Assembly (NCBI RefSeq): GCF_000765215.1
Contig: NZ_JPJE01000011.1
Coordinates: forward strand, 1 to 48,827
Length of the DNA stretch: 48,827 nt
Direction of reading: 5' to 3'
DNA from: Eubacterium sp. ER2
Lineage (GTDB): Bacteria; Bacillota; Clostridia; Lachnospirales; Lachnospiraceae
Positions 1-48,827 of the stretch are shown here, piece by piece. Below the pieces are notes generated by a model. The model saw only the letters and a list, made by a program, of their open reading frames with translations, had not been told where the DNA came from and searched no databases. Position numbers and translations under genes: made by a program. Every line of letters begins with the position of its first letter. Position 1 is the first letter of the stretch.

Positions 1-2
1 TC

Positions 3-104
3 CCGGTGCCGGACTATGTGGAGGAGAACGTGAGCACCAAGGTGGTGAAGATCATCCAGAGCTACACCGGTGTGGTGGATAAGATGGTGTGGAGGAAATG
101 GTAA
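3..104 (+). CDS. 3' end of a sugar nucleotide epimerase-like gene (partial)
   Basis: Reading frame open from the window edge to a TAA at 102-104, encoding the last 33 residues of a protein. The tail has the pattern NVSTKVVKIIQSYTG followed by KMVWRKW. I recall similar C-termini (NVS-K-V-IQSYT--V---VWKK) from non-hydrolysing UDP-N-acetylhexosamine 2-epimerases of the WecB/FnlC type used in surface polysaccharide synthesis; this is from memory, not a search. The GC-rich codons match the resident genes at 7.9 kb onward and contrast with the AT-rich sequence that begins right after the stop, so this is probably resident chromosome next to an accessory block. Confidence 0.45.
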   Translation, partial: PVPDYVEENVSTKVVKIIQSYTGVVDKMVWRKW

Positions 105-286
105 TACGTAATAGGTAATCCATCTGACGCCAGCGAAATTTTGAATTTTTATAAATAGACCTGTGAGAAAACATAGTATCTACGATATAAGATAATATTA
201 AATTGTAAAGAATAAGAAAGAACAACATTTCCCTTTATGCTTTTATTAGACAGTGTTAAAATACAACAAAAGGAAGGAGGAATATT

Positions 287-460
287 ATGAATTATGCATG
301 TGTTTCGAACCGTCCATTTGTTACAAGGAAAAATCTGAGCATTAAAAAGAACTTGTCTCCAGAAGAGAAGGACAGAAGGGAATTTATTCGCTCCCATAAG
401 TTTTCAGTTGTTGTAGATCCAGCTACAAAAAAGGCTGAAGTAAAGATTACAAAGAGGTAG
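287..460 (+). CDS. 57-aa basic protein, possible antitoxin partner
   Basis: A short ORF with a strong ribosome site (AAGGAAGGAGG ending 7 bases before ATG 287). It is a charged, lysine-rich 57-residue protein (LSPEEKDRREF in the middle, a KKAEVKITKR tail) with no membrane segment and no motif I recognise. It ends one base before the ATG of the following GNAT gene, so the two are almost certainly translated as a pair. GNAT toxins of the TacT/AtaT type are normally preceded by a DNA-binding antitoxin of about 90 residues; this one is shorter and not a recognisable ribbon-helix-helix protein. The antitoxin role is inferred from position only. Confidence 0.55.
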   Translation: MNYACVSNRPFVTRKNLSIKKNLSPEEKDRREFIRSHKFSVVVDPATKKAEVKITKR

Positions 461-461
461 T

Positions 462-932
462 ATGGATAATACAGGAATTAATGTTGTTCTATATGATGCC
501 AGTCTGCAAAAGCTGGCATCATCTTTCCATTCGGGCAATGATTATCTTGATCGTTTCTTGAAAAGTTCCATTTCTTTAGATGATAATTTTGGAAAAACTT
601 ATGTGTTTTTGTCTGATGATAATCAGACAATCATAGGATACTATAATTTTGAGCTGGGATATATTAAACAGTTTGATACCGGCATTACTCGGAAAATAGG
701 TGGCGCTGTACATATTAACTGCTTTGTGCTGGATGAGAAGTATCATGGTTTAGTACAGGCGGTGACAGAAAAAGGTCTGAAGATTAATTTGTCAGATATT
801 CTTCTTGACGACTGTATGAGCAGGATTGAAGAAATTCGGAGAAATCATCTTGGCTTTATGTTTGTTACATTGAATTCTACCAAAGAAGGGTATAGTCTAT
901 ATTTAAGAAATGGTTTTTGTATATTACGATGA
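462..932 (+). CDS. GNAT-family acetyltransferase, TacT/AtaT-toxin-like
   Basis: 156 residues resembling GNAT enzymes of the toxin class: an N-terminal F-S-G-N-DYLDRFLK segment (compare FxCGxxxLDxFL), a central GYYNFELGYI strand, and a C-terminal YSLYLRNGF motif matching the Y-K-GF ending of GNAT folds. Toxins of this class acetylate aminoacyl-tRNA. The central acetyl-CoA loop is weakly conserved; the usual RxxGxG/A is not clear. The stop at 930-932 falls 3 bases before the left end of an IS21-family element, and relatives usually continue a few residues past the GF motif, so the C-terminus may be truncated. It is coupled to the 57-aa gene upstream. Family membership is likely; toxin function is inferred. 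Confidence 0.6.
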   Translation: MDNTGINVVLYDASLQKLASSFHSGNDYLDRFLKSSISLDDNFGKTYVFLSDDNQTIIGYYNFELGYIKQFDTGITRKIGGAVHINCFVLDEKYHGLVQAVTEKGLKINLSDILLDDCMSRIEEIRRNHLGFMFVTLNSTKEGYSLYLRNGFCILR

Positions 933-935
933 AAA

Positions 936-1010
936 TGTACCCCTGTTCCGGAGGAACGGATACCGTAAGTCCGGGACTATGATACTGCGAGTCCGGAGCA
1001 GGGATACCGC
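936..1010. repeat. IS21 left-end transposase-binding repeats
   Basis: Three tandem units about 22 bp apart: GTTCCGGAGGAACGGATACC, AAGTCCGGGACTATGATACT and GAGTCCGGAGCAGGGATACC. Each has a CCGG block near the front and a GATAC(C/T)G block near the back, matching units at the other end in inverted orientation. Confidence 0.7.
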
Positions 1011-1035
1011 ACTTAATTGATTGCTACTTGCGAGT

Positions 1036-1812
1036 TTACTCGCTTAATGCAGGATCTAATCCATATACTTCCCGCATGGATCTGTAATTCGCAGGATCAG
1101 TCGGAATGATGTTGATCTTGTATGCATCATGCTTGATGCGGTCCAGGATTGCTTCTGAGAGGGGACTATCATCACCACCAAGCTGATCATACCACCCATT
1201 GGAATCATACTGGGAACAGAAGATGGTAGATGACTTCCTGCGTCTCCTGTGGAGAAGCTCCAGAATGTCATGCTGTTCGGATTCTGTGGGTTTCAGCAGA
1301 AGCCATTCATCAATGATCAGCAGAATCGGGTTGGCGTATTTTCCTTGGACCTTTTTGTATGTGCCGTCATTACGAGCCATCTCCAGTTCCAGGAGCAGAT
1401 CCGGCAGGCGAATATACTTCGTCTTGTAACGCTGTTTGCAGGCTTCCATCCCGAATGCGCATGCCAGATAGGTCTTCCCGCTCCCAGTAGCTCCGGTAAT
1501 AAAGAGATTCCTGTGTTCTGTGATGTATTCACAGGTTGCAAGCCGCTCAATCAAAGAACGGTTCAGCTTGCGCCCGGAAGTATAGTTAATATCGCCAATG
1601 TATGCGTCCGGCTGGTCAAATCCGGCATTACGGATCAGACGCTTCAGGCTGTTACTCTTGCGGTTGCTATATTCGATATCCACCAGCATCCCGAAACGAT
1701 CCTCAAAAGGAATCCCTTTCATCCTTGGGTCCTCCATCTGGGTGCGGAATGCATCTGACATAGAAGTCAGGCGCATTTCAATGAGTTTATCTATCGTGCT
1801 TTGTGTGGTCAT
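1036..1812 (-). CDS. istB: IS21 helper ATPase IstB
   Basis: 258 residues, the usual IstB length. An AAA+ ATPase related to DnaC that activates the IstA transposase and selects the target. Walker A GATGSGKT at residues 107-114; Walker B region ILLIIDEW at about 163-170; the N-terminal part (MTTQSTIDKLIEMRL) is typical of IstB. It lies 6 bases downstream of istA in the same direction and is probably translationally coupled. The gene appears intact, so the element could still encode its transposition machinery. Confidence 0.93.
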   Translation of the reverse strand: MTTQSTIDKLIEMRLTSMSDAFRTQMEDPRMKGIPFEDRFGMLVDIEYSNRKSNSLKRLIRNAGFDQPDAYIGDINYTSGRKLNRSLIERLATCEYITEHRNLFITGATGSGKTYLACAFGMEACKQRYKTKYIRLPDLLLELEMARNDGTYKKVQGKYANPILLIIDEWLLLKPTESEQHDILELLHRRRRKSSTIFCSQYDSNGWYDQLGGDDSPLSEAILDRIKHDAYKINIIPTDPANYRSMREVYGLDPALSE

Positions 1813-1818
1813 GGTTCC

Positions 1819-3378
1819 TTACCTCCTGTAGTAATCCGCTCCTCTTGTAAGCGCATGGCTGTTCTTTGTTGGCTCTGTATGGCTGCTTGTTGCTGCTCCC
1901 TTGTCCGGCATCTCCAGCTGATCGTTTCCGGTATCAAGGATGTTCTTGATACTCTTATAACTGGGAGTAGCCGTAAAAGAGAGCGCTTTCCGGCAGGCGG
2001 CTTCCAAACGGTCAACAGAATATTTGTCGGCCAGTTTCAAAAGCCCCATACAACTGCGGTAGGACTGCTGTTCTACACGCTTGGAGGCAAGGATCGCATC
2101 TACTACCTGGCAGGTACTGGAGCCGATCCGCTCCGCCCATTTGCGGAAACGGTCACCGTTCCATTCCAGATACTGTTGGTGGGACTCCGGCATATGCTCT
2201 GTAACCGTACTGTATTGCCCTTTACGGCCATAAAGACGGCGATGGGACGCAATCCGGTTGTGATTGTAAAAAATCTCAACAGTTTTATCTGTAACCCGTA
2301 CATCAACTTTGCGCTTTATATATTCATAAGGAACTGAGTATAGCATTCCGGCAAAGGATATGTGATAATTGAACTGAACGGTGGCTTGTTTCCATTCCGC
2401 CAGTTCATATGGGGTAGCAGGTAAAGGTGCCAAGAGTGGCAGTTCTTCGTCGCGGAAGATCTCATACCGGCTGCCCTCTTTCTTTTGGAAAGGGCGATGG
2501 CTGAAATCTTCCAGCTTCTGTCGGATTGCCCGGTTTAATTCATCAAGGGAAAAGAACTGCTCATTACGCAGGGCTGCAGTGATCCATGTGGAAATATTGC
2601 CTACACTGCCCTCGGCATTGGGCTTGTCCTTTGGAGCCCGGACACGGGCTGGAATAACCGCAGTGCCATAGTGCTCTGCCATCTCCTGATAGACAGCATT
2701 GATGCGCTGATCTTTCCAGCCCTTATTGTGCTCTACAGCAGTACGGCAGTTGTCCGGCACGAGAATCTTAGCAACACCGCCAAAGTACTCGTACATATGG
2801 ACATGAGCAGTGATCCATGATGGCTGCTTTTCATCCATGAATGCTTCTACGTATGGGTACTGGCTGTAGGTCATGACTCCTACGAAGATGTGAGCATCCA
2901 AGATTTCGCCGGTATCCGGATCAATGATGTGTGCCGGATCTCCAGCCCAATCTACTTCAACCTGTTCTGCAGGTTTTCGATTGATATGCATAGTGGCACG
3001 GCGCTTCTGCTCATCCTGCTGGATGTAATAGCAGAACTGGGAATACATAAGCGGCTCATCTCCGGAGAGGCGGCATTCCTCAAGGTACTCTGCCCAGAGA
3101 AGCTTCTTATTTACTCCATTGCGGAGAAGTTCCTTGCGGATATGCTCGTAATCAGGCATCCGCTTTGATATGGCAGGTTTTGCTTTCGAATCAGGAAAAA
3201 GCAGACTGCCAAGGACGGGATCTGTTAGTTTAGGATCCAGCGGCCATGAAAGGTTCTGCTCCCTTGCAGCTTTCAGCACCTTGTTGACGGTTGTTTTAGA
3301 TGCATTGCAGCTGAGGGCAATGTTGGTTTGACTAAGACCTAATCCGGATAGCCGGATGATCTCGCGATACTTGGTCAT
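1819..3378 (-). CDS. istA: IS21 transposase IstA (DDE integrase core)
   Basis: 519 residues. N-terminal helix-turn-helix (GLSQTNIALSCNASKTTVNK, about residues 14-33) that binds the terminal repeats, then an RNase H-fold integrase core with the DDE triad: D143 in VEVDWAGD, D209 in LVPDNCRT and E256 in KPNAEGSVGN. A C-terminal beta-barrel-like region follows. It carries out cut-and-paste strand transfer together with IstB. No frameshift is visible. The start is the ATG at 3378, directly inside the right-end repeat array that probably holds the promoter. Confidence 0.93.
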   Translation of the reverse strand: MTKYREIIRLSGLGLSQTNIALSCNASKTTVNKVLKAAREQNLSWPLDPKLTDPVLGSLLFPDSKAKPAISKRMPDYEHIRKELLRNGVNKKLLWAEYLEECRLSGDEPLMYSQFCYYIQQDEQKRRATMHINRKPAEQVEVDWAGDPAHIIDPDTGEILDAHIFVGVMTYSQYPYVEAFMDEKQPSWITAHVHMYEYFGGVAKILVPDNCRTAVEHNKGWKDQRINAVYQEMAEHYGTAVIPARVRAPKDKPNAEGSVGNISTWITAALRNEQFFSLDELNRAIRQKLEDFSHRPFQKKEGSRYEIFRDEELPLLAPLPATPYELAEWKQATVQFNYHISFAGMLYSVPYEYIKRKVDVRVTDKTVEIFYNHNRIASHRRLYGRKGQYSTVTEHMPESHQQYLEWNGDRFRKWAERIGSSTCQVVDAILASKRVEQQSYRSCMGLLKLADKYSVDRLEAACRKALSFTATPSYKSIKNILDTGNDQLEMPDKGAATSSHTEPTKNSHALTRGADYYRR

Positions 3379-3434
3379 AAACGATGACCTCCTTTGTAAT
3401 GTATTTACGCTTCAAAGCGTATGGATACATTATA

Positions 3435-3557
3435 AAGAAAATCGGTATCCTTTGACCGGAATCACGGTATTCACTGCCCAGAATTGCGGTATCCATCAAA
3501 GCGGAATCACGGTACCGTGTTTCCGGAATGACGGTTCAGAATCGTCCGGAATACTCA
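3435..3557. repeat. IS21 right-end transposase-binding repeats
   Basis: On the minus strand, units begin ATTCCGGACGATTC, ATTCCGGAAACACGG, ATTCCGCTTTGATGG, ATTCTGGGCAGTG and ATTCCGGTCAAAGG, each ending in (T/A)ACCG and spaced about 22 bp. They mirror the left-end array. They lie between istA and the element end, where IS21 promoter and binding sites normally sit. Confidence 0.7.
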
Positions 3558-3577
3558 GTAAGAGGAAAACAGTATAA

Positions 3578-4177
3578 GGATCCCGGCTCTCCCTGTACGA
3601 GCACCAGTCCACCTACAGCCCCAACCTTCCGCCGCCCCAGTCTATCATCTTCTACAACGGGGAGGAGAAACAGCCTGACAGGCGGATACTGCGGCTGTCC
3701 GACTTGTACGAGGTGGAGGAAGAGGAGCATAAGCTGGAGCTGGAGGCGGTGATGCTGAATATCAACGTGGGCCACAATCCGGAGCTTATGAGGGCGTGTA
3801 AGACCCTGGCGGACTATGCCAAGTACACAGCCCGCATAAGAAGCTATGCCGCGGAGCTGCCCATAGAAGAGGCGGTGGAGCGCACGATAACGGAATGTAT
3901 TCGGGAGGGGATCCTTGAAGAGTTTTTAAGGAAATATCGAGCGGAGGCAAAGAGGATGAGCATATATGAGTATGACCAGGCGAGGCATATAAGACAAGAG
4001 CGGGAGGAAGCCTGGGAAGAAGGCAGACAGACAGGCAAACAGGAGGGAAAGCAGGAAGAAAAACGGACTATAGCTCTCAATCTTGTGAAAATGGGCATGG
4101 CAGCGGAACAGATTGCTCAGGCTATTGGAGAGGAGACTGTTCTGGTTGAAGAGTGGTTGACTGATACTGACAAATGA
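3578..4177 (+). pseudogene. 5'-truncated Rpn-family recombination-promoting nuclease
   Basis: C-terminal two thirds of a PD-(D/E)XK Rpn (PDDEXK transposase-related) protein. The frame opens after a TAA at 3575, starts immediately with a conserved internal segment (RLSLYEHQSTYSPN, then IIFYNGEE, LRLSDLYE, LEAVMLNINVGHN) and runs to a C-terminal tail rich in GKQEGKQEEKR. There is no start codon or ribosome site before the conserved region; the catalytic N-terminus is missing. The break lies within about 40 bases of the IS21 right end, so a deletion next to the element is the likely cause. An internal ATG at 3704 exists but would give only the regulatory tail. Confidence 0.75.
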
Positions 4178-4244
4178 ATGAGATGGGCATAAAGAAAAAA
4201 TTTTTATAGAATAAAGGATAAAGGAGAAAGAGAGCGAGTCGTTT

Positions 4245-4570
4245 TTACCAGCCTTTATCTACCGTACAAGGCCTATGGAATTCGCCCATTTCTTTATACA
4301 TGAAAAGATGATTTGGTGCCATGCCTTTTTCAGAGGTTTCCATAAGCTTCGCATGAGCAGAACTCTTTGGGACGGATTTTATGACAGACTGGTTTGTTGT
4401 TTCGATAGTGCGGTACTGTGGATAGACACCTGTTTTTTATAAATAGCAGCTTTTTAATCCGGATTATCTTTTACAGAAAGCCCCTGCTCCTCTAAAAAAG
4501 TTGGGATATGTTCCTGAAGGTTTGCGGATTCACGGCAGATAATGTTCAAGGAGGAACAGCCGATGATTGT
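4245..4570 (-). pseudogene. degraded coding remnants, unrecognised
   Basis: This otherwise gene-less stretch has two short open segments on the minus strand with protein-like composition: 4454-4570 (ending LEEQGLSVKDNPD then stop) and 4245-4436 (containing MAPNHLFMYKEMGEF, ending at TAA 4245) in another frame. Read in order they could be one protein broken by a frameshift. I recognise no family. The rest of 4178-4562 shows only AT-rich sequence and the ribosome site of the next gene. Confidence 0.3.
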
Positions 4571-5398
4571 TTATGAGTATGTTATGAAATGCGACACGGG
4601 GTTTGCGCCTAATCCGTTTTACGGAACATGCACATTGGCTTGCTGTAAGCCCAGGATACGAAAGGGGATTAAAAATTATTTGTATGAAAAAGTCAAAGAG
4701 AACATAAAAGAAAGGATAAAGCTTGAAAGAAGCAAACCGTTAGGATAAAAAAGGAAGTTATAGATCAAAAATGGAAAGGATTTTTAAAGAGTAATCCGGA
4801 AGTGTTATCTGAACTGGGCTGTGTGTCTAAGGAAGAGTTTATTACAAAACAGGATATCTTTGTCATCGGCCTGGCGGGTAAAAGCTTGCTGCCAAGGCTG
4901 GGACGAGAAAAAGAAGAAAAGCTGCCTATGGTATATGTCATGCGTGTCACTGACATATTAACATACGATGAATATTATGTAGATGGAAGATGCCAGAAGA
5001 AAATACCAAGGGAGTTTGATGTTCATGATGCAAACAATAATTCTAACATTGCTTACTGCGGAGATAATATTTATAGTGAGGGAAAACTTGCAGTAGAATC
5101 TTCATTTCATCATGAAAACGGTATTACAAATAAGAAAAATTTGAAAACGGATCTGTTTGGCGAATGTGTATTACTCTCCAGCCAGGGAAATTATATATAT
5201 TACGGCCAGCACGCGGATGGAGAAACGGATATAGGGGAAGTATACAGGTATGCCGGTCATAAGAGGTTTTATTTTAACAATAATTCGGATGAAAATAAAA
5301 AGCTGAAGAACTTTATCAGTGGATTTGATGCGATTGAAAAAAAGGGGATTATCGCACCGCCGATCAACAGTAAGATCAGAATGGAGGATATCATATAA
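4563..5398 (+). pseudogene. Nmad2-like protein gene split by a frameshift
   Basis: Two ORFs in different frames make one recognisable protein. The first (ATG 4563, ribosome site AAGGAGG 10 bases upstream, to TAA 4748) has DTGFAPNPFYGTCTLACCKP, the hallmark start of nucleotide-modification-associated domain 2 (Nmad2). The second frame, open from 4727 to 5398, continues with DIFVIGLAGKSL, VYVMRVTDILTYDEYY, CGDNIY and CVLLSSQGNYIYYG, the rest of the domain. The frames overlap at 4727-4748 and no start codon serves the second part, so one indel fits best. Nmad2 proteins are known mainly from phage and mobile loci linked to modified DNA bases; their activity is not established. Confidence 0.7.
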
Positions 5399-5476
5399 AA
5401 GCTGTAATTTCCAGGAAGGATTAAGAAGGCGATCATTGTACAGGATGATTTTGAAAGGAAAGCATGACTTTTTATT

Positions 5477-5517
5477 CCCCTGCATACATTGTAAAAAGAA
5501 TGTATGCAGGGGTTTTT
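5477..5517 (+). terminator. perfect 14-bp hairpin plus T5 abutting the spoIIID start
   Basis: Arms 5477-5490 and 5499-5512 (CCCCTGCATACATT and its exact complement), loop GTAAAAAG, then TTTTT at 5513-5517 directly before ATG 5518. It has the form of an intrinsic terminator. The only ribosome-site-like sequence for spoIIID (AGGGG, 5508-5512) is inside the 3' arm. Confidence 0.75.
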
Positions 5518-5772
5518 ATGAAAGAGTATATTGAGGAGAGGGCAGTGGAGATCGCATGTTATATCATTGAACATAAGGCAACCGTGAGGCAGACGGCAAA
5601 GCAGTTTGGGGTCAGTAAATCAACGATACATAAAGATGTCACCGAGCGGCTCCTCCAGATCAATCCGTCCCTGGCCCGGGAAGCGCGGAAGGTGCTGGAT
5701 ATGAATAAATCGGAGCGGCATATCCGGGGAGGGATGGCTACGAGAGAGAAATATCTTCATCAACATGGGTAA
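5518..5772 (+). CDS. spoIIID: sporulation transcription factor SpoIIID (complete copy)
   Basis: 84 residues from ATG 5518, aligned by memory over nearly the full length with Bacillus SpoIIID. It starts MKEYIEERAVEIACYIIEHK, has the helix-turn-helix VRQTAKQFGVSKSTIHKD (residues 22-39), then ERLLQINPSLAREARKVLD and the basic C-terminal RHIRGGMATREKY that contacts DNA. SpoIIID controls mother-cell genes, including sigK, during sporulation. A longer reading from 5464 crosses the hairpin and is not conserved, so it was not used. A second, 5'-truncated copy lies at 7746-7892. The hairpin immediately upstream makes its expression unusual. Confidence 0.9.
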   Translation: MKEYIEERAVEIACYIIEHKATVRQTAKQFGVSKSTIHKDVTERLLQINPSLAREARKVLDMNKSERHIRGGMATREKYLHQHG

Positions 5773-5857
5773 AGGGATATGGTCATCCGGTACAAAGAAA
5801 TGTGCCGGGTGATTTTTTGTATATTCTTGTGTTTGGACTATAAATCAGATAGAATTA

Positions 5858-5956
5858 GCTTTAGAAAGTTATTGTTTAGCTATAGGATTAGTCATAAAAA
5901 GTTATAGAATTAGTCATAGAAAGTCATAGTTTAGTCATAGAATTAGCTATAGCAAG
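5858..5956 (+). repeat. nine phased copies of a GTCATAG-type motif
   Basis: Consecutive units of 10-12 bp: GCTTTAGAAA, GTTATTGTTTA, GCTATAGGATTA, GTCATAAAAA, GTTATAGAATTA, GTCATAGAAA, GTCATAGTTTA, GTCATAGAATTA, GCTATAGCAAG. Consensus G(T/C)(C/T)ATAGAA(TTA), mean period 11 bp, close to one helical turn. The array ends 45 bases before the next gene and fills most of the 229-base gap 5773-6001. It resembles iterons or a cooperative operator. Confidence 0.75.
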
Positions 5957-6001
5957 AAAGTACCAAAGGAATATGCAGATAATTGGAGAGGACAGAAGTA
6001 T

Positions 6002-7678
6002 ATGATTTATACAGATATTCAATTGAAAGAAAAAATCATACAAATGATAGAGTCGTTTGAAAGTGAAGTCGTTGAATTTAAAGAAGCGAAAACAAACTAT
6101 TCATTTAATGATATTGGCAAATATTTTTCTGCGCTTAGCAATGAAGCAAATATCCGTGGCTTTCAGGAAGCGTGGCTGGTGTTTGGCATTTCTAATGACA
6201 AGAAATTTACAGGAACAGAATTCAGAAAACAAGGTGGGCTGCAGAGTCTGAAAAAGGAACTTGTAAATGGAACTAATGAACGGTTGACATTTTTGGAAAT
6301 TTATGAATTGAGTATGCATAAATGTCGGATTATAGCATTTCAGATTCCTCCGGCAATCAGAGGCATTCCTACAACATGGCAGGGCGCTGCTTATGCGAGG
6401 GAGCATGAATCATTATGTCCGCTCCCAATGAATAAAGTTGACTTGATTAGAAGTCAGATTGGAATGGATTGGTCTAAAGAGATTGTCAAAGAAGCATCAG
6501 TGGAAGATTTGGATCCGGTTGCAGTAAAAAAAGCGAGAGAGCTATTTTCAAAACGACAGAGCGATAGGGGAAAAGCTCAGGAGATCTTAAGCAAGTTGTC
6601 GGACGTGGAAGTACTAAATAAAGCAGGAATTACGATTAAAGGGAAAATAACAAGGACGGCCTTACTTTTACTTGGGAAAAGTGAATCAGCTTATTTTTTC
6701 GATGGCTTTATTCCGAGAATAACATGGACGCTTTATAATGCGGATAATTCAGTTAAAGCATATGAACATTTTGACATGCCGATGCTGCTTGCTGTTGATA
6801 AAGTCTACAATAAAATACGAAATGAAAAATATCGATATATAGCAGGGCAGCAGACGTTGTTTCCAGACGAAGTAAATCAGTATGAGCCCGAGCTGATTAA
6901 AGAGATTATAAATAACTGTATTGCACACCAAGACTATCGCATGAGAGGGAAAATTAATGTAGAGGAATTTGAAGACAAGCTGGTTTTTATCAACGAAGGG
7001 GCATTTATACCTGAGACAATAGAGACAGCTTTGGAACCGGGATATAAACCGCCATATTATAGAAATGTGTTTTTATGCAATGCAATGGTTAATTTGTATA
7101 TGATTGATACAAATTCAATGGGGATTCCAATGATGTATCAGATACAGAGGGATAAATGTTTTCCATTGCCAACATATGATTTAAGCATTGCGAACAGGGT
7201 AAGGGTTACGGTCTATGGAAAAATCCTGGACAAAAATTATACTCAGCTCTTGCATGCGGACACAGAATTAAATATGAGAATGGTATTTCTTTTGGACAAA
7301 GTACAAAAGAAAGAAGTAATCTCAAAAGAGAGTTTTAAGCTGCTGAAAAGACAGGGACTGGTAGAAGGCAGATATCCTAATATTTTTGTCTCTTTTAAGG
7401 TTGCAGATATTGTAGGGCAAAAGGCGGCTTATATTCGCAATAGAGGCTTGGAGGATGATATCTGTAAGCAGCTAATTGTGAAAGCATTAGAGGCAATGGG
7501 AGAAGCAAGTAAACGGGAAATAATGGAAGTGTTGGAAAATGCATTGCCGGAGGTTTTGGATGAGGGGCAGAAGTCAAAAAAAGTATCGAATTTACTACAG
7601 GCAATGAAGAAAGAAGGATTAGTGGCTGCAGAAGGAAAAACACGGCACGCGAAATGGATCTTACAGCAGAAGGAGTGA
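6002..7678 (+). CDS. AlbA_2 / HATPase_c_4 putative DNA-binding protein (Schlafen-related)
   Basis: 558 residues. Residues about 15-125 form an AlbA_2 (Schlafen AlbA-type nucleic-acid binding) domain, with ESFESEVVEFKEAK at its start. A middle section matches the GHKL-type ATP-binding domain found after AlbA_2: ELIKEIINNCIAHQDYR (N box with Asn and His) and VEEFEDKLVFINEGAF. The C-terminus (KREIMEVLENALPEV, then KKVSNLLQAMKKEGLVAAEG) is a winged-helix-like domain. Proteins of this layout are annotated as RNA-binding or transcriptional regulators and are common in mobile and defence islands; their exact role is unknown. The gene is AT-rich, unlike the resident spoIIID remnant downstream, and follows the phased repeat array, a possible self-operator. 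Confidence 0.75.
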   Translation: MIYTDIQLKEKIIQMIESFESEVVEFKEAKTNYSFNDIGKYFSALSNEANIRGFQEAWLVFGISNDKKFTGTEFRKQGGLQSLKKELVNGTNERLTFLEIYELSMHKCRIIAFQIPPAIRGIPTTWQGAAYAREHESLCPLPMNKVDLIRSQIGMDWSKEIVKEASVEDLDPVAVKKARELFSKRQSDRGKAQEILSKLSDVEVLNKAGITIKGKITRTALLLLGKSESAYFFDGFIPRITWTLYNADNSVKAYEHFDMPMLLAVDKVYNKIRNEKYRYIAGQQTLFPDEVNQYEPELIKEIINNCIAHQDYRMRGKINVEEFEDKLVFINEGAFIPETIETALEPGYKPPYYRNVFLCNAMVNLYMIDTNSMGIPMMYQIQRDKCFPLPTYDLSIANRVRVTVYGKILDKNYTQLLHADTELNMRMVFLLDKVQKKEVISKESFKLLKRQGLVEGRYPNIFVSFKVADIVGQKAAYIRNRGLEDDICKQLIVKALEAMGEASKREIMEVLENALPEVLDEGQKSKKVSNLLQAMKKEGLVAAEGKTRHAKWILQQKE

Positions 7679-7745
7679 ATTCATTTTAAATTTTGCACAT
7701 GAACAATTATATCCGAAATTTTTTATTCCTACCTTGACACGACCA

Positions 7746-7892
7746 GACGTGACCGACCGCCTTCTCCAGATCAACCCGGCCCTGGCGGCGGAGGCGAGGA
7801 AGATCCTGGATGTGAACAAGTCTGAGCGGCACATACGGGGCGGACTTGCCACCCGGGAAAAGTACAAGGGCATGCACCACCCGGCCTTGTGA
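7746..7892 (+). pseudogene. spoIIID: 3' fragment of a second spoIIID
   Basis: 48 codons to TGA 7890, reading DVTDRLLQINPALAAEARK, then VNKSERHIRGGLATREKY. This corresponds to SpoIIID from just after the helix-turn-helix to the end. It is about 75% identical to the same part of the complete copy at 5518-5772, with GC-rich codons like the resident genes that follow. No start or helix-turn-helix precedes it: upstream sequence (CCTTGACACGACCA) is unrelated. It is best read as the displaced 3' end of the resident gene after insertion or replacement by the block to its left. Confidence 0.85.
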
Positions 7893-8014
7893 ATTTGACT
7901 GATAATCAAAGAGAAATCGGGAGATATTCTCTAATTTTTAACAAACTTGTTATTTAAAAAACGATTTTCCTTGATTTCAGGATTGCCATCTGCTAGACTT
8001 AGCCACAAGACAAA

Positions 8015-8064
8015 GACGCCTGACGGTGAGACGGTAAAACGCCTTCACCGGTCAGGCGTTTTTT
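8015..8064 (+). terminator. leader hairpin with T-run upstream of amt
   Basis: Arms ACGCCTGACGGTGA (8016-8029) and TCACCGGTCAGGCGT (8045-8059) followed by six T (8059-8064), 36 bases before the amt ATG. The region 7893-8014 has no gene; it is AT-rich and could hold the amt promoter. A terminator between promoter and ATG suggests attenuation; amt leaders of clostridia are known targets of ANTAR antiterminators, but I cannot assign that motif with confidence here. Confidence 0.6.
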
Positions 8065-8099
8065 CGTTTTAATCTAAAGGATACACGGGAGGTATTTTT

Positions 8100-9338
8100 A
8101 TGGACACAGGAAACACTGGATTTATGATGGTCTGTGCGGCGCTTGTATTTATCATGACGCCGGGGCTGGCCTTTTTCTACGGCGGCCTGGTCAGAAGGAA
8201 AAATGTGGTCAACACCATGATGGCCTGTGTGGCGATCATGGGACTGTCCGTATTTATGTGGGTGCTCTTTGGCTATTCCCTTGCCTTTGGCAGCGATCAC
8301 GGCGGGGTGATCGGGGATTTCGGATGGCTGGCGTTCAACGGCGTTGGCTGGGAGGCAGGCCCCTATTCAGACACGATCCCTCATCTTGTCTATGCGGGAT
8401 TTCAGATGATGTTCGCTATGATCACACCGGCTCTTATCACCGGGGCTGTGGTGGGCAGGATGAAATTTAAGGCGCTGTTCGCGTTTATTGCCCTCTGGTC
8501 GGTCATCGTCTACTATCCGATGGCCCACATGGTGTGGGGACAGGGAGGCTTTCTCGCTTCCATCGGCTCTGTGGACTTTGCGGGAGGAAATGTGGTACAC
8601 ATCAGCTCCGGCGTGAGCGCCCTGGTGCTGGCCATTTACCTTGGAAGGCGCAAAGGCTACGAGAAGACATCCTACCGCATCCACAATATCCCCTTTGTGG
8701 TGCTGGGTGCGTCTCTGCTCTGGTTCGGATGGTATGGATTTAACGCGGGAAGCGCGCTGGCAGCAGACGGTCTGGCGGCCCATGCGTTTATGACCACGTC
8801 CGTGTCCGCGGCAACGGCTCTTCTGTCCTGGATGCTCATTGACTCGGTAAAGGAGGGCAAGCCCACACTGGTAGGCGCCTGTACGGGTCTCGTGGTGGGC
8901 CTGGTGGCCATCACGCCGGGAGCCGGATTTGTGCCTATCTGGTCTGCGTTTATCATCGGCGCTCTTGTGAGCCCTATCTGCTACTTCATGATCAATCTGA
9001 TCAAACACAAACTGAAGATCGACGACTCTCTGGACGCCTTTGGATGCCACGGTATCGGCGGTATCTGGGGCGGCATAGCCACCGGACTGTTCGGTCAGAG
9101 CTCCATCAACTCTGTAGCACAATGGAATGGCCTGGTGTTTGGCGAGACAGGACTGTTTATCGCGCAGGTCATCAGTATTATTGTCACCATAGCAGTTGCG
9201 GTGGTCGGCTCACTGATCTGTATCGGCATTATCCGCATTTTCACCAGACTCAGGGTGGATGAGAAGGATGAGATGATCGGACTTGACGTGACTCAGCACG
9301 GGGAAAATGCTTACCCGTCCTTCAATGGTTTTGACTAA
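8100..9338 (+). CDS. amt: ammonium transporter Amt
   Basis: 412 residues, about 11 membrane helices, normal Amt/Rh length. It starts with the typical TGFMMVCAALVFIMTPGLAF and FFYGGLVRRKN. The twin pore histidines are present in NVVHISSGVSALV and DAFGCHGIGGIWGG. It conducts ammonium into the cell when nitrogen is scarce. The ribosome site GGGAGG lies 8 bases upstream. The PII gene follows 42 bases later, the standard amtB-glnK pairing in which PII plugs the transporter. Transcription may be attenuated by the leader hairpin. Confidence 0.95.
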   Translation: MDTGNTGFMMVCAALVFIMTPGLAFFYGGLVRRKNVVNTMMACVAIMGLSVFMWVLFGYSLAFGSDHGGVIGDFGWLAFNGVGWEAGPYSDTIPHLVYAGFQMMFAMITPALITGAVVGRMKFKALFAFIALWSVIVYYPMAHMVWGQGGFLASIGSVDFAGGNVVHISSGVSALVLAIYLGRRKGYEKTSYRIHNIPFVVLGASLLWFGWYGFNAGSALAADGLAAHAFMTTSVSAATALLSWMLIDSVKEGKPTLVGACTGLVVGLVAITPGAGFVPIWSAFIIGALVSPICYFMINLIKHKLKIDDSLDAFGCHGIGGIWGGIATGLFGQSSINSVAQWNGLVFGETGLFIAQVISIIVTIAVAVVGSLICIGIIRIFTRLRVDEKDEMIGLDVTQHGENAYPSFNGFD

Positions 9339-9380
9339 AAGGAAATATTTTTGATAAGAGCATGAGGAGGAAGAAAATAT

Positions 9381-9740
9381 ATGCTGATCAAAGTGGAAGC
9401 AATTGTCAGAGAGGAAAAATTTGAGGAAGTGAAGGACGCCCTCAACCAGATAGAGGTCAACGGTATCACTGTGTCCCAGGTCATGGGGTGCGGCGCCCAG
9501 CGTGGGTATAAGGAAGTGGTTCGGGGATCGGAGATCGACATTTTCCTTCAGCCCAAAATTAAATTTGAGATTGTCGTGTCCTCGGAGGAGTGGGAGAAGA
9601 AAGTGATTGACACCATCCAGAAGGCAGCCTTCACCGGGGACGTGGGAGATGGAAAGATCTTCAGCTATGAGATCAGGAGTGTCATGAAGATCCGGACAAA
9701 GGAGACCGGATACGACGCGGTGCAATCGCAGTTTGAGTAA
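9381..9740 (+). CDS. glnK: PII nitrogen regulatory protein (GlnK/GlnB family)
   Basis: 119 residues, standard PII trimer subunit. It has the T-loop region (residues 37-58: CGAQRGYKEVVRGSEIDIFL), the B-loop FTGDVGDGKIF and the C-terminal RIRTKETG. PII binds ATP/ADP and 2-oxoglutarate and blocks Amt by inserting its T-loop. The Tyr uridylylated in enterobacterial GlnB (Tyr51) is Ile here, so control is probably by ligand binding alone. A ribosome site (GAGGAGG) precedes ATG 9381. Confidence 0.93.
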   Translation: MLIKVEAIVREEKFEEVKDALNQIEVNGITVSQVMGCGAQRGYKEVVRGSEIDIFLQPKIKFEIVVSSEEWEKKVIDTIQKAAFTGDVGDGKIFSYEIRSVMKIRTKETGYDAVQSQFE

Positions 9741-9779
9741 AGATTTTAAAAGATAAATAGAAAAGGGAGTAAAAACGAA

Positions 9780-11132
9780 ATGGATAAAACAGAGAACAAG
9801 AAAAAAATGTCCGTTGTTCAAAAGATGATCATCGCCCTGGTCGGCGGACTTGTAGTCGGACTGATCTTCATGTTTATCCGCAGCTCTATGCTGGACTCCG
9901 GAAATGAAGGCACATGGGACATTATCAACAAGATCCTGTTCCAGGATATCACAGCAGCTGACGGAACCGCGGCGCTTGGTCTTTTCTACATCATCGGACA
10001 GCTCTTTATGAGGGGCCTGCAGGCGGCCATCGTACCGCTGGTGCTCTGCTCCCTGAGCCTTGCCATGTGCAGTATCTCCAGCTCCTCCAAGCTGGGAAGG
10101 ATCGCAGGGCGCACAGTCCTTGGCTTTGTCTGCTTCTACATCGTGGGCGCCTTCTTTGGAGGACTTGTGGCTTACGCTATGAAGACAGCCGGACTTTTCA
10201 ATGTAAAGCTGCCTTCCGAGGCGGTTACAGACGCGGCCACCATCGACCAGTTCAACCCGCTGGCCACCATCGTGACAGCCGTTCCGTCCAACATCATCGA
10301 GTCCATGAGCAGCAACAACAGCATCCTGGCGGTTGTGGTAGTGGCCATCGTCATCGGCCTTTGCATGAACGTGCTGGGAGAGAAGACAGATCCCCTGAAG
10401 CATGTGCTGGAGGCGGGAAGCGAGGTCATCAACTTCTACCTGACCTTCCTCATCAACAAGGTGGGCCCTGTGGCTATCTTCTGCCTGGTATCCCGTACCT
10501 TCGCCATCTACGGCGCTGAGTACCTGGCGCCGGCGGCGGCCTACATCGTGGGAGCTATGATCACCCTGTTCATCCTGGTTGTGACCATCTATCCCATCGG
10601 TATCTGGCTGACAACAAGGCTGAACCCCTTCAAGTTTATCAAGAAGATCGCCAAGGTAGGCGTGTTTGGATTTTCCACAAACTCCTCCGCGGCGACCCTG
10701 CCCCTGAACACAAAGACAAACCTGGAGGAGCTGGGCTGCAGCAGCGAGATCACCAGCTTCGTGCTTCCGACAGGTATGACCATCAACATGAACGGAACCA
10801 CCGTTATGCACATGTTCGCAGTGACCTTCATCGCCACAAGCGCGGGCATCGACGTGACACCGGCCAACCTGGTCGTTGTGGCCTTCCTCTCCATCTGCGC
10901 GGCTATGGGCTGCCCGGCTATCCCGATCGCAGGGACGACCCTGATCGTAACCATCCTCTCCGGTATGGGCTGGACCTCCGATCTGTGCATGATCGCCTAC
11001 GCCCTTGTCGTAGCTATCAACCGTCCTGTTGAGATGGCGCTCCTGCCTCTGAACGTAATCGGCGACGCTGCCACAAACGTCATCGTAAACGCCAAGGAAA
11101 AAGAGATCAATCTGGACGTATACAACAGCTAA
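9780..11132 (+). CDS. dicarboxylate/amino acid:cation symporter (DAACS), neutral-substrate type
   Basis: 450 residues, DAACS/SDF family with eight helices and two re-entrant hairpins. HP1 serine-rich loop STNSSAATLPLN, helix 7 TGMTINMNGTTVM (sodium-binding NMxGT), and helix 8 AINRPVEMALLPLNVIGDAATN. In aspartate/glutamate carriers helix 8 reads D---D--R---N--GD; here the first Asp is Asn, the second Glu, and the Arg that binds the substrate side-chain carboxylate is Leu. A non-acidic amino acid substrate is therefore likely (inference). It follows glnK by 39 bases and is closed by a terminator. Confidence 0.88.
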   Translation: MDKTENKKKMSVVQKMIIALVGGLVVGLIFMFIRSSMLDSGNEGTWDIINKILFQDITAADGTAALGLFYIIGQLFMRGLQAAIVPLVLCSLSLAMCSISSSSKLGRIAGRTVLGFVCFYIVGAFFGGLVAYAMKTAGLFNVKLPSEAVTDAATIDQFNPLATIVTAVPSNIIESMSSNNSILAVVVVAIVIGLCMNVLGEKTDPLKHVLEAGSEVINFYLTFLINKVGPVAIFCLVSRTFAIYGAEYLAPAAAYIVGAMITLFILVVTIYPIGIWLTTRLNPFKFIKKIAKVGVFGFSTNSSAATLPLNTKTNLEELGCSSEITSFVLPTGMTINMNGTTVMHMFAVTFIATSAGIDVTPANLVVVAFLSICAAMGCPAIPIAGTTLIVTILSGMGWTSDLCMIAYALVVAINRPVEMALLPLNVIGDAATNVIVNAKEKEINLDVYNS

Positions 11133-11205
11133 ACAAACCAATTCTTTTAAATCGATCCCTTTAAATAGATGTTGCGTGAAAGAGAGACAGAATTTATAAT
11201 AGAAA

Positions 11206-11236
11206 ACAGCCCGCCGGGAGACGGCGGGCTGTTTTT
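11206..11236 (+). terminator. intrinsic terminator after the symporter gene
   Basis: Arms ACAGCCCGCCG (11206-11216) and CGGCGGGCTGT (11222-11232), loop GGAGA, then a T-run to 11236. It closes the amt-glnK-symporter unit. Confidence 0.9.
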
Positions 11237-11274
11237 GCGCCTCGGAAAATTATTCGGGGCAGGGAGAAAGAGAA

Positions 11275-12441
11275 ATGGCGAAAAAGATTTTAAAAAATAT
11301 CCTGAAAAATGAAACGGTATTCTGTGTGTCCCTTCTGCTGGCGGTCCTGTCCGCCTTTTTTGTGCGGCCGGACGGGGTCTATCTGACTTACCCGGACTGG
11401 CGCACCATTGCGCTGCTGTTCTGTCTCATGATCCTTGTGGCGGGGCTCAGGTCTAAAGGCGTGTTTACACTGATGGGACACGCCCTCCTCAGGAGAGCGG
11501 GGAGTCTGCGGGCGCTGTCTGCCATCATGGTGCTGCTCTGCTTTTTTTCCAGCATGATCATCACCAACGATGTGACACTGCTTACCTTTGTCCCCTTTAC
11601 GATGCTGGTGTTCCGCATGACCGGCTACGAGGACCGGATCGTGAAGCTGGTGGTGCTGGAGACCATTGGGGCCAATCTGGGGAGCATGGCCACCCCCATT
11701 GGCAATCCCCAGAACCTGTACCTGTATTCCATCTCAGATCTCACGGCAGGCGGGTTTGCGGGGGCGGTTCTCCCTTATGCGGGGCTGTCGCTTCTGCTCC
11801 TTCTGGCTGCTGTGCTTGCGGGGAAGGATGAGCCTTTAATGGAAGTGGAGATGGAGAAGAAGACGGAGAAGCATCCTGAGAAGACGGAGAAGGAGAGTGG
11901 AAGGAGAAAGCTGGTGATGGAGATCCTTCCTTTCCTGGTTCTCCTGCTTCTCTGCCTTCTGGTGGTGTTTCGGGTGCTGCCCTACATTCCGGTTCTCCTC
12001 TGCGTGGCAGTGGCCGTGGCGGTACTGAACCGGAGGCTGTACCTGGAGGTGGACTATTTTCTCCTCTTTACCTTCCTCTTTTTCTTCATTTTTGTGGGGA
12101 ATCTGAAGCGGATCCCACTCGTCAGCGAGGCCCTGATCTCCGCTGTAAAGGGGCGGGAGCTGTTGACGGGCGTGCTGGCCAGCCAGGTCATGAGCAATGT
12201 GCCGGCGGCCATCCTTCTGTCGGGATTTACGGACCGGATCCAGCCCCTCCTGACAGGGGTCAATCTGGGAGGGCTGGGGACGCTGATCGCATCCCTGGCC
12301 AGTCTCATTTCCTACAAGATCGTGACAAGAGAGTATCCCCGGAGCAGGGGGAGGTTTCTGAAGGTGTTTACATTCTGGAACATTTTGTTTCTTGCGTTGC
12401 TACTTCTGGAGGCGTTGCTCCTGGGCGGGATGCAGGGATAA
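11275..12441 (+). CDS. ArsB/NhaD-type anion or cation permease (IT superfamily)
   Basis: 388 residues, about 10-11 hydrophobic helices. Motifs of the ion-transporter superfamily: SSMIITNDVTLLTFVPFT (ND in the first re-entrant half) and GSMATPIGNPQNLYLY, with a repeated half VMSNVPAAILLSGF. A charged cytoplasmic loop (about residues 188-215, rich in E, K, T) joins the halves. Members export arsenite, exchange Na+/H+ or move dicarboxylates; nothing here decides which. There is no ars operon nearby. A terminator follows at 12454-12480. Confidence 0.8.
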   Translation: MAKKILKNILKNETVFCVSLLLAVLSAFFVRPDGVYLTYPDWRTIALLFCLMILVAGLRSKGVFTLMGHALLRRAGSLRALSAIMVLLCFFSSMIITNDVTLLTFVPFTMLVFRMTGYEDRIVKLVVLETIGANLGSMATPIGNPQNLYLYSISDLTAGGFAGAVLPYAGLSLLLLLAAVLAGKDEPLMEVEMEKKTEKHPEKTEKESGRRKLVMEILPFLVLLLLCLLVVFRVLPYIPVLLCVAVAVAVLNRRLYLEVDYFLLFTFLFFFIFVGNLKRIPLVSEALISAVKGRELLTGVLASQVMSNVPAAILLSGFTDRIQPLLTGVNLGGLGTLIASLASLISYKIVTREYPRSRGRFLKVFTFWNILFLALLLLEALLLGGMQG

Positions 12442-12453
12442 TATTTTTTACGG

Positions 12454-12480
12454 ACAGTCGGCTCGCCGGCTGTTTTTTTT
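12454..12480 (+). terminator. intrinsic terminator after the permease
   Basis: Arms ACAGTCGGC and GCCGGCTGT (one G-T pair) with a 2-base loop, followed by a run of nine T. Confidence 0.85.
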
Positions 12481-12571
12481 TGTTCAAATCAGGGATGGAT
12501 TGAGAGAAAATTGTGCCAAAAATGTAAAAAAATTCCAAAATAATTCAAAGAAAAGCATAAAATATACAATA

Positions 12572-12704
12572 GTGAGACAAAAATGAGACAAAAAATCATG
12601 AAATATTGACAAAATAGATAAATACGTCATAATTATAGTATAAAACAACAGAAAAGATTGAAAAAATAACCAAAATGTGTCTCAAAAATAAACAAATGAG
12701 ACAC
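12572..12704 (+). promoter_or_regulatory. promoter and TGAGACA operators of the sulfur-compound cluster
   Basis: Two direct half-sites TGAGACA at 12573 and 12584 (11 bp apart) lie just upstream of a -35 TTGACA (12606-12611) and -10 CATAAT (12628-12633, 16-bp spacer). Downstream, GTGTCTCA (12677-12684) and TGAGACAC (12697-12704) form a perfect 8-bp inverted repeat ending 16 bases before the start codon. The paired upstream half-sites look like an activator site and the palindrome like an operator. The regulator gene at 14025 is the obvious candidate. The remaining part of the 279-base gap is AT-rich with nothing else recognised. Confidence 0.5.
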
Positions 12705-12720
12705 GGAGAGGAGGAAAAGA

Positions 12721-13989
12721 GTGAAGGTGCAGAGGAATGAAAATGAAGCGCTTTATACACGGATATTGAGGGAAGAGCTTCAAATGGCACTGGGATGTAC
12801 AGAGCCTGTAACGATAGCCTTTGCTTCTGCGTACGCCCGTAAGCTTCTAGGAACAATGCCCGATAGGATTGAGGCGCTCTGCTCTGGAAATATCATAAAA
12901 AATGTGAAGGCCGTTACAGTCCCTGAGACAGATGGAAGAAAGGGCATAGAGGCGGCAGTGTTGATTGGAGCTATAGGAGGAAATCCTGAAAAGGGAATGA
13001 AGGTTCTGGAAGATATTACAGAAGCTGACAGGCGGATGCTGGACATATTGTATCAGAAGAATATTGTTAGTGTAAAGCTTTTGGATACAGAACATGTACT
13101 GCACGTAGTAATTCATGCTTTCTCCGGAGAAAATAATGTGAGTGTGGAGATTCTGGACTCTCACACAGAGCTTGGGGAGGTAGTGGTAAACGGAAAAGTT
13201 TTCCATCAGCGTCAGAGAAAACAGGATGAAGAAATATCCAGGGAATTTATGAATGTCAGAGATATTGTGAGCTATGCGGATCATGTGCCGCTGGATCAGG
13301 TCAGAGACGTTCTCGAGGCGCAGATAGAGTGTAATACCAAAATTGCGGAAGAAGGAATGAAAAACAGATGGGGGTCTGAGGTCGGAAAGCGGACGGAAGG
13401 ATTGAACTTTTTCCCGTTTTCAGAAATATGCTCCGGTGCTTCTGCGGGAAGTGACGCCCGGATGAACGGCTGCCCTCTGCCGGTTGTGATTAATAGCGGA
13501 AGCGGGAATCAGGGAATCACAGCCTCTGTTCCGGTTATCCTGTATGCCCGGGAAAAAGGGATTGAGGAGGAAAGAATTCTGAGAGCCCTCTGCGTGTCAA
13601 ATCTTATAACGATACATCAGAAGACAGGGATCGGAAAGCTGTCAGCCTTCTGTGGGGTTGTCAGTGCTGCTGCCGGGGCGGTGTGTGGAATTGCTTATTT
13701 AAACGGTGAGACAGTTGAGACAATTTTGGAGATTATAGTCAACTCAACAGCAACCTGTGGAGGGATGATCTGTGACGGAGCAAAATCCAGCTGTGCGGCA
13801 AAGATAGCGACTGCGCTTTACAGCGCGTTCCTGGGATATGAGCTGGCAAAGAATAAGACAAGCTTCCGGGCCGGGGAAGGAATTGTAGCAGATGACGCCG
13901 AACAGACGATCGCAAATATAGGCAGAGTTGCATCGAAAGGAATGAGAAGCACGGACAGAGAGATTTTAGAGATTATGCTCGGACAATAG
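12721..13989 (+). CDS. L-cysteine desulfidase / UPF0597 family (serine dehydratase alpha fold)
   Basis: 422 residues, full length for the CyuA/YhaM (UPF0597) family, which splits L-cysteine to pyruvate, ammonia and sulfide using a 4Fe-4S cluster. It shows the family signatures MALGCTEPVTIAFA (C26), SGSGNQGI, KLSAFCGVVSAA (C311) and TATCGGMICDGAKSSCAAKI (C346, C351, C358); some of these Cys hold the cluster. The start is GTG 12721 with AGGAGG 6 bases upstream. It is the first gene of the cluster and the regulator follows 35 bases later. The true substrate could be another beta-substituted amino acid such as an S-conjugate of cysteine. Confidence 0.85.
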   Translation: MKVQRNENEALYTRILREELQMALGCTEPVTIAFASAYARKLLGTMPDRIEALCSGNIIKNVKAVTVPETDGRKGIEAAVLIGAIGGNPEKGMKVLEDITEADRRMLDILYQKNIVSVKLLDTEHVLHVVIHAFSGENNVSVEILDSHTELGEVVVNGKVFHQRQRKQDEEISREFMNVRDIVSYADHVPLDQVRDVLEAQIECNTKIAEEGMKNRWGSEVGKRTEGLNFFPFSEICSGASAGSDARMNGCPLPVVINSGSGNQGITASVPVILYAREKGIEEERILRALCVSNLITIHQKTGIGKLSAFCGVVSAAAGAVCGIAYLNGETVETILEIIVNSTATCGGMICDGAKSSCAAKIATALYSAFLGYELAKNKTSFRAGEGIVADDAEQTIANIGRVASKGMRSTDREILEIMLGQ

Positions 13990-14024
13990 GAGGGATGATT
14001 TGACTGATAAGGAGATGACAGCGA

Positions 14025-15704
14025 ATGGAACTGATTGCGTTGAAGGATGAAATAAAGCAGCTGGCTTATACACTGAAAAGACTTCTTGACACAGACATTA
14101 TTGTGGTGGACAAGCATATGAACAGGGTGATTAATACATTTGAATATCATCAGGCTCCAATTGGGATAAAAGTGAATTCGGTTGTCGGGAATATTATTGT
14201 CACTGCGAGGGAAAAGGTGGTAAAAGACCGGAGGTGTTCAGAGGAATGTAAAAAATGTCCGGAATACGAACAGTGCGAGATAGGAAGTATAGCTGGCGTG
14301 CCCATTATGGAAGGGAAAAGCTGTGCGGGTGTCATTGCCATTCTGGTGAGACCGAGGCTAGATGGAAGGATGAAGTGGACTCTTGAGGATGCGGTGGATT
14401 TCCTGCGTCAGATGGCGGAAATGATATCAGGGAAAATACAGAGGAATTATCTTCAGGAGCTGGCGGCGAGTATTGACAAATCCGCTAACGGACTTCTGGA
14501 TAAAGTGCAGGAGCCAATAGTTGTCTTTGATGAGAATAGAAGAATATGCTTTGCGAATCAAAAATTTCAGGAGTTTTTCCTGGAGGAGGGGGAGGCGGCG
14601 CAGGGTTATCCTTTGGATGAATGTCTGGAAAGAAGGAGTATGTATAAGCGGCAGAAAGAGCAGGGATACACTGTAGGGGCAAGATTTTTTAAAGAGACAA
14701 GCGGAATTCTCAGGCTTGCGTCAGAACAGAAAAATGAGTTGGAGGAAGAGACAGAAAAGACGGCCTTTTTTTTTGAGTATGTTGATGTGGCATTTATGAA
14801 AAAGAAGCAGGCCAGGATGTTCAAGCTTCCGGAATGGATCGATCTGTACTTTTCAGACAGCGATGCTATGAGGCCCGCGAAGGAAGCCGCGAAGCAGGCC
14901 GCGTATAATGAGCTTTCCATGTTGATCGAGGGGATGCGTAAAGAAGAAAATGATGAGATTGCGAAAATGTTCCTTCTGAAGTACGCCGCGGACGGCGGAG
15001 GAATCCTGGAGGTAGAATGTGGAAAGATTGAGAGGATTCTGGAACAGGAGCTTTTCGGAGTACCGGGGAAATTTCAGGGCAGTGTAGTCATGGCGGGAGG
15101 AAGAGCCCTTGGCCTGTACTCCATAGAGAAGCTGCCCCTTTATCTTCAGAAAAAGCTGGTAGAATATCTGACTCTTCTTCAGGCAAAGGAGGGATATGGA
15201 GAAAATATACGTCTCATAACGACTTCAGAGACAAAGCTTGAAGAATATGTAAAAAGAGGATTGTTTTTGGAGGAGCTGTATTATTACGTCTCGCAAAATC
15301 ACATTAGAATGACAGACATTGTCGAAAACAGAGAGGATTTGAAATTTTATTTCAGGCGCTATCTAGACTATTACAGCCGCGTATATCACAGTACGAGCTG
15401 GAAAGGGGACGATACGATAATTGGTTATCTTGCGGAATGTGAATGGCCTGAGGGCAGACAGTCCATACGGACGTTTTCAGAGATCGTTATCAGAAATACA
15501 GTGAAAAGCAAGATTACCCTGGAGGAAGTGAAGAGGCTTCAATTTAAATATGGGTTTAAAAAGGCGGAAAAAGGAGGGAAGTGCGATCCAGACAAAATAA
15601 GAGAGCTGCTGCTGTACAGCGAAAAAAGCAAAAAGGATATTGCGAAGGAGCTGGGAATAGGGAGAGCCACCCTTTATCGCTGGATGAGCAAGTATGATAT
15701 CTGA
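14025..15704 (+). CDS. degenerate sigma-54-activator-like regulator with Cys-cluster sensor
   Basis: 559 residues. Residues about 1-150 form a GAF-like sensor with four close cysteines (C71, C75, C78, C84 in CSEECKKCPEYEQC), able to hold a metal or Fe-S cluster. Residues about 165-280 look PAS-like (EPIVVFDENRRICFANQKFQ). About 300-460 align with the AAA+ domain of NtrC-type activators (LEQELFG, IEKLPLYLQKKL, LFLEELYYYV, REDLKFYFRRYL) but lack Walker A, Walker B and the GAFTGA loop. The C-terminus is a Fis-type helix-turn-helix (KKDIAKELGIGRATLYRWM). It probably controls a sigma-70 promoter, as TyrR does, and lies inside its presumed target operon. Confidence 0.7.
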   Translation: MELIALKDEIKQLAYTLKRLLDTDIIVVDKHMNRVINTFEYHQAPIGIKVNSVVGNIIVTAREKVVKDRRCSEECKKCPEYEQCEIGSIAGVPIMEGKSCAGVIAILVRPRLDGRMKWTLEDAVDFLRQMAEMISGKIQRNYLQELAASIDKSANGLLDKVQEPIVVFDENRRICFANQKFQEFFLEEGEAAQGYPLDECLERRSMYKRQKEQGYTVGARFFKETSGILRLASEQKNELEEETEKTAFFFEYVDVAFMKKKQARMFKLPEWIDLYFSDSDAMRPAKEAAKQAAYNELSMLIEGMRKEENDEIAKMFLLKYAADGGGILEVECGKIERILEQELFGVPGKFQGSVVMAGGRALGLYSIEKLPLYLQKKLVEYLTLLQAKEGYGENIRLITTSETKLEEYVKRGLFLEELYYYVSQNHIRMTDIVENREDLKFYFRRYLDYYSRVYHSTSWKGDDTIIGYLAECEWPEGRQSIRTFSEIVIRNTVKSKITLEEVKRLQFKYGFKKAEKGGKCDPDKIRELLLYSEKSKKDIAKELGIGRATLYRWMSKYDI

Positions 15705-15728
15705 TAGAAAATAAAAGAGGAGAGAGGT

Positions 15729-16787
15729 ATGGGTATTATGACAGGAGAAGAAAGAATCAGGGCACTGACAGAAGGAGGAAGGATTGACAGGACACCAGTA
15801 GGCGGCTGGTATCATATGCCGCTGGTAGATAAGAACGTAACAGACTTTACGAGGATGCTTATCGCTTCTACAGATTTTAATCATTGGGATTTTATCAAGA
15901 TCATGACCAACGGGAACTACTATACAGAGGCGTTTGGGGGAAAGATACAGCCTTCCACAGTGGCGACCCAGTGGTGCGGAAAAATCGAAAAATATCCGAT
16001 TGAGTCGGCGGAGGACGCCGCAAAGCTCCCGGTTTTAGATGTGGATAATCCTGTGTTTGACAGGGAGCTGAAGGTTTTAAAAAATCTGAAGCGGCATTAC
16101 GGGGATAGCATACCGCTGATTGCTACGATTTTTAATCCGCTGACTGCCGTTCAGGAGTGTGCGGGCTGTCTGGATCCTGGACCAATCAAAAAAATGATGA
16201 AGGAGGATCCGGAAGCACTGCACAAAGCGTTGAGGGCGATGACAAAAACCAATCAGAATTATTTGGACGCGCTGTTTGATGAGAGGATTGACGGTATTTT
16301 TCTGGCAAACCAGTATGCCATGTCTCATATTCTGACGGAGCAGGAATATGATGAGTTCTGTGAACCGTACGAGAGACAGATCATTGAGTACTGTAAAGGG
16401 AAAACCTGGTTCAATATGATACATGCCCACGGAAATGCCAACCTACGTATGGACAGATATTACGGATACGGCAATGACGTCGTGCAGGCGCTGAACTGGG
16501 AGAACTGTCCGGCTGACACGAAAGAAGAGGACATTACAAGGATTGCGGATGTGCGGCAGAGGACAGACAAGGTTATCATAGCCGGTATTGATCAGGATCA
16601 TGACTTCCTGACTGCGAACAATGACAGAGAGGAAGTTAAGGCAAGGCTGGTTGCGAGGTTTAGGACAGCGCTAAAAGAGAATGGAGACAACCGGTTTGTG
16701 TTTGCTCCCGGCTGTGCGCTTCTCCCGGGAGGAACATATCTGAACAGTCTGATCTATGAGGTGGCGGAAGAGTATGGCAGGAGCTGA
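15729..16787 (+). CDS. uroporphyrinogen decarboxylase-fold protein (possible methyltransferase)
   Basis: 352 residues with the URO-D/MtaA-CmuA fold: N-terminal MTGEERIRALTEGGRIDRTP, ending FVFAPGCALLPGGTYLNSL. Relatives are either heme-pathway decarboxylases or zinc-dependent methyltransferases acting on corrinoid or thiol substrates. Likely zinc ligands are H232 and H234 (IHAHG) and C329 (PGC), resembling the H-x-C...C set of the methyltransferases. No heme genes or corrinoid protein lie nearby; context is sulfur amino-acid uptake, so a C-S/demethylation or decarboxylation step is plausible (inference). AGGAG lies 6 bases before ATG 15729. Confidence 0.75.
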   Translation: MGIMTGEERIRALTEGGRIDRTPVGGWYHMPLVDKNVTDFTRMLIASTDFNHWDFIKIMTNGNYYTEAFGGKIQPSTVATQWCGKIEKYPIESAEDAAKLPVLDVDNPVFDRELKVLKNLKRHYGDSIPLIATIFNPLTAVQECAGCLDPGPIKKMMKEDPEALHKALRAMTKTNQNYLDALFDERIDGIFLANQYAMSHILTEQEYDEFCEPYERQIIEYCKGKTWFNMIHAHGNANLRMDRYYGYGNDVVQALNWENCPADTKEEDITRIADVRQRTDKVIIAGIDQDHDFLTANNDREEVKARLVARFRTALKENGDNRFVFAPGCALLPGGTYLNSLIYEVAEEYGRS

Positions 16788-16815
16788 AAGCCGATACAAG
16801 AAAGAGGTGATCTGA

Positions 16816-17784
16816 TTGATAGAGATTAAAGATTTATGCAAGAAATTTGGCGACACGCCTGTATTGGAAGGAATCAATGTGACGATTGAGGATGGAGACA
16901 TTTATGGGCTTGTGGGGGTCAGCGGAGCCGGGAAATCCACGCTGCTCAGATGTATTAATGGCCTGCTTCCCTTTGAGGAAGGCAGTCTGATAGTAGACGG
17001 TATTGACATCAAGACACTGAGAGGCAAAAAGCTTCGGGAATTTCGTTCTAATGTAGGGATGATTTTTCAGCAGTTTTCCCTCCTTGAGAGGATGAACGTG
17101 ATGGACAATGTCTGCCTTCCTATGCGGTGCCTGAAATATAATAAGAAGGAGATGCAGAAGAGGGCGTTGGAGAATCTGGAGCTGGTGGGAATGGCGGAGA
17201 GAGTCAAAGCTCTGCCAAGAGAGCTGAGCGGTGGTCAGAAGCAGAGAGTGGCTATCGCCAGAGCCATGGCTCTGAATCCTAAGATTCTGCTTTGCGATGA
17301 GGCCACCTCAGCCCTGGATCCGAATATTACCCAGTCCATTCTGGAGCTGCTGAAGGAGATCAACAGGAAGTCAGGGATTACGATCGTAGTTGTCACACAC
17401 CAGATGGAGGTTGTGAAGAATATCTGTAATAAGATGACGATCCTGAGCCATGGCAAGCTTACAATCAGCGGAGAGGTGAAGGACATTTTCCTGAATCATC
17501 CGGAGACGTTACAGGAGGTACTGGGAAAGAGTACCGAATTTCCGAGAAAAGAAGGGAAGATCTATCTGGAGATACAGCAGGGAATCGAAGGAGAAAAATC
17601 AACAGAGTACATTCTCTCTGAGCTGGCAGTACAGGCAGGAGTCAATTTTAATGTTGTGTGGGGCGGGATGGACAGATACCGCAGCAGCGTAGCTGGAAAT
17701 ATCGTTCTGGAGTTTCCGGCTGAGGAGAAGGACAAGGCTCAACAGTACCTGGACAAGAGACAGATTTACTGGAGAGCTCGATAA
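16816..17784 (+). CDS. metN: MetN-like ABC importer ATPase with NIL domain
   Basis: 322 residues. Walker A GVSGAGKST, Q-loop FQQFSLLERMNV, signature LSGGQKQRVAIARAMA, Walker B ILLCDEATSALD, switch His VVTHQM. A C-terminal ACT-like NIL domain (about 245-322) is the mark of methionine-type importers, where it senses the substrate. The start is TTG 16816 with an AGAGGTG ribosome site. It forms a MetN-MetI-MetQ set with the next two genes; family members import methionine, cystine, derivatives and small peptides. Confidence 0.88.
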   Translation: MIEIKDLCKKFGDTPVLEGINVTIEDGDIYGLVGVSGAGKSTLLRCINGLLPFEEGSLIVDGIDIKTLRGKKLREFRSNVGMIFQQFSLLERMNVMDNVCLPMRCLKYNKKEMQKRALENLELVGMAERVKALPRELSGGQKQRVAIARAMALNPKILLCDEATSALDPNITQSILELLKEINRKSGITIVVVTHQMEVVKNICNKMTILSHGKLTISGEVKDIFLNHPETLQEVLGKSTEFPRKEGKIYLEIQQGIEGEKSTEYILSELAVQAGVNFNVVWGGMDRYRSSVAGNIVLEFPAEEKDKAQQYLDKRQIYWRAR

Positions 17785-17830
17785 ACAAGGAAAGGAGAAA
17801 TGGTGAGGGAATCATCATGTGTAAAACGTT

Positions 17831-18487
17831 ATGAGTATGGACAGATTAGTATTTGATATTTTGCTTCCCGGGCTGGAGGAGACGATGATCATGTTTCTGG
17901 CCTCCTGTGTAACCTGTGTCATCATCGGACTGGTTCTGGCAATTCTGCTTGTGACGACCAATCCATATGGGCTGAGACCAAACAGGCTGGTGTACGGTAT
18001 TGTCAGCACGATTATCAATGTGCTCCGGTCGATCCCTTTTCTGATTCTTATCATTGCCATTATCCCTCTCACAAGGGCAGTGTGCGGAACAATTATCGGA
18101 ACCGAGGCAGCCATATTTGGAATTACCATTGCCGCGTCTCCGCAGGTGGCAAGGCTTCTGGAGAGCAGCTTTAAGGAAGTAAATCCCGCACTGATCGAAG
18201 CGGCTAAATCCTTTGGGGCCAATGATCTTCAGATTACTTTTTACATCATTATAAAGGAAGCAATTCCTTCCGCTGTCACCAATGTTACATTGGCCATCGT
18301 ATCCATCCTGGGCTTTACGGCCATGGCAGGAGTTGTGGGAGCCGGAGGCCTTGGTGCAGTGGCGCTCACATATGGTTATCAGAACTTTGATGATCTGGTA
18401 ATGTACAGTACGGTTGTTGTGCTGATCATTTTGGTACAGATTATCCAGTGGGTGGGTAATTTGACATATGCAAAAGTAAAAAAATAA
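17831..18487 (+). CDS. metI: MetI-like ABC importer permease
   Basis: 218 residues, five to six helices, binding-protein-dependent permease fold with the ATPase-contact EAA loop EAAKSFGANDLQITFYIIIKEA. Its start context is odd: a well-placed AAGGAG serves an 18-codon ORF at 17800, and a 5-codon ORF (MCKTL, 17817-17834) overlaps ATG 17831 as ATGA, so metI may be translated by coupling. It lies 46 bases after metN. Confidence 0.88.
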   Translation: MSMDRLVFDILLPGLEETMIMFLASCVTCVIIGLVLAILLVTTNPYGLRPNRLVYGIVSTIINVLRSIPFLILIIAIIPLTRAVCGTIIGTEAAIFGITIAASPQVARLLESSFKEVNPALIEAAKSFGANDLQITFYIIIKEAIPSAVTNVTLAIVSILGFTAMAGVVGAGGLGAVALTYGYQNFDDLVMYSTVVVLIILVQIIQWVGNLTYAKVKK

Positions 18488-18507
18488 AAAAGAAGGGAGA
18501 CAACATT

Positions 18508-19404
18508 ATGAAAAAACGAACAAGAGTAGTAGCAGCGTTACTTGCGGGTTCAATGGTATTTGCTTTGACAGCGTGCGGGAGCAGCGGCGGCAGCGATTCG
18601 CAGGGCGAGGAAAAACAGAAGATCACTGTAGGCGTTCTTGCAAGGGACGAAGAGATCATTAACTGGATCGCGGATCAGCTTTCGGACAAATACGATATCG
18701 AAGCGCAGGTGTATTCAGAAACCGTATCCGTTATGCAGGCTGCCGCGGAAGGGGAAAATGAGCTGAATTACGTGGCAAATATTCCCTATCTGGAGTCCTA
18801 CAACGAGAGCTACGGAAGTGATCTGATCTATTACAAGGATCAGGTGACAAACAGTCCCGTGTACGTGATCAGTCAGAAATATGAAAATATAGAGGATCTG
18901 CCGGACGGAGCATCTGTGGCAGTGGCAAACGATAGCTCTAACCGGAAAAGGGAGCTGAATATCCTTGTGGAGCAGGGACTGATCAAGCTGGATGAATCCG
19001 CAGAAAATCCGACAGTGCTGGATGTGACATCCAATCCCAAAAATCTGAATTTAATGGAGATTGACGCAAGAAGCCGTGTAGGGGCGCTGCCTGATCTGGA
19101 TGCGGAGACTATGCCAGCCATGACCTTCTATCAGATGGATCAGGAAACCATAGACAGCTGTTATATCATTGCGTCTGAGTCAAATCAGGCATGCGCGGAT
19201 CAGGGCGGACAGGGGTTCTGCTGCCTGAAGGAAAATGAGGATTCACAGTGGATGGAAGACATCTGGGAGACAGCATGCTCAGAGGAATTTGCCGACTGGC
19301 TGACAGAGACATATGGCGATGCAAGAATCCCTACCGGATACTGGTTACAGAGCGGACAGCTCAGCTATAAGAATCCAGTATTTGATGTTCCGGACATCTA
19401 TTAA
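18508..19404 (+). CDS. metQ: MetQ/NlpA-like substrate-binding lipoprotein
   Basis: 298 residues. Signal peptide MKKRTRVVAALLAGSMVFAL with lipobox LTAC (lipidated Cys at 23), then a Ser/Gly linker and an NlpA-type domain beginning KITVGVLARDEEIINW. It is more diverged than usual MetQ proteins, and carries an internal Cys pair (GFCCLKE), so the ligand may be a methionine or cysteine derivative rather than methionine itself. ATG 18508 has AAGAAGGGAG upstream. It delivers substrate to MetNI. Confidence 0.85.
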   Translation: MKKRTRVVAALLAGSMVFALTACGSSGGSDSQGEEKQKITVGVLARDEEIINWIADQLSDKYDIEAQVYSETVSVMQAAAEGENELNYVANIPYLESYNESYGSDLIYYKDQVTNSPVYVISQKYENIEDLPDGASVAVANDSSNRKRELNILVEQGLIKLDESAENPTVLDVTSNPKNLNLMEIDARSRVGALPDLDAETMPAMTFYQMDQETIDSCYIIASESNQACADQGGQGFCCLKENEDSQWMEDIWETACSEEFADWLTETYGDARIPTGYWLQSGQLSYKNPVFDVPDIY

Positions 19405-19426
19405 TTGAAAGAGAGGAGAAAATCAT

Positions 19427-19795
19427 ATGGCAACTGTTATTGTATCTACAAGTCTGCAGTTTACAGAAGAGGAAAGCAGAGAATTTGTAAAGGTGATCGG
19501 AGATGCGGCCGTAAAGGCGTTTCGTCTTCCGGAGACACTCAGAGACGTTTATTTATACCCAATTCCGGAGTGCTGTAATACACCGCACGAGGGCGGACAG
19601 ATTACTTTCTTTATCTATACAGCCCCGGGAAAGCCTGTTGAGTATAAGAGAGATATGGTACAGGGAATACAAAAAACGGTGGATGACTTTTTTAAGGGCA
19701 GGAAAGTAAACACGGTGGTTATTATTAAAGAGCATCCGGATGAGAATGTGGGCGCGGGAGGTGTCCTGAGATTGGATGCTAATGCGGGAAAATAA
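19427..19795 (+). CDS. tautomerase-superfamily-like protein lacking Pro1
   Basis: 122 residues with two beta-alpha-beta halves as in double-length tautomerases: IVSTSLQFTEEESREFVKVI, then DYV-type strand DVYLYPIPE, and a second half KPVEYKRDMVQGIQKTVDDFF with VVIIKEHPDENVGAGGVLR. The catalytic N-terminal Pro of 4-oxalocrotonate tautomerases is absent: the second residue is Ala (MATVIV), so classic tautomerase chemistry is not expected. The assignment rests on fold pattern only. It sits between the importer and the amidohydrolase with tight spacing and is part of the operon. Confidence 0.55.
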   Translation: MATVIVSTSLQFTEEESREFVKVIGDAAVKAFRLPETLRDVYLYPIPECCNTPHEGGQITFFIYTAPGKPVEYKRDMVQGIQKTVDDFFKGRKVNTVVIIKEHPDENVGAGGVLRLDANAGK

Positions 19796-19809
19796 GGAGA
19801 GGTACGGAT

Positions 19810-21003
19810 TTGAGAAAACAGATAAGGGAATATGCAAAAAAAATAAGACCTGAAGTAACAGAATGGTTCCATTATCTGCACACACATCCGGAGCTGGGAT
19901 TCTGTGAGGAAAATACGGCGGCCTTTGCGGAGAATATACTGAAAACCCACACAGATATGGAAATCCGCCGCATAGGAAAGACCGGGATAGCAGCTGTCAT
20001 GCGGACAGGGGCTCCCGGGCCTGTGCTGGCCTTCAGGGCAGATATGGATGCGCTTCCTATACAGGAGAATCCAGACCACAGCCCCTGTTCTGTCAATCCC
20101 GGAGTGATGCACGCCTGTGGTCATGACGGACATACGGCTACCCTGCTGGGAGCGGCTGTCATTCTGAATCAGATGAGGGATGAGCTGGGAGGAGAGATCC
20201 GGCTCATCTTTCAGCCAGCAGAGGAAGTACAGCCGGGTGGCGCGAAGATGATCGAAGAAAGCAATATACTGGAAGGAGTGGATCGGATTTTCGGACTGCA
20301 TTACAGTATTGACGAGGAGGTGGGATTTTTTTCTGTCCGCCCCGGAGCAAATTTTGCAGCCAATTATAAATTTGATATCCGACTTACAGGAAAGGAGGGG
20401 CATGCTGCCTTTCCTCATCTCGCTCAGGATATGATCCTGGCAGGAGCGGAGCTGACGTGCATGCTGAACAGGATTGTATCGAGGAAGATCGATCCCATGT
20501 CTTCCGCGCTTCTCAGCGTAACACAGATTCATGGCGGCACGACCTACAACAGCCTTCCGGAGGAGATCCATATCGGAGGTACGCTTCGCTTTCATGATGA
20601 AAAGTGCAGAGACATTCTGATAGAGAACATGGAAAACACGGTGAAATGTATTGGTGAAATGTATGAAGCAGATACGGAGATAGCTGTAGAAGAAGGCTGC
20701 GGTCCCCTCTGTAATGAGGCAGGGACAGAAAAGGCGGTAGAAGAGATCCTGTCCCGCCATTTTGGAAGGGAGCATATTCTGGATCACCCGCCTGTTATGG
20801 GATGCGAGGATTTTTCAGAATATCTGAAAAAAAGAAAAGGGTGCTATTTCCGGGTGGGAGCCAGATACACAGAGGAAGACGGAACTGTATACCCCACTCA
20901 TAACAGCGGATTCCGGCTGAATGAGGGGGCTCTCGTATATGGAGTGGAGAGTATTGTAAGTATTCTGACAGAGATGCCGCAATATCTAAAAAAAGAAAGC
21001 TAA
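19810..21003 (+). CDS. M20-family amidohydrolase (N-acyl amino acid deacylase type)
   Basis: 397 residues. Metal-binding motifs of M20D: FRADMDALPIQE, HACGHDGHTATLLGAA, FQPAEEVQPGGAKMI, and the C-terminal PTHNSGFRLNEGAL; the dimerisation domain has GKEGHAAFPHLAQD. Relatives remove acyl groups from N-acyl amino acids, including N-acetylcysteine conjugates, or split dipeptides. The start is TTG 19810 after AAGGAGAGG. Following an amino-acid importer and in one operon with a cysteine desulfidase-like enzyme, it plausibly deacylates the imported compound. Confidence 0.88.
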   Translation: MRKQIREYAKKIRPEVTEWFHYLHTHPELGFCEENTAAFAENILKTHTDMEIRRIGKTGIAAVMRTGAPGPVLAFRADMDALPIQENPDHSPCSVNPGVMHACGHDGHTATLLGAAVILNQMRDELGGEIRLIFQPAEEVQPGGAKMIEESNILEGVDRIFGLHYSIDEEVGFFSVRPGANFAANYKFDIRLTGKEGHAAFPHLAQDMILAGAELTCMLNRIVSRKIDPMSSALLSVTQIHGGTTYNSLPEEIHIGGTLRFHDEKCRDILIENMENTVKCIGEMYEADTEIAVEEGCGPLCNEAGTEKAVEEILSRHFGREHILDHPPVMGCEDFSEYLKKRKGCYFRVGARYTEEDGTVYPTHNSGFRLNEGALVYGVESIVSILTEMPQYLKKES

Positions 21004-21021
21004 ACGAAAGGAGTGAACATT

Positions 21022-22005
21022 ATGAAATATATGGAGATTGGACGATCCGGAATTAAAGCATCTGTCATTACGATGGGAGCTATGGGGATTGGCGGAGGAA
21101 CATGGTGGAGAAATTCGGATGATGACGAGTCAGTCAGGACAATCCACAGGGCCTTGGAGCTCGGCATCAACACCATTGACACAGCACCGGTATATGGATT
21201 TGGACACAGTGAAGAAGTGATCGGAAAAGCAATAAAGGGAAGGCGTTCTGAGTATATCATTTCCACAAAGTGCGGCCTGTGGTGGGACGATGATGAGGGA
21301 AGCTTCCGGTTTGAGAAGGATGGACATCGGGTTACGCGAAACCTTACCTCCCATGCTATCAGGACTGAGATAGAAAGAAGTCTTAAAAGGCTGGGTACAG
21401 ATTACATTGACATTTACTATACACATAACCCGGCATGCCCTCCGGTCATGACCCCGGTGGAAGAGACGGTAGGCACACTGATGGAGCTGAAAAAGGAGGG
21501 GAAGATCAGGGCAATAGGAGCCTCCAATATGACACCGGATGAGATCCGCGCGTATACCTCCTGTGGAGAGATTGACATCATACAGGGGCATTACAGTATG
21601 CTGGACCGCTCTGCAGAGAAGGAGATCATTCCGCTCTGCCGTGAACTGGGACTTTCCTTCCATGGATATATGCCTCTTGAAAGAGGTCTTTTGACAGGAA
21701 AAACGAAAGCAGATTACAAAGTGCAGCCAGGAGATGCAAGAGAAGACTCTCCGCTGTGGAAGCCGGATAAGTTTCCGGAGGTACTTGGCTTTGTGGACGG
21801 CCTGAAGGATATCTGCGAGAAATATCACTGTACGCAGCCCCAGCTTGCCGTGGCATTTCTGCTTGCCAGAGGTTCAGATATAAATGTGATCTGCGGCGCG
21901 CGCAGAGTATTTCAGATAGAAGACACAGCGCTGGCGGCAGATGTGGAGTTGGACGAGAGCGATGTGAAGGAGATCCTGGATCGGATGGAAAAAATTGGCC
22001 TGTAG
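21022..22005 (+). CDS. aldo/keto reductase
   Basis: 327 residues, (beta/alpha)8 NAD(P)H-dependent oxidoreductase. Catalytic tetrad visible: Asp in NTIDTAPVYG, Tyr in the same motif, Lys in ISTKCGLW and His in IYYTHNP; the C-terminal ICGARRVFQIED loop binds the cofactor. ATG 21022 was chosen over GTG 21013 because GGAG lies 8 bases upstream of the former and touches the latter. It lies just before a ketose-type kinase pair, suggesting it makes or removes a hydroxy-ketone. Confidence 0.9.
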   Translation: MKYMEIGRSGIKASVITMGAMGIGGGTWWRNSDDDESVRTIHRALELGINTIDTAPVYGFGHSEEVIGKAIKGRRSEYIISTKCGLWWDDDEGSFRFEKDGHRVTRNLTSHAIRTEIERSLKRLGTDYIDIYYTHNPACPPVMTPVEETVGTLMELKKEGKIRAIGASNMTPDEIRAYTSCGEIDIIQGHYSMLDRSAEKEIIPLCRELGLSFHGYMPLERGLLTGKTKADYKVQPGDAREDSPLWKPDKFPEVLGFVDGLKDICEKYHCTQPQLAVAFLLARGSDINVICGARRVFQIEDTALAADVELDESDVKEILDRMEKIGL

Positions 22006-22025
22006 GCTCATGCGGAGGTGCGGCA

Positions 22026-23036
22026 ATGAAAAAAATTTTAAATGAAGATACAAGTCAAGTGGTAGAAGAAATGCTCTCCGGGTATTTGAAAGCATATGAG
22101 AGATACTATGAGAGGGTAGGGGAGTGCAATGCATATCTCGCAAAGGAGAGGAGAAAGGATAAAGTTGCGCTGATCATCGGCGGGGGAAGCGGACATGAAC
22201 CTATGTTTGGAGGCTTTGTGGGGAGAGGACTTGCGGACGGAGTGGCCTGCGGAAATATTTTTGCGTCCCCAAATCCTCAGTTGATCACGGAGACCGCCAA
22301 AGCTGCTGAGCAGGGGAAAGGTGTTCTGTTTGTATACGGCTGCTACGCAGGAGACAATATGAATTTTGATATGGCCGAGGAGATGTGCGACTTTGAGGAC
22401 ATAAAGACAGCGCATGTGCGCGTGCGGGATGACTGTGTATCGGCGCCCAAGGAGCGGTGGAAGGACAGAAGGGGAATTGCCGGGATGGCTTACGTTATAA
22501 AAATCGCCGGCGCCGCGTGTGATGCCGGCCTGGAGCTGGATGAGGCAGTCAGGGTGACGGAAAAGGCCAGAGACAGCATTGCGACTATTGGTGTGGCTAC
22601 AAGTCCGGGCACTATACCTGGAAACGATAAACCTGCCTTTGAGCTGGGAGAGGACGAGATTGAGTTCGGCATGGGGATCCATGGGGAGGCCGGCATTGAG
22701 AGGACAAAGATGCAGCCGGCAGACAAGCTTGTGGACCGGATGTACGCAGAATTGAAAAGCGAACTGAATTTGAGAGAAGGCGATGAAACGGCGGTTCTTG
22801 TAAACGGGCTTGGGTCCACGCCTCTTCTGGAGCTGGACGTAGTCTACAACGAACTTCGGAAGCATCTTGATATGGATGGAATAAAGGTTTTTGACTCTGA
22901 GATCAAGACGTGGTGTACCTGTCAGGAGATGGGAGGATTTTCCATCAGCATCCTGAGATTGGATGAGGAGCTGAAAAAGTATTACAGTGTTCCCTGCTTT
23001 TCGCCTTATTACGCCAGAGAAGCGCTGAAGTATTGA
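22026..23036 (+). CDS. dhaK: DhaK-like ketose kinase, substrate-binding subunit
   Basis: 336 residues. GGGSGHEPMFGGFVG at the N-terminus and EFGMGIHGEAG with the His that binds the ketone carbonyl covalently. The loop YGCYAGDNMNFDMAEE differs from the NYTGDVLNF of classic DhaK and is closer to what I recall from erythrulose-type kinases, so a C4 ketose is possible. The enzyme needs the DhaL subunit encoded next; no DhaM/PTS gene is present, so the phosphate donor is unclear (ATP or a distant PTS partner). Confidence 0.88.
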   Translation: MKKILNEDTSQVVEEMLSGYLKAYERYYERVGECNAYLAKERRKDKVALIIGGGSGHEPMFGGFVGRGLADGVACGNIFASPNPQLITETAKAAEQGKGVLFVYGCYAGDNMNFDMAEEMCDFEDIKTAHVRVRDDCVSAPKERWKDRRGIAGMAYVIKIAGAACDAGLELDEAVRVTEKARDSIATIGVATSPGTIPGNDKPAFELGEDEIEFGMGIHGEAGIERTKMQPADKLVDRMYAELKSELNLREGDETAVLVNGLGSTPLLELDVVYNELRKHLDMDGIKVFDSEIKTWCTCQEMGGFSISILRLDEELKKYYSVPCFSPYYAREALKY

Positions 23037-23053
23037 TTGGAGGAACGAGAGAA

Positions 23054-23689
23054 ATGAAGAGCATTGCGATAGAACAGACGAGAGAAATGCTCTGTGAAGT
23101 ATGCAGGGCGGTTATCGGGCAGAAGCCTTATCTCACAGAGGTTGACAGCAAGATTGGTGACGGAGACCACGGAATCGGCATGGCGGGAGGTATGGAGAAG
23201 GCGGAAAAGGCTCTTACAGACAAAACAGACTTTGACAGTGTGAATGAAGTTTTCAAGACAATGGGGATGGCGATGCTGAATTCAATGGGCGGAGCCTCAG
23301 GAGTTATCTTTGGAACCATGTTCCTGGGAGGAATCAAAGGTAAAGAGAAGATGACCGAACTGACCTGTGAGAATTTTCCGCAGATTATGAGAGATGCACT
23401 GGAGGCTGTGAAAAAAAGAGGCCAGGCGCAGCGAGGAGATAAGACGATGGTGGATGCCTTTGAGCCTGCTGTGGAGGCTATGGAAGAAAACAGGAATAGT
23501 CTGGAGGAAATGCTGGAGAAGGCTGCCAACGCGGCAGAGCAGGGTATGGAGGACACAAAAAAATATGTTGCCAAATTCGGACGTGCCAAATCTCTCATGG
23601 AACGTTCTGTTGGGTATCAGGATGCCGGGGCTACATCCGTTGCTATTATTTTTAAGGCTATGAAAGACTATGTAGAAAAGGCGGACTGA
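23054..23689 (+). CDS. dhaL: DhaL-like kinase nucleotide-binding subunit
   Basis: 211 residues. Motifs of the DhaL ADP/Mg site: SKIGDGDHGIGMAGG, GASGVIFGTMF, RGDKTMVDAF and the C-terminal GRAKSLMERSVGYQDAGATS. ATG 23054 was preferred to the TTG at 23033, which overlaps the end of dhaK; GGAGG lies 12 bases before the ATG. It works with DhaK to phosphorylate dihydroxyacetone or a related ketose. Confidence 0.9.
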   Translation: MKSIAIEQTREMLCEVCRAVIGQKPYLTEVDSKIGDGDHGIGMAGGMEKAEKALTDKTDFDSVNEVFKTMGMAMLNSMGGASGVIFGTMFLGGIKGKEKMTELTCENFPQIMRDALEAVKKRGQAQRGDKTMVDAFEPAVEAMEENRNSLEEMLEKAANAAEQGMEDTKKYVAKFGRAKSLMERSVGYQDAGATSVAIIFKAMKDYVEKAD

Positions 23690-23718
23690 AGTCTGCGTGC
23701 GGGAAAGCCGGGAAGAGT

Positions 23719-25074
23719 TTGAAAGGGAAGAAACTGTCAGAAAATATCTTGTTTGACAACTATATGCTGGCAGCTCTGATCATTCCCCTCGTCGCAGAGC
23801 AGATGCTGGCAGTGCTGGTGGGAATGGCAGACAGTATTATGGTGGCGGAGGTAGGAGAGGAAGCAGTATCGGGGGTATCCCTTGTGGATACGATTATGGT
23901 GCTTCTTAACAATGCGTTTTCAGCGCTGGCAGCAGGCGGGGCAGTTGTTGCGGGACAGCTTCTGGGACATGGGCGAAGAAATGAGGCCCAGAAGGCTGCG
24001 GACCAGCTGGTGCGGGTTGTCACGATCTGTGCAGTCATAACTACGACACTGATTTATATAGGCAGAAATTGGATTTTGTGTGAACTTTTTGGGCAGATTG
24101 ATCGGGGAGTTATGAGACATGCGGAGACGTATCTTCTGATCGTGGCGGCCTCCATTCCCTTTGTTGCACTATACAATGGCGGAGCTGCAATATTCCGAAT
24201 TATCGGAGCAGCCCAGGCTCCTATGTATGTATCTCTTATCATGAATGTTATAAATATCTCCGGAAATGCTATGTTCATTTATGGCTTTCACCGGGGAACA
24301 GAAGGTGTGGCAGTCCCTACTCTGTTTTCCAGGATCGTGGGGGCTCTCCTCATCGTGATTCTTCTGCAGAACAAAAAGAGAGAGCTGCATCTCAATATTT
24401 TCTCTAAGTGCGTGCCTGACAGAGTGATGATATGTAAGATATTGAGTATTGGAATCCCAAACGGGCTGGAAAACGGAATGTTCCAGCTGGGGAAAATTAT
24501 AGTTCTCAGTCTGATATCCACATTTGGGACTTATGCAATTGCGGCAAATGCAGTTGCCAATATTATTGGATCCTTTCAGGTGCTGCCAGGGATGGCGATT
24601 ACTCTGGCAGTAAATACTGTGATTGCCAGATGCGTGGGGGCGGGAGACTATATTCAGGTGAGATATTTCACGGGAAAGCTGATGAAAATTACATATATCT
24701 GCCTGTTTATCATAAACCTTCTTATTGTTTTGCTTCTACCATTTATTTTGGAGGCATATCATCTTTCGGACAGGACAGAACAAGTGGCATCGGTTATTGT
24801 TGTTTTTTATGCCTTCTTTACAGTAATGATTTGGCCGGCGGCATTCACGGTTCCTGCCGTTTTGCGGGCTGCAGGAGACGCCAGAGTCTGTCTTGCGATT
24901 TCTGTTGTATCTATGTGGATTTTCAGGATTATTTTCAGCTATATCCTGGCAAGAGCTACTGATTGGGGAATATATGGAGTATGGGTGGCAATGATTATTG
25001 ACTGGATTGTGAGGAGTATCTGTTTTGCTTTGAGATATTTCAGCGGCAGATGGAAACAAAAAGCGGTTGTATAG
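23719..25074 (+). CDS. MATE-family multidrug/metabolite exporter (copy 1)
   Basis: 451 residues, 12 helices, MatE fold. It contains IIPLVAEQMLAVLVGMADSI, GMAITLAVNTVIARCVGAGD and PAVLRAAGDAR. The start is TTG 23719. It is the last gene of the cluster, 29 bases after dhaL, and ends at a strong terminator. It is clearly paralogous, roughly two thirds identical by eye, to the MATE gene at 27678, but written in more AT-rich codons. Likely role: drug or product export driven by Na+ or H+; substrate unknown. Confidence 0.9.
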   Translation: MKGKKLSENILFDNYMLAALIIPLVAEQMLAVLVGMADSIMVAEVGEEAVSGVSLVDTIMVLLNNAFSALAAGGAVVAGQLLGHGRRNEAQKAADQLVRVVTICAVITTTLIYIGRNWILCELFGQIDRGVMRHAETYLLIVAASIPFVALYNGGAAIFRIIGAAQAPMYVSLIMNVINISGNAMFIYGFHRGTEGVAVPTLFSRIVGALLIVILLQNKKRELHLNIFSKCVPDRVMICKILSIGIPNGLENGMFQLGKIIVLSLISTFGTYAIAANAVANIIGSFQVLPGMAITLAVNTVIARCVGAGDYIQVRYFTGKLMKITYICLFIINLLIVLLLPFILEAYHLSDRTEQVASVIVVFYAFFTVMIWPAAFTVPAVLRAAGDARVCLAISVVSMWIFRIIFSYILARATDWGIYGVWVAMIIDWIVRSICFALRYFSGRWKQKAVV

Positions 25075-25087
25075 GGAAAGGCAGGAA

Positions 25088-25130
25088 AAGCTGCCGGGGC
25101 ATTATATGAAAGGCCCCGGCAGCCTTTTTT
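25088..25130 (+). terminator. strong terminator ending the cluster
   Basis: Arms AAGCTGCCGGGGC and GCCCCGGCAGCCT, 11-base AT loop, then six T. It separates the 12.7-25.1 kb cluster from the GH2 gene. Between it and 25254 a possible promoter (TTGGCT, 18 bases, TATAAG) is seen. Confidence 0.92.
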
Positions 25131-25253
25131 GCCTGAAGTCCTCTCGGCATGATGCGTATAGCAGGTTGTTTTGGCTTCTTGTAATATTCCTTTGTATAAG
25201 CTATCATATCTAATGAAGAAAATCGACAGTCAAACTCACAAAGGAGGGACAAC

Positions 25254-27662
25254 ATGCGCTATCAGATCAACCACAACTGGTACTTTACACAGCACTATAC
25301 CGGAAGTCTGAACAGCATGCCGTCTGAGAGGCTGGAGGAGCTGGAGAGGGTTCAGCTTCCCCACACAGTGAAGATGCTTCCTCTGCGCTACTGCAACGAG
25401 AAGGATTATCAGATGGTAAGCGCTTACATAAAAGAACTGGACATTCCCAGAGACTGGGAGGGAAAATCCGTCGCGCTGACACTGGAGGGCGCTGCCCACC
25501 AGGCGGAGGTGTACTGCAACGGAAAATCCGCCGGCGTCCACGGGTGCGGATACACAGCCTTTGAGGTGGAGCTCTCGGGGCTTTTGCGGTACGGCCAGAC
25601 AAACCGGATCGTGGTCAAGGTGGACAGCCGGGAAACTTTGGATATCCCGCCCTTTGGCTATGTGGTGGACTATCTGACCTACGGAGGCATTTACCGCCCG
25701 GTCTACCTGGAGGTGAAGGAGAAAATTCATTTTCGGGATGTCTTTGTCATGCCGGATGACAGAAAGCATCTGGAGGTAAAGCTGGAGGCGGAGGGAGCCC
25801 GGGGCTGCCAGATCCGGGCCCGTGTGCTGGGAGAGGACGGCGAGATCTTCGCCCGGCTGGAGGAGCAGGGCTTCCAGGATCATTTCCACATGCATGTGCC
25901 CCGGGCAGGGCTTTGGGATACGGAGCATCCCCGGCTCTACACGCTGCACCTGGAGCTCCTGAAATTCGGGAATGTCATGGATACAGAGGAAGTCCGCTTT
26001 GGCTTCCGGAGGATCGAGATGAAGCCGGACGGATGCTGGCTGAATGGGAACCGGGTGAAAATACGGGGACTGAACCGGCACCAGAGCTGGCCCTATATGG
26101 GCTATGCGGCGCCGGCCAGAGCGCAGAGACTGGATGCGGACATCCTGAAATATGAGCTGGGCTGCAATGCGGTGCGCACCAGCCATTATCCCCAGAGTCA
26201 TGCTTTTATCGACCGGTGCGATGAGCTGGGGCTTCTGGTCTTCACGGAAATCCCCGGCTGGCAGCACATTGGCGGGGAAGAGTGGAAGGAGCAGGCTGTG
26301 AGAAATACGGAGGAAATGATCCGCCAGTACCGGAACCATCCCAGCATTTTCATGTGGGGCGTCCGGATCAATGAGAGCCAGGACGATGACGGACTCTACC
26401 AAAGAACCGTAGAGACGGCCCGCGGCCTGGATCCAACCAGGCCAACGGGCGGCGTGCGCTATCTGAAAAAGAGCCACTTGCTGGAGGACGTATACACCTA
26501 CAATGACTTCAGCCACACAGGGGATAATCCGGGCTGTGATGCCAAGGCGGCAGTGACGCCGGATATGGAGAAGGCCTACTTTATCACAGAATACAATGGG
26601 CACATGTTCCCCACAAAGGCATTTGACGATGAGGAGCACAGGAAGGAGCACGCCATGCGCCACGTCCGGGTACTGGACAGCGCGGCCTCCCATGCGGATA
26701 TCGGCGGCACCTTCGGGTGGTGTATGTTTGACTACAACACCCACAAGGATTTTGGCAGCGGGGACAAAATCTGCTATCATGGCGTCCTGGATATGTTCCG
26801 CAACCCCAAGCTGGCGGCCAGCGTCTACGCCTCCTGCCAGGAGGATCGGCCGGTGCTTACGGTCAGCAGCACCATGAGCATCGGGGACCACCCGGCGGGC
26901 CAGATCGGCGAGGTGGCGGTCTTTACCAACGGGGATAGGGTGCGTCTCTATAAAAATGATGCCCTGGCAGGAGAGTATTTTCCCACCAGGAAATATCCTC
27001 ATCTTTCCCATTCGCCGGTGCTGATCGGGGGAGATTCGCCAGCAGAGCGGACTGCGCCCGGGGCTGATGCCAGCCAGGCAAAGACATCCGGGACAGGCGG
27101 AGGCCGAGCGGAGGCGGGACAGGCAGACGAGAGGCGGAGCGGAGGCCTGACAGGCTGGCTTCGCAGGCTGTATGAGGCTGTGCTCGGAAGGAAAGAGCAA
27201 ACGGAAATGGCTGTGAACGGCGAGGCTTCATCGCAGGAGGAGACCGACGAATACATGGGCAGCTGGGGCGTGGAGACAGCTGTGTGGAGGTTCCAGGCCC
27301 TGCGGGGCGATCAGGTCATCCGGACAGTCACCATCTCGCCGGTGGAGAAGATCCATCTGACGGGCATCTGCGACACAGATGTGCTCACGGACGATGACAC
27401 ATGGGACATGGCCACCATCCGGCTGCGGGCTGTGGACCAGAACGGCAATCTGGCTCCCTACGCCCACGATGTGCTGCGGTTTGAGACGGAGGGATGCATT
27501 GAGCTGGAGGGCCCTGCTCTGGCAGCTCTTGAGGGAGGCATGTCAGGCTGCTATGTCCGCACCAGAGGGGAAGAGGGAACCGGAAGCCTGACGGTGTACC
27601 GGGGAGAAGAAAAAGAGCTGACCTTTGCGTTTGATGTAAAGGCTCACAGAGATAAGCTTTAG
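25254..27662 (+). CDS. glycoside hydrolase family 2 (beta-galactosidase/glucuronidase type)
   Basis: 802 residues, no signal peptide, so cytoplasmic. Order: jelly-roll domain (1-160), Ig-like domain (160-255), TIM barrel from about 256 (LNGNRVKIRGLNRHQSWP). Catalytic acid/base E374 in GVRINESQ and nucleophile E446 in FITEYNGH; also RTSHYPQSH and FGWCMFDYNTHKDFG. The glycone is not settled by what I see. Residues about 592-665 are low-complexity (Ala, Gly, Glu, Ser rich) where relatives I remember have a helical segment before the YxGxWG motif (EYMGSWGVETAVWRF). It lies between two MATE exporters; the second begins 15 bases downstream and probably shares its transcript. Confidence 0.88.
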   Translation: MRYQINHNWYFTQHYTGSLNSMPSERLEELERVQLPHTVKMLPLRYCNEKDYQMVSAYIKELDIPRDWEGKSVALTLEGAAHQAEVYCNGKSAGVHGCGYTAFEVELSGLLRYGQTNRIVVKVDSRETLDIPPFGYVVDYLTYGGIYRPVYLEVKEKIHFRDVFVMPDDRKHLEVKLEAEGARGCQIRARVLGEDGEIFARLEEQGFQDHFHMHVPRAGLWDTEHPRLYTLHLELLKFGNVMDTEEVRFGFRRIEMKPDGCWLNGNRVKIRGLNRHQSWPYMGYAAPARAQRLDADILKYELGCNAVRTSHYPQSHAFIDRCDELGLLVFTEIPGWQHIGGEEWKEQAVRNTEEMIRQYRNHPSIFMWGVRINESQDDDGLYQRTVETARGLDPTRPTGGVRYLKKSHLLEDVYTYNDFSHTGDNPGCDAKAAVTPDMEKAYFITEYNGHMFPTKAFDDEEHRKEHAMRHVRVLDSAASHADIGGTFGWCMFDYNTHKDFGSGDKICYHGVLDMFRNPKLAASVYASCQEDRPVLTVSSTMSIGDHPAGQIGEVAVFTNGDRVRLYKNDALAGEYFPTRKYPHLSHSPVLIGGDSPAERTAPGADASQAKTSGTGGGRAEAGQADERRSGGLTGWLRRLYEAVLGRKEQTEMAVNGEASSQEETDEYMGSWGVETAVWRFQALRGDQVIRTVTISPVEKIHLTGICDTDVLTDDDTWDMATIRLRAVDQNGNLAPYAHDVLRFETEGCIELEGPALAALEGGMSGCYVRTRGEEGTGSLTVYRGEEKELTFAFDVKAHRDKL

Positions 27663-27677
27663 AAGGCTGGGGGAACG

Positions 27678-29042
27678 TTGAAGATAAGAACAGAAGAAAC
27701 AGATAAGAAACAGTATATTTTTGATAACAGGGCATTGACGGCTCTTATCATTCCGCTGATCATTGAACAGATGCTGGCAGTCCTTGTGGGAATGGCGGAC
27801 AGTATCATGGTGGCCAGTGTGGGGGAGGCGGCTGTGTCCGGGGTCTCTCTTGTGGACAATATCATGGTGCTGCTCATCAATGTGTTTGCCGCCCTGGGAA
27901 CCGGCGGCGCCGTGGTGGCAGGCCAGTATCTGGGACAGCAGAGGAAGGAGAAGGCCTGCCAGGCGGCGGAGCAGCTTGTCTGGTTTATCACCGTGTGCGC
28001 CGTGGCCATCACCCTTCTCATCTACGCCTGTAAATACTGGATCCTGCACGGTGTTTTCGGCCAGATCGAGGCGGATGTCATGGAGCATGCGGACACCTAC
28101 CTGATGATCGTGACCGCTTCCATCCCCTTTATCGCTCTCTACAACGGCGGGGCGGCCATTTTTCGTACCATGGGAAATTCCGAGATTTCCATGAGGGTTT
28201 CCATTGTTATGAATGTCATCAACATTTCCGGAAACGCCATTTTGATCTACGGCTTTCACAGGGGGACAGAGGGCGTGGCTATCCCCACGCTGGTGTCCAG
28301 GATGACGGCGGCCATTCTCATCATGATCCTGCTGGCGGACCGGCGGCGCGCCATCTATGTGAGACCCTCCCGCGGATACCGGCCCGACTGGGATATGATA
28401 CGTAAAATATTGGGTATCGGCGTGCCAAACGGGTTGGAGAACAGCATGTTCCAGCTCGGGAAGATCATCGTGCTGAGCCTTGTCTCCACCTTTGGCACCT
28501 ACGCCATCGCAGCCAACGCGGTGTCCAATGTGATCGCCTCCTTCCAGGTGCTGCCCGGCATGGCTATCGCTCTGGCGGTGACGACGGTGATCGCCAGGTG
28601 CGTGGGTGCCGGGGACTACGGGCAGGTGAAATACTACACGAAAAAGCTCCTGTGCATCACCTACGCCTGCATGGTGGTCACCAACGTGATCATTGTGCTG
28701 GCTCTGCCATTGATCCTGAAGGCCTACAATCTGTCCAGCCAGACAGCGGAGGTGACAGCGGACATTGTCATTTTCTATGCCGTGTGCTGCGTGCTGATCT
28801 GGCCGCTGGCCTTTACTATACCGGCCACCTTCCGGGCCTCCGGGGACGCCAGGATGTGCATGGTCATCTCCGTTGTGTCCATGTGGATCTTCCGCATTAT
28901 TTTCAGCTATATACTGGGGAAATATATGGGTATGGGAGTGTTCGGCGTGTGGGTGGCTATGATCATCGACTGGGTGGTGCGGAGCATCTGCTTTATCGCC
29001 CGGTATTTCAGCGGGAAATGGAAGCACCAGGCTTTGACCTAG
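27678..29042 (+). CDS. MATE-family exporter (copy 2)
   Basis: 454 residues, 12 helices, start TTG 27678. It has the same blocks as copy 1: IIPLIIEQMLAVLVGMADSI, TGGAVVAGQYLGQQ, GMAIALAVTTVIARCVGAGD. GC-rich codons match the GH2 gene it follows. Copy 1 is probably a diverged duplicate or a transferred homologue rather than a recent tandem copy. Being co-transcribed with GH2 suggests export of an aglycone or a toxic product of glycoside cleavage (inference). Confidence 0.9.
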   Translation: MKIRTEETDKKQYIFDNRALTALIIPLIIEQMLAVLVGMADSIMVASVGEAAVSGVSLVDNIMVLLINVFAALGTGGAVVAGQYLGQQRKEKACQAAEQLVWFITVCAVAITLLIYACKYWILHGVFGQIEADVMEHADTYLMIVTASIPFIALYNGGAAIFRTMGNSEISMRVSIVMNVINISGNAILIYGFHRGTEGVAIPTLVSRMTAAILIMILLADRRRAIYVRPSRGYRPDWDMIRKILGIGVPNGLENSMFQLGKIIVLSLVSTFGTYAIAANAVSNVIASFQVLPGMAIALAVTTVIARCVGAGDYGQVKYYTKKLLCITYACMVVTNVIIVLALPLILKAYNLSSQTAEVTADIVIFYAVCCVLIWPLAFTIPATFRASGDARMCMVISVVSMWIFRIIFSYILGKYMGMGVFGVWVAMIIDWVVRSICFIARYFSGKWKHQALT

Positions 29043-29083
29043 CCGACCAGACCGTCTGCCGGAGAAAAAACGGTTTGCGGCTG

Positions 29084-29136
29084 CCGGACAAAATGTCGGT
29101 TTTTGTTGCCAACAGAGCCCTGCTACTTTATAATAG
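29084..29136 (+). promoter_or_regulatory. weak terminator and TATAAT promoter before guaA
   Basis: CCGGACA-AAA-TGTCGG followed by five T at 29084-29105 could end the MATE transcript. A TATAAT hexamer lies just after (within TTTATAATAG at about 29129). No purine riboswitch is visible in the 135-base gap. Confidence 0.45.
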
Positions 29137-29177
29137 AACTATTCCATTGAGGAAAAAAATACGAGGAGGAACAAGCG

Positions 29178-30722
29178 GTGAAAAGAGAATTAGTCATTGT
29201 ACTGGATTTCGGCGGTCAGTACAACCAGCTCGTGGCGCGCCGCGTCCGCGAGAGCAATGTGTACTGTGAAATCTATTCTTACAGGACCGATATCGAGACC
29301 ATCAAAAGTAAAAATCCCAAAGGGATCATTTTGACCGGCGGTCCCAACAGCTGCTATCTGGAAGACTCACCTACCTATTCCAGAGAGCTTTTTGAACTGG
29401 GCATCCCGGTTCTCGGACTTTGCTACGGCGCACAGCTTATGATGCATGTGCTGGGCGGAAAGGTAGAGCGCGCTGCTGTGCGCGAATATGGAAAGACGGA
29501 AGTGATGGTGGACCGCAGCTCCAAGTTGTTTGAAAATGTATCCGAGAATACAGTGTGCTGGATGAGCCATTTCGATTACATTTCCCAGGTGGCCCCGGGA
29601 TTCCGTATCACGGCCCACACAGCTGACTGCCCTGTGGCGGCAGCGGAAAATGAAGAGCAGAAGCTGTATGCCATCCAGTTCCATCCGGAGGTGCTCCACA
29701 CCCAGGAGGGGACAAAGATGCTCTACAATTTCGTTCGCGGCGTCTGTGGATGCTGCGGTGACTGGAGAATGGACTCCTTTGTGGAGAGCTCCATTGAGGC
29801 GATCCGCGAAAAAGTCGGGGACGGCAAGGTGCTCCTGGCTCTGTCAGGCGGCGTTGACTCCTCTGTGGCAGCAGGCCTTCTGTCAAGAGCCATCGGCAAA
29901 CAGCTCACCTGCGTATTTGTAGACCACGGTCTTCTCCGCAAGAACGAGGGAGACGAGGTGGAGGCGGTCTTCGGACCGGAGGGGGACTTTGACCTGAACT
30001 TTATCCGGGTCAACGCCCAGGAGCGCTACTACAACAAGCTGGCAGGCGTGACCGAGCCGGAGCAGAAGCGCAAGATCATCGGCGAAGAGTTTATCCGTGT
30101 GTTCGAGGAGGAAGCAAAGAAGATCGGCGCAGTGGATTTCCTGGCCCAGGGCACCATCTACCCGGATGTGGTGGAGAGCGGCCTTGGCGGCGAGTCCGCA
30201 GTGATCAAATCCCACCACAACGTAGGCGGGCTCCCGGATTATGTAGATTTTAAGGAAATTATCGAGCCGCTCCGTGACCTGTTCAAGGACGAGGTCCGCA
30301 AGGCAGGCCTTGAGCTTGGCATTCCGGAGGAGCTTGTGTTCCGTCAGCCCTTCCCGGGCCCGGGACTTGGCATCCGCATCATCGGTGAAGTGACAGCTGA
30401 GAAGGTCCGCATCGTCCAGGATGCAGACGCCATCTACCGCGAGGAGATCGCAAAGGCCGGCCTGGATAAGGAGATCAACCAGTATTTCGCGGCCCTGACT
30501 AACATGCGCTCTGTCGGCGTCATGGGTGACGAGAGGACCTACGACTATGCTGTGGCCCTGCGTGCGGTGAAGACTATCGACTTCATGACAGCCGAGGCAG
30601 CTGAGATCCCATTTGAGGTGCTGCAGAAGGTGATGAGCAGGATCATCAATGAGGTCAAAGGGGTCAACAGAGTATTCTACGATTTGACGAGCAAGCCGCC
30701 GGGGACGATAGAGTTTGAGTAA
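29178..30722 (+). CDS. guaA: GMP synthase (glutamine-hydrolysing)
   Basis: 514 residues. Class I glutaminase domain with nucleophile C82 in [11 protein letters not shown] and the His-Glu of [13 protein letters not shown] pyrophosphatase P-loop [16 protein letters not shown]-terminal dimerisation domain ending [20 protein letters not shown]. It converts XMP to GMP with glutamine and ATP. The start is GTG 29178 after GAGGAGG. The 3' end of guaA is a known attachment site for integrative elements, and mobile DNA begins about 60 bases beyond the stop here. Confidence 0.97.
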
Positions 30723-30778
30723 GTAAAGAAATCTGAGAACCCGCATAAACAGGGCGTTTGCGACGCATTAGGGGTCTA

Positions 30779-30800
30779 TTTGATAACAAAATGATAACAC
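30779..30800 (+). other. left end signature of the integrative element
   Basis: Pattern TTTG(n4)CAAAATG(n4)CAC where both n4 are ATAA. The reverse complement of the sequence at 38901-38922 has the same pattern with both n4 equal to TAGC. Matching inverted signatures at both edges of an AT-rich block suggest recombinase-binding sites at element ends. The 56 bases between guaA and this site show no gene. Confidence 0.6.
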
Positions 30801-30865
30801 TGGATGAAAAGCATTTATTCACTTTTCGTCAGAGGTTATCAGGTAAATCCAACTGAAACCGATAG

Positions 30866-30913
30866 AAAAGGTCTTACTGAATTGAGTGAAATCAATTTGG
30901 CAAGACCTTTTTT
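30866..30913. terminator. bidirectional terminator at the end of the XRE gene
   Basis: Arms AAAAGGTCTT (30866-30875) and AAGACCTTTT (30902-30911) around an inner ATTGA/TCAAT pairing. T-runs stand on the plus strand and A-runs on the other side, so it can stop transcripts from both directions. It lies 12 bases past the XRE stop codon. Confidence 0.75.
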
Positions 30914-30924
30914 GTTGGCTTTTT

Positions 30925-31437
30925 TTAATCTGTATTGTTTTCAGCTTTTCGCTTTTCACGCAGAGCGTCCAATTCCTGGCGGGTTTGTTCAGCCTCCATT
31001 TTAGGATAGGTATAACGCCACTGATCGTATTCTTCTTTGGTGATCTCGCCGGACTCCAGTTTTTCTGCCTGCTGATACCATGCGTTAAACATATCCCACA
31101 TACTGTGGTAGGTCATTCCGGTGTCTTTGTCCAGTCGGAGGCAGAGTTCGCCGTCCAGTTTTCCGATTTTCAGACCACGGGTATCTTCCAGTGTAAAGAG
31201 AGTGTGCATAAGTCCAATATCCGTGTCAATATCGGGAACATTCAAAGCGTGAGGCGATACCTCAAAAATCTGTGCCAGTGCGTTTAAATATTTCTCTTTC
31301 GGGCTGCGTGCGCCTTTTTCATACTGGGCGATACGGACGTCTGCCTGAGAGTCGCTAAAACCCAGAAGTTTGCCCAGATATTTCTGTGTAAAGCCACGGA
31401 GCAGCCGGAAATAATGGATTCTTTCGCCAATAGCCAT
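30925..31437 (-). CDS. XRE-family regulator of the integrative element
   Basis: 170 residues. N-terminal helix-turn-helix (residues about 4-65: IGERIHYFRLLRGFTQKYLG and RIAQYEKGARSPKEKYL), then a domain with DTGMTYHSMWDMFNAW and a charged C-terminal helix (QTRQELDALREKRKAE). ATG 31437 was chosen since AGGAG lies 8-10 bases upstream, too close to the ATG at 31443. It is divergent from the excisionase-like gene, and the intergenic region holds four copies of a CTATAC/GTATAG operator, one inside the excisionase promoter. It probably represses the excision genes. Confidence 0.8.
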   Translation of the reverse strand: MAIGERIHYFRLLRGFTQKYLGKLLGFSDSQADVRIAQYEKGARSPKEKYLNALAQIFEVSPHALNVPDIDTDIGLMHTLFTLEDTRGLKIGKLDGELCLRLDKDTGMTYHSMWDMFNAWYQQAEKLESGEITKEEYDQWRYTYPKMEAEQTRQELDALREKRKAENNTD

Positions 31438-31473
31438 AACCATTCTCCTATCTGAAGTCTTTTGATAGATTGA

Positions 31474-31596
31474 GTATAACATAAAAGTATAGGTACAATC
31501 AAGAAAAACCAATACAAAAAAGTATAGAAATTTCTGTAAAACTACTTGACCAATACAGAAAAGTATAGTAATATGTGACTATACAAAAATGTATAG
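31474..31596. promoter_or_regulatory. promoter with four CTATAC-n5-GTATAG operators
   Basis: Sites at 31474-31492 (partial), 31512-31527 (ATACAAAAAAGTATAG), 31553-31568 (ATACAGAAAAGTATAG) and 31579-31596 (CTATACAAAAATGTATAG). The third fills the spacer of a promoter TTGACC (31546-31551), 17 bp, TAATAT (31569-31574) reading toward the excisionase gene; the fourth covers the start region. Binding there would block transcription. Confidence 0.75.
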
Positions 31597-31621
31597 AATA
31601 AATAAGAAAGAGAGGTAGCTT

Positions 31622-31837
31622 ATGGAGAAAATGTTTATGCGAGTGAGCGAAGTCATGGAGGCGCTGGATGTTTCCGAGTCTTATGCTTACAAATTGATCC
31701 GAAAACTCAACAAAGAACTGGAAAAGACAGGGTGTGTTACAATTCCCGGCAGGATTGACCGCAAGTTTTTTTATGAACAGTTTTACGGTACACAGTCATA
31801 CGAGGGAGGAATTAGAAGTGCCGGTATACAAAACTGA
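31622..31837 (+). CDS. excisionase-like small DNA-binding protein
   Basis: 71 residues with a MerR/Xis-type winged helix: MRVSEVMEALDVSESYAYKL, then IRKLNKELEKTG, IPGRIDRKFFYEQFYG. Excisionases of this type sit directly before tyrosine integrase genes in clostridial conjugative elements and direct excision. Its end overlaps the GTG start (31818) of the integrase fragment. The ribosome site is GAGAGGTAG. Confidence 0.75.
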   Translation: MEKMFMRVSEVMEALDVSESYAYKLIRKLNKELEKTGCVTIPGRIDRKFFYEQFYGTQSYEGGIRSAGIQN

Positions 31838-32201
31838 GAAAAATGGAACTTGGTATGCAATGGTGCGCTATAAAGACTGGAAAGGGGAGCGTAAGCAGAA
31901 ATGCCAGCGTGGGTTTGCTACTAAGCGGGAGGCGCAGGAGTGGGAACGGCAGTTTCAGTTGCAGAAACAGGCAAATATGGATATGACGTTAGAGAGTTTC
32001 TGCAAGTTGTATGAGGCAGATGTGCGTCCACGATTGAAAGAAAACACATGGCTTACTAAGGAAAGCATTATTCAAAGCAAAATTCTTCCTTATCTGGGGC
32101 AGAGAAAAATGTCTGAGATCACGGCAAAAGATGTGATCGACTGGCAGAATGAAATGCGTAACCAGAAAGGGAAAACAGGTAAGCCCGTATCTCCCACCTA
32201 A
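31818..32201 (+). pseudogene. tyrosine integrase, N-terminal fragment
   Basis: 127 residues from GTG 31818 (GAGGGAGG upstream). It has the AP2-like arm-binding domain (YKTEKNGTWYAMVRYKDWKG) and the start of the SAM-like core-binding domain (LESFCKLYEADVRPRLKENT, ITAKDVIDWQNEMR). It stops at SPT-TAA where family members continue into the catalytic domain; all catalytic residues (R, H-x-x-R, Y) are missing. Downstream sequence is unrelated, so the gene was cut by rearrangement, not by a point mutation. The element cannot excise with this enzyme. Confidence 0.85.
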
Positions 32202-32518
32202 ATGAAGCTGGGAGAATTGCCATGCTCAATGAGGGTTTCGGGAATGTGGAGTTGAGCGAGGCAGAAATGCAGACGCTAATCTGGCTTGTAAAACGGGCGG
32301 AAAATACTGTGGCGAATGTAGTCTCTGCGATCCGAAAGGCGATGACTTCGGATGCAAGCGGCGGGAACTGTAGCCCCGTCCGTAGGGCGGGAAAAGCCCC
32401 CGGCAGGGCGCAAAGGCAGCTTTTGACGGACGGAACGGCTGTCGAAAGTGCTTTTGCGTTACTTTCGACGAAAGTAACAAAGCTTATGCGCCGTATCCGG
32501 CGCTGATTACTACCCGAC
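32202..32518 (+). pseudogene. mobile-element debris with short ORF remnant
   Basis: An ORF at 32222-32506 starts with a plausible peptide (LSEAEMQTLIWLVKRAENTV) but becomes Arg/Ala-rich nonsense over an inverted repeat-rich stretch (GACGGACGGAACGGCTGTCG, GAAAGTAACAAAGC) of a kind common in clostridial conjugative transposons. I see no functional gene. Confidence 0.35.
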
Positions 32519-32561
32519 AAGGGAGAAAGGAGAGTTATTGAAGAGGACAATCAGCTTTATG
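32519..32561 (+). repeat. 43-bp direct repeat, copy A
   Basis: Identical to 37420-37462 over 43 bases, starting AAGGGAGAAAGGAGAGTTAT and ending AATCAGCTTTATG. The two copies flank the TetR-YhgE module and part of a recombinase gene, 4901 bases apart. At copy A an open frame runs through the repeat to TAA 32629 (REKEEKIKELKEEYQKALEK), so this copy may be the original context. Confidence 0.9.
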
Positions 32562-32672
32562 ACAGGGAAAAGGAGGAAAAAATCAAAGAACTGAAGGAAG
32601 AGTATCAGAAAGCTCTGGAAAAGCAATAAAAATCCCGGTCAGACACAGATCCTGAAGAAGTGTCTGCCGGAT

Positions 32673-33299
32673 CTATTCCGGCAGAGGGCTTTTGGAACCT
32701 GACAGAGGAGTCTGTGAGGGCGTGTTATCAGGATACATATGACGGAGGGCGTTCATGATCAGCCGGAAGGTGAGCTGGGCCATATATTGAGGCGTTTCAT
32801 CGGTATCGGATGTTAGCCAGGTTTTCACCAGACCGATGCAGCCGGAAAGACAGAAAGAATAGGAATATTTCAGGTCTTCAATAGTGTCCGGAAAAGTCCG
32901 GCGCAGTACGTTAAGACTGTGGGTGGAAATCAGATTTTCAATGCGATGGATAAACGCGATATCCCCGTTTGGCCCCAGCAAGGCGATGCAGATATCTTTG
33001 TTTTCTGCCAGGATATGAAAAATATCCTCAATAAAAGGAAAGCTGGATTCGTTAAAGGGACTGACCGGATGATTCTGAATGGTCTGGCGGATCTCTTCCA
33101 GCAGTTCTTCTTCAATGGTGGAAAGCATATTGAAAATATCCGTATAATGGAGATAGAAAGTAGAACGGTTGATATCCACTTCCTCTACCAGTTCTTTTAC
33201 AGTAATTTCTTTAATACTTTTTTCCTGCATAAGTTTTGCAAGCCCGGCTCGAAGCTGGGCTTTTGTTTTGCGGATTCTCCGGTCAGTTTTTTCTTTCAT
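32673..33299 (-). CDS. TetR/AcrR-family repressor
   Basis: 208 residues. N-terminal helix-turn-helix TKAQLRAGLAKLMQEKS, then ITVKELVEEVDINRSTFYLHY (about residues 33-53), followed by an all-helical ligand domain with the C-terminal pattern SYSFCLSGCIGLVKTWL. It is divergent from the YhgE/Pip gene and probably represses it; the gap 33300-33497 has a perfect TAGACA-TTT-TGTCTA palindrome and other TAGAC half-sites. Confidence 0.88.
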   Translation of the reverse strand: MKEKTDRRIRKTKAQLRAGLAKLMQEKSIKEITVKELVEEVDINRSTFYLHYTDIFNMLSTIEEELLEEIRQTIQNHPVSPFNESSFPFIEDIFHILAENKDICIALLGPNGDIAFIHRIENLISTHSLNVLRRTFPDTIEDLKYSYSFCLSGCIGLVKTWLTSDTDETPQYMAQLTFRLIMNALRHMYPDNTPSQTPLSGSKSPLPE

Positions 33300-33339
33300 A
33301 GATTTCTCCTTTCGAAAATATAAAAAAATTATAAACCAT

Positions 33340-33380
33340 AGACACTAGATAGACATTTTGTCTATTAATAGACGCAACGA
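33340..33380. promoter_or_regulatory. TetR operator candidate
   Basis: TAGACATTTTGTCTA is a perfect 6-bp inverted repeat with 3-base spacer, flanked by further TAGAC half-sites (ATAGACACTAGATAGAC before, TTAATAGACG after). It lies between the divergent tetR and yhgE genes, upstream of an AGTATAATG -10-like sequence at about 33417. Confidence 0.6.
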
Positions 33381-33497
33381 AGGATTATTGTCGGTTGTAA
33401 GGTATTTATAACCCTAGTATAATGCGGTATGTGTAAATAATCAACATAGTATCTATTAAACTATAACTAGTTGCGCAGACAGAAAGGAGACAGGAGA

Positions 33498-36400
33498 ATG
33501 CTGAAACTAGAGTGGAAAAAGCTACTGAGTAATAAACTCATGTTGGTAGTTATTGTTGCGATTATTGCAATTCCTACCATTTATACCACCCTTTTTCTGG
33601 GATCCATGTGGGACCCTTATGGCAATATGGACAAATTGCCCGTGGCTGTGGTGAATGAGGATAAACCGGTAGAATATGAGGGAGAAACATTAAACATAGG
33701 AAAAGAAATGGTGGAGAATCTGAAAGAGGACAGTTCTCTGAATTTTTCTTTTACAGATAAGGAAAGGGCCCGGCAGGGGCTGAAAGACGGAAGTTATTAT
33801 ATGGTCATTACCATACCGGAGGATTTTTCAGCCAATGCAGCCACCCTTACCCGGGAAAAACCTGAAAAAATGGAACTTTCTTATGAAACAAACCCGGGTA
33901 CCAATTACATTGCTTCTAAGATGAGCGAGACAGCTATGGAGAAAATCCAGAGTTCTGTCCGGGAAGAAGTTACCCGCACCTATGCAGAAGCGGTTTTTGA
34001 ACAGATCGGTAAGGCCGGGGACGGAATGGAGGAAGCGGCAGATGGTTCCGGGAAGCTCCAGGAGGGAACTCGGGCACTTGCCTCAGGAAATGAACAGATC
34101 GAAGAGAATTTACAGGTTCTGGCAGATAGTACTCTGGTATTCAGAGATGGCAGTCAGACCCTAGAAGAGGGACTAAAGACTTATACAGATGGAGTAACAG
34201 CCGCAGACAAGGGAGCACGTGAACTTCAGGATGGGGCCAGTGAACTGAACAAGGGGACGAAAACCCTGGACAGCGGGGCAAAAGAACTTGCTGGCGGAAG
34301 TGAAAGCCTGGATGCAGGAGCCCAGTCCCTGGAAGAGGGCATGGGACAGTTAGAAGGAAAGATCCCGGGACTTTCTCAGGGAGTCCGGGCATTATCCCAG
34401 GGGTCTTCCCAGCTTGCCGCAGGTGTCAAGACAGCGGGAGAGGGAAGCAAAAGTCTGAAGGCAGGAGCTGAACAGACAGACAGGGGTCTTGCATCTTTAC
34501 AGGAAGGACTGGATCAGCTGAACAGTGCAGCATCCCAGCTTCCCGGGCAGACACAGAAACTTCAGGAAGGTACAAATGAGGTTTATGAAGGGGCAGCTCA
34601 GCTTTCCCAGGGAATGAAGCTTCTGGAAGAACAGGCAGTCCCCGGCATTTCTGCCAGTATTGATCAGGTAAACGGACAGCTGCAGGATGGAGGAAAACAG
34701 GTTTTTGATTCTGTGAAAGAGGACGCGGACCAGTTAAAGTCCAGTGCCGATCAGCTCCTTGCGGGGATTCAGGGAACGGAGAGCATGTCCCAGGAAACAG
34801 GAAGTGGGGACCAACTGGGCGATACTTTAGAGGGGAATGCCCAGGAAGCCGGAAACCAGGCAGAGGCAGCCCAGGCTGCGGCAGAAAATCTGGGAGGTGT
34901 GGAAAGTACAGACGCCTCTTATTTAAGTGATTCCTTGCAGCAGGCAATTGATTCAGGAGATATAGATGCAGTGGCATCCGTTGCCTGGGAGGCAGTGGCA
35001 GCTGCACAGCAAAACGCCGATGCAGCCAATGAGGCGGGAAGCCGTCTCCAGGAAGCTTCTCAGGCTCTTGGGAACAGCAGTGCCGCCCTGTCTCAGGATC
35101 AGCAGACCATGGCAGAGGCAGCCCGGCAGGCCCGGGATATGACCGGGGCCGGTTTGGCAGGGGAAAATTCTACAGACCTGAGCAGTGTGGTAAAGGGTCT
35201 TCAGGCATTATCAGAAGGTCTGGGACAGTTGTCTGCTCAGACAGAAACAGCCGGAGAACAGTATCTGGCAGGAGTGGACAGCGGCATGGAGCAGCTGAAG
35301 AGCGGAATCGGCACACAGGTTGGAGACAGTCTGTCTCAGCTGAGGGAAGGTGCTGACCGTCTTACCCAGGGAAGTGGAGAAGTGAACCGGGGAGTAGAAC
35401 AGCTGACTGAGGCGGCACCTGCACTTGCCGGCGGAATCCAGAGTGCAAAGGATGGAGCCGGAGCACTGAAGACACAGGGAACGGAAGCACTGGTACAGGG
35501 AGCCGGGCAGCTGGATGAGGGATTTGGCCGTCTGGTACAGGGGAGTTCTGATCTGGATAAAGGAGTACAGGAAATGCAGGGACAGCTTCCGGCTCTTTCC
35601 CAGGGAGTGGAACAGCTGTCCCAGGGAGCAAAGGATCTGAAACAGGGAACTGGAAGTCTGAAGACAGGAGCCCAGACCCTTTCTCAGGGAGCAGGAACTC
35701 TTTCGGCGGGTATGGATACCTTGGTAGCCGGAACCAGCAAGTTGTCCCAGGGAACCGGCCAGCTTACTGCAAACAATCAGGCTCTTCTTGGAGGAGCGGT
35801 ACAGCTGGAGGACGGAGCCTCCCAGATCAGCAGCGGAGCTTCCCAGCTTCATGATGGAAGTAAAACTCTTGGATCCGGGATTGAACAGCTGGCGGAAGGA
35901 ACTAGGACTTTAAAAGACAGTCTGGCAGAGGGGGCAAAACAGATCCGGGATACGAATAAAGGAGAAGATACGGCGGATATGTTTGCAGCTCCTGTGGAAA
36001 CAAAAGAAACACAGATCACCAGGGTAGAAAATAACGGCCATGCCATGGCCCCCTATATGATGTCTGTGGCACTTTGGGTAGGCTGTATTGCCTTTAGTCT
36101 TATGTATCCGCTGACAAAGTACAGCGGAAAGCTGAAATCCGGTCTGGCCTGGTGGGGAAGCAAGGCATCGGTACTGTATCTGATTGCCCTGCTCCAGGCA
36201 GCGGTGATGATCTTTATGCTTCATCTGTGTGACGGTTTTGAGCCGGTGGAAATGGGGAAAACCCTGGCGGTGGCCTGCCTGGCTTCGGTGGCTTTTATGT
36301 CTGTGATGTATTTCTTTACCAATACTTTTGGCAAAGTGGGAAGTTTCCTGATGCTGGTATTTATGGTGATCCAGCTGGCAGGTTCTGTGGGAACCTACCC

Positions 36401-36644
36401 CCTGGAACTGTCCGGAAGCTTTGTCCCTTATCTTCATGACTGGGTACCGTTCACTTATACGGTGGAAGCCTTCCGAAGTACCATATCAGGAGGAGAAAGT
36501 ATTCAGGAAGCCGTAATATTCCTGACCGTTTTGTGGATCGTCTTTACCCTGCTGACCATTCTGGAGTTCCAGATCCGAACCCTTAAGATGAAAAGAGGAA
36601 AAAGGACTCTGGATAACTGGTTAGAGGAAAAGGGACTGGCATAA
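33498..36644 (+). CDS. YhgE/Pip membrane protein (copy 1)
   Basis: 1048 residues. One N-terminal helix (MLVVIVAIIAIPTIYTTLFL), the conserved MWDPYGNMDKLPVAVVNED extracytoplasmic domain, a very long stalk (about 180-830) of Leu-x-x-Gly heptad-like repeats (LQDGASELNKG, LSQGAGTLSAG), then five C-terminal helices of ABC-2 permease type. The first Pip protein was the Lactococcus phage-infection receptor; general function is unknown, probably cell-surface transport. ATG 33498 has AGGAGA-type sites upstream. It is controlled in all likelihood by the divergent TetR. A second copy, interrupted by TAG, lies at 39373. Confidence 0.9.
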   Translation: MLKLEWKKLLSNKLMLVVIVAIIAIPTIYTTLFLGSMWDPYGNMDKLPVAVVNEDKPVEYEGETLNIGKEMVENLKEDSSLNFSFTDKERARQGLKDGSYYMVITIPEDFSANAATLTREKPEKMELSYETNPGTNYIASKMSETAMEKIQSSVREEVTRTYAEAVFEQIGKAGDGMEEAADGSGKLQEGTRALASGNEQIEENLQVLADSTLVFRDGSQTLEEGLKTYTDGVTAADKGARELQDGASELNKGTKTLDSGAKELAGGSESLDAGAQSLEEGMGQLEGKIPGLSQGVRALSQGSSQLAAGVKTAGEGSKSLKAGAEQTDRGLASLQEGLDQLNSAASQLPGQTQKLQEGTNEVYEGAAQLSQGMKLLEEQAVPGISASIDQVNGQLQDGGKQVFDSVKEDADQLKSSADQLLAGIQGTESMSQETGSGDQLGDTLEGNAQEAGNQAEAAQAAAENLGGVESTDASYLSDSLQQAIDSGDIDAVASVAWEAVAAAQQNADAANEAGSRLQEASQALGNSSAALSQDQQTMAEAARQARDMTGAGLAGENSTDLSSVVKGLQALSEGLGQLSAQTETAGEQYLAGVDSGMEQLKSGIGTQVGDSLSQLREGADRLTQGSGEVNRGVEQLTEAAPALAGGIQSAKDGAGALKTQGTEALVQGAGQLDEGFGRLVQGSSDLDKGVQEMQGQLPALSQGVEQLSQGAKDLKQGTGSLKTGAQTLSQGAGTLSAGMDTLVAGTSKLSQGTGQLTANNQALLGGAVQLEDGASQISSGASQLHDGSKTLGSGIEQLAEGTRTLKDSLAEGAKQIRDTNKGEDTADMFAAPVETKETQITRVENNGHAMAPYMMSVALWVGCIAFSLMYPLTKYSGKLKSGLAWWGSKASVLYLIALLQAAVMIFMLHLCDGFEPVEMGKTLAVACLASVAFMSVMYFFTNTFGKVGSFLMLVFMVIQLAGSVGTYPLELSGSFVPYLHDWVPFTYTVEAFRSTISGGESIQEAVIFLTVLWIVFTLLTILEFQIRTLKMKRGKRTLDNWLEEKGLA

Positions 36645-36659
36645 GAGAAAAAAGAAGGG

Positions 36660-36707
36660 AAAGGACTTTGTACTGCCTTTGAAAAGACAGTGCAGGGTCC
36701 TTTTTTT
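36660..36707 (+). terminator. terminator after YhgE copy 1
   Basis: Stem AAAGGAC...GTCCTTT with an inner TTGTACTG/CAGTGCAG pairing, followed by seven T. The rest of the gap 36708-36855 has no gene. Confidence 0.8.
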
Positions 36708-36855
36708 CGGCCATCCATACACTATAATTTATATAAGGTATGATATGGACAGACAGCGGGAACGGAAGCCTCCGGGATTTTTCTTCAGACACCCTCCCCG
36801 GACAGTAAAAGGATAAGAAGGTATCATTGGAATTGTATGAACAGATAGGAGAAAA

Positions 36856-37462
36856 ATGGAGGGGCCTATGGAATATAATAAGGAACAACAGGAAGTCCTG
36901 ATCCAGGACTTTATTGATATGCTTTTTGTGCAGAGAAACTTGTCATCCAATACCCTGTATGCCTATAAAAATGACCTGCAGAATTTTTCCAGGTGGCTGG
37001 AAAGACGGCATTACGGGGATATCAATGACCGGAGCATCTATGAATATTTTTTTATATGCAGAATGAGATAGAATTAGCACCCCGTTCTATCCGCAGAAAA
37101 TATGTTTCCATTCAGCAGTATTGTGATTATCTCAGAATGGTTTTGAACTTAAATGAGATTTTCTTCCGGTTCACGGCCAGAAAATTTCAGTTGCCAAGGA
37201 CATTGCCCAGGACATTATCCAGGGAAGAGATTAAAGAGCTGATTCTGGCGGCTACTTTCCAGTATCAGCAGGCCTGGTCAGAATATAAAGAAAGACTGGC
37301 TGTCCGGAATATGTGTATAATCGAGCTGCTTTTCTGTCTGGGGCTTCGGGTGGGAGAACTTTCCGCTCTGGATATGGCAGATTACTGTCCGGAAGAGAAT
37401 ACAGTGCTGATTCGTGGAAAAGGGAGAAAGGAGAGTTATTGAAGAGGACAATCAGCTTTATG
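36856..37462 (+). pseudogene. XerC/D-type tyrosine recombinase, frameshifted and truncated
   Basis: N-terminal half of a Xer-like recombinase: IQDFIDMLFVQRNLSSNTLY, YKNDLQNFSRWL, then after a frame change ELAPRSIRRKYVSIQQYCDYL, LPRTLSREEIKELI and the first catalytic Arg in FCLGLRVGELSALD. The shift lies in a T7 run near 37046-37052 (one more T would restore the frame). The gene is then cut at the 43-bp repeat, after RGKGRKE, before the H-x-x-R and Tyr residues. Unrelated to the integrase at 31818, so remains of two recombinases are present. Confidence 0.85.
37420..37462 (+). repeat. 43-bp direct repeat, copy B
   Basis: Identical to 32519-32561. It forms the breakpoint of the XerC/D-like gene: sequence before it encodes the recombinase, sequence after it belongs to another gene. 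Confidence 0.9.
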
Positions 37463-37606
37463 GTTAAACAGTTATATCCCAAGGCAGCTGTATGGTATCA
37501 GTTTCGTCCGGATTTTTTAAAAACTGCTAAGGGACATCTGTCATATGATATTTTTATTGGGAAGATGCGAGTGGCAATAGAGTATCAAGGTAAAGGAAAT
37601 ATGTAG
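37460..37606 (+). pseudogene. fragment of a DUF2726-like/endonuclease-fold gene
   Basis: Encodes VKQLYPKAAVWYQFRPDF and SYDIFIGKMRVAIEYQGKG, matching the D...(V/I)EYQG core of PD-(D/E)XK-like domains in proteins that end with a zinc-ribbon or very-short-patch-like nuclease fold. Both N-terminus and C-terminus are missing. It joins directly to the 43-bp repeat on the left and to an AAA+ fragment on the right. Confidence 0.5.
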
Positions 37607-37878
37607 AGACAGTTCCAGACCCTCTGAAGTCAAGATTTGATATGGTATATCGATTTGTAGAATTGTCAGAAGAAGAAAAAATACGATTTATTAATGAAGT
37701 AGCACAAAAATTGAATGACAAGATATATGAGAAAACATTAGTTAAGATTGAAATTGAAAAAATCAGCAAACAGTTAGGTTCATTGATACAATATAATAAT
37801 CTTCGTAGTATAAAAAGAAAAGTTGAGGATATAGTTATAGCAGAATATTATAAAGTTAAAAATTCAGACAGGCTATAG
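37590..37878 (+). pseudogene. C-terminal fragment of an AAA+ ATPase
   Basis: Open frame with VETVPDPLKSRFDMVYRF followed by LSEEEKIRFINEVAQKLND, the sensor-2/lid region of AAA+ ATPases (P-x-x-L-x-S-R-F). Walker motifs are absent. The internal ATG 37642 would give a 78-residue protein but has no ribosome site. The sequence 37879-38095 that follows holds no gene I can support. Confidence 0.55.
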
Positions 37879-38095
37879 AGGCGTGACAGTTAGAAACAAA
37901 TAAAAACCAATGATGTAAATATTGTTGTATTACAAGAGGTGAGGCAGAGCAATGGATGAAAACGAGTGGAAATTAATAAAAGTTTGTTGAGTTTATGGTA
38001 TTAAAGTGAGTGGTGGTTGTGTCGTCACTGTGTTACAAATGGGGAAAGAATGGTATTATTTTGTTTGATAAGTGTATTTAATAAGGGGGATAAAA

Positions 38096-38848
38096 ATGTT
38101 TGAAAAGCAAATCGTAACGCTAACAACAATTTTAAAGGATGAAGATATTCATACGTATGCAGGGGATGCATTTTGGAATATTATTAAAGCAGTTTCTCTA
38201 GGTGATGTAAGTGCATTGGTCGATTCCAGCACCGACATAAAGAATCTACTTTTTCATGCACCGACAATTTTGTTTTGGGACAAAATGCAGAGATATATGT
38301 TCGGTACATTCAGAAATTATAACGAACAGGTAAAGATGGCGGGCAAATTTAATGAGGATAATAAGGATTATGAGAAATTTGTAAAAAAGCAGATTCATCT
38401 CATTAATGAAATTAATGATGATAAAAAAGTTGACTATTTTGCTCAACTTACGAGATGCTATCTCTTAACTGAAATGGAAGATTCCCTGTATTATAAGCTC
38501 GCTAGATTTTTGATAATGTGTACACCCGAAGAATTAGATTATATCGCTTCTTTTGATTATGAAGAAACAACGAATCTAACTGCTATGGTTTCATCATTGT
38601 ATCAATACGGTTTGTTTGAACAGAAAGAAAAGCAAAATGGCGGTGTAGATTATGTGCTTTCTGGATTTGCCAAGGCATTGAAATACAATAGTTTAAATTT
38701 CAATGAAGGAACTAGTGAAAGAAATCGGATAGTCTCTTATTCTCAAATAGATCCTCTTAGCATTTCTGAACCAATGACATGGGAAGATATTGATAATGTG
38801 TTTAGTAAAAATGAAATTGTAATTAATGGAAGTGGAGCCCCGAAATAA
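38096..38848 (+). CDS. conserved-looking 250-aa protein of unknown function
   Basis: ATG 38096 with AAGGGGG 6 bases upstream. The protein is AT-rich coded, soluble and mostly helical: EKQIVTLTTILKDEDIHTYA, FHAPTILFWDKMQRYMFGTF, VDYFAQLTRCYLLTEMED, ending YGLFEQKEKQNGGVDYVLSGFAKAL, which looks like a winged-helix reader of a substrate state. I remember similar hypothetical proteins from Firmicutes mobile regions but no function. It is the only intact cargo gene at the right end of the element, separated from its neighbours by debris. Confidence 0.75.
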   Translation: MFEKQIVTLTTILKDEDIHTYAGDAFWNIIKAVSLGDVSALVDSSTDIKNLLFHAPTILFWDKMQRYMFGTFRNYNEQVKMAGKFNEDNKDYEKFVKKQIHLINEINDDKKVDYFAQLTRCYLLTEMEDSLYYKLARFLIMCTPEELDYIASFDYEETTNLTAMVSSLYQYGLFEQKEKQNGGVDYVLSGFAKALKYNSLNFNEGTSERNRIVSYSQIDPLSISEPMTWEDIDNVFSKNEIVINGSGAPK

Positions 38849-38900
38849 GCCGATGATAAAATATTTTGTGCAGAAGGTATAGTTGAGGTGAATAAACATA

Positions 38901-38922
38901 GTGGCTACATTTTGGCTACAAA
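38901..38922 (-). other. right end signature of the integrative element
   Basis: Read on the minus strand it is TTTG(n4)CAAAATG(n4)CAC with both n4 equal to TAGC, the inverted partner of the site at 30779-30800. GC-rich resident coding sequence resumes about 43 bases further on. Confidence 0.6.
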
Positions 38923-38964
38923 AATATTATGGACGAAATGGATTGTGCATATAAAACAACATAA

Positions 38965-39222
38965 CGAACGAAATATGAATATCTCTGGCAGATGTGTGAG
39001 CAGATTGTTGCCCTTTATATTGAGGCTGTGCTGGACGGCCGGCAGATCAAAAAGACAGACCGCCTGATGATAGTGCAGTATTTGAAGGCTGTGAGCTTTG
39101 GCGTGATATCTGAGTGGCTGCAGGCCGGGCTGGGAGAGGATATCCGCCTCTTCTTTGACAGGATCTATGACCTGAAAAAGGGGACAGTGGAAGAAATGCT
39201 CCGGCGCTTTGAGACTGTATAA
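38965..39222 (+). pseudogene. C-terminal fragment of a TetR-family regulator
   Basis: Open frame from 38965 (stop at 38962) encoding QMCEQIVALYIEAVLDGRQI and a typical TetR C-terminal end YLKAVSFGVISEWLQAGLGE, FFDRIYDLKKG. The helix-turn-helix half is missing, cut at the edge of the inserted block. It precedes the second YhgE/Pip gene in the same direction and was probably its repressor. Confidence 0.7.
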
Positions 39223-39261
39223 AAAAGAGATGCATGGATGTATGGGGATGAATGTATGGGC

Positions 39262-39304
39262 AAAACCCGCCCTGTGACTGATTTTCAGACACAGGGCGGG
39301 TTTT
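39262..39304. terminator. long hairpin between the TetR fragment and YhgE copy 2
   Basis: Perfect 15-bp arms AAAACCCGCCCTGTG (39262-39276) and its complement (39290-39304), with a further CTGA/TCAG pairing in the loop, A-rich before and T-rich after, so it can act in both directions. Confidence 0.85.
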
Positions 39305-39372
39305 GTCTGTATAAAAGGGAGGAGTGCCGTGGTATATTTTTTATCAGCAAAATGACAGAAAGAGGGAAGCAT

Positions 39373-42300
39373 ATGATAAAAAGAGAACTACGCAGCCTGA
39401 CACACAACAAGATACTGCTCTTGGTGGTGGCGGCGATCACGGTAATCCCCTTTATTTATGCGGGCTTATTTTTGAAATCCATGTGGGACCCGTACGGCAG
39501 CCTGGAGCAGCTTCCGGTCGCGGTGGTAAACGAGGACCAGCCTGTGGAATACGAGGGGCAGACATTAAGTATAGGAAACGATATGGTGGAGGCTCTGAAG
39601 GACAGCAGGGACCTTGACTTCCATTTTACGGATGAAAAGAGTGCCAGGGATGGGCTGGCAAATGGCACATGGTACATGGTGATCACCATTCCGGAGGACT
39701 TTTCGGGAAATGCAGCCACGCTCCTGGATGAGGAGCCGCAGAAGATGGAGCTTCGGTATGAGACGAATCCCGGGACAAATTATATCGCCTCAAAAATGAG
39801 TGAGACAGCGCTTGCCAGGCTCAGAGATGAGGTTGCATCCCAGGTCACGGAGACCTACACAGAGGTCCTGTTTGACCGGATCGCACAGGCCGGAGAAGGG
39901 ATGCAGGAGGCTTCAGACGGAGCCGGGGTACTTGCGGGCGGGGTGGCCGCTGCCTCTGACGGAAGCGGAGAGCTTACGGAAAATATGAAGAGGCTGGAGG
40001 ACAGTACGCTCACCTTTGCGGACGGAGCAGACACGCTGGATAAAGGACTGAAGGAATACACGGAGGGTGTAGGGCGGGTCAACGACGGAGCAGCACAGCT
40101 CAAGCTGGGGGCGGACGCGGCACAAGAAGAGCTCCCGCGGCTCACAGCGGGCACACATTCTCTGGATGAAGGAGTGAAGGTGTACGCCGGCGGGGTGGAG
40201 CTGCTGCATTCACGGTCAGGGCAGCTTCTGTCCGCCTCAGAGGAGCTGGGAGAAGGAGCTTCCGGCCTTGCGGAGGGGCTGGAAGCCCTGGCTGGAGGTG
40301 CGGACCAGTATGTCAGTGCTGTCAACACCTTTGTGGGACAGGCCGCTGCCTATGTACAGGGGGCAGGAGAGCTGGAGGAGAGCTCGAGACAGCTGGCGTC
40401 TCTGGAAGATCTGGGGGAGGTGTCAGAGGGAATATCAGAGGTAAACCGTGCGGTCTCGGGCGGCGACACCTCGCTTGCGGCAGGGGCAGAGCGGCTTGGA
40501 TCCGGGCTTGAAGAGGTGCACAGACAGATGCGGGCGCTTTCGGACAGTACATCAGACAGGCAGATCCGGGAGGTGGCAGACGCACTTGGTTCTGCCGGGA
40601 CAGAGCTGGAGGAGGCACAGTCTGATGTGGACAGGCTGGCGGGAGATATGAGGGAAGCTGCAGAGGGCATCAGCCAGGCGTCAGACACAGTCAGAAGCGC
40701 AGGCGGCAGCATTTCTGATGCGGAGGAGCAGACCGAGAGTGCCAGAACAACCGTCTCAGAGGCGGCTGGAAATGCCGGGGCGCTGGTGGAGAGCTGTGTG
40801 GACGACGCAAATGAAAGGATCAGTGCGGCAGGCCGGCAGGCGCAAGGCACCAGAGAGGCTATGACAGAGGCGGCCCGGGAGCTGGAGGGAATATACAGCT
40901 AGCTCCTGGCGGAGGGCTCTGTACCGGGAGAGACGCTGGAGGGCCTGAACACAGTGATCCAGTCCCTGTATGCTTCCGCGGGAAGCCAGCAGGGGCCGGA
41001 AGGCCTGGACAAAGAGGCATATATGGAGAGCGCGCGTCAGATTTCAGAGCGCGCGTCAGGATCGCTGGACAGCTGGGACCGAGCTATGGCTGCAACCGCA
41101 GAGCAGATGGAGCAGACGGCGGGCAGCCTGGCGGAGGTGCAGGAGCTTCTGGCCGGGAGTGCGGATGCGCTGGACAAGGAGAGCAGCGTGCTGGATGAGA
41201 GAGCCGGAAGGCTGGGGACTGCGCAGGAAAAGATCCTGCCTGTACAGACGGATGAGCTTAGCAGGCTGGCAGATGAGGTTGGAGGACTCTGCGGCGAGGC
41301 GGAGCAGATGTCCGAAGAGGTGGGGGAGACAGCGCGGACCCTGGGACAGCTTGAGAAGGCGTCAGAATATTTTCCGGAGGCGGCAAAAGAAGTCGGCGGC
41401 CTCCGCACCGGGCTCGAGGCCCTTGCGGCAGAGAATACTGCGCTGGCAGGCGGTGCGGACAGCTTGAAGGCAGCAGGAGGAGAAATGCTCAGTGCAGTCA
41501 GTGCGGTCCGGTCCGGCGGCCGGGCGGTGGCTGGCGGAATGGCAGAGCTGGACCGTGGGATCAGGACCTATGCGGACGGGGTGTCCAGTCTGGCGGCAGG
41601 CAGCACCGTCCTGACAGAAGGAACAGGACAGCTTGCAGATGGAGTGGACGCCATGACCGTGGGGATGGACAGGTTTGCGTCAGGCACAGCCAGCCTGTTT
41701 GACGGGACAGCGCAGCTGACAGAAAACAGCGGGACGCTGACAAAGGGGGCGGACAGCCTCTCCGGCGGTGCAAGGCAGATCCACAGTGGAGCGGCCAGGC
41801 TGTATGAGGGCGCGGAGGCGCTGGACCTGGGGATGAAGGAGCTGCAGTCCGGATCGGAAGAGCTGGCAGCGGGGCTGCAGGACGGGGCCGGACAGGCCGG
41901 CAGAGTCAAGGCCGGAGATCAGACAGTGGGCATGTTTGCCTCTCCACTGGATGCGAAGGAGACGGAGCTGACTGTTGTAGAAAATAACGGGCATGCCATG
42001 GCGCCGTACATGATGTCTGTGGGACTGTGGGTAGGATGTCTGGCATTTTGCCTCATGTATCCTCTTACAAAATATACGGGCAGGCTGAAGGGTGGTTTTT
42101 CCTGGTGGGCCAGCAAGGCTGTCGTGCTCTACCCTGTGGCAGCCCTGCAGGGGCTCCTGCTCATCCTCCTTCTGCATGCGGTGGATGGATTTGCTCCGGC
42201 AGAGATGACAAAGACTGTGCTCTTTGCCTGCCTGACAGCGGCAGCCTTTACCTCGATCATGTACTATTTTAACATTACACTTGGAAAAGTGGGGAGTTTC

Positions 42301-42597
42301 CTCATGCTGATATTTATGGTCGTGCAGCTCTCCGGGTCTGCCGGCACGTACCCGGTTGAACTCTCCCCGCCGTTTGTAGCCAGGATACATGACTGGCTGC
42401 CTTTCACCTACACGGTAGATGCATTCAGGAGTACGATATGCGGCGGGGAGAGCATCCTCTCCTCCGTTGTCCTGATGGCGGTCCTGACCGCTGCCTTTAC
42501 CGGCCTTACGATCCTGCAGTTCCGGCGTATGGCCCGCCGCCGGAATAAAGGGCAGAGGCTCCTGATAGACTGGCTGGAGGAAAAAGGGCTGGCGTAG
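39373..42597 (+). pseudogene. YhgE/Pip membrane protein (copy 2), interrupted by in-frame TAG
   Basis: One reading frame of 1075 codons from ATG 39373 to 42597 except for a TAG at 40900-40902. The N-terminal part has the membrane helix and MWDPYGSLEQLPVAVVNEDQ, very close to copy 1; the stalk has Leu-x-x-Gly repeats; after the TAG the frame continues without shift (LLAEGSVPGETLEGLNTV...) through more repeats and the five-helix C-terminus (GHAMAPYMMSVGLWVGC) ending DWLEEKGLA as in copy 1. No ribosome site favours a restart near 40954. This is a nonsense mutation, a readthrough site or a sequencing error. Confidence 0.88.
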
Positions 42598-42699
42598 GAG
42601 TGCGCGACCGACCGGGATACAGGGGGGAAGACAGGCGGGATAGCCTCCTGGTATAAAGGACGGGCAGGATGAGGATACTGACAATAGGAGGAGATGACT

Positions 42700-43725
42700 A
42701 TGTGTACCTGTATCACGTACGAAAATGGAGATTTTTATTTTGGGAGAAATCTGGACCTGGAGTATTCCTTTGGGGAGCGGGTGGTCATCACACCGAGAAA
42801 GTATCCCCTCACATTCAAAAGGATGGAGTCCATGGGCCGCCATTACGGCATGATCGGTATGGCGGCGGTGATGGAGGAGTATCCTATGTACGCTGAGGCG
42901 GTCAACGAGAAAGGGCTTTGCATGGCAGGGCTGAATTTCCCGGGAAATGCCTTTTATCCTGTGGCGGGGAAAAAGAAATACCAGGTCACACCCTACGAGG
43001 TGATCCCCTGGCTGCTGGGGCAGTGCTCCTCTGTGAGAGAGGCCGTGGGATATCTGAAGGAGACAGATCTGACGGGTATTCCTTTTGCGCCGGAGGTCCC
43101 GCTGGCCCCGCTGCATTTCATGCTTGCAGACAGGAAAGAGGCATGGGCGGCCGAGCCGGTGGAGGAGGGACTGAAGCTCTATGAAAATCCCTTTGGGGTG
43201 CTTACAAATAATCCACCATTTCCCTTTCACCTTATGAACCTGCGGCAGTATCTGAATCTGACAGCCCGAGCTCCGGAGAACCGGTTTGGCGAGGGCCTGG
43301 ACATGGAGCCCTTTGGGCAGGGCATGGGAGCTATCGGACTTCCGGGAGACGCGTCGCCGGCATCCAGGTTTGTGCGGGCCGCTTTCCTCAGATGGAACTC
43401 CAGGGCGCCAAGGGAGGAGAGGGTAAATGTGTCCCAGTTTTTCCACATCCTTGACAGCGTGTCCATGGTGCGGGGTATGGTACTGACAGAGGAGGGGCGG
43501 GAAGATGTCACCACCTACTCCTGCTGTGTCAACGCCTGCACCGGAGTTTACTATTTCAAGACCTATGACAATCACAGGATCCAGGCAGTGGATATGAGAA
43601 GAGAGGACCTGGATGGAAGTGGGCTGATTTCCTATGAGCTTCCTTTGGAGGAGGATATTCGGCTTCTGAACAGAGATTTTTGGACAGACAGGCCGATATG
43701 TGATAAAATCAGGAGGCAAAGATAA
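42700..43725 (+). CDS. bsh: choloylglycine hydrolase / bile salt hydrolase
   Basis: 341 residues, Ntn-hydrolase. ATG 42700 (AGGAGG 8 bases upstream) gives MCTC, exposing the nucleophile C2 after Met removal; the in-frame ATG at 42694 would not. Other active-site residues: R16 and D19 (FGRNLDLEY), Asn in AGLNFPG, Asn in GVLTNNP, Arg in PASRFVRA. Closely resembles clostridial conjugated bile acid hydrolase, splitting glycine or taurine from bile acids; penicillin V acylase activity is the family alternative. No signal peptide. A terminator follows. Confidence 0.93.
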   Translation: MCTCITYENGDFYFGRNLDLEYSFGERVVITPRKYPLTFKRMESMGRHYGMIGMAAVMEEYPMYAEAVNEKGLCMAGLNFPGNAFYPVAGKKKYQVTPYEVIPWLLGQCSSVREAVGYLKETDLTGIPFAPEVPLAPLHFMLADRKEAWAAEPVEEGLKLYENPFGVLTNNPPFPFHLMNLRQYLNLTARAPENRFGEGLDMEPFGQGMGAIGLPGDASPASRFVRAAFLRWNSRAPREERVNVSQFFHILDSVSMVRGMVLTEEGREDVTTYSCCVNACTGVYYFKTYDNHRIQAVDMRREDLDGSGLISYELPLEEDIRLLNRDFWTDRPICDKIRRQR

Positions 43726-43732
43726 ACATGGA

Positions 43733-43757
43733 GGGCAGGTGACACTGCCCGTTTTCT
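43733..43757 (+). terminator. terminator after bsh
   Basis: GGGCAG-GTGAC-ACTGCCC-type stem followed by GTTTTCT; short, moderate strength. Confidence 0.6.
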
Positions 43758-43764
43758 CTTTGGG

Positions 43765-44364
43765 ATGAAAAAAGAAAAGGAAGAGCAGAGGATGACTGAG
43801 AAAACAGTTGAAAAAACGACGGGGAAGATGACCGTGAAGACGACCGAGAAGAAAAGCGGCCGCACGGAAGAGCGGTTCGAGATCCGCCTGATCCGGCGGT
43901 CGGAGGTCCTGGAGGCGGCGGAGGCGGAGCGGCTGTGCTTCCCGCCCAATGAGGCGGGGACCAAGGAGGTCGTAAAGGCCAGGGCCACCCTGGCGGGGGA
44001 ACAGTTCCTGGTGGCTGTGGACAGGGAGACGGGAAGGCTGGCGGGCTATCTGAACGGCCTTGTGACAGATGAGTCCACCCTGCGGGATGAATTTTTTAAG
44101 CAGACAGACCTCCATGACCCAAGGGGAGCCAATGTCATGGTGCTCAGCCTGGGAGTTTTGCCGCAGTACCGCCGTCAGGGGCTGGCCTCTGAGCTGATGG
44201 CCTGCTATGTCAGGCAGGAGCGGGAGCGTGGCCGCAGGATGCTTGTCCTGACCTGTCTGGAGGAAAAGGTGGGCATGTACCTGAAGATGGGATTTGAGGA
44301 CGGGGGTATGTCCCAGTCCTGCTGGGGCGGCGAGAGCTGGCATGAGATGACATATATCCTGTGA
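43765..44364 (+). CDS. GNAT-family N-acetyltransferase
   Basis: 199 residues. The first 32 are a repetitive Lys/Thr/Glu tail (TEKTVEKTTGKM...), so a later start is possible. From about 37 it follows the GNAT order: IRLIRRSEVLEAAEAERLCF, substrate strand GYLNGLV, acetyl-CoA motif VLSLGVLPQYRRQGLASELM (RRQGLA), and the closing YLKMGFEDGG. The substrate may be an amine of the arylalkylamine or amino-acid class; nothing nearby decides it. Confidence 0.85.
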   Translation: MKKEKEEQRMTEKTVEKTTGKMTVKTTEKKSGRTEERFEIRLIRRSEVLEAAEAERLCFPPNEAGTKEVVKARATLAGEQFLVAVDRETGRLAGYLNGLVTDESTLRDEFFKQTDLHDPRGANVMVLSLGVLPQYRRQGLASELMACYVRQERERGRRMLVLTCLEEKVGMYLKMGFEDGGMSQSCWGGESWHEMTYIL

Positions 44365-44493
44365 CAAAACATAACTTGCAGTTAAAAAAACTTCCTGAAA
44401 ATTAAGGACCGTTCAATATACATCCTGATATCCGTCTGCTACAATAACAGTAGTGAAGGCCTTCGCAATAAAAACGAGGAGGAACAGACTGTT

Positions 44494-45555
44494 ATGCATG
44501 TTATGCAGATGAACGATGTGATACGAAGAAAGCGCAGGGAGCTTGGTCTCACCCAGGAGCAGGTGGCGGAGTATCTGGGCGTGTCGGCGCCCGCTGTGAA
44601 CAAGTGGGAGAACGGCGCCACCTACCCGGACATTTCCCTTGTCCCCGCCCTGGCCCGGCTTCTGAAGTCAGACCCCAATACGCTGATGTGCTTTCGGGAG
44701 AGCCTGACCCGGGAGGAGATGGCAAAAGAGATGAATGAGGTGGCCCGGATTTCCCAGGAGGAGGGGGTAGAGGCAGCCGTCGACCGGGTCAGGGACCTGG
44801 CGGAGGAATATCCCTCCTGCGGGGAGCTCCTGTACCAGCTGGCTACCATGTTGCGGGGACTTGTGATCCTTAGGACGGCGGGAGACGAGCAGCGGCAGGA
44901 GTGCCAGGAATATGCGGTCCGGCTGTATGAGAGGGCGGTAAAATGCGATGACCCTGTGTCCGCGGACCGCGCCAGATATGCGCTGGCCTCCCTCTGTATC
45001 CAGGAGGAGGACTATGAGAAGGCGGGGGAATACCTGCAGCGCCTTCCCGAGTACAGCTCGCTGGACAAAAGACAGCTGCAGATTTCCATGTATATGAAGC
45101 AGGAGAAAAATGAGGAGGCCGCCAGGCTGATCGAGCAGAAGCTGAACGGCTCCATCATAGAGGTCTATCTGCTTCTCGACAATCTGGCCACTGTGGCCGC
45201 GCGGGAGGGTGACCGGGAGCGGGCCCGGGAGATCGCCGGCTACGGGCGGAAGGTGATGGAGGCCTGGCAGTGGGATTACAGCGGCCTGACTCTGGAATTT
45301 ACGGTGGCCGTGGAGGAGAGGGACGGGGACCGCTGCGTGGAGCTGTTGCGGGAGATGCTGGACTCCCTGTCCAGACCACGGGATATGGAAAAATCTTTCC
45401 TTTTTGCCCACATTGCCACGAAGGAGCTGGACCCGGATCTTGGAGGGCAGATAAAGGATGCCCTCATGACGGCCATTGAGAAGAATGAGCAGTACGCATT
45501 TTTAAGGGAAAGAGAAGATTTTCAGGAGCTTTTCAGAAGCTTAAGAAAGAGGTGA
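44494..45555 (+). CDS. XRE regulator with helical-repeat C-terminus
   Basis: 353 residues. Helix-turn-helix at about 8-60 (IRRKRRELGLTQEQVAEYLG, SAPAVNKWENGATYPDISL), followed by about 280 residues of TPR-like helices (ARYALASLCIQEEDYEKAGEYL, AAREGDRERAREIAGYGRKV). Such proteins are peptide- or stress-responsive regulators in Firmicutes. A GAGGAGG site precedes the start. The alpha/beta hydrolase gene begins 7 bases later, so the pair is one operon. Confidence 0.85.
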   Translation: MHVMQMNDVIRRKRRELGLTQEQVAEYLGVSAPAVNKWENGATYPDISLVPALARLLKSDPNTLMCFRESLTREEMAKEMNEVARISQEEGVEAAVDRVRDLAEEYPSCGELLYQLATMLRGLVILRTAGDEQRQECQEYAVRLYERAVKCDDPVSADRARYALASLCIQEEDYEKAGEYLQRLPEYSSLDKRQLQISMYMKQEKNEEAARLIEQKLNGSIIEVYLLLDNLATVAAREGDRERAREIAGYGRKVMEAWQWDYSGLTLEFTVAVEERDGDRCVELLREMLDSLSRPRDMEKSFLFAHIATKELDPDLGGQIKDALMTAIEKNEQYAFLREREDFQELFRSLRKR

Positions 45556-45562
45556 CAGAGAC

Positions 45563-46570
45563 GTGAAGAGAGCAGTCAGCATTATTGCAAAGGGAAGCTA
45601 TCACATTGGAGGGAAAAAGGTGACCATTGAGGGGAGCGCCCCGATCCAGACCAGCTTCTGGCCCGGGGGCCCGCCGGTGACCTATGACCCCAACGGAGAT
45701 TTCCAGGCCGGGCAGATGTACGTGCAGTATACAAGGCTGGAGGACCCGGTGGTCCCCTACCCGGTCTGCATGATCCACGGAGGCGGCTCCTCCGGCGCGC
45801 TGTGGGAGAGCACTCAGGACGGGCGGCCGGGGTGGGAATTCCGCTTTCTCCAGAATGGCTTCAATGTAAATGTGTCTGACGGCGTGGAGAGAGGGCGGTC
45901 CTCCTGGGCCCAGTTTCCGGAGATCAACCAGGGCCCGCCCATGTTTAACAGCTACGCGGAGCGGTGGACTACCTACCGTCTGGGGCCGAAATACGGTGTC
46001 CCCTACGAGGGAAGCCGATTCGACTACAGTAAATACGACCAGTTCATGAAGCAGCATGTGCCCAGATGGACCACCTCCAACGCCATGGTGCAGGCGGCCT
46101 ATGACGAGTACTTTGCCAGCATGAAGGAGGGCATGATCGTCATGGCACACAGCCAGGGCGGACTCTTTGCCCTGGAGGCTGCTCTCAAAAACGCGGAAAA
46201 TGTCAGGGGCGTCATCCTGGTGGAGAGCTCCTCCAACATGGACGTGGACAAGGTGGACGTTTCGCCCTTTAAGGATATACCGTTTCTCTTTGTGTATGGA
46301 GACTTCCTGGGCGAGGAGTACTGTATCGACGGCTACAAGTGGCCCGGCGCGTTCGCCTGGGAGGACAGCATGCGCAGGCTTCACGAGTGGCTTCTGGAGC
46401 TGGGAGGGGACAGCACCTGGATGTCTCTGCCCGAGATGGGCATAAGAGGAAACACCCACGCCCTCATGATGGAGGACAACAGCGACCAGATTGCGGATCT
46501 CATCTGCGGGTGGATGAAGGAGCATATCTGCTCTGATAAATGCTTCCGTTTTCCTGGCGATATGTTATAA
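45563..46570 (+). CDS. alpha/beta hydrolase (esterase-like)
   Basis: 335 residues. Oxyanion region VCMIHGGGSSGALWEST, nucleophile Ser in MIVMAHSQGGLFALEAA, later Asp candidates in FVYGDFLGEEY, and the His of GNTHALMMEDN near the end. No signal peptide, so intracellular. The substrate is unknown. It follows the XRE regulator by 7 bases and probably shares its transcript and control. A TATAAT-like sequence overlapping its stop (46566) may start the next gene's transcript. Confidence 0.82.
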   Translation: MKRAVSIIAKGSYHIGGKKVTIEGSAPIQTSFWPGGPPVTYDPNGDFQAGQMYVQYTRLEDPVVPYPVCMIHGGGSSGALWESTQDGRPGWEFRFLQNGFNVNVSDGVERGRSSWAQFPEINQGPPMFNSYAERWTTYRLGPKYGVPYEGSRFDYSKYDQFMKQHVPRWTTSNAMVQAAYDEYFASMKEGMIVMAHSQGGLFALEAALKNAENVRGVILVESSSNMDVDKVDVSPFKDIPFLFVYGDFLGEEYCIDGYKWPGAFAWEDSMRRLHEWLLELGGDSTWMSLPEMGIRGNTHALMMEDNSDQIADLICGWMKEHICSDKCFRFPGDML

Positions 46571-46633
46571 TATATGTATTTAACAAGAAGAAAGGGGACA
46601 GGAGGGCCGGTGAGCTCTCCTGCGGAGAAGGTT

Positions 46634-48256
46634 ATGAAGAGTTTACTGATACTTGGGGCCGGCGGATTTGGCCATATGATCCAGGAGACCGCGCAGCTTC
46701 TGGGATATGAGAAGGCAGTGTTTCTTGACGACGCGGTGAGAGAGCCGGATGTGGTGGGAAAATGCTGCGACTATGAGAGCTTTCTGGGACAGTATGACAC
46801 GGCTGTGGCGGCCCTGGGAGACAACAACATGCGCCTTTACTGGACAGAGAAGCTGATGGAGGCGGGGTACAATGTGCCGGCCATCATCCATCCGTCGGCG
46901 GTGGTAAGCCCCAGTGCATCTATCGGAAGAGGGAGCTTTATTATGCAGAGGGCTATTGTCAACACCCACACAGTGGTGGAGCACGGAGTCCTCATCAACA
47001 GCGGCGCTGTGGTGGACCACGACTCCTACGTGGAGCGGGGCGCCCACATCGGCCTGGGGAGCGTGGTGAAGGCGAACTGCCGCATTGCCTCAAAGGTGAA
47101 GGTGGAGGCCGGGGAAGTGATCTTTTCTACCAGAAGAAAGATTGACGGCGTGGAGGACAGGAACCTGGAGGATGCCATCTACGCCTTTGGCTTTGGCAAC
47201 CGCTGCAGCTATGTGAAGCCCTTTGGAGCCGGCCACATCAATGAGACCTACGCGGTCTACATGCCCGGCCAGGATGGTGATGAGCTGTCCTATGTCCTGC
47301 AGAGGGTGAACAGCAACGTATTTAAGGATCCGGCCGGAGTCATGGACAATATCTTCGGCGTGACCGAGTATCTGAGAAATGTGATCCGCAGGGAGGGAGG
47401 AGACCCGGATCGGGAAACCCTCTCCTACATCAAGACAAAGAGCGGATGTAACTACTTTGAGGACAGCGAGGGGGAGCCCTGGAGATGCTACAATTTCATC
47501 CCGGACTCTGTCTGCTACCAGCTTGTGGAGAAGCCGGAGCAGTTCTATCAGTCCGGCAGCAGCTTCGGCCATTTCCTGAAGCAGCTTTGCGACTATCCGG
47601 CATCCAGATTAAATGAGACGATCCCGGATTTCCACAACACGGTCAAGCGGTTTGATGCCTTCCAGGTCGCCCTGAAACGGGATCTGAAAAACCGTGCCGC
47701 TTCCTGTCAGCCGGAGATTGATTTTGCGCTGGCCAGAGAGAAGGACTGCGGTGTGCTGGTGGAGCAGCAGAACGCAGGCATCCTGCCCCTGCGGGTGACC
47801 CACAATGACACAAAGCTGAACAACATTCTTTTTGACGAGAAGACGGGGAAAGGGCTGTGCATCATCGATCTGGATACCATCATGCCAGGACTTGCGGCCA
47901 ATGATTTCGGTGACTCCATACGCTTCGGCGCCGCCACGGCAGAGGAGGACGAGCCCAATCTGGATCTGATGCACTTTGACATTTCCCTCTACGAGCTGTA
48001 TGTGAAGGGGTATCTGGAGGAGACGAAGGATGTTCTGACTGAGGCGGAGATAAAGAGCCTTCCCTGGGGTGCCCGGCTCATGACGCTGGAGTGCGGCATT
48101 CGCTTCCTGACAGATTATCTCCAGGGAGATACCTATTTCAAGACAGATTATCCGGAGCACAATCTGGTCCGGGCCAGGACACAGTTCCGTCTGGTGGATG
48201 AGATGGAGCAGCAGTTTGACCGCATGCAGGAGATTGTGGAAAAGTATACAAAATAG
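46634..48256 (+). CDS. fusion of NeuD/PglD-like acyltransferase and NahK-like sugar kinase
   Basis: 540 residues from ATG 46634 (GGAG 9 bases upstream); ATG 46574 is in frame but lacks a ribosome site. Residues about 1-185: NeuD/PglD-like, nucleotide-fold start KSLLILGAGGFGHMIQETAQ and left-handed beta-helix repeats (IHPSAVVSPSASIGRGSFIM, VEHGVLINSGAVVDHDS). Residues about 190-540: an aminoglycoside-phosphotransferase-fold kinase resembling N-acetylhexosamine 1-kinase, with NRCSYVKPFGAGHINETYAV, catalytic THNDTKLNNILFD and metal-binding IIDLDT. Together they could acylate and phosphorylate an amino sugar. No frameshift joins them. Confidence 0.8.
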   Translation: MKSLLILGAGGFGHMIQETAQLLGYEKAVFLDDAVREPDVVGKCCDYESFLGQYDTAVAALGDNNMRLYWTEKLMEAGYNVPAIIHPSAVVSPSASIGRGSFIMQRAIVNTHTVVEHGVLINSGAVVDHDSYVERGAHIGLGSVVKANCRIASKVKVEAGEVIFSTRRKIDGVEDRNLEDAIYAFGFGNRCSYVKPFGAGHINETYAVYMPGQDGDELSYVLQRVNSNVFKDPAGVMDNIFGVTEYLRNVIRREGGDPDRETLSYIKTKSGCNYFEDSEGEPWRCYNFIPDSVCYQLVEKPEQFYQSGSSFGHFLKQLCDYPASRLNETIPDFHNTVKRFDAFQVALKRDLKNRAASCQPEIDFALAREKDCGVLVEQQNAGILPLRVTHNDTKLNNILFDEKTGKGLCIIDLDTIMPGLAANDFGDSIRFGAATAEEDEPNLDLMHFDISLYELYVKGYLEETKDVLTEAEIKSLPWGARLMTLECGIRFLTDYLQGDTYFKTDYPEHNLVRARTQFRLVDEMEQQFDRMQEIVEKYTK

Positions 48257-48288
48257 AGATACAGAATAAGAAATACAAAATAAAGACA

Positions 48289-48349
48289 AAGGAGAAGAGC
48301 TCTCTTGAGAACCTTGCTTACACAGGTTCCCGGGAACTCTTCTCCTTTC
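48289..48349. terminator. bidirectional terminator between convergent genes
   Basis: Arms AAAGGAGAAGAG (48289-48300) and CTCTTCTCCTTT (48338-48349) with an inner GAACCT/AGGTTC pairing, placed between the fusion gene and the minus-strand selenoprotein gene. Confidence 0.85.
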
Positions 48350-48353
48350 TGCT

Positions 48354-48650
48354 TTATGTGGAATAAATCCCGTTTACAGTAATCTTTTTGAAAAAGCGGG
48401 AGAGACCGAGGGTCACGGTGTCGGCCGTGCGCAGCGGCTCCCGGTAGATCAGGACCTCGCCAAAATCGTGGGCGAAGCTCTGAAAGCCATTTTCTTTCAG
48501 GGAGGCCGCCTCATCCGGATCGGCAAACCTTGCCGATATATTCAGCATCGGGCCGCCTCACGTGGCGCACACATGAGGGCTGATCAGGATGTGGCTAAGT
48601 CCCTTTTCCTTCATGTGCTCGGTCAGCCGTTTATCCAGCTTCACTTTCAT
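48354..48650 (-). CDS. probable selenoprotein, HesB-like / CC-Se motif family
   Basis: 98 codons from ATG 48650 to the stop at 48354, with an in-frame TGA at codon 31 (48560-48558). Before it: KRLTEHMKEKGLSHILI, SPHVCAT; after it: GGPMLNISARF, EEAASLKENG-type text, then GEVLIYREPLR, VTLGLSRFFKKITVNGIYST. Both sides are clearly one protein, of the small HesB-like type in which a Cys or Sec precedes GGP. With Sec at 31 the motif is C28-A-T-U31-G-G-P, a plausible redox or metal site. A stable hairpin with a GGU loop lies 28 bases after the UGA. Reading the TGA as a stop would give a useless 30-mer. Function unknown. Confidence 0.75.
48519..48537 (-). promoter_or_regulatory. bacterial SECIS-like hairpin
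   Basis: On the minus strand ATCGGCAA-GGT-TTGCCGAT: perfect 8-bp stem with a GGU apical loop, loop 28 bases downstream of the TGA. Bacterial SECIS elements need a hairpin whose loop begins with G about 16-37 bases after the UGA, which this satisfies. Confidence 0.7.
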
Positions 48651-48793
48651 GATCATCCATCCCTTCTGTAAGTATTATTGTAACTGTATTGTACAGAAAA
48701 AACAAAAGGAATTCTGTGACAAGGTTACACTTTCAGAAAGAGCGCGGTCTGAAGGCCTGGTTACAGCTGATTTGCAACTGATTTGCAGCCGAT

Positions 48794-48827
48794 CTACAGC
48801 TTCTCCCCTGTCAGCATCTCGTATGCC
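48794..48827 (-). CDS. 3' end of a minus-strand gene (partial)
   Basis: Ten codons entering from the window edge (AYEMLTGEKL) to TAG at 48796-48794. The peptide looks like a natural C-terminus but is too short to identify. The 140 bases between it and the selenoprotein gene hold no other gene. Confidence 0.35.
   Translation of the reverse strand, partial: AYEMLTGEKL

Follow-up and report, generated by a model that had tools for sequence, protein, structure and literature searches.

The window analysed here is the whole 48,827-nt stretch of Eubacterium sp. ER2. Close to its right-hand end, the minus strand carries a frame of 98 codons which starts with the ATG at 48648-48650, ends with the TAA at 48354-48356 and contains a single TGA at codon 31, all at the positions given by the initial annotation. 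Based on this frame and on homologous N-termini, we describe 48354..48650 (minus strand) as a probable selenoprotein gene of 98 aa with selenocysteine (Sec) at residue 31; a start at the other possible ATG, at 48656, would lengthen the protein by two residues. The TGA (48558..48560, minus strand) lies in the context CATUGGP and the protein around it reads SPHVCATUGGPMLNISARFADPDE. The codon at 48567..48569 (minus strand) encodes Cys28, the only cysteine of the protein and the putative partner of Sec31 in a CxxU motif. On the 3' side of the gene, 48270..48356 (minus strand) folds into a strong hairpin (-39.5 kcal/mol) followed by a T-rich stretch, a possible terminator; a simple promoter and terminator scan picked up none, including at this place. 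The neighbouring gene at 46574-48256 (plus strand) is convergent with the selenoprotein gene and encodes a protein of 560 aa that combines a PglD-type domain at its N-terminus with an APH phosphotransferase domain.

The initial annotation had predicted that a standard gene caller would report only a 64-aa C-terminal part of this protein. The table-11 list of open reading frames (at least 40 aa) agrees, since of the whole frame it holds just the 64-aa ORF 48354-48548, which begins at the internal ATG at 48548. One could therefore argue that the TGA is a true stop, leaving either a pseudogene or a 64-aa protein made from the internal ATG. In line with this, TGA is a normal stop elsewhere in the genome: the host selA, selB and selD all terminate with it, and so does the gene of the window that ends at 45555. 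The same observation excludes a changed genetic code.

Downstream of the TGA, the minus strand can form a stem-loop of bacterial SECIS (bSECIS) type at 48519..48537, identified by hairpin criteria and covariation. Its 8-bp stem, ATCGGCAA/TTGCCGAT, is formed by 48530-48537 with 48519-48526 and closed by a GGU loop (48527-48529). The hairpin noted initially, 8 bp with a GGU loop, is thus present, with one correction: the 28 nt counted from the UGA lead to the start of the loop, the stem beginning at 20 nt. The available text of a 2026 review defines bSECIS elements by a stem of 4-16 bp, a loop of 3-9 nt with a G in loop position 1 or 2, a distance of 16-37 nt from the UGA and a minimum free energy of -7.5 kcal/mol or lower (PMC13188914). 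With its 8 bp, 3-nt GGU loop, 28-nt distance and -9.2 kcal/mol, the window hairpin falls within all these bounds. Hairpins of this type at -9.2 kcal/mol or lower are no rarity as such: they follow 25 of the 1,696 TGA triplets on both strands of the window. Among the 31 in-frame TGAs of the window with open flanks (at least 25 codons before the TGA, with a start, and 60 after), only that of the selenoprotein gene is followed by a bSECIS-type hairpin at -7.5 kcal/mol or lower. Folding of the 71-nt stretch gave a z-score of -2.4, with 5 of 200 shuffles equally good, and Rfam returned no match at gathering score anywhere in the window. Taken alone, the folding z-score is modest and the weight comes from conservation in relatives.

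We searched for such relatives in 397 genomes of the family, 391 of the class and 11 of the genus, draws that overlap. The family search yielded 21 matches in 17 of the 397 genomes, each of the 21 with one TGA. The class search, with a 15-protein profile, gave 15 matches: two in the host's own genome (one being the paralogue L056), nine further TGA forms, two Cys forms and two that were judged unrelated and dropped (L054, with a 916-aa open frame, and L055, of 47 residues with its TGA elsewhere). In the genus, 10 of the 11 genomes carry a member of the gene family. Two near relatives of the host are the Lachnospiraceae Claveliimonas monacensis, which has the gene at 78% identity, and Lachnoclostridium sp. 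An118. In total, 44 distinct places, the window gene included, have a TGA at the corresponding motif, and it is retained down to 21-25% identity. The alignments comprise 46 homologue rows; L018 and L019 apparently derive from the same contigs as L058 and L057. Homologues had been proposed initially as a check on the TGA codon, where Cys might be expected. They show TGA in the 44 places, a Cys codon in two, and no credible unrelated sense codon. These two sense-codon homologues, L050 and L053, carry Cys-Cys at the site.

Five forms of the motif were found: CxTUGG, as in the window, SU[TA]G, TSUCAPP, CU and GGGUC. A cysteine lies at position -3 of the Sec in 18 of the 46 rows, at -1 or +1 in 26 and at none of these in two. 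The latter are the SUTG forms L038 (G085) and L039 (G384), L039 having no cysteine anywhere in the frame read. CxxU chemistry is therefore not universal in the family. The TSUCAPP form, with its Sec-Cys pair and one TGA, includes the paralogue L056 (L086) of the host genome G000 (C15:153853-154146), in which NCBIfam models found no match up to E = 0.001. A tree of 41 rows, from which near-duplicates and the broken L032, L041, L060 and L068 were left out, separates 31 rows on the window's side from ten CC/Se-side rows with 97/93 support. In this tree the CxTUGG rows do not form one clade (3 changes) and may represent a grade; L048, L050 and L053 are long-branched.

Selection on the sequence past the TGA was estimated from six close genes. 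In 14 of the 15 pairs dN/dS after the TGA was 0.09-0.35, the 15th pair having saturated dS. Such low values indicate that the sequence after the TGA is protein. Three of the 44 places, however, appear broken after the TGA, as could be expected if it were a true stop. L032 (G085) ends after 53 residues, L041 departs from the family pattern half-way, with an intact copy (L034) in the same genome, and L060 runs into a TAA at a contig end. In the surroundings of L032 (L080), several genes are shorter than their counterparts in L075, and frame errors in the assembly may account for this. In G777, a species of the genus, the gene is split, its first part (L060/L085) and its last part (L068/L087) lying at the ends of two contigs, a pattern that a repeated element within the gene or a break in the assembly could produce; L068, the C-terminal piece of this broken copy, was excluded from the counts.

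The hairpin was then compared among relatives. In the 16 distinct CxTUGG and SU[TA]G rows, 95.3% of the cells were paired and both-sided changes occurred at 5 of the 8 pairs, while pairing fell to 12-45% when the partner was shifted by 1-3 columns. On four of the five measures no shuffle out of 500 came up to these values, and 137 did on the fifth (further pair types), figures that are not probabilities, since the rows are related to one another. For 16 SUCAPP rows, pairing reached 89.8% with both-sided changes at 4 pairs; on the five measures 0, 8, 0, 211 and 1 of 500 shuffles were equal, the 8 referring to both-sided pairs, and the same reservation applies. Codon usage points the same way. 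Of the 16 CxTUGG and SU[TA]G rows, 15 encode the alanine of SARF by GCA, a codon used for 12.6% of 340 alanines in ten genes of the host genome, which agrees with the hairpin being kept as RNA.

The distance from UGA to loop differs between forms by about one codon more or less: 28 nt in CxTUGG, 25 nt in SU[TA]G and 30-31 nt in SUCAPP. In spite of this change in spacing, the hairpin of these three forms keeps to the codons of one strand of the protein (SARF/SVSF). The CU and GGGUC forms have theirs at a different site, 20-22 nt from the UGA. Just 12 of the 46 homologue rows have a hairpin that is uninterrupted and has a free energy no higher than -7.5 kcal/mol; four rows, including the paralogue L056, are at -1.8 kcal/mol, and L048 has no G at the start of the loop. 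As judged by covariation, the hairpin is conserved as an RNA element.

Recoding requires Sec machinery, and the initial annotation had suggested searching for its genes. The host genome (3.27 Mb in 74 contigs, completeness 99.9) indeed contains selA, selB (368 bits, well above cut-off), selD and tRNA-Sec (65 bits), together with yedE and yedF. They lie in a selenium cluster (L020, C56:112500-132400) composed of yedF-selD(UGA)-selA-selB, a desulfurase-family gene, yedE, tRNA-Sec and prdC, the last being a proline reductase-associated gene within this 20-kb stretch. The host selD has an in-frame TGA of its own, at SKTAGUAAK. A proline racemase-like gene occurs on the opposite strand of the same stretch, with matches under the curated cut-offs.

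The screen for tRNA-Sec covered 57 genomes, with presence defined as 60 bits or more. By this measure 24 of the 25 family carriers (genus included) have tRNA-Sec, whereas only 2 of 21 non-carriers do (Fisher p = 9e-10, a value that takes the genomes as independent, the carriers being in fact related to each other). The non-carriers were the first 20 listed of the 380 family genomes with no match, plus the genus member G782. The one family carrier with no tRNA-Sec at this level, G352, has selB at 375 bits. Among the nine class TGA carriers, tRNA-Sec scored at least 67 bits in six and 47-50 bits in the other three, which have selB over the cut-off, so that each of the 34 carriers examined has at least one of tRNA-Sec and selB. 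The two genomes with the Cys form have no selB over the cut-off, and for tRNA-Sec they score at best 44.1 and 47.3 bits, against a gathering score of 47. In the class genomes G667, G611 and G525, which belong to the same family (f24) and carry UGA forms, selB scores of 378-394 bits accompany tRNA-Sec scores of 47-50 bits; this suggests a divergent or missed tRNA-Sec. In two family genomes, G005 and G019, tRNA-Sec and selB are present and the search found no member of the gene family.

The tracking of Sec machinery by the carriers is difficult to reconcile with a true stop. So are the retention of the TGA at one motif in 44 places, over so wide a range of identity, and the purifying selection past it. 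In addition, the internal Met is replaced by Arg, Tyr, Phe or another residue in many relatives, and the first strand, the helix and the second strand of the predicted fold (see below) all precede the TGA position. Despite the 64-aa ORF, the ordinary TGA stops of the host and the few broken relatives, we regard a true stop as extremely improbable.

Insertion of Sec at the UGA, as proposed initially, is instead borne out by machinery, TGA conservation, purifying selection, hairpin covariation and co-occurrence, and we consider it very probable that codon 31 is recoded as Sec in a protein placed in the family described below. Guided by the hairpin with its loop 28 nt further on, SelB and Sec-tRNA would decode the UGA of codon 31 as selenocysteine, and the ribosome would complete the 98-residue chain rather than halt after 30 residues. 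The product would be one of a group of small proteins that are homologous to NF041239 and occur chiefly in Lachnospiraceae, the family of the window, and its Sec31 and Cys28 would form a CxxU site.

The same co-occurrence might suggest a protein that delivers selenium or sulfur for the Sec or selenouridine pathway, as every TGA-form genome tested has tRNA-Sec or selB. This association, however, already follows from the UGA of the genes themselves. Moreover, the window gene lies outside the sel cluster of its host, and Cys forms exist in genomes with no selB over the cut-off. A delivery role thus appears quite improbable.

Pfam and NCBIfam scans of the window protein gave no fitting model. A rubrerythrin-like match (15.4 of 32 bits) spans just 16 residues around the motif and was rejected as noise. 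The NF041239 model, which stands for NCBI's CC/Se motif (seleno)protein family and has a curated cut-off of 40 bits, did not match the window protein even with E-values of up to 1 allowed. It matched weakly 6 of the 21 members of our alignment A1, the top score of 28.2 bits, for the CxTUGG member L028, being the best among ten relatives scored (nine of CxTUGG or SU[TA]G type, plus L031). The cut-off was passed by L045, L046, L047 and L050, three CU forms and one CC form and none of CxTUGG type, and L053 fell narrowly under it with 37.7 bits. Of the ten rows of our CC/Se alignment (A5), five were scored against NF041239 and four were over the cut-off. Nevertheless, hhalign joined the window group to the CC/Se group at 98.0% with an E-value of 1.7e-13 over 93 columns, indicating homology over the whole length. 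In the available text of the 2026 review, which counts 119 prokaryotic selenoprotein families or subfamilies, Table 1 lists the CC/Se motif family with the motif CxxU and the HesB-like family with UxGP (PMC13188914). The window gene would thus be a CxTUGG-type variant beside NF041239, set apart by model score, with the CxxU motif itself already on record.

The initial annotation had called the protein HesB-like, a label that fits the predicted fold and fails for the family. On the side of sequence, the HesB-like model TIGR01911 matched neither the window protein nor anything else in the host genome, and PF01521 (IscA/HesB/SufA) gave no match in the window protein either. By hhalign, the window group aligned with TIGR01911 at 18% probability, Sec falling on Sec, and the CC/Se group did better, at 85%. 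The A1 profile had no convincing match among PDB sequences, the best being a DUF4465 protein with an E-value of 0.021.

On the side of structure, AlphaFold models of the window protein (pLDDT 85.9, pTM 0.76) and of an NF041239 member (pLDDT 87.4, pTM 0.77) both matched IscA/SufA proteins best. For the window model, the top eight Foldseek matches in the PDB were of IscA/SufA type (probability 0.51-1.00, TM 0.33-0.53), 2apn and 1nwb being counted as such through their match to a HesB-like profile. For the NF041239 member, the top ten comprised seven IscA, SufA or Fe-S biosynthesis proteins by title, 2apn, 1nwb and one YNER, with TM up to 0.64. E-values never reached 0.001, the best being 0.0034 for the window model and 0.0016 for the other. 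At these modest scores, the models favour, as a prediction, an IscA-like fold in which the Sec lies close to the position of the first ligand Cys.

Could the protein then be an A-type Fe-S carrier of the classical kind (IscA/SufA/HesB), with Sec standing in for the first of the cluster-binding cysteines? Beside the fold matches, Sec31 falls on the HesB Sec/Cys in the profile alignment, if weakly. In addition, the search of the host genome (listed completeness 99.91) found no PF01521 protein, so that a substitute would be useful. A-type carriers have three ligand cysteines, two of them in a C-terminal CxC. The window protein, by contrast, has no cysteine after Cys28, and Cys28 and Sec31 are its only thiol and selenol residues. 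Furthermore, PF01521 and TIGR01911 give no match, and in 44 of the 46 rows a second thiol lies at -3, -1 or +1 of the Sec. Given the missing C-terminal cysteines in particular, we do not view the protein as a classical Fe-S carrier, a reading that we hold to be unlikely.

Genes around family members were compared in 20 stretches, which include the SUCAPP paralogue, both G777 pieces and two contigs represented twice each. They form 43 clusters, of which 11 join different genera or the paralogue, and most of these are shared far from the gene. The 560-aa PglD/APH protein (cluster 0) adjoins the selenoprotein gene in several members of the genus. DNA-repair genes occur near family members in three genera (L076, L077 and L078): a UvrD-type helicase gene lies upstream in L076 and L077, which are of different genera, and an O6-methylguanine methyltransferase-type gene and RecQ lie downstream in L076 and L078. 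In L071 the downstream genes include one of the phosphorylase superfamily, and such a gene also adjoins the paralogue (L086). Among the 20 stretches no neighbour recurs in more than three genera, and no function is therefore drawn from neighbours, DNA-repair genes included. The possible terminator of the window gene and the absence of a partner recurring beyond three genera would fit a free-standing small protein.

For the selenoprotein itself, we see about an even chance that the CxxU site on its IscA-like scaffold acts in redox or as a ligand, by forming a reversible selenenylsulfide or by binding a soft metal or metalloid. A wider proposal, which we regard as speculative and unlikely, is that these proteins form a branch of the IscA/HesB fold in which the C-terminal cluster ligands were lost and the site was rebuilt around Sec. 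The partner Cys would have settled at -3, -1 or +1 and disappeared in one branch, the hairpin being kept on the SARF/SVSF strand in the CxTUGG, SU[TA]G and SUCAPP forms while entire codons were gained or lost in the stretch that separates it from the UGA. The outcome would be either a site where a selenol ligates a metal or an Fe-S cluster, or a new scaffold for a selenenylsulfide oxidoreductase.

The NCBIfam and Pfam models used here miss the window gene, and an annotation that relies on these models is thus expected to give a 64-aa fragment or no gene at all. Neither a CxTUGG nor a SUCAPP family is named in the available text of PMC13188914, PMC12013277, PMC1794560, PMC2398784, PMC5029168 and PMC9312934, and an earlier description may exist. 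With its SUCAPP paralogue, the window gene makes two recognisable types of Sec gene in the window's family. Together they offer a compact natural system for studying the joint evolution of Sec position, partner Cys and SECIS spacing, and the role of an IscA-like scaffold that lacks the classical cluster ligands. If the selenol-site proposal holds, such a scaffold would be scattered in Lachnospiraceae, outside the family models used.

One of the known or related systems is the paralogue L056. Like the window gene it has one TGA, a downstream hairpin (weak in L056, as noted above) and a place on the same side of the tree, but it carries a vicinal Sec-Cys (UC) instead of CxxU and its loop lies 31 nt past the UGA instead of 28. 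NF041239, the nearest family by sequence, shares with the window protein its length, homology over the whole profile, a Sec near Cys and, for the member modelled, an IscA-like predicted fold; its model nevertheless misses the window protein, and the proteins above its cut-off are CU or CC and not CxTUGG. The HesB-like selenoproteins of TIGR01911 are also small, have in many members a Sec before G-G-P and belong to the fold class predicted for the window protein, whereas some of them possess C-terminal Cys clusters that the window protein does not have. Finally, the IscA/SufA carriers (PF01521) provide the best PDB fold matches of both models, in contrast to the absence of any sequence match and of C-terminal cysteines in the window protein.
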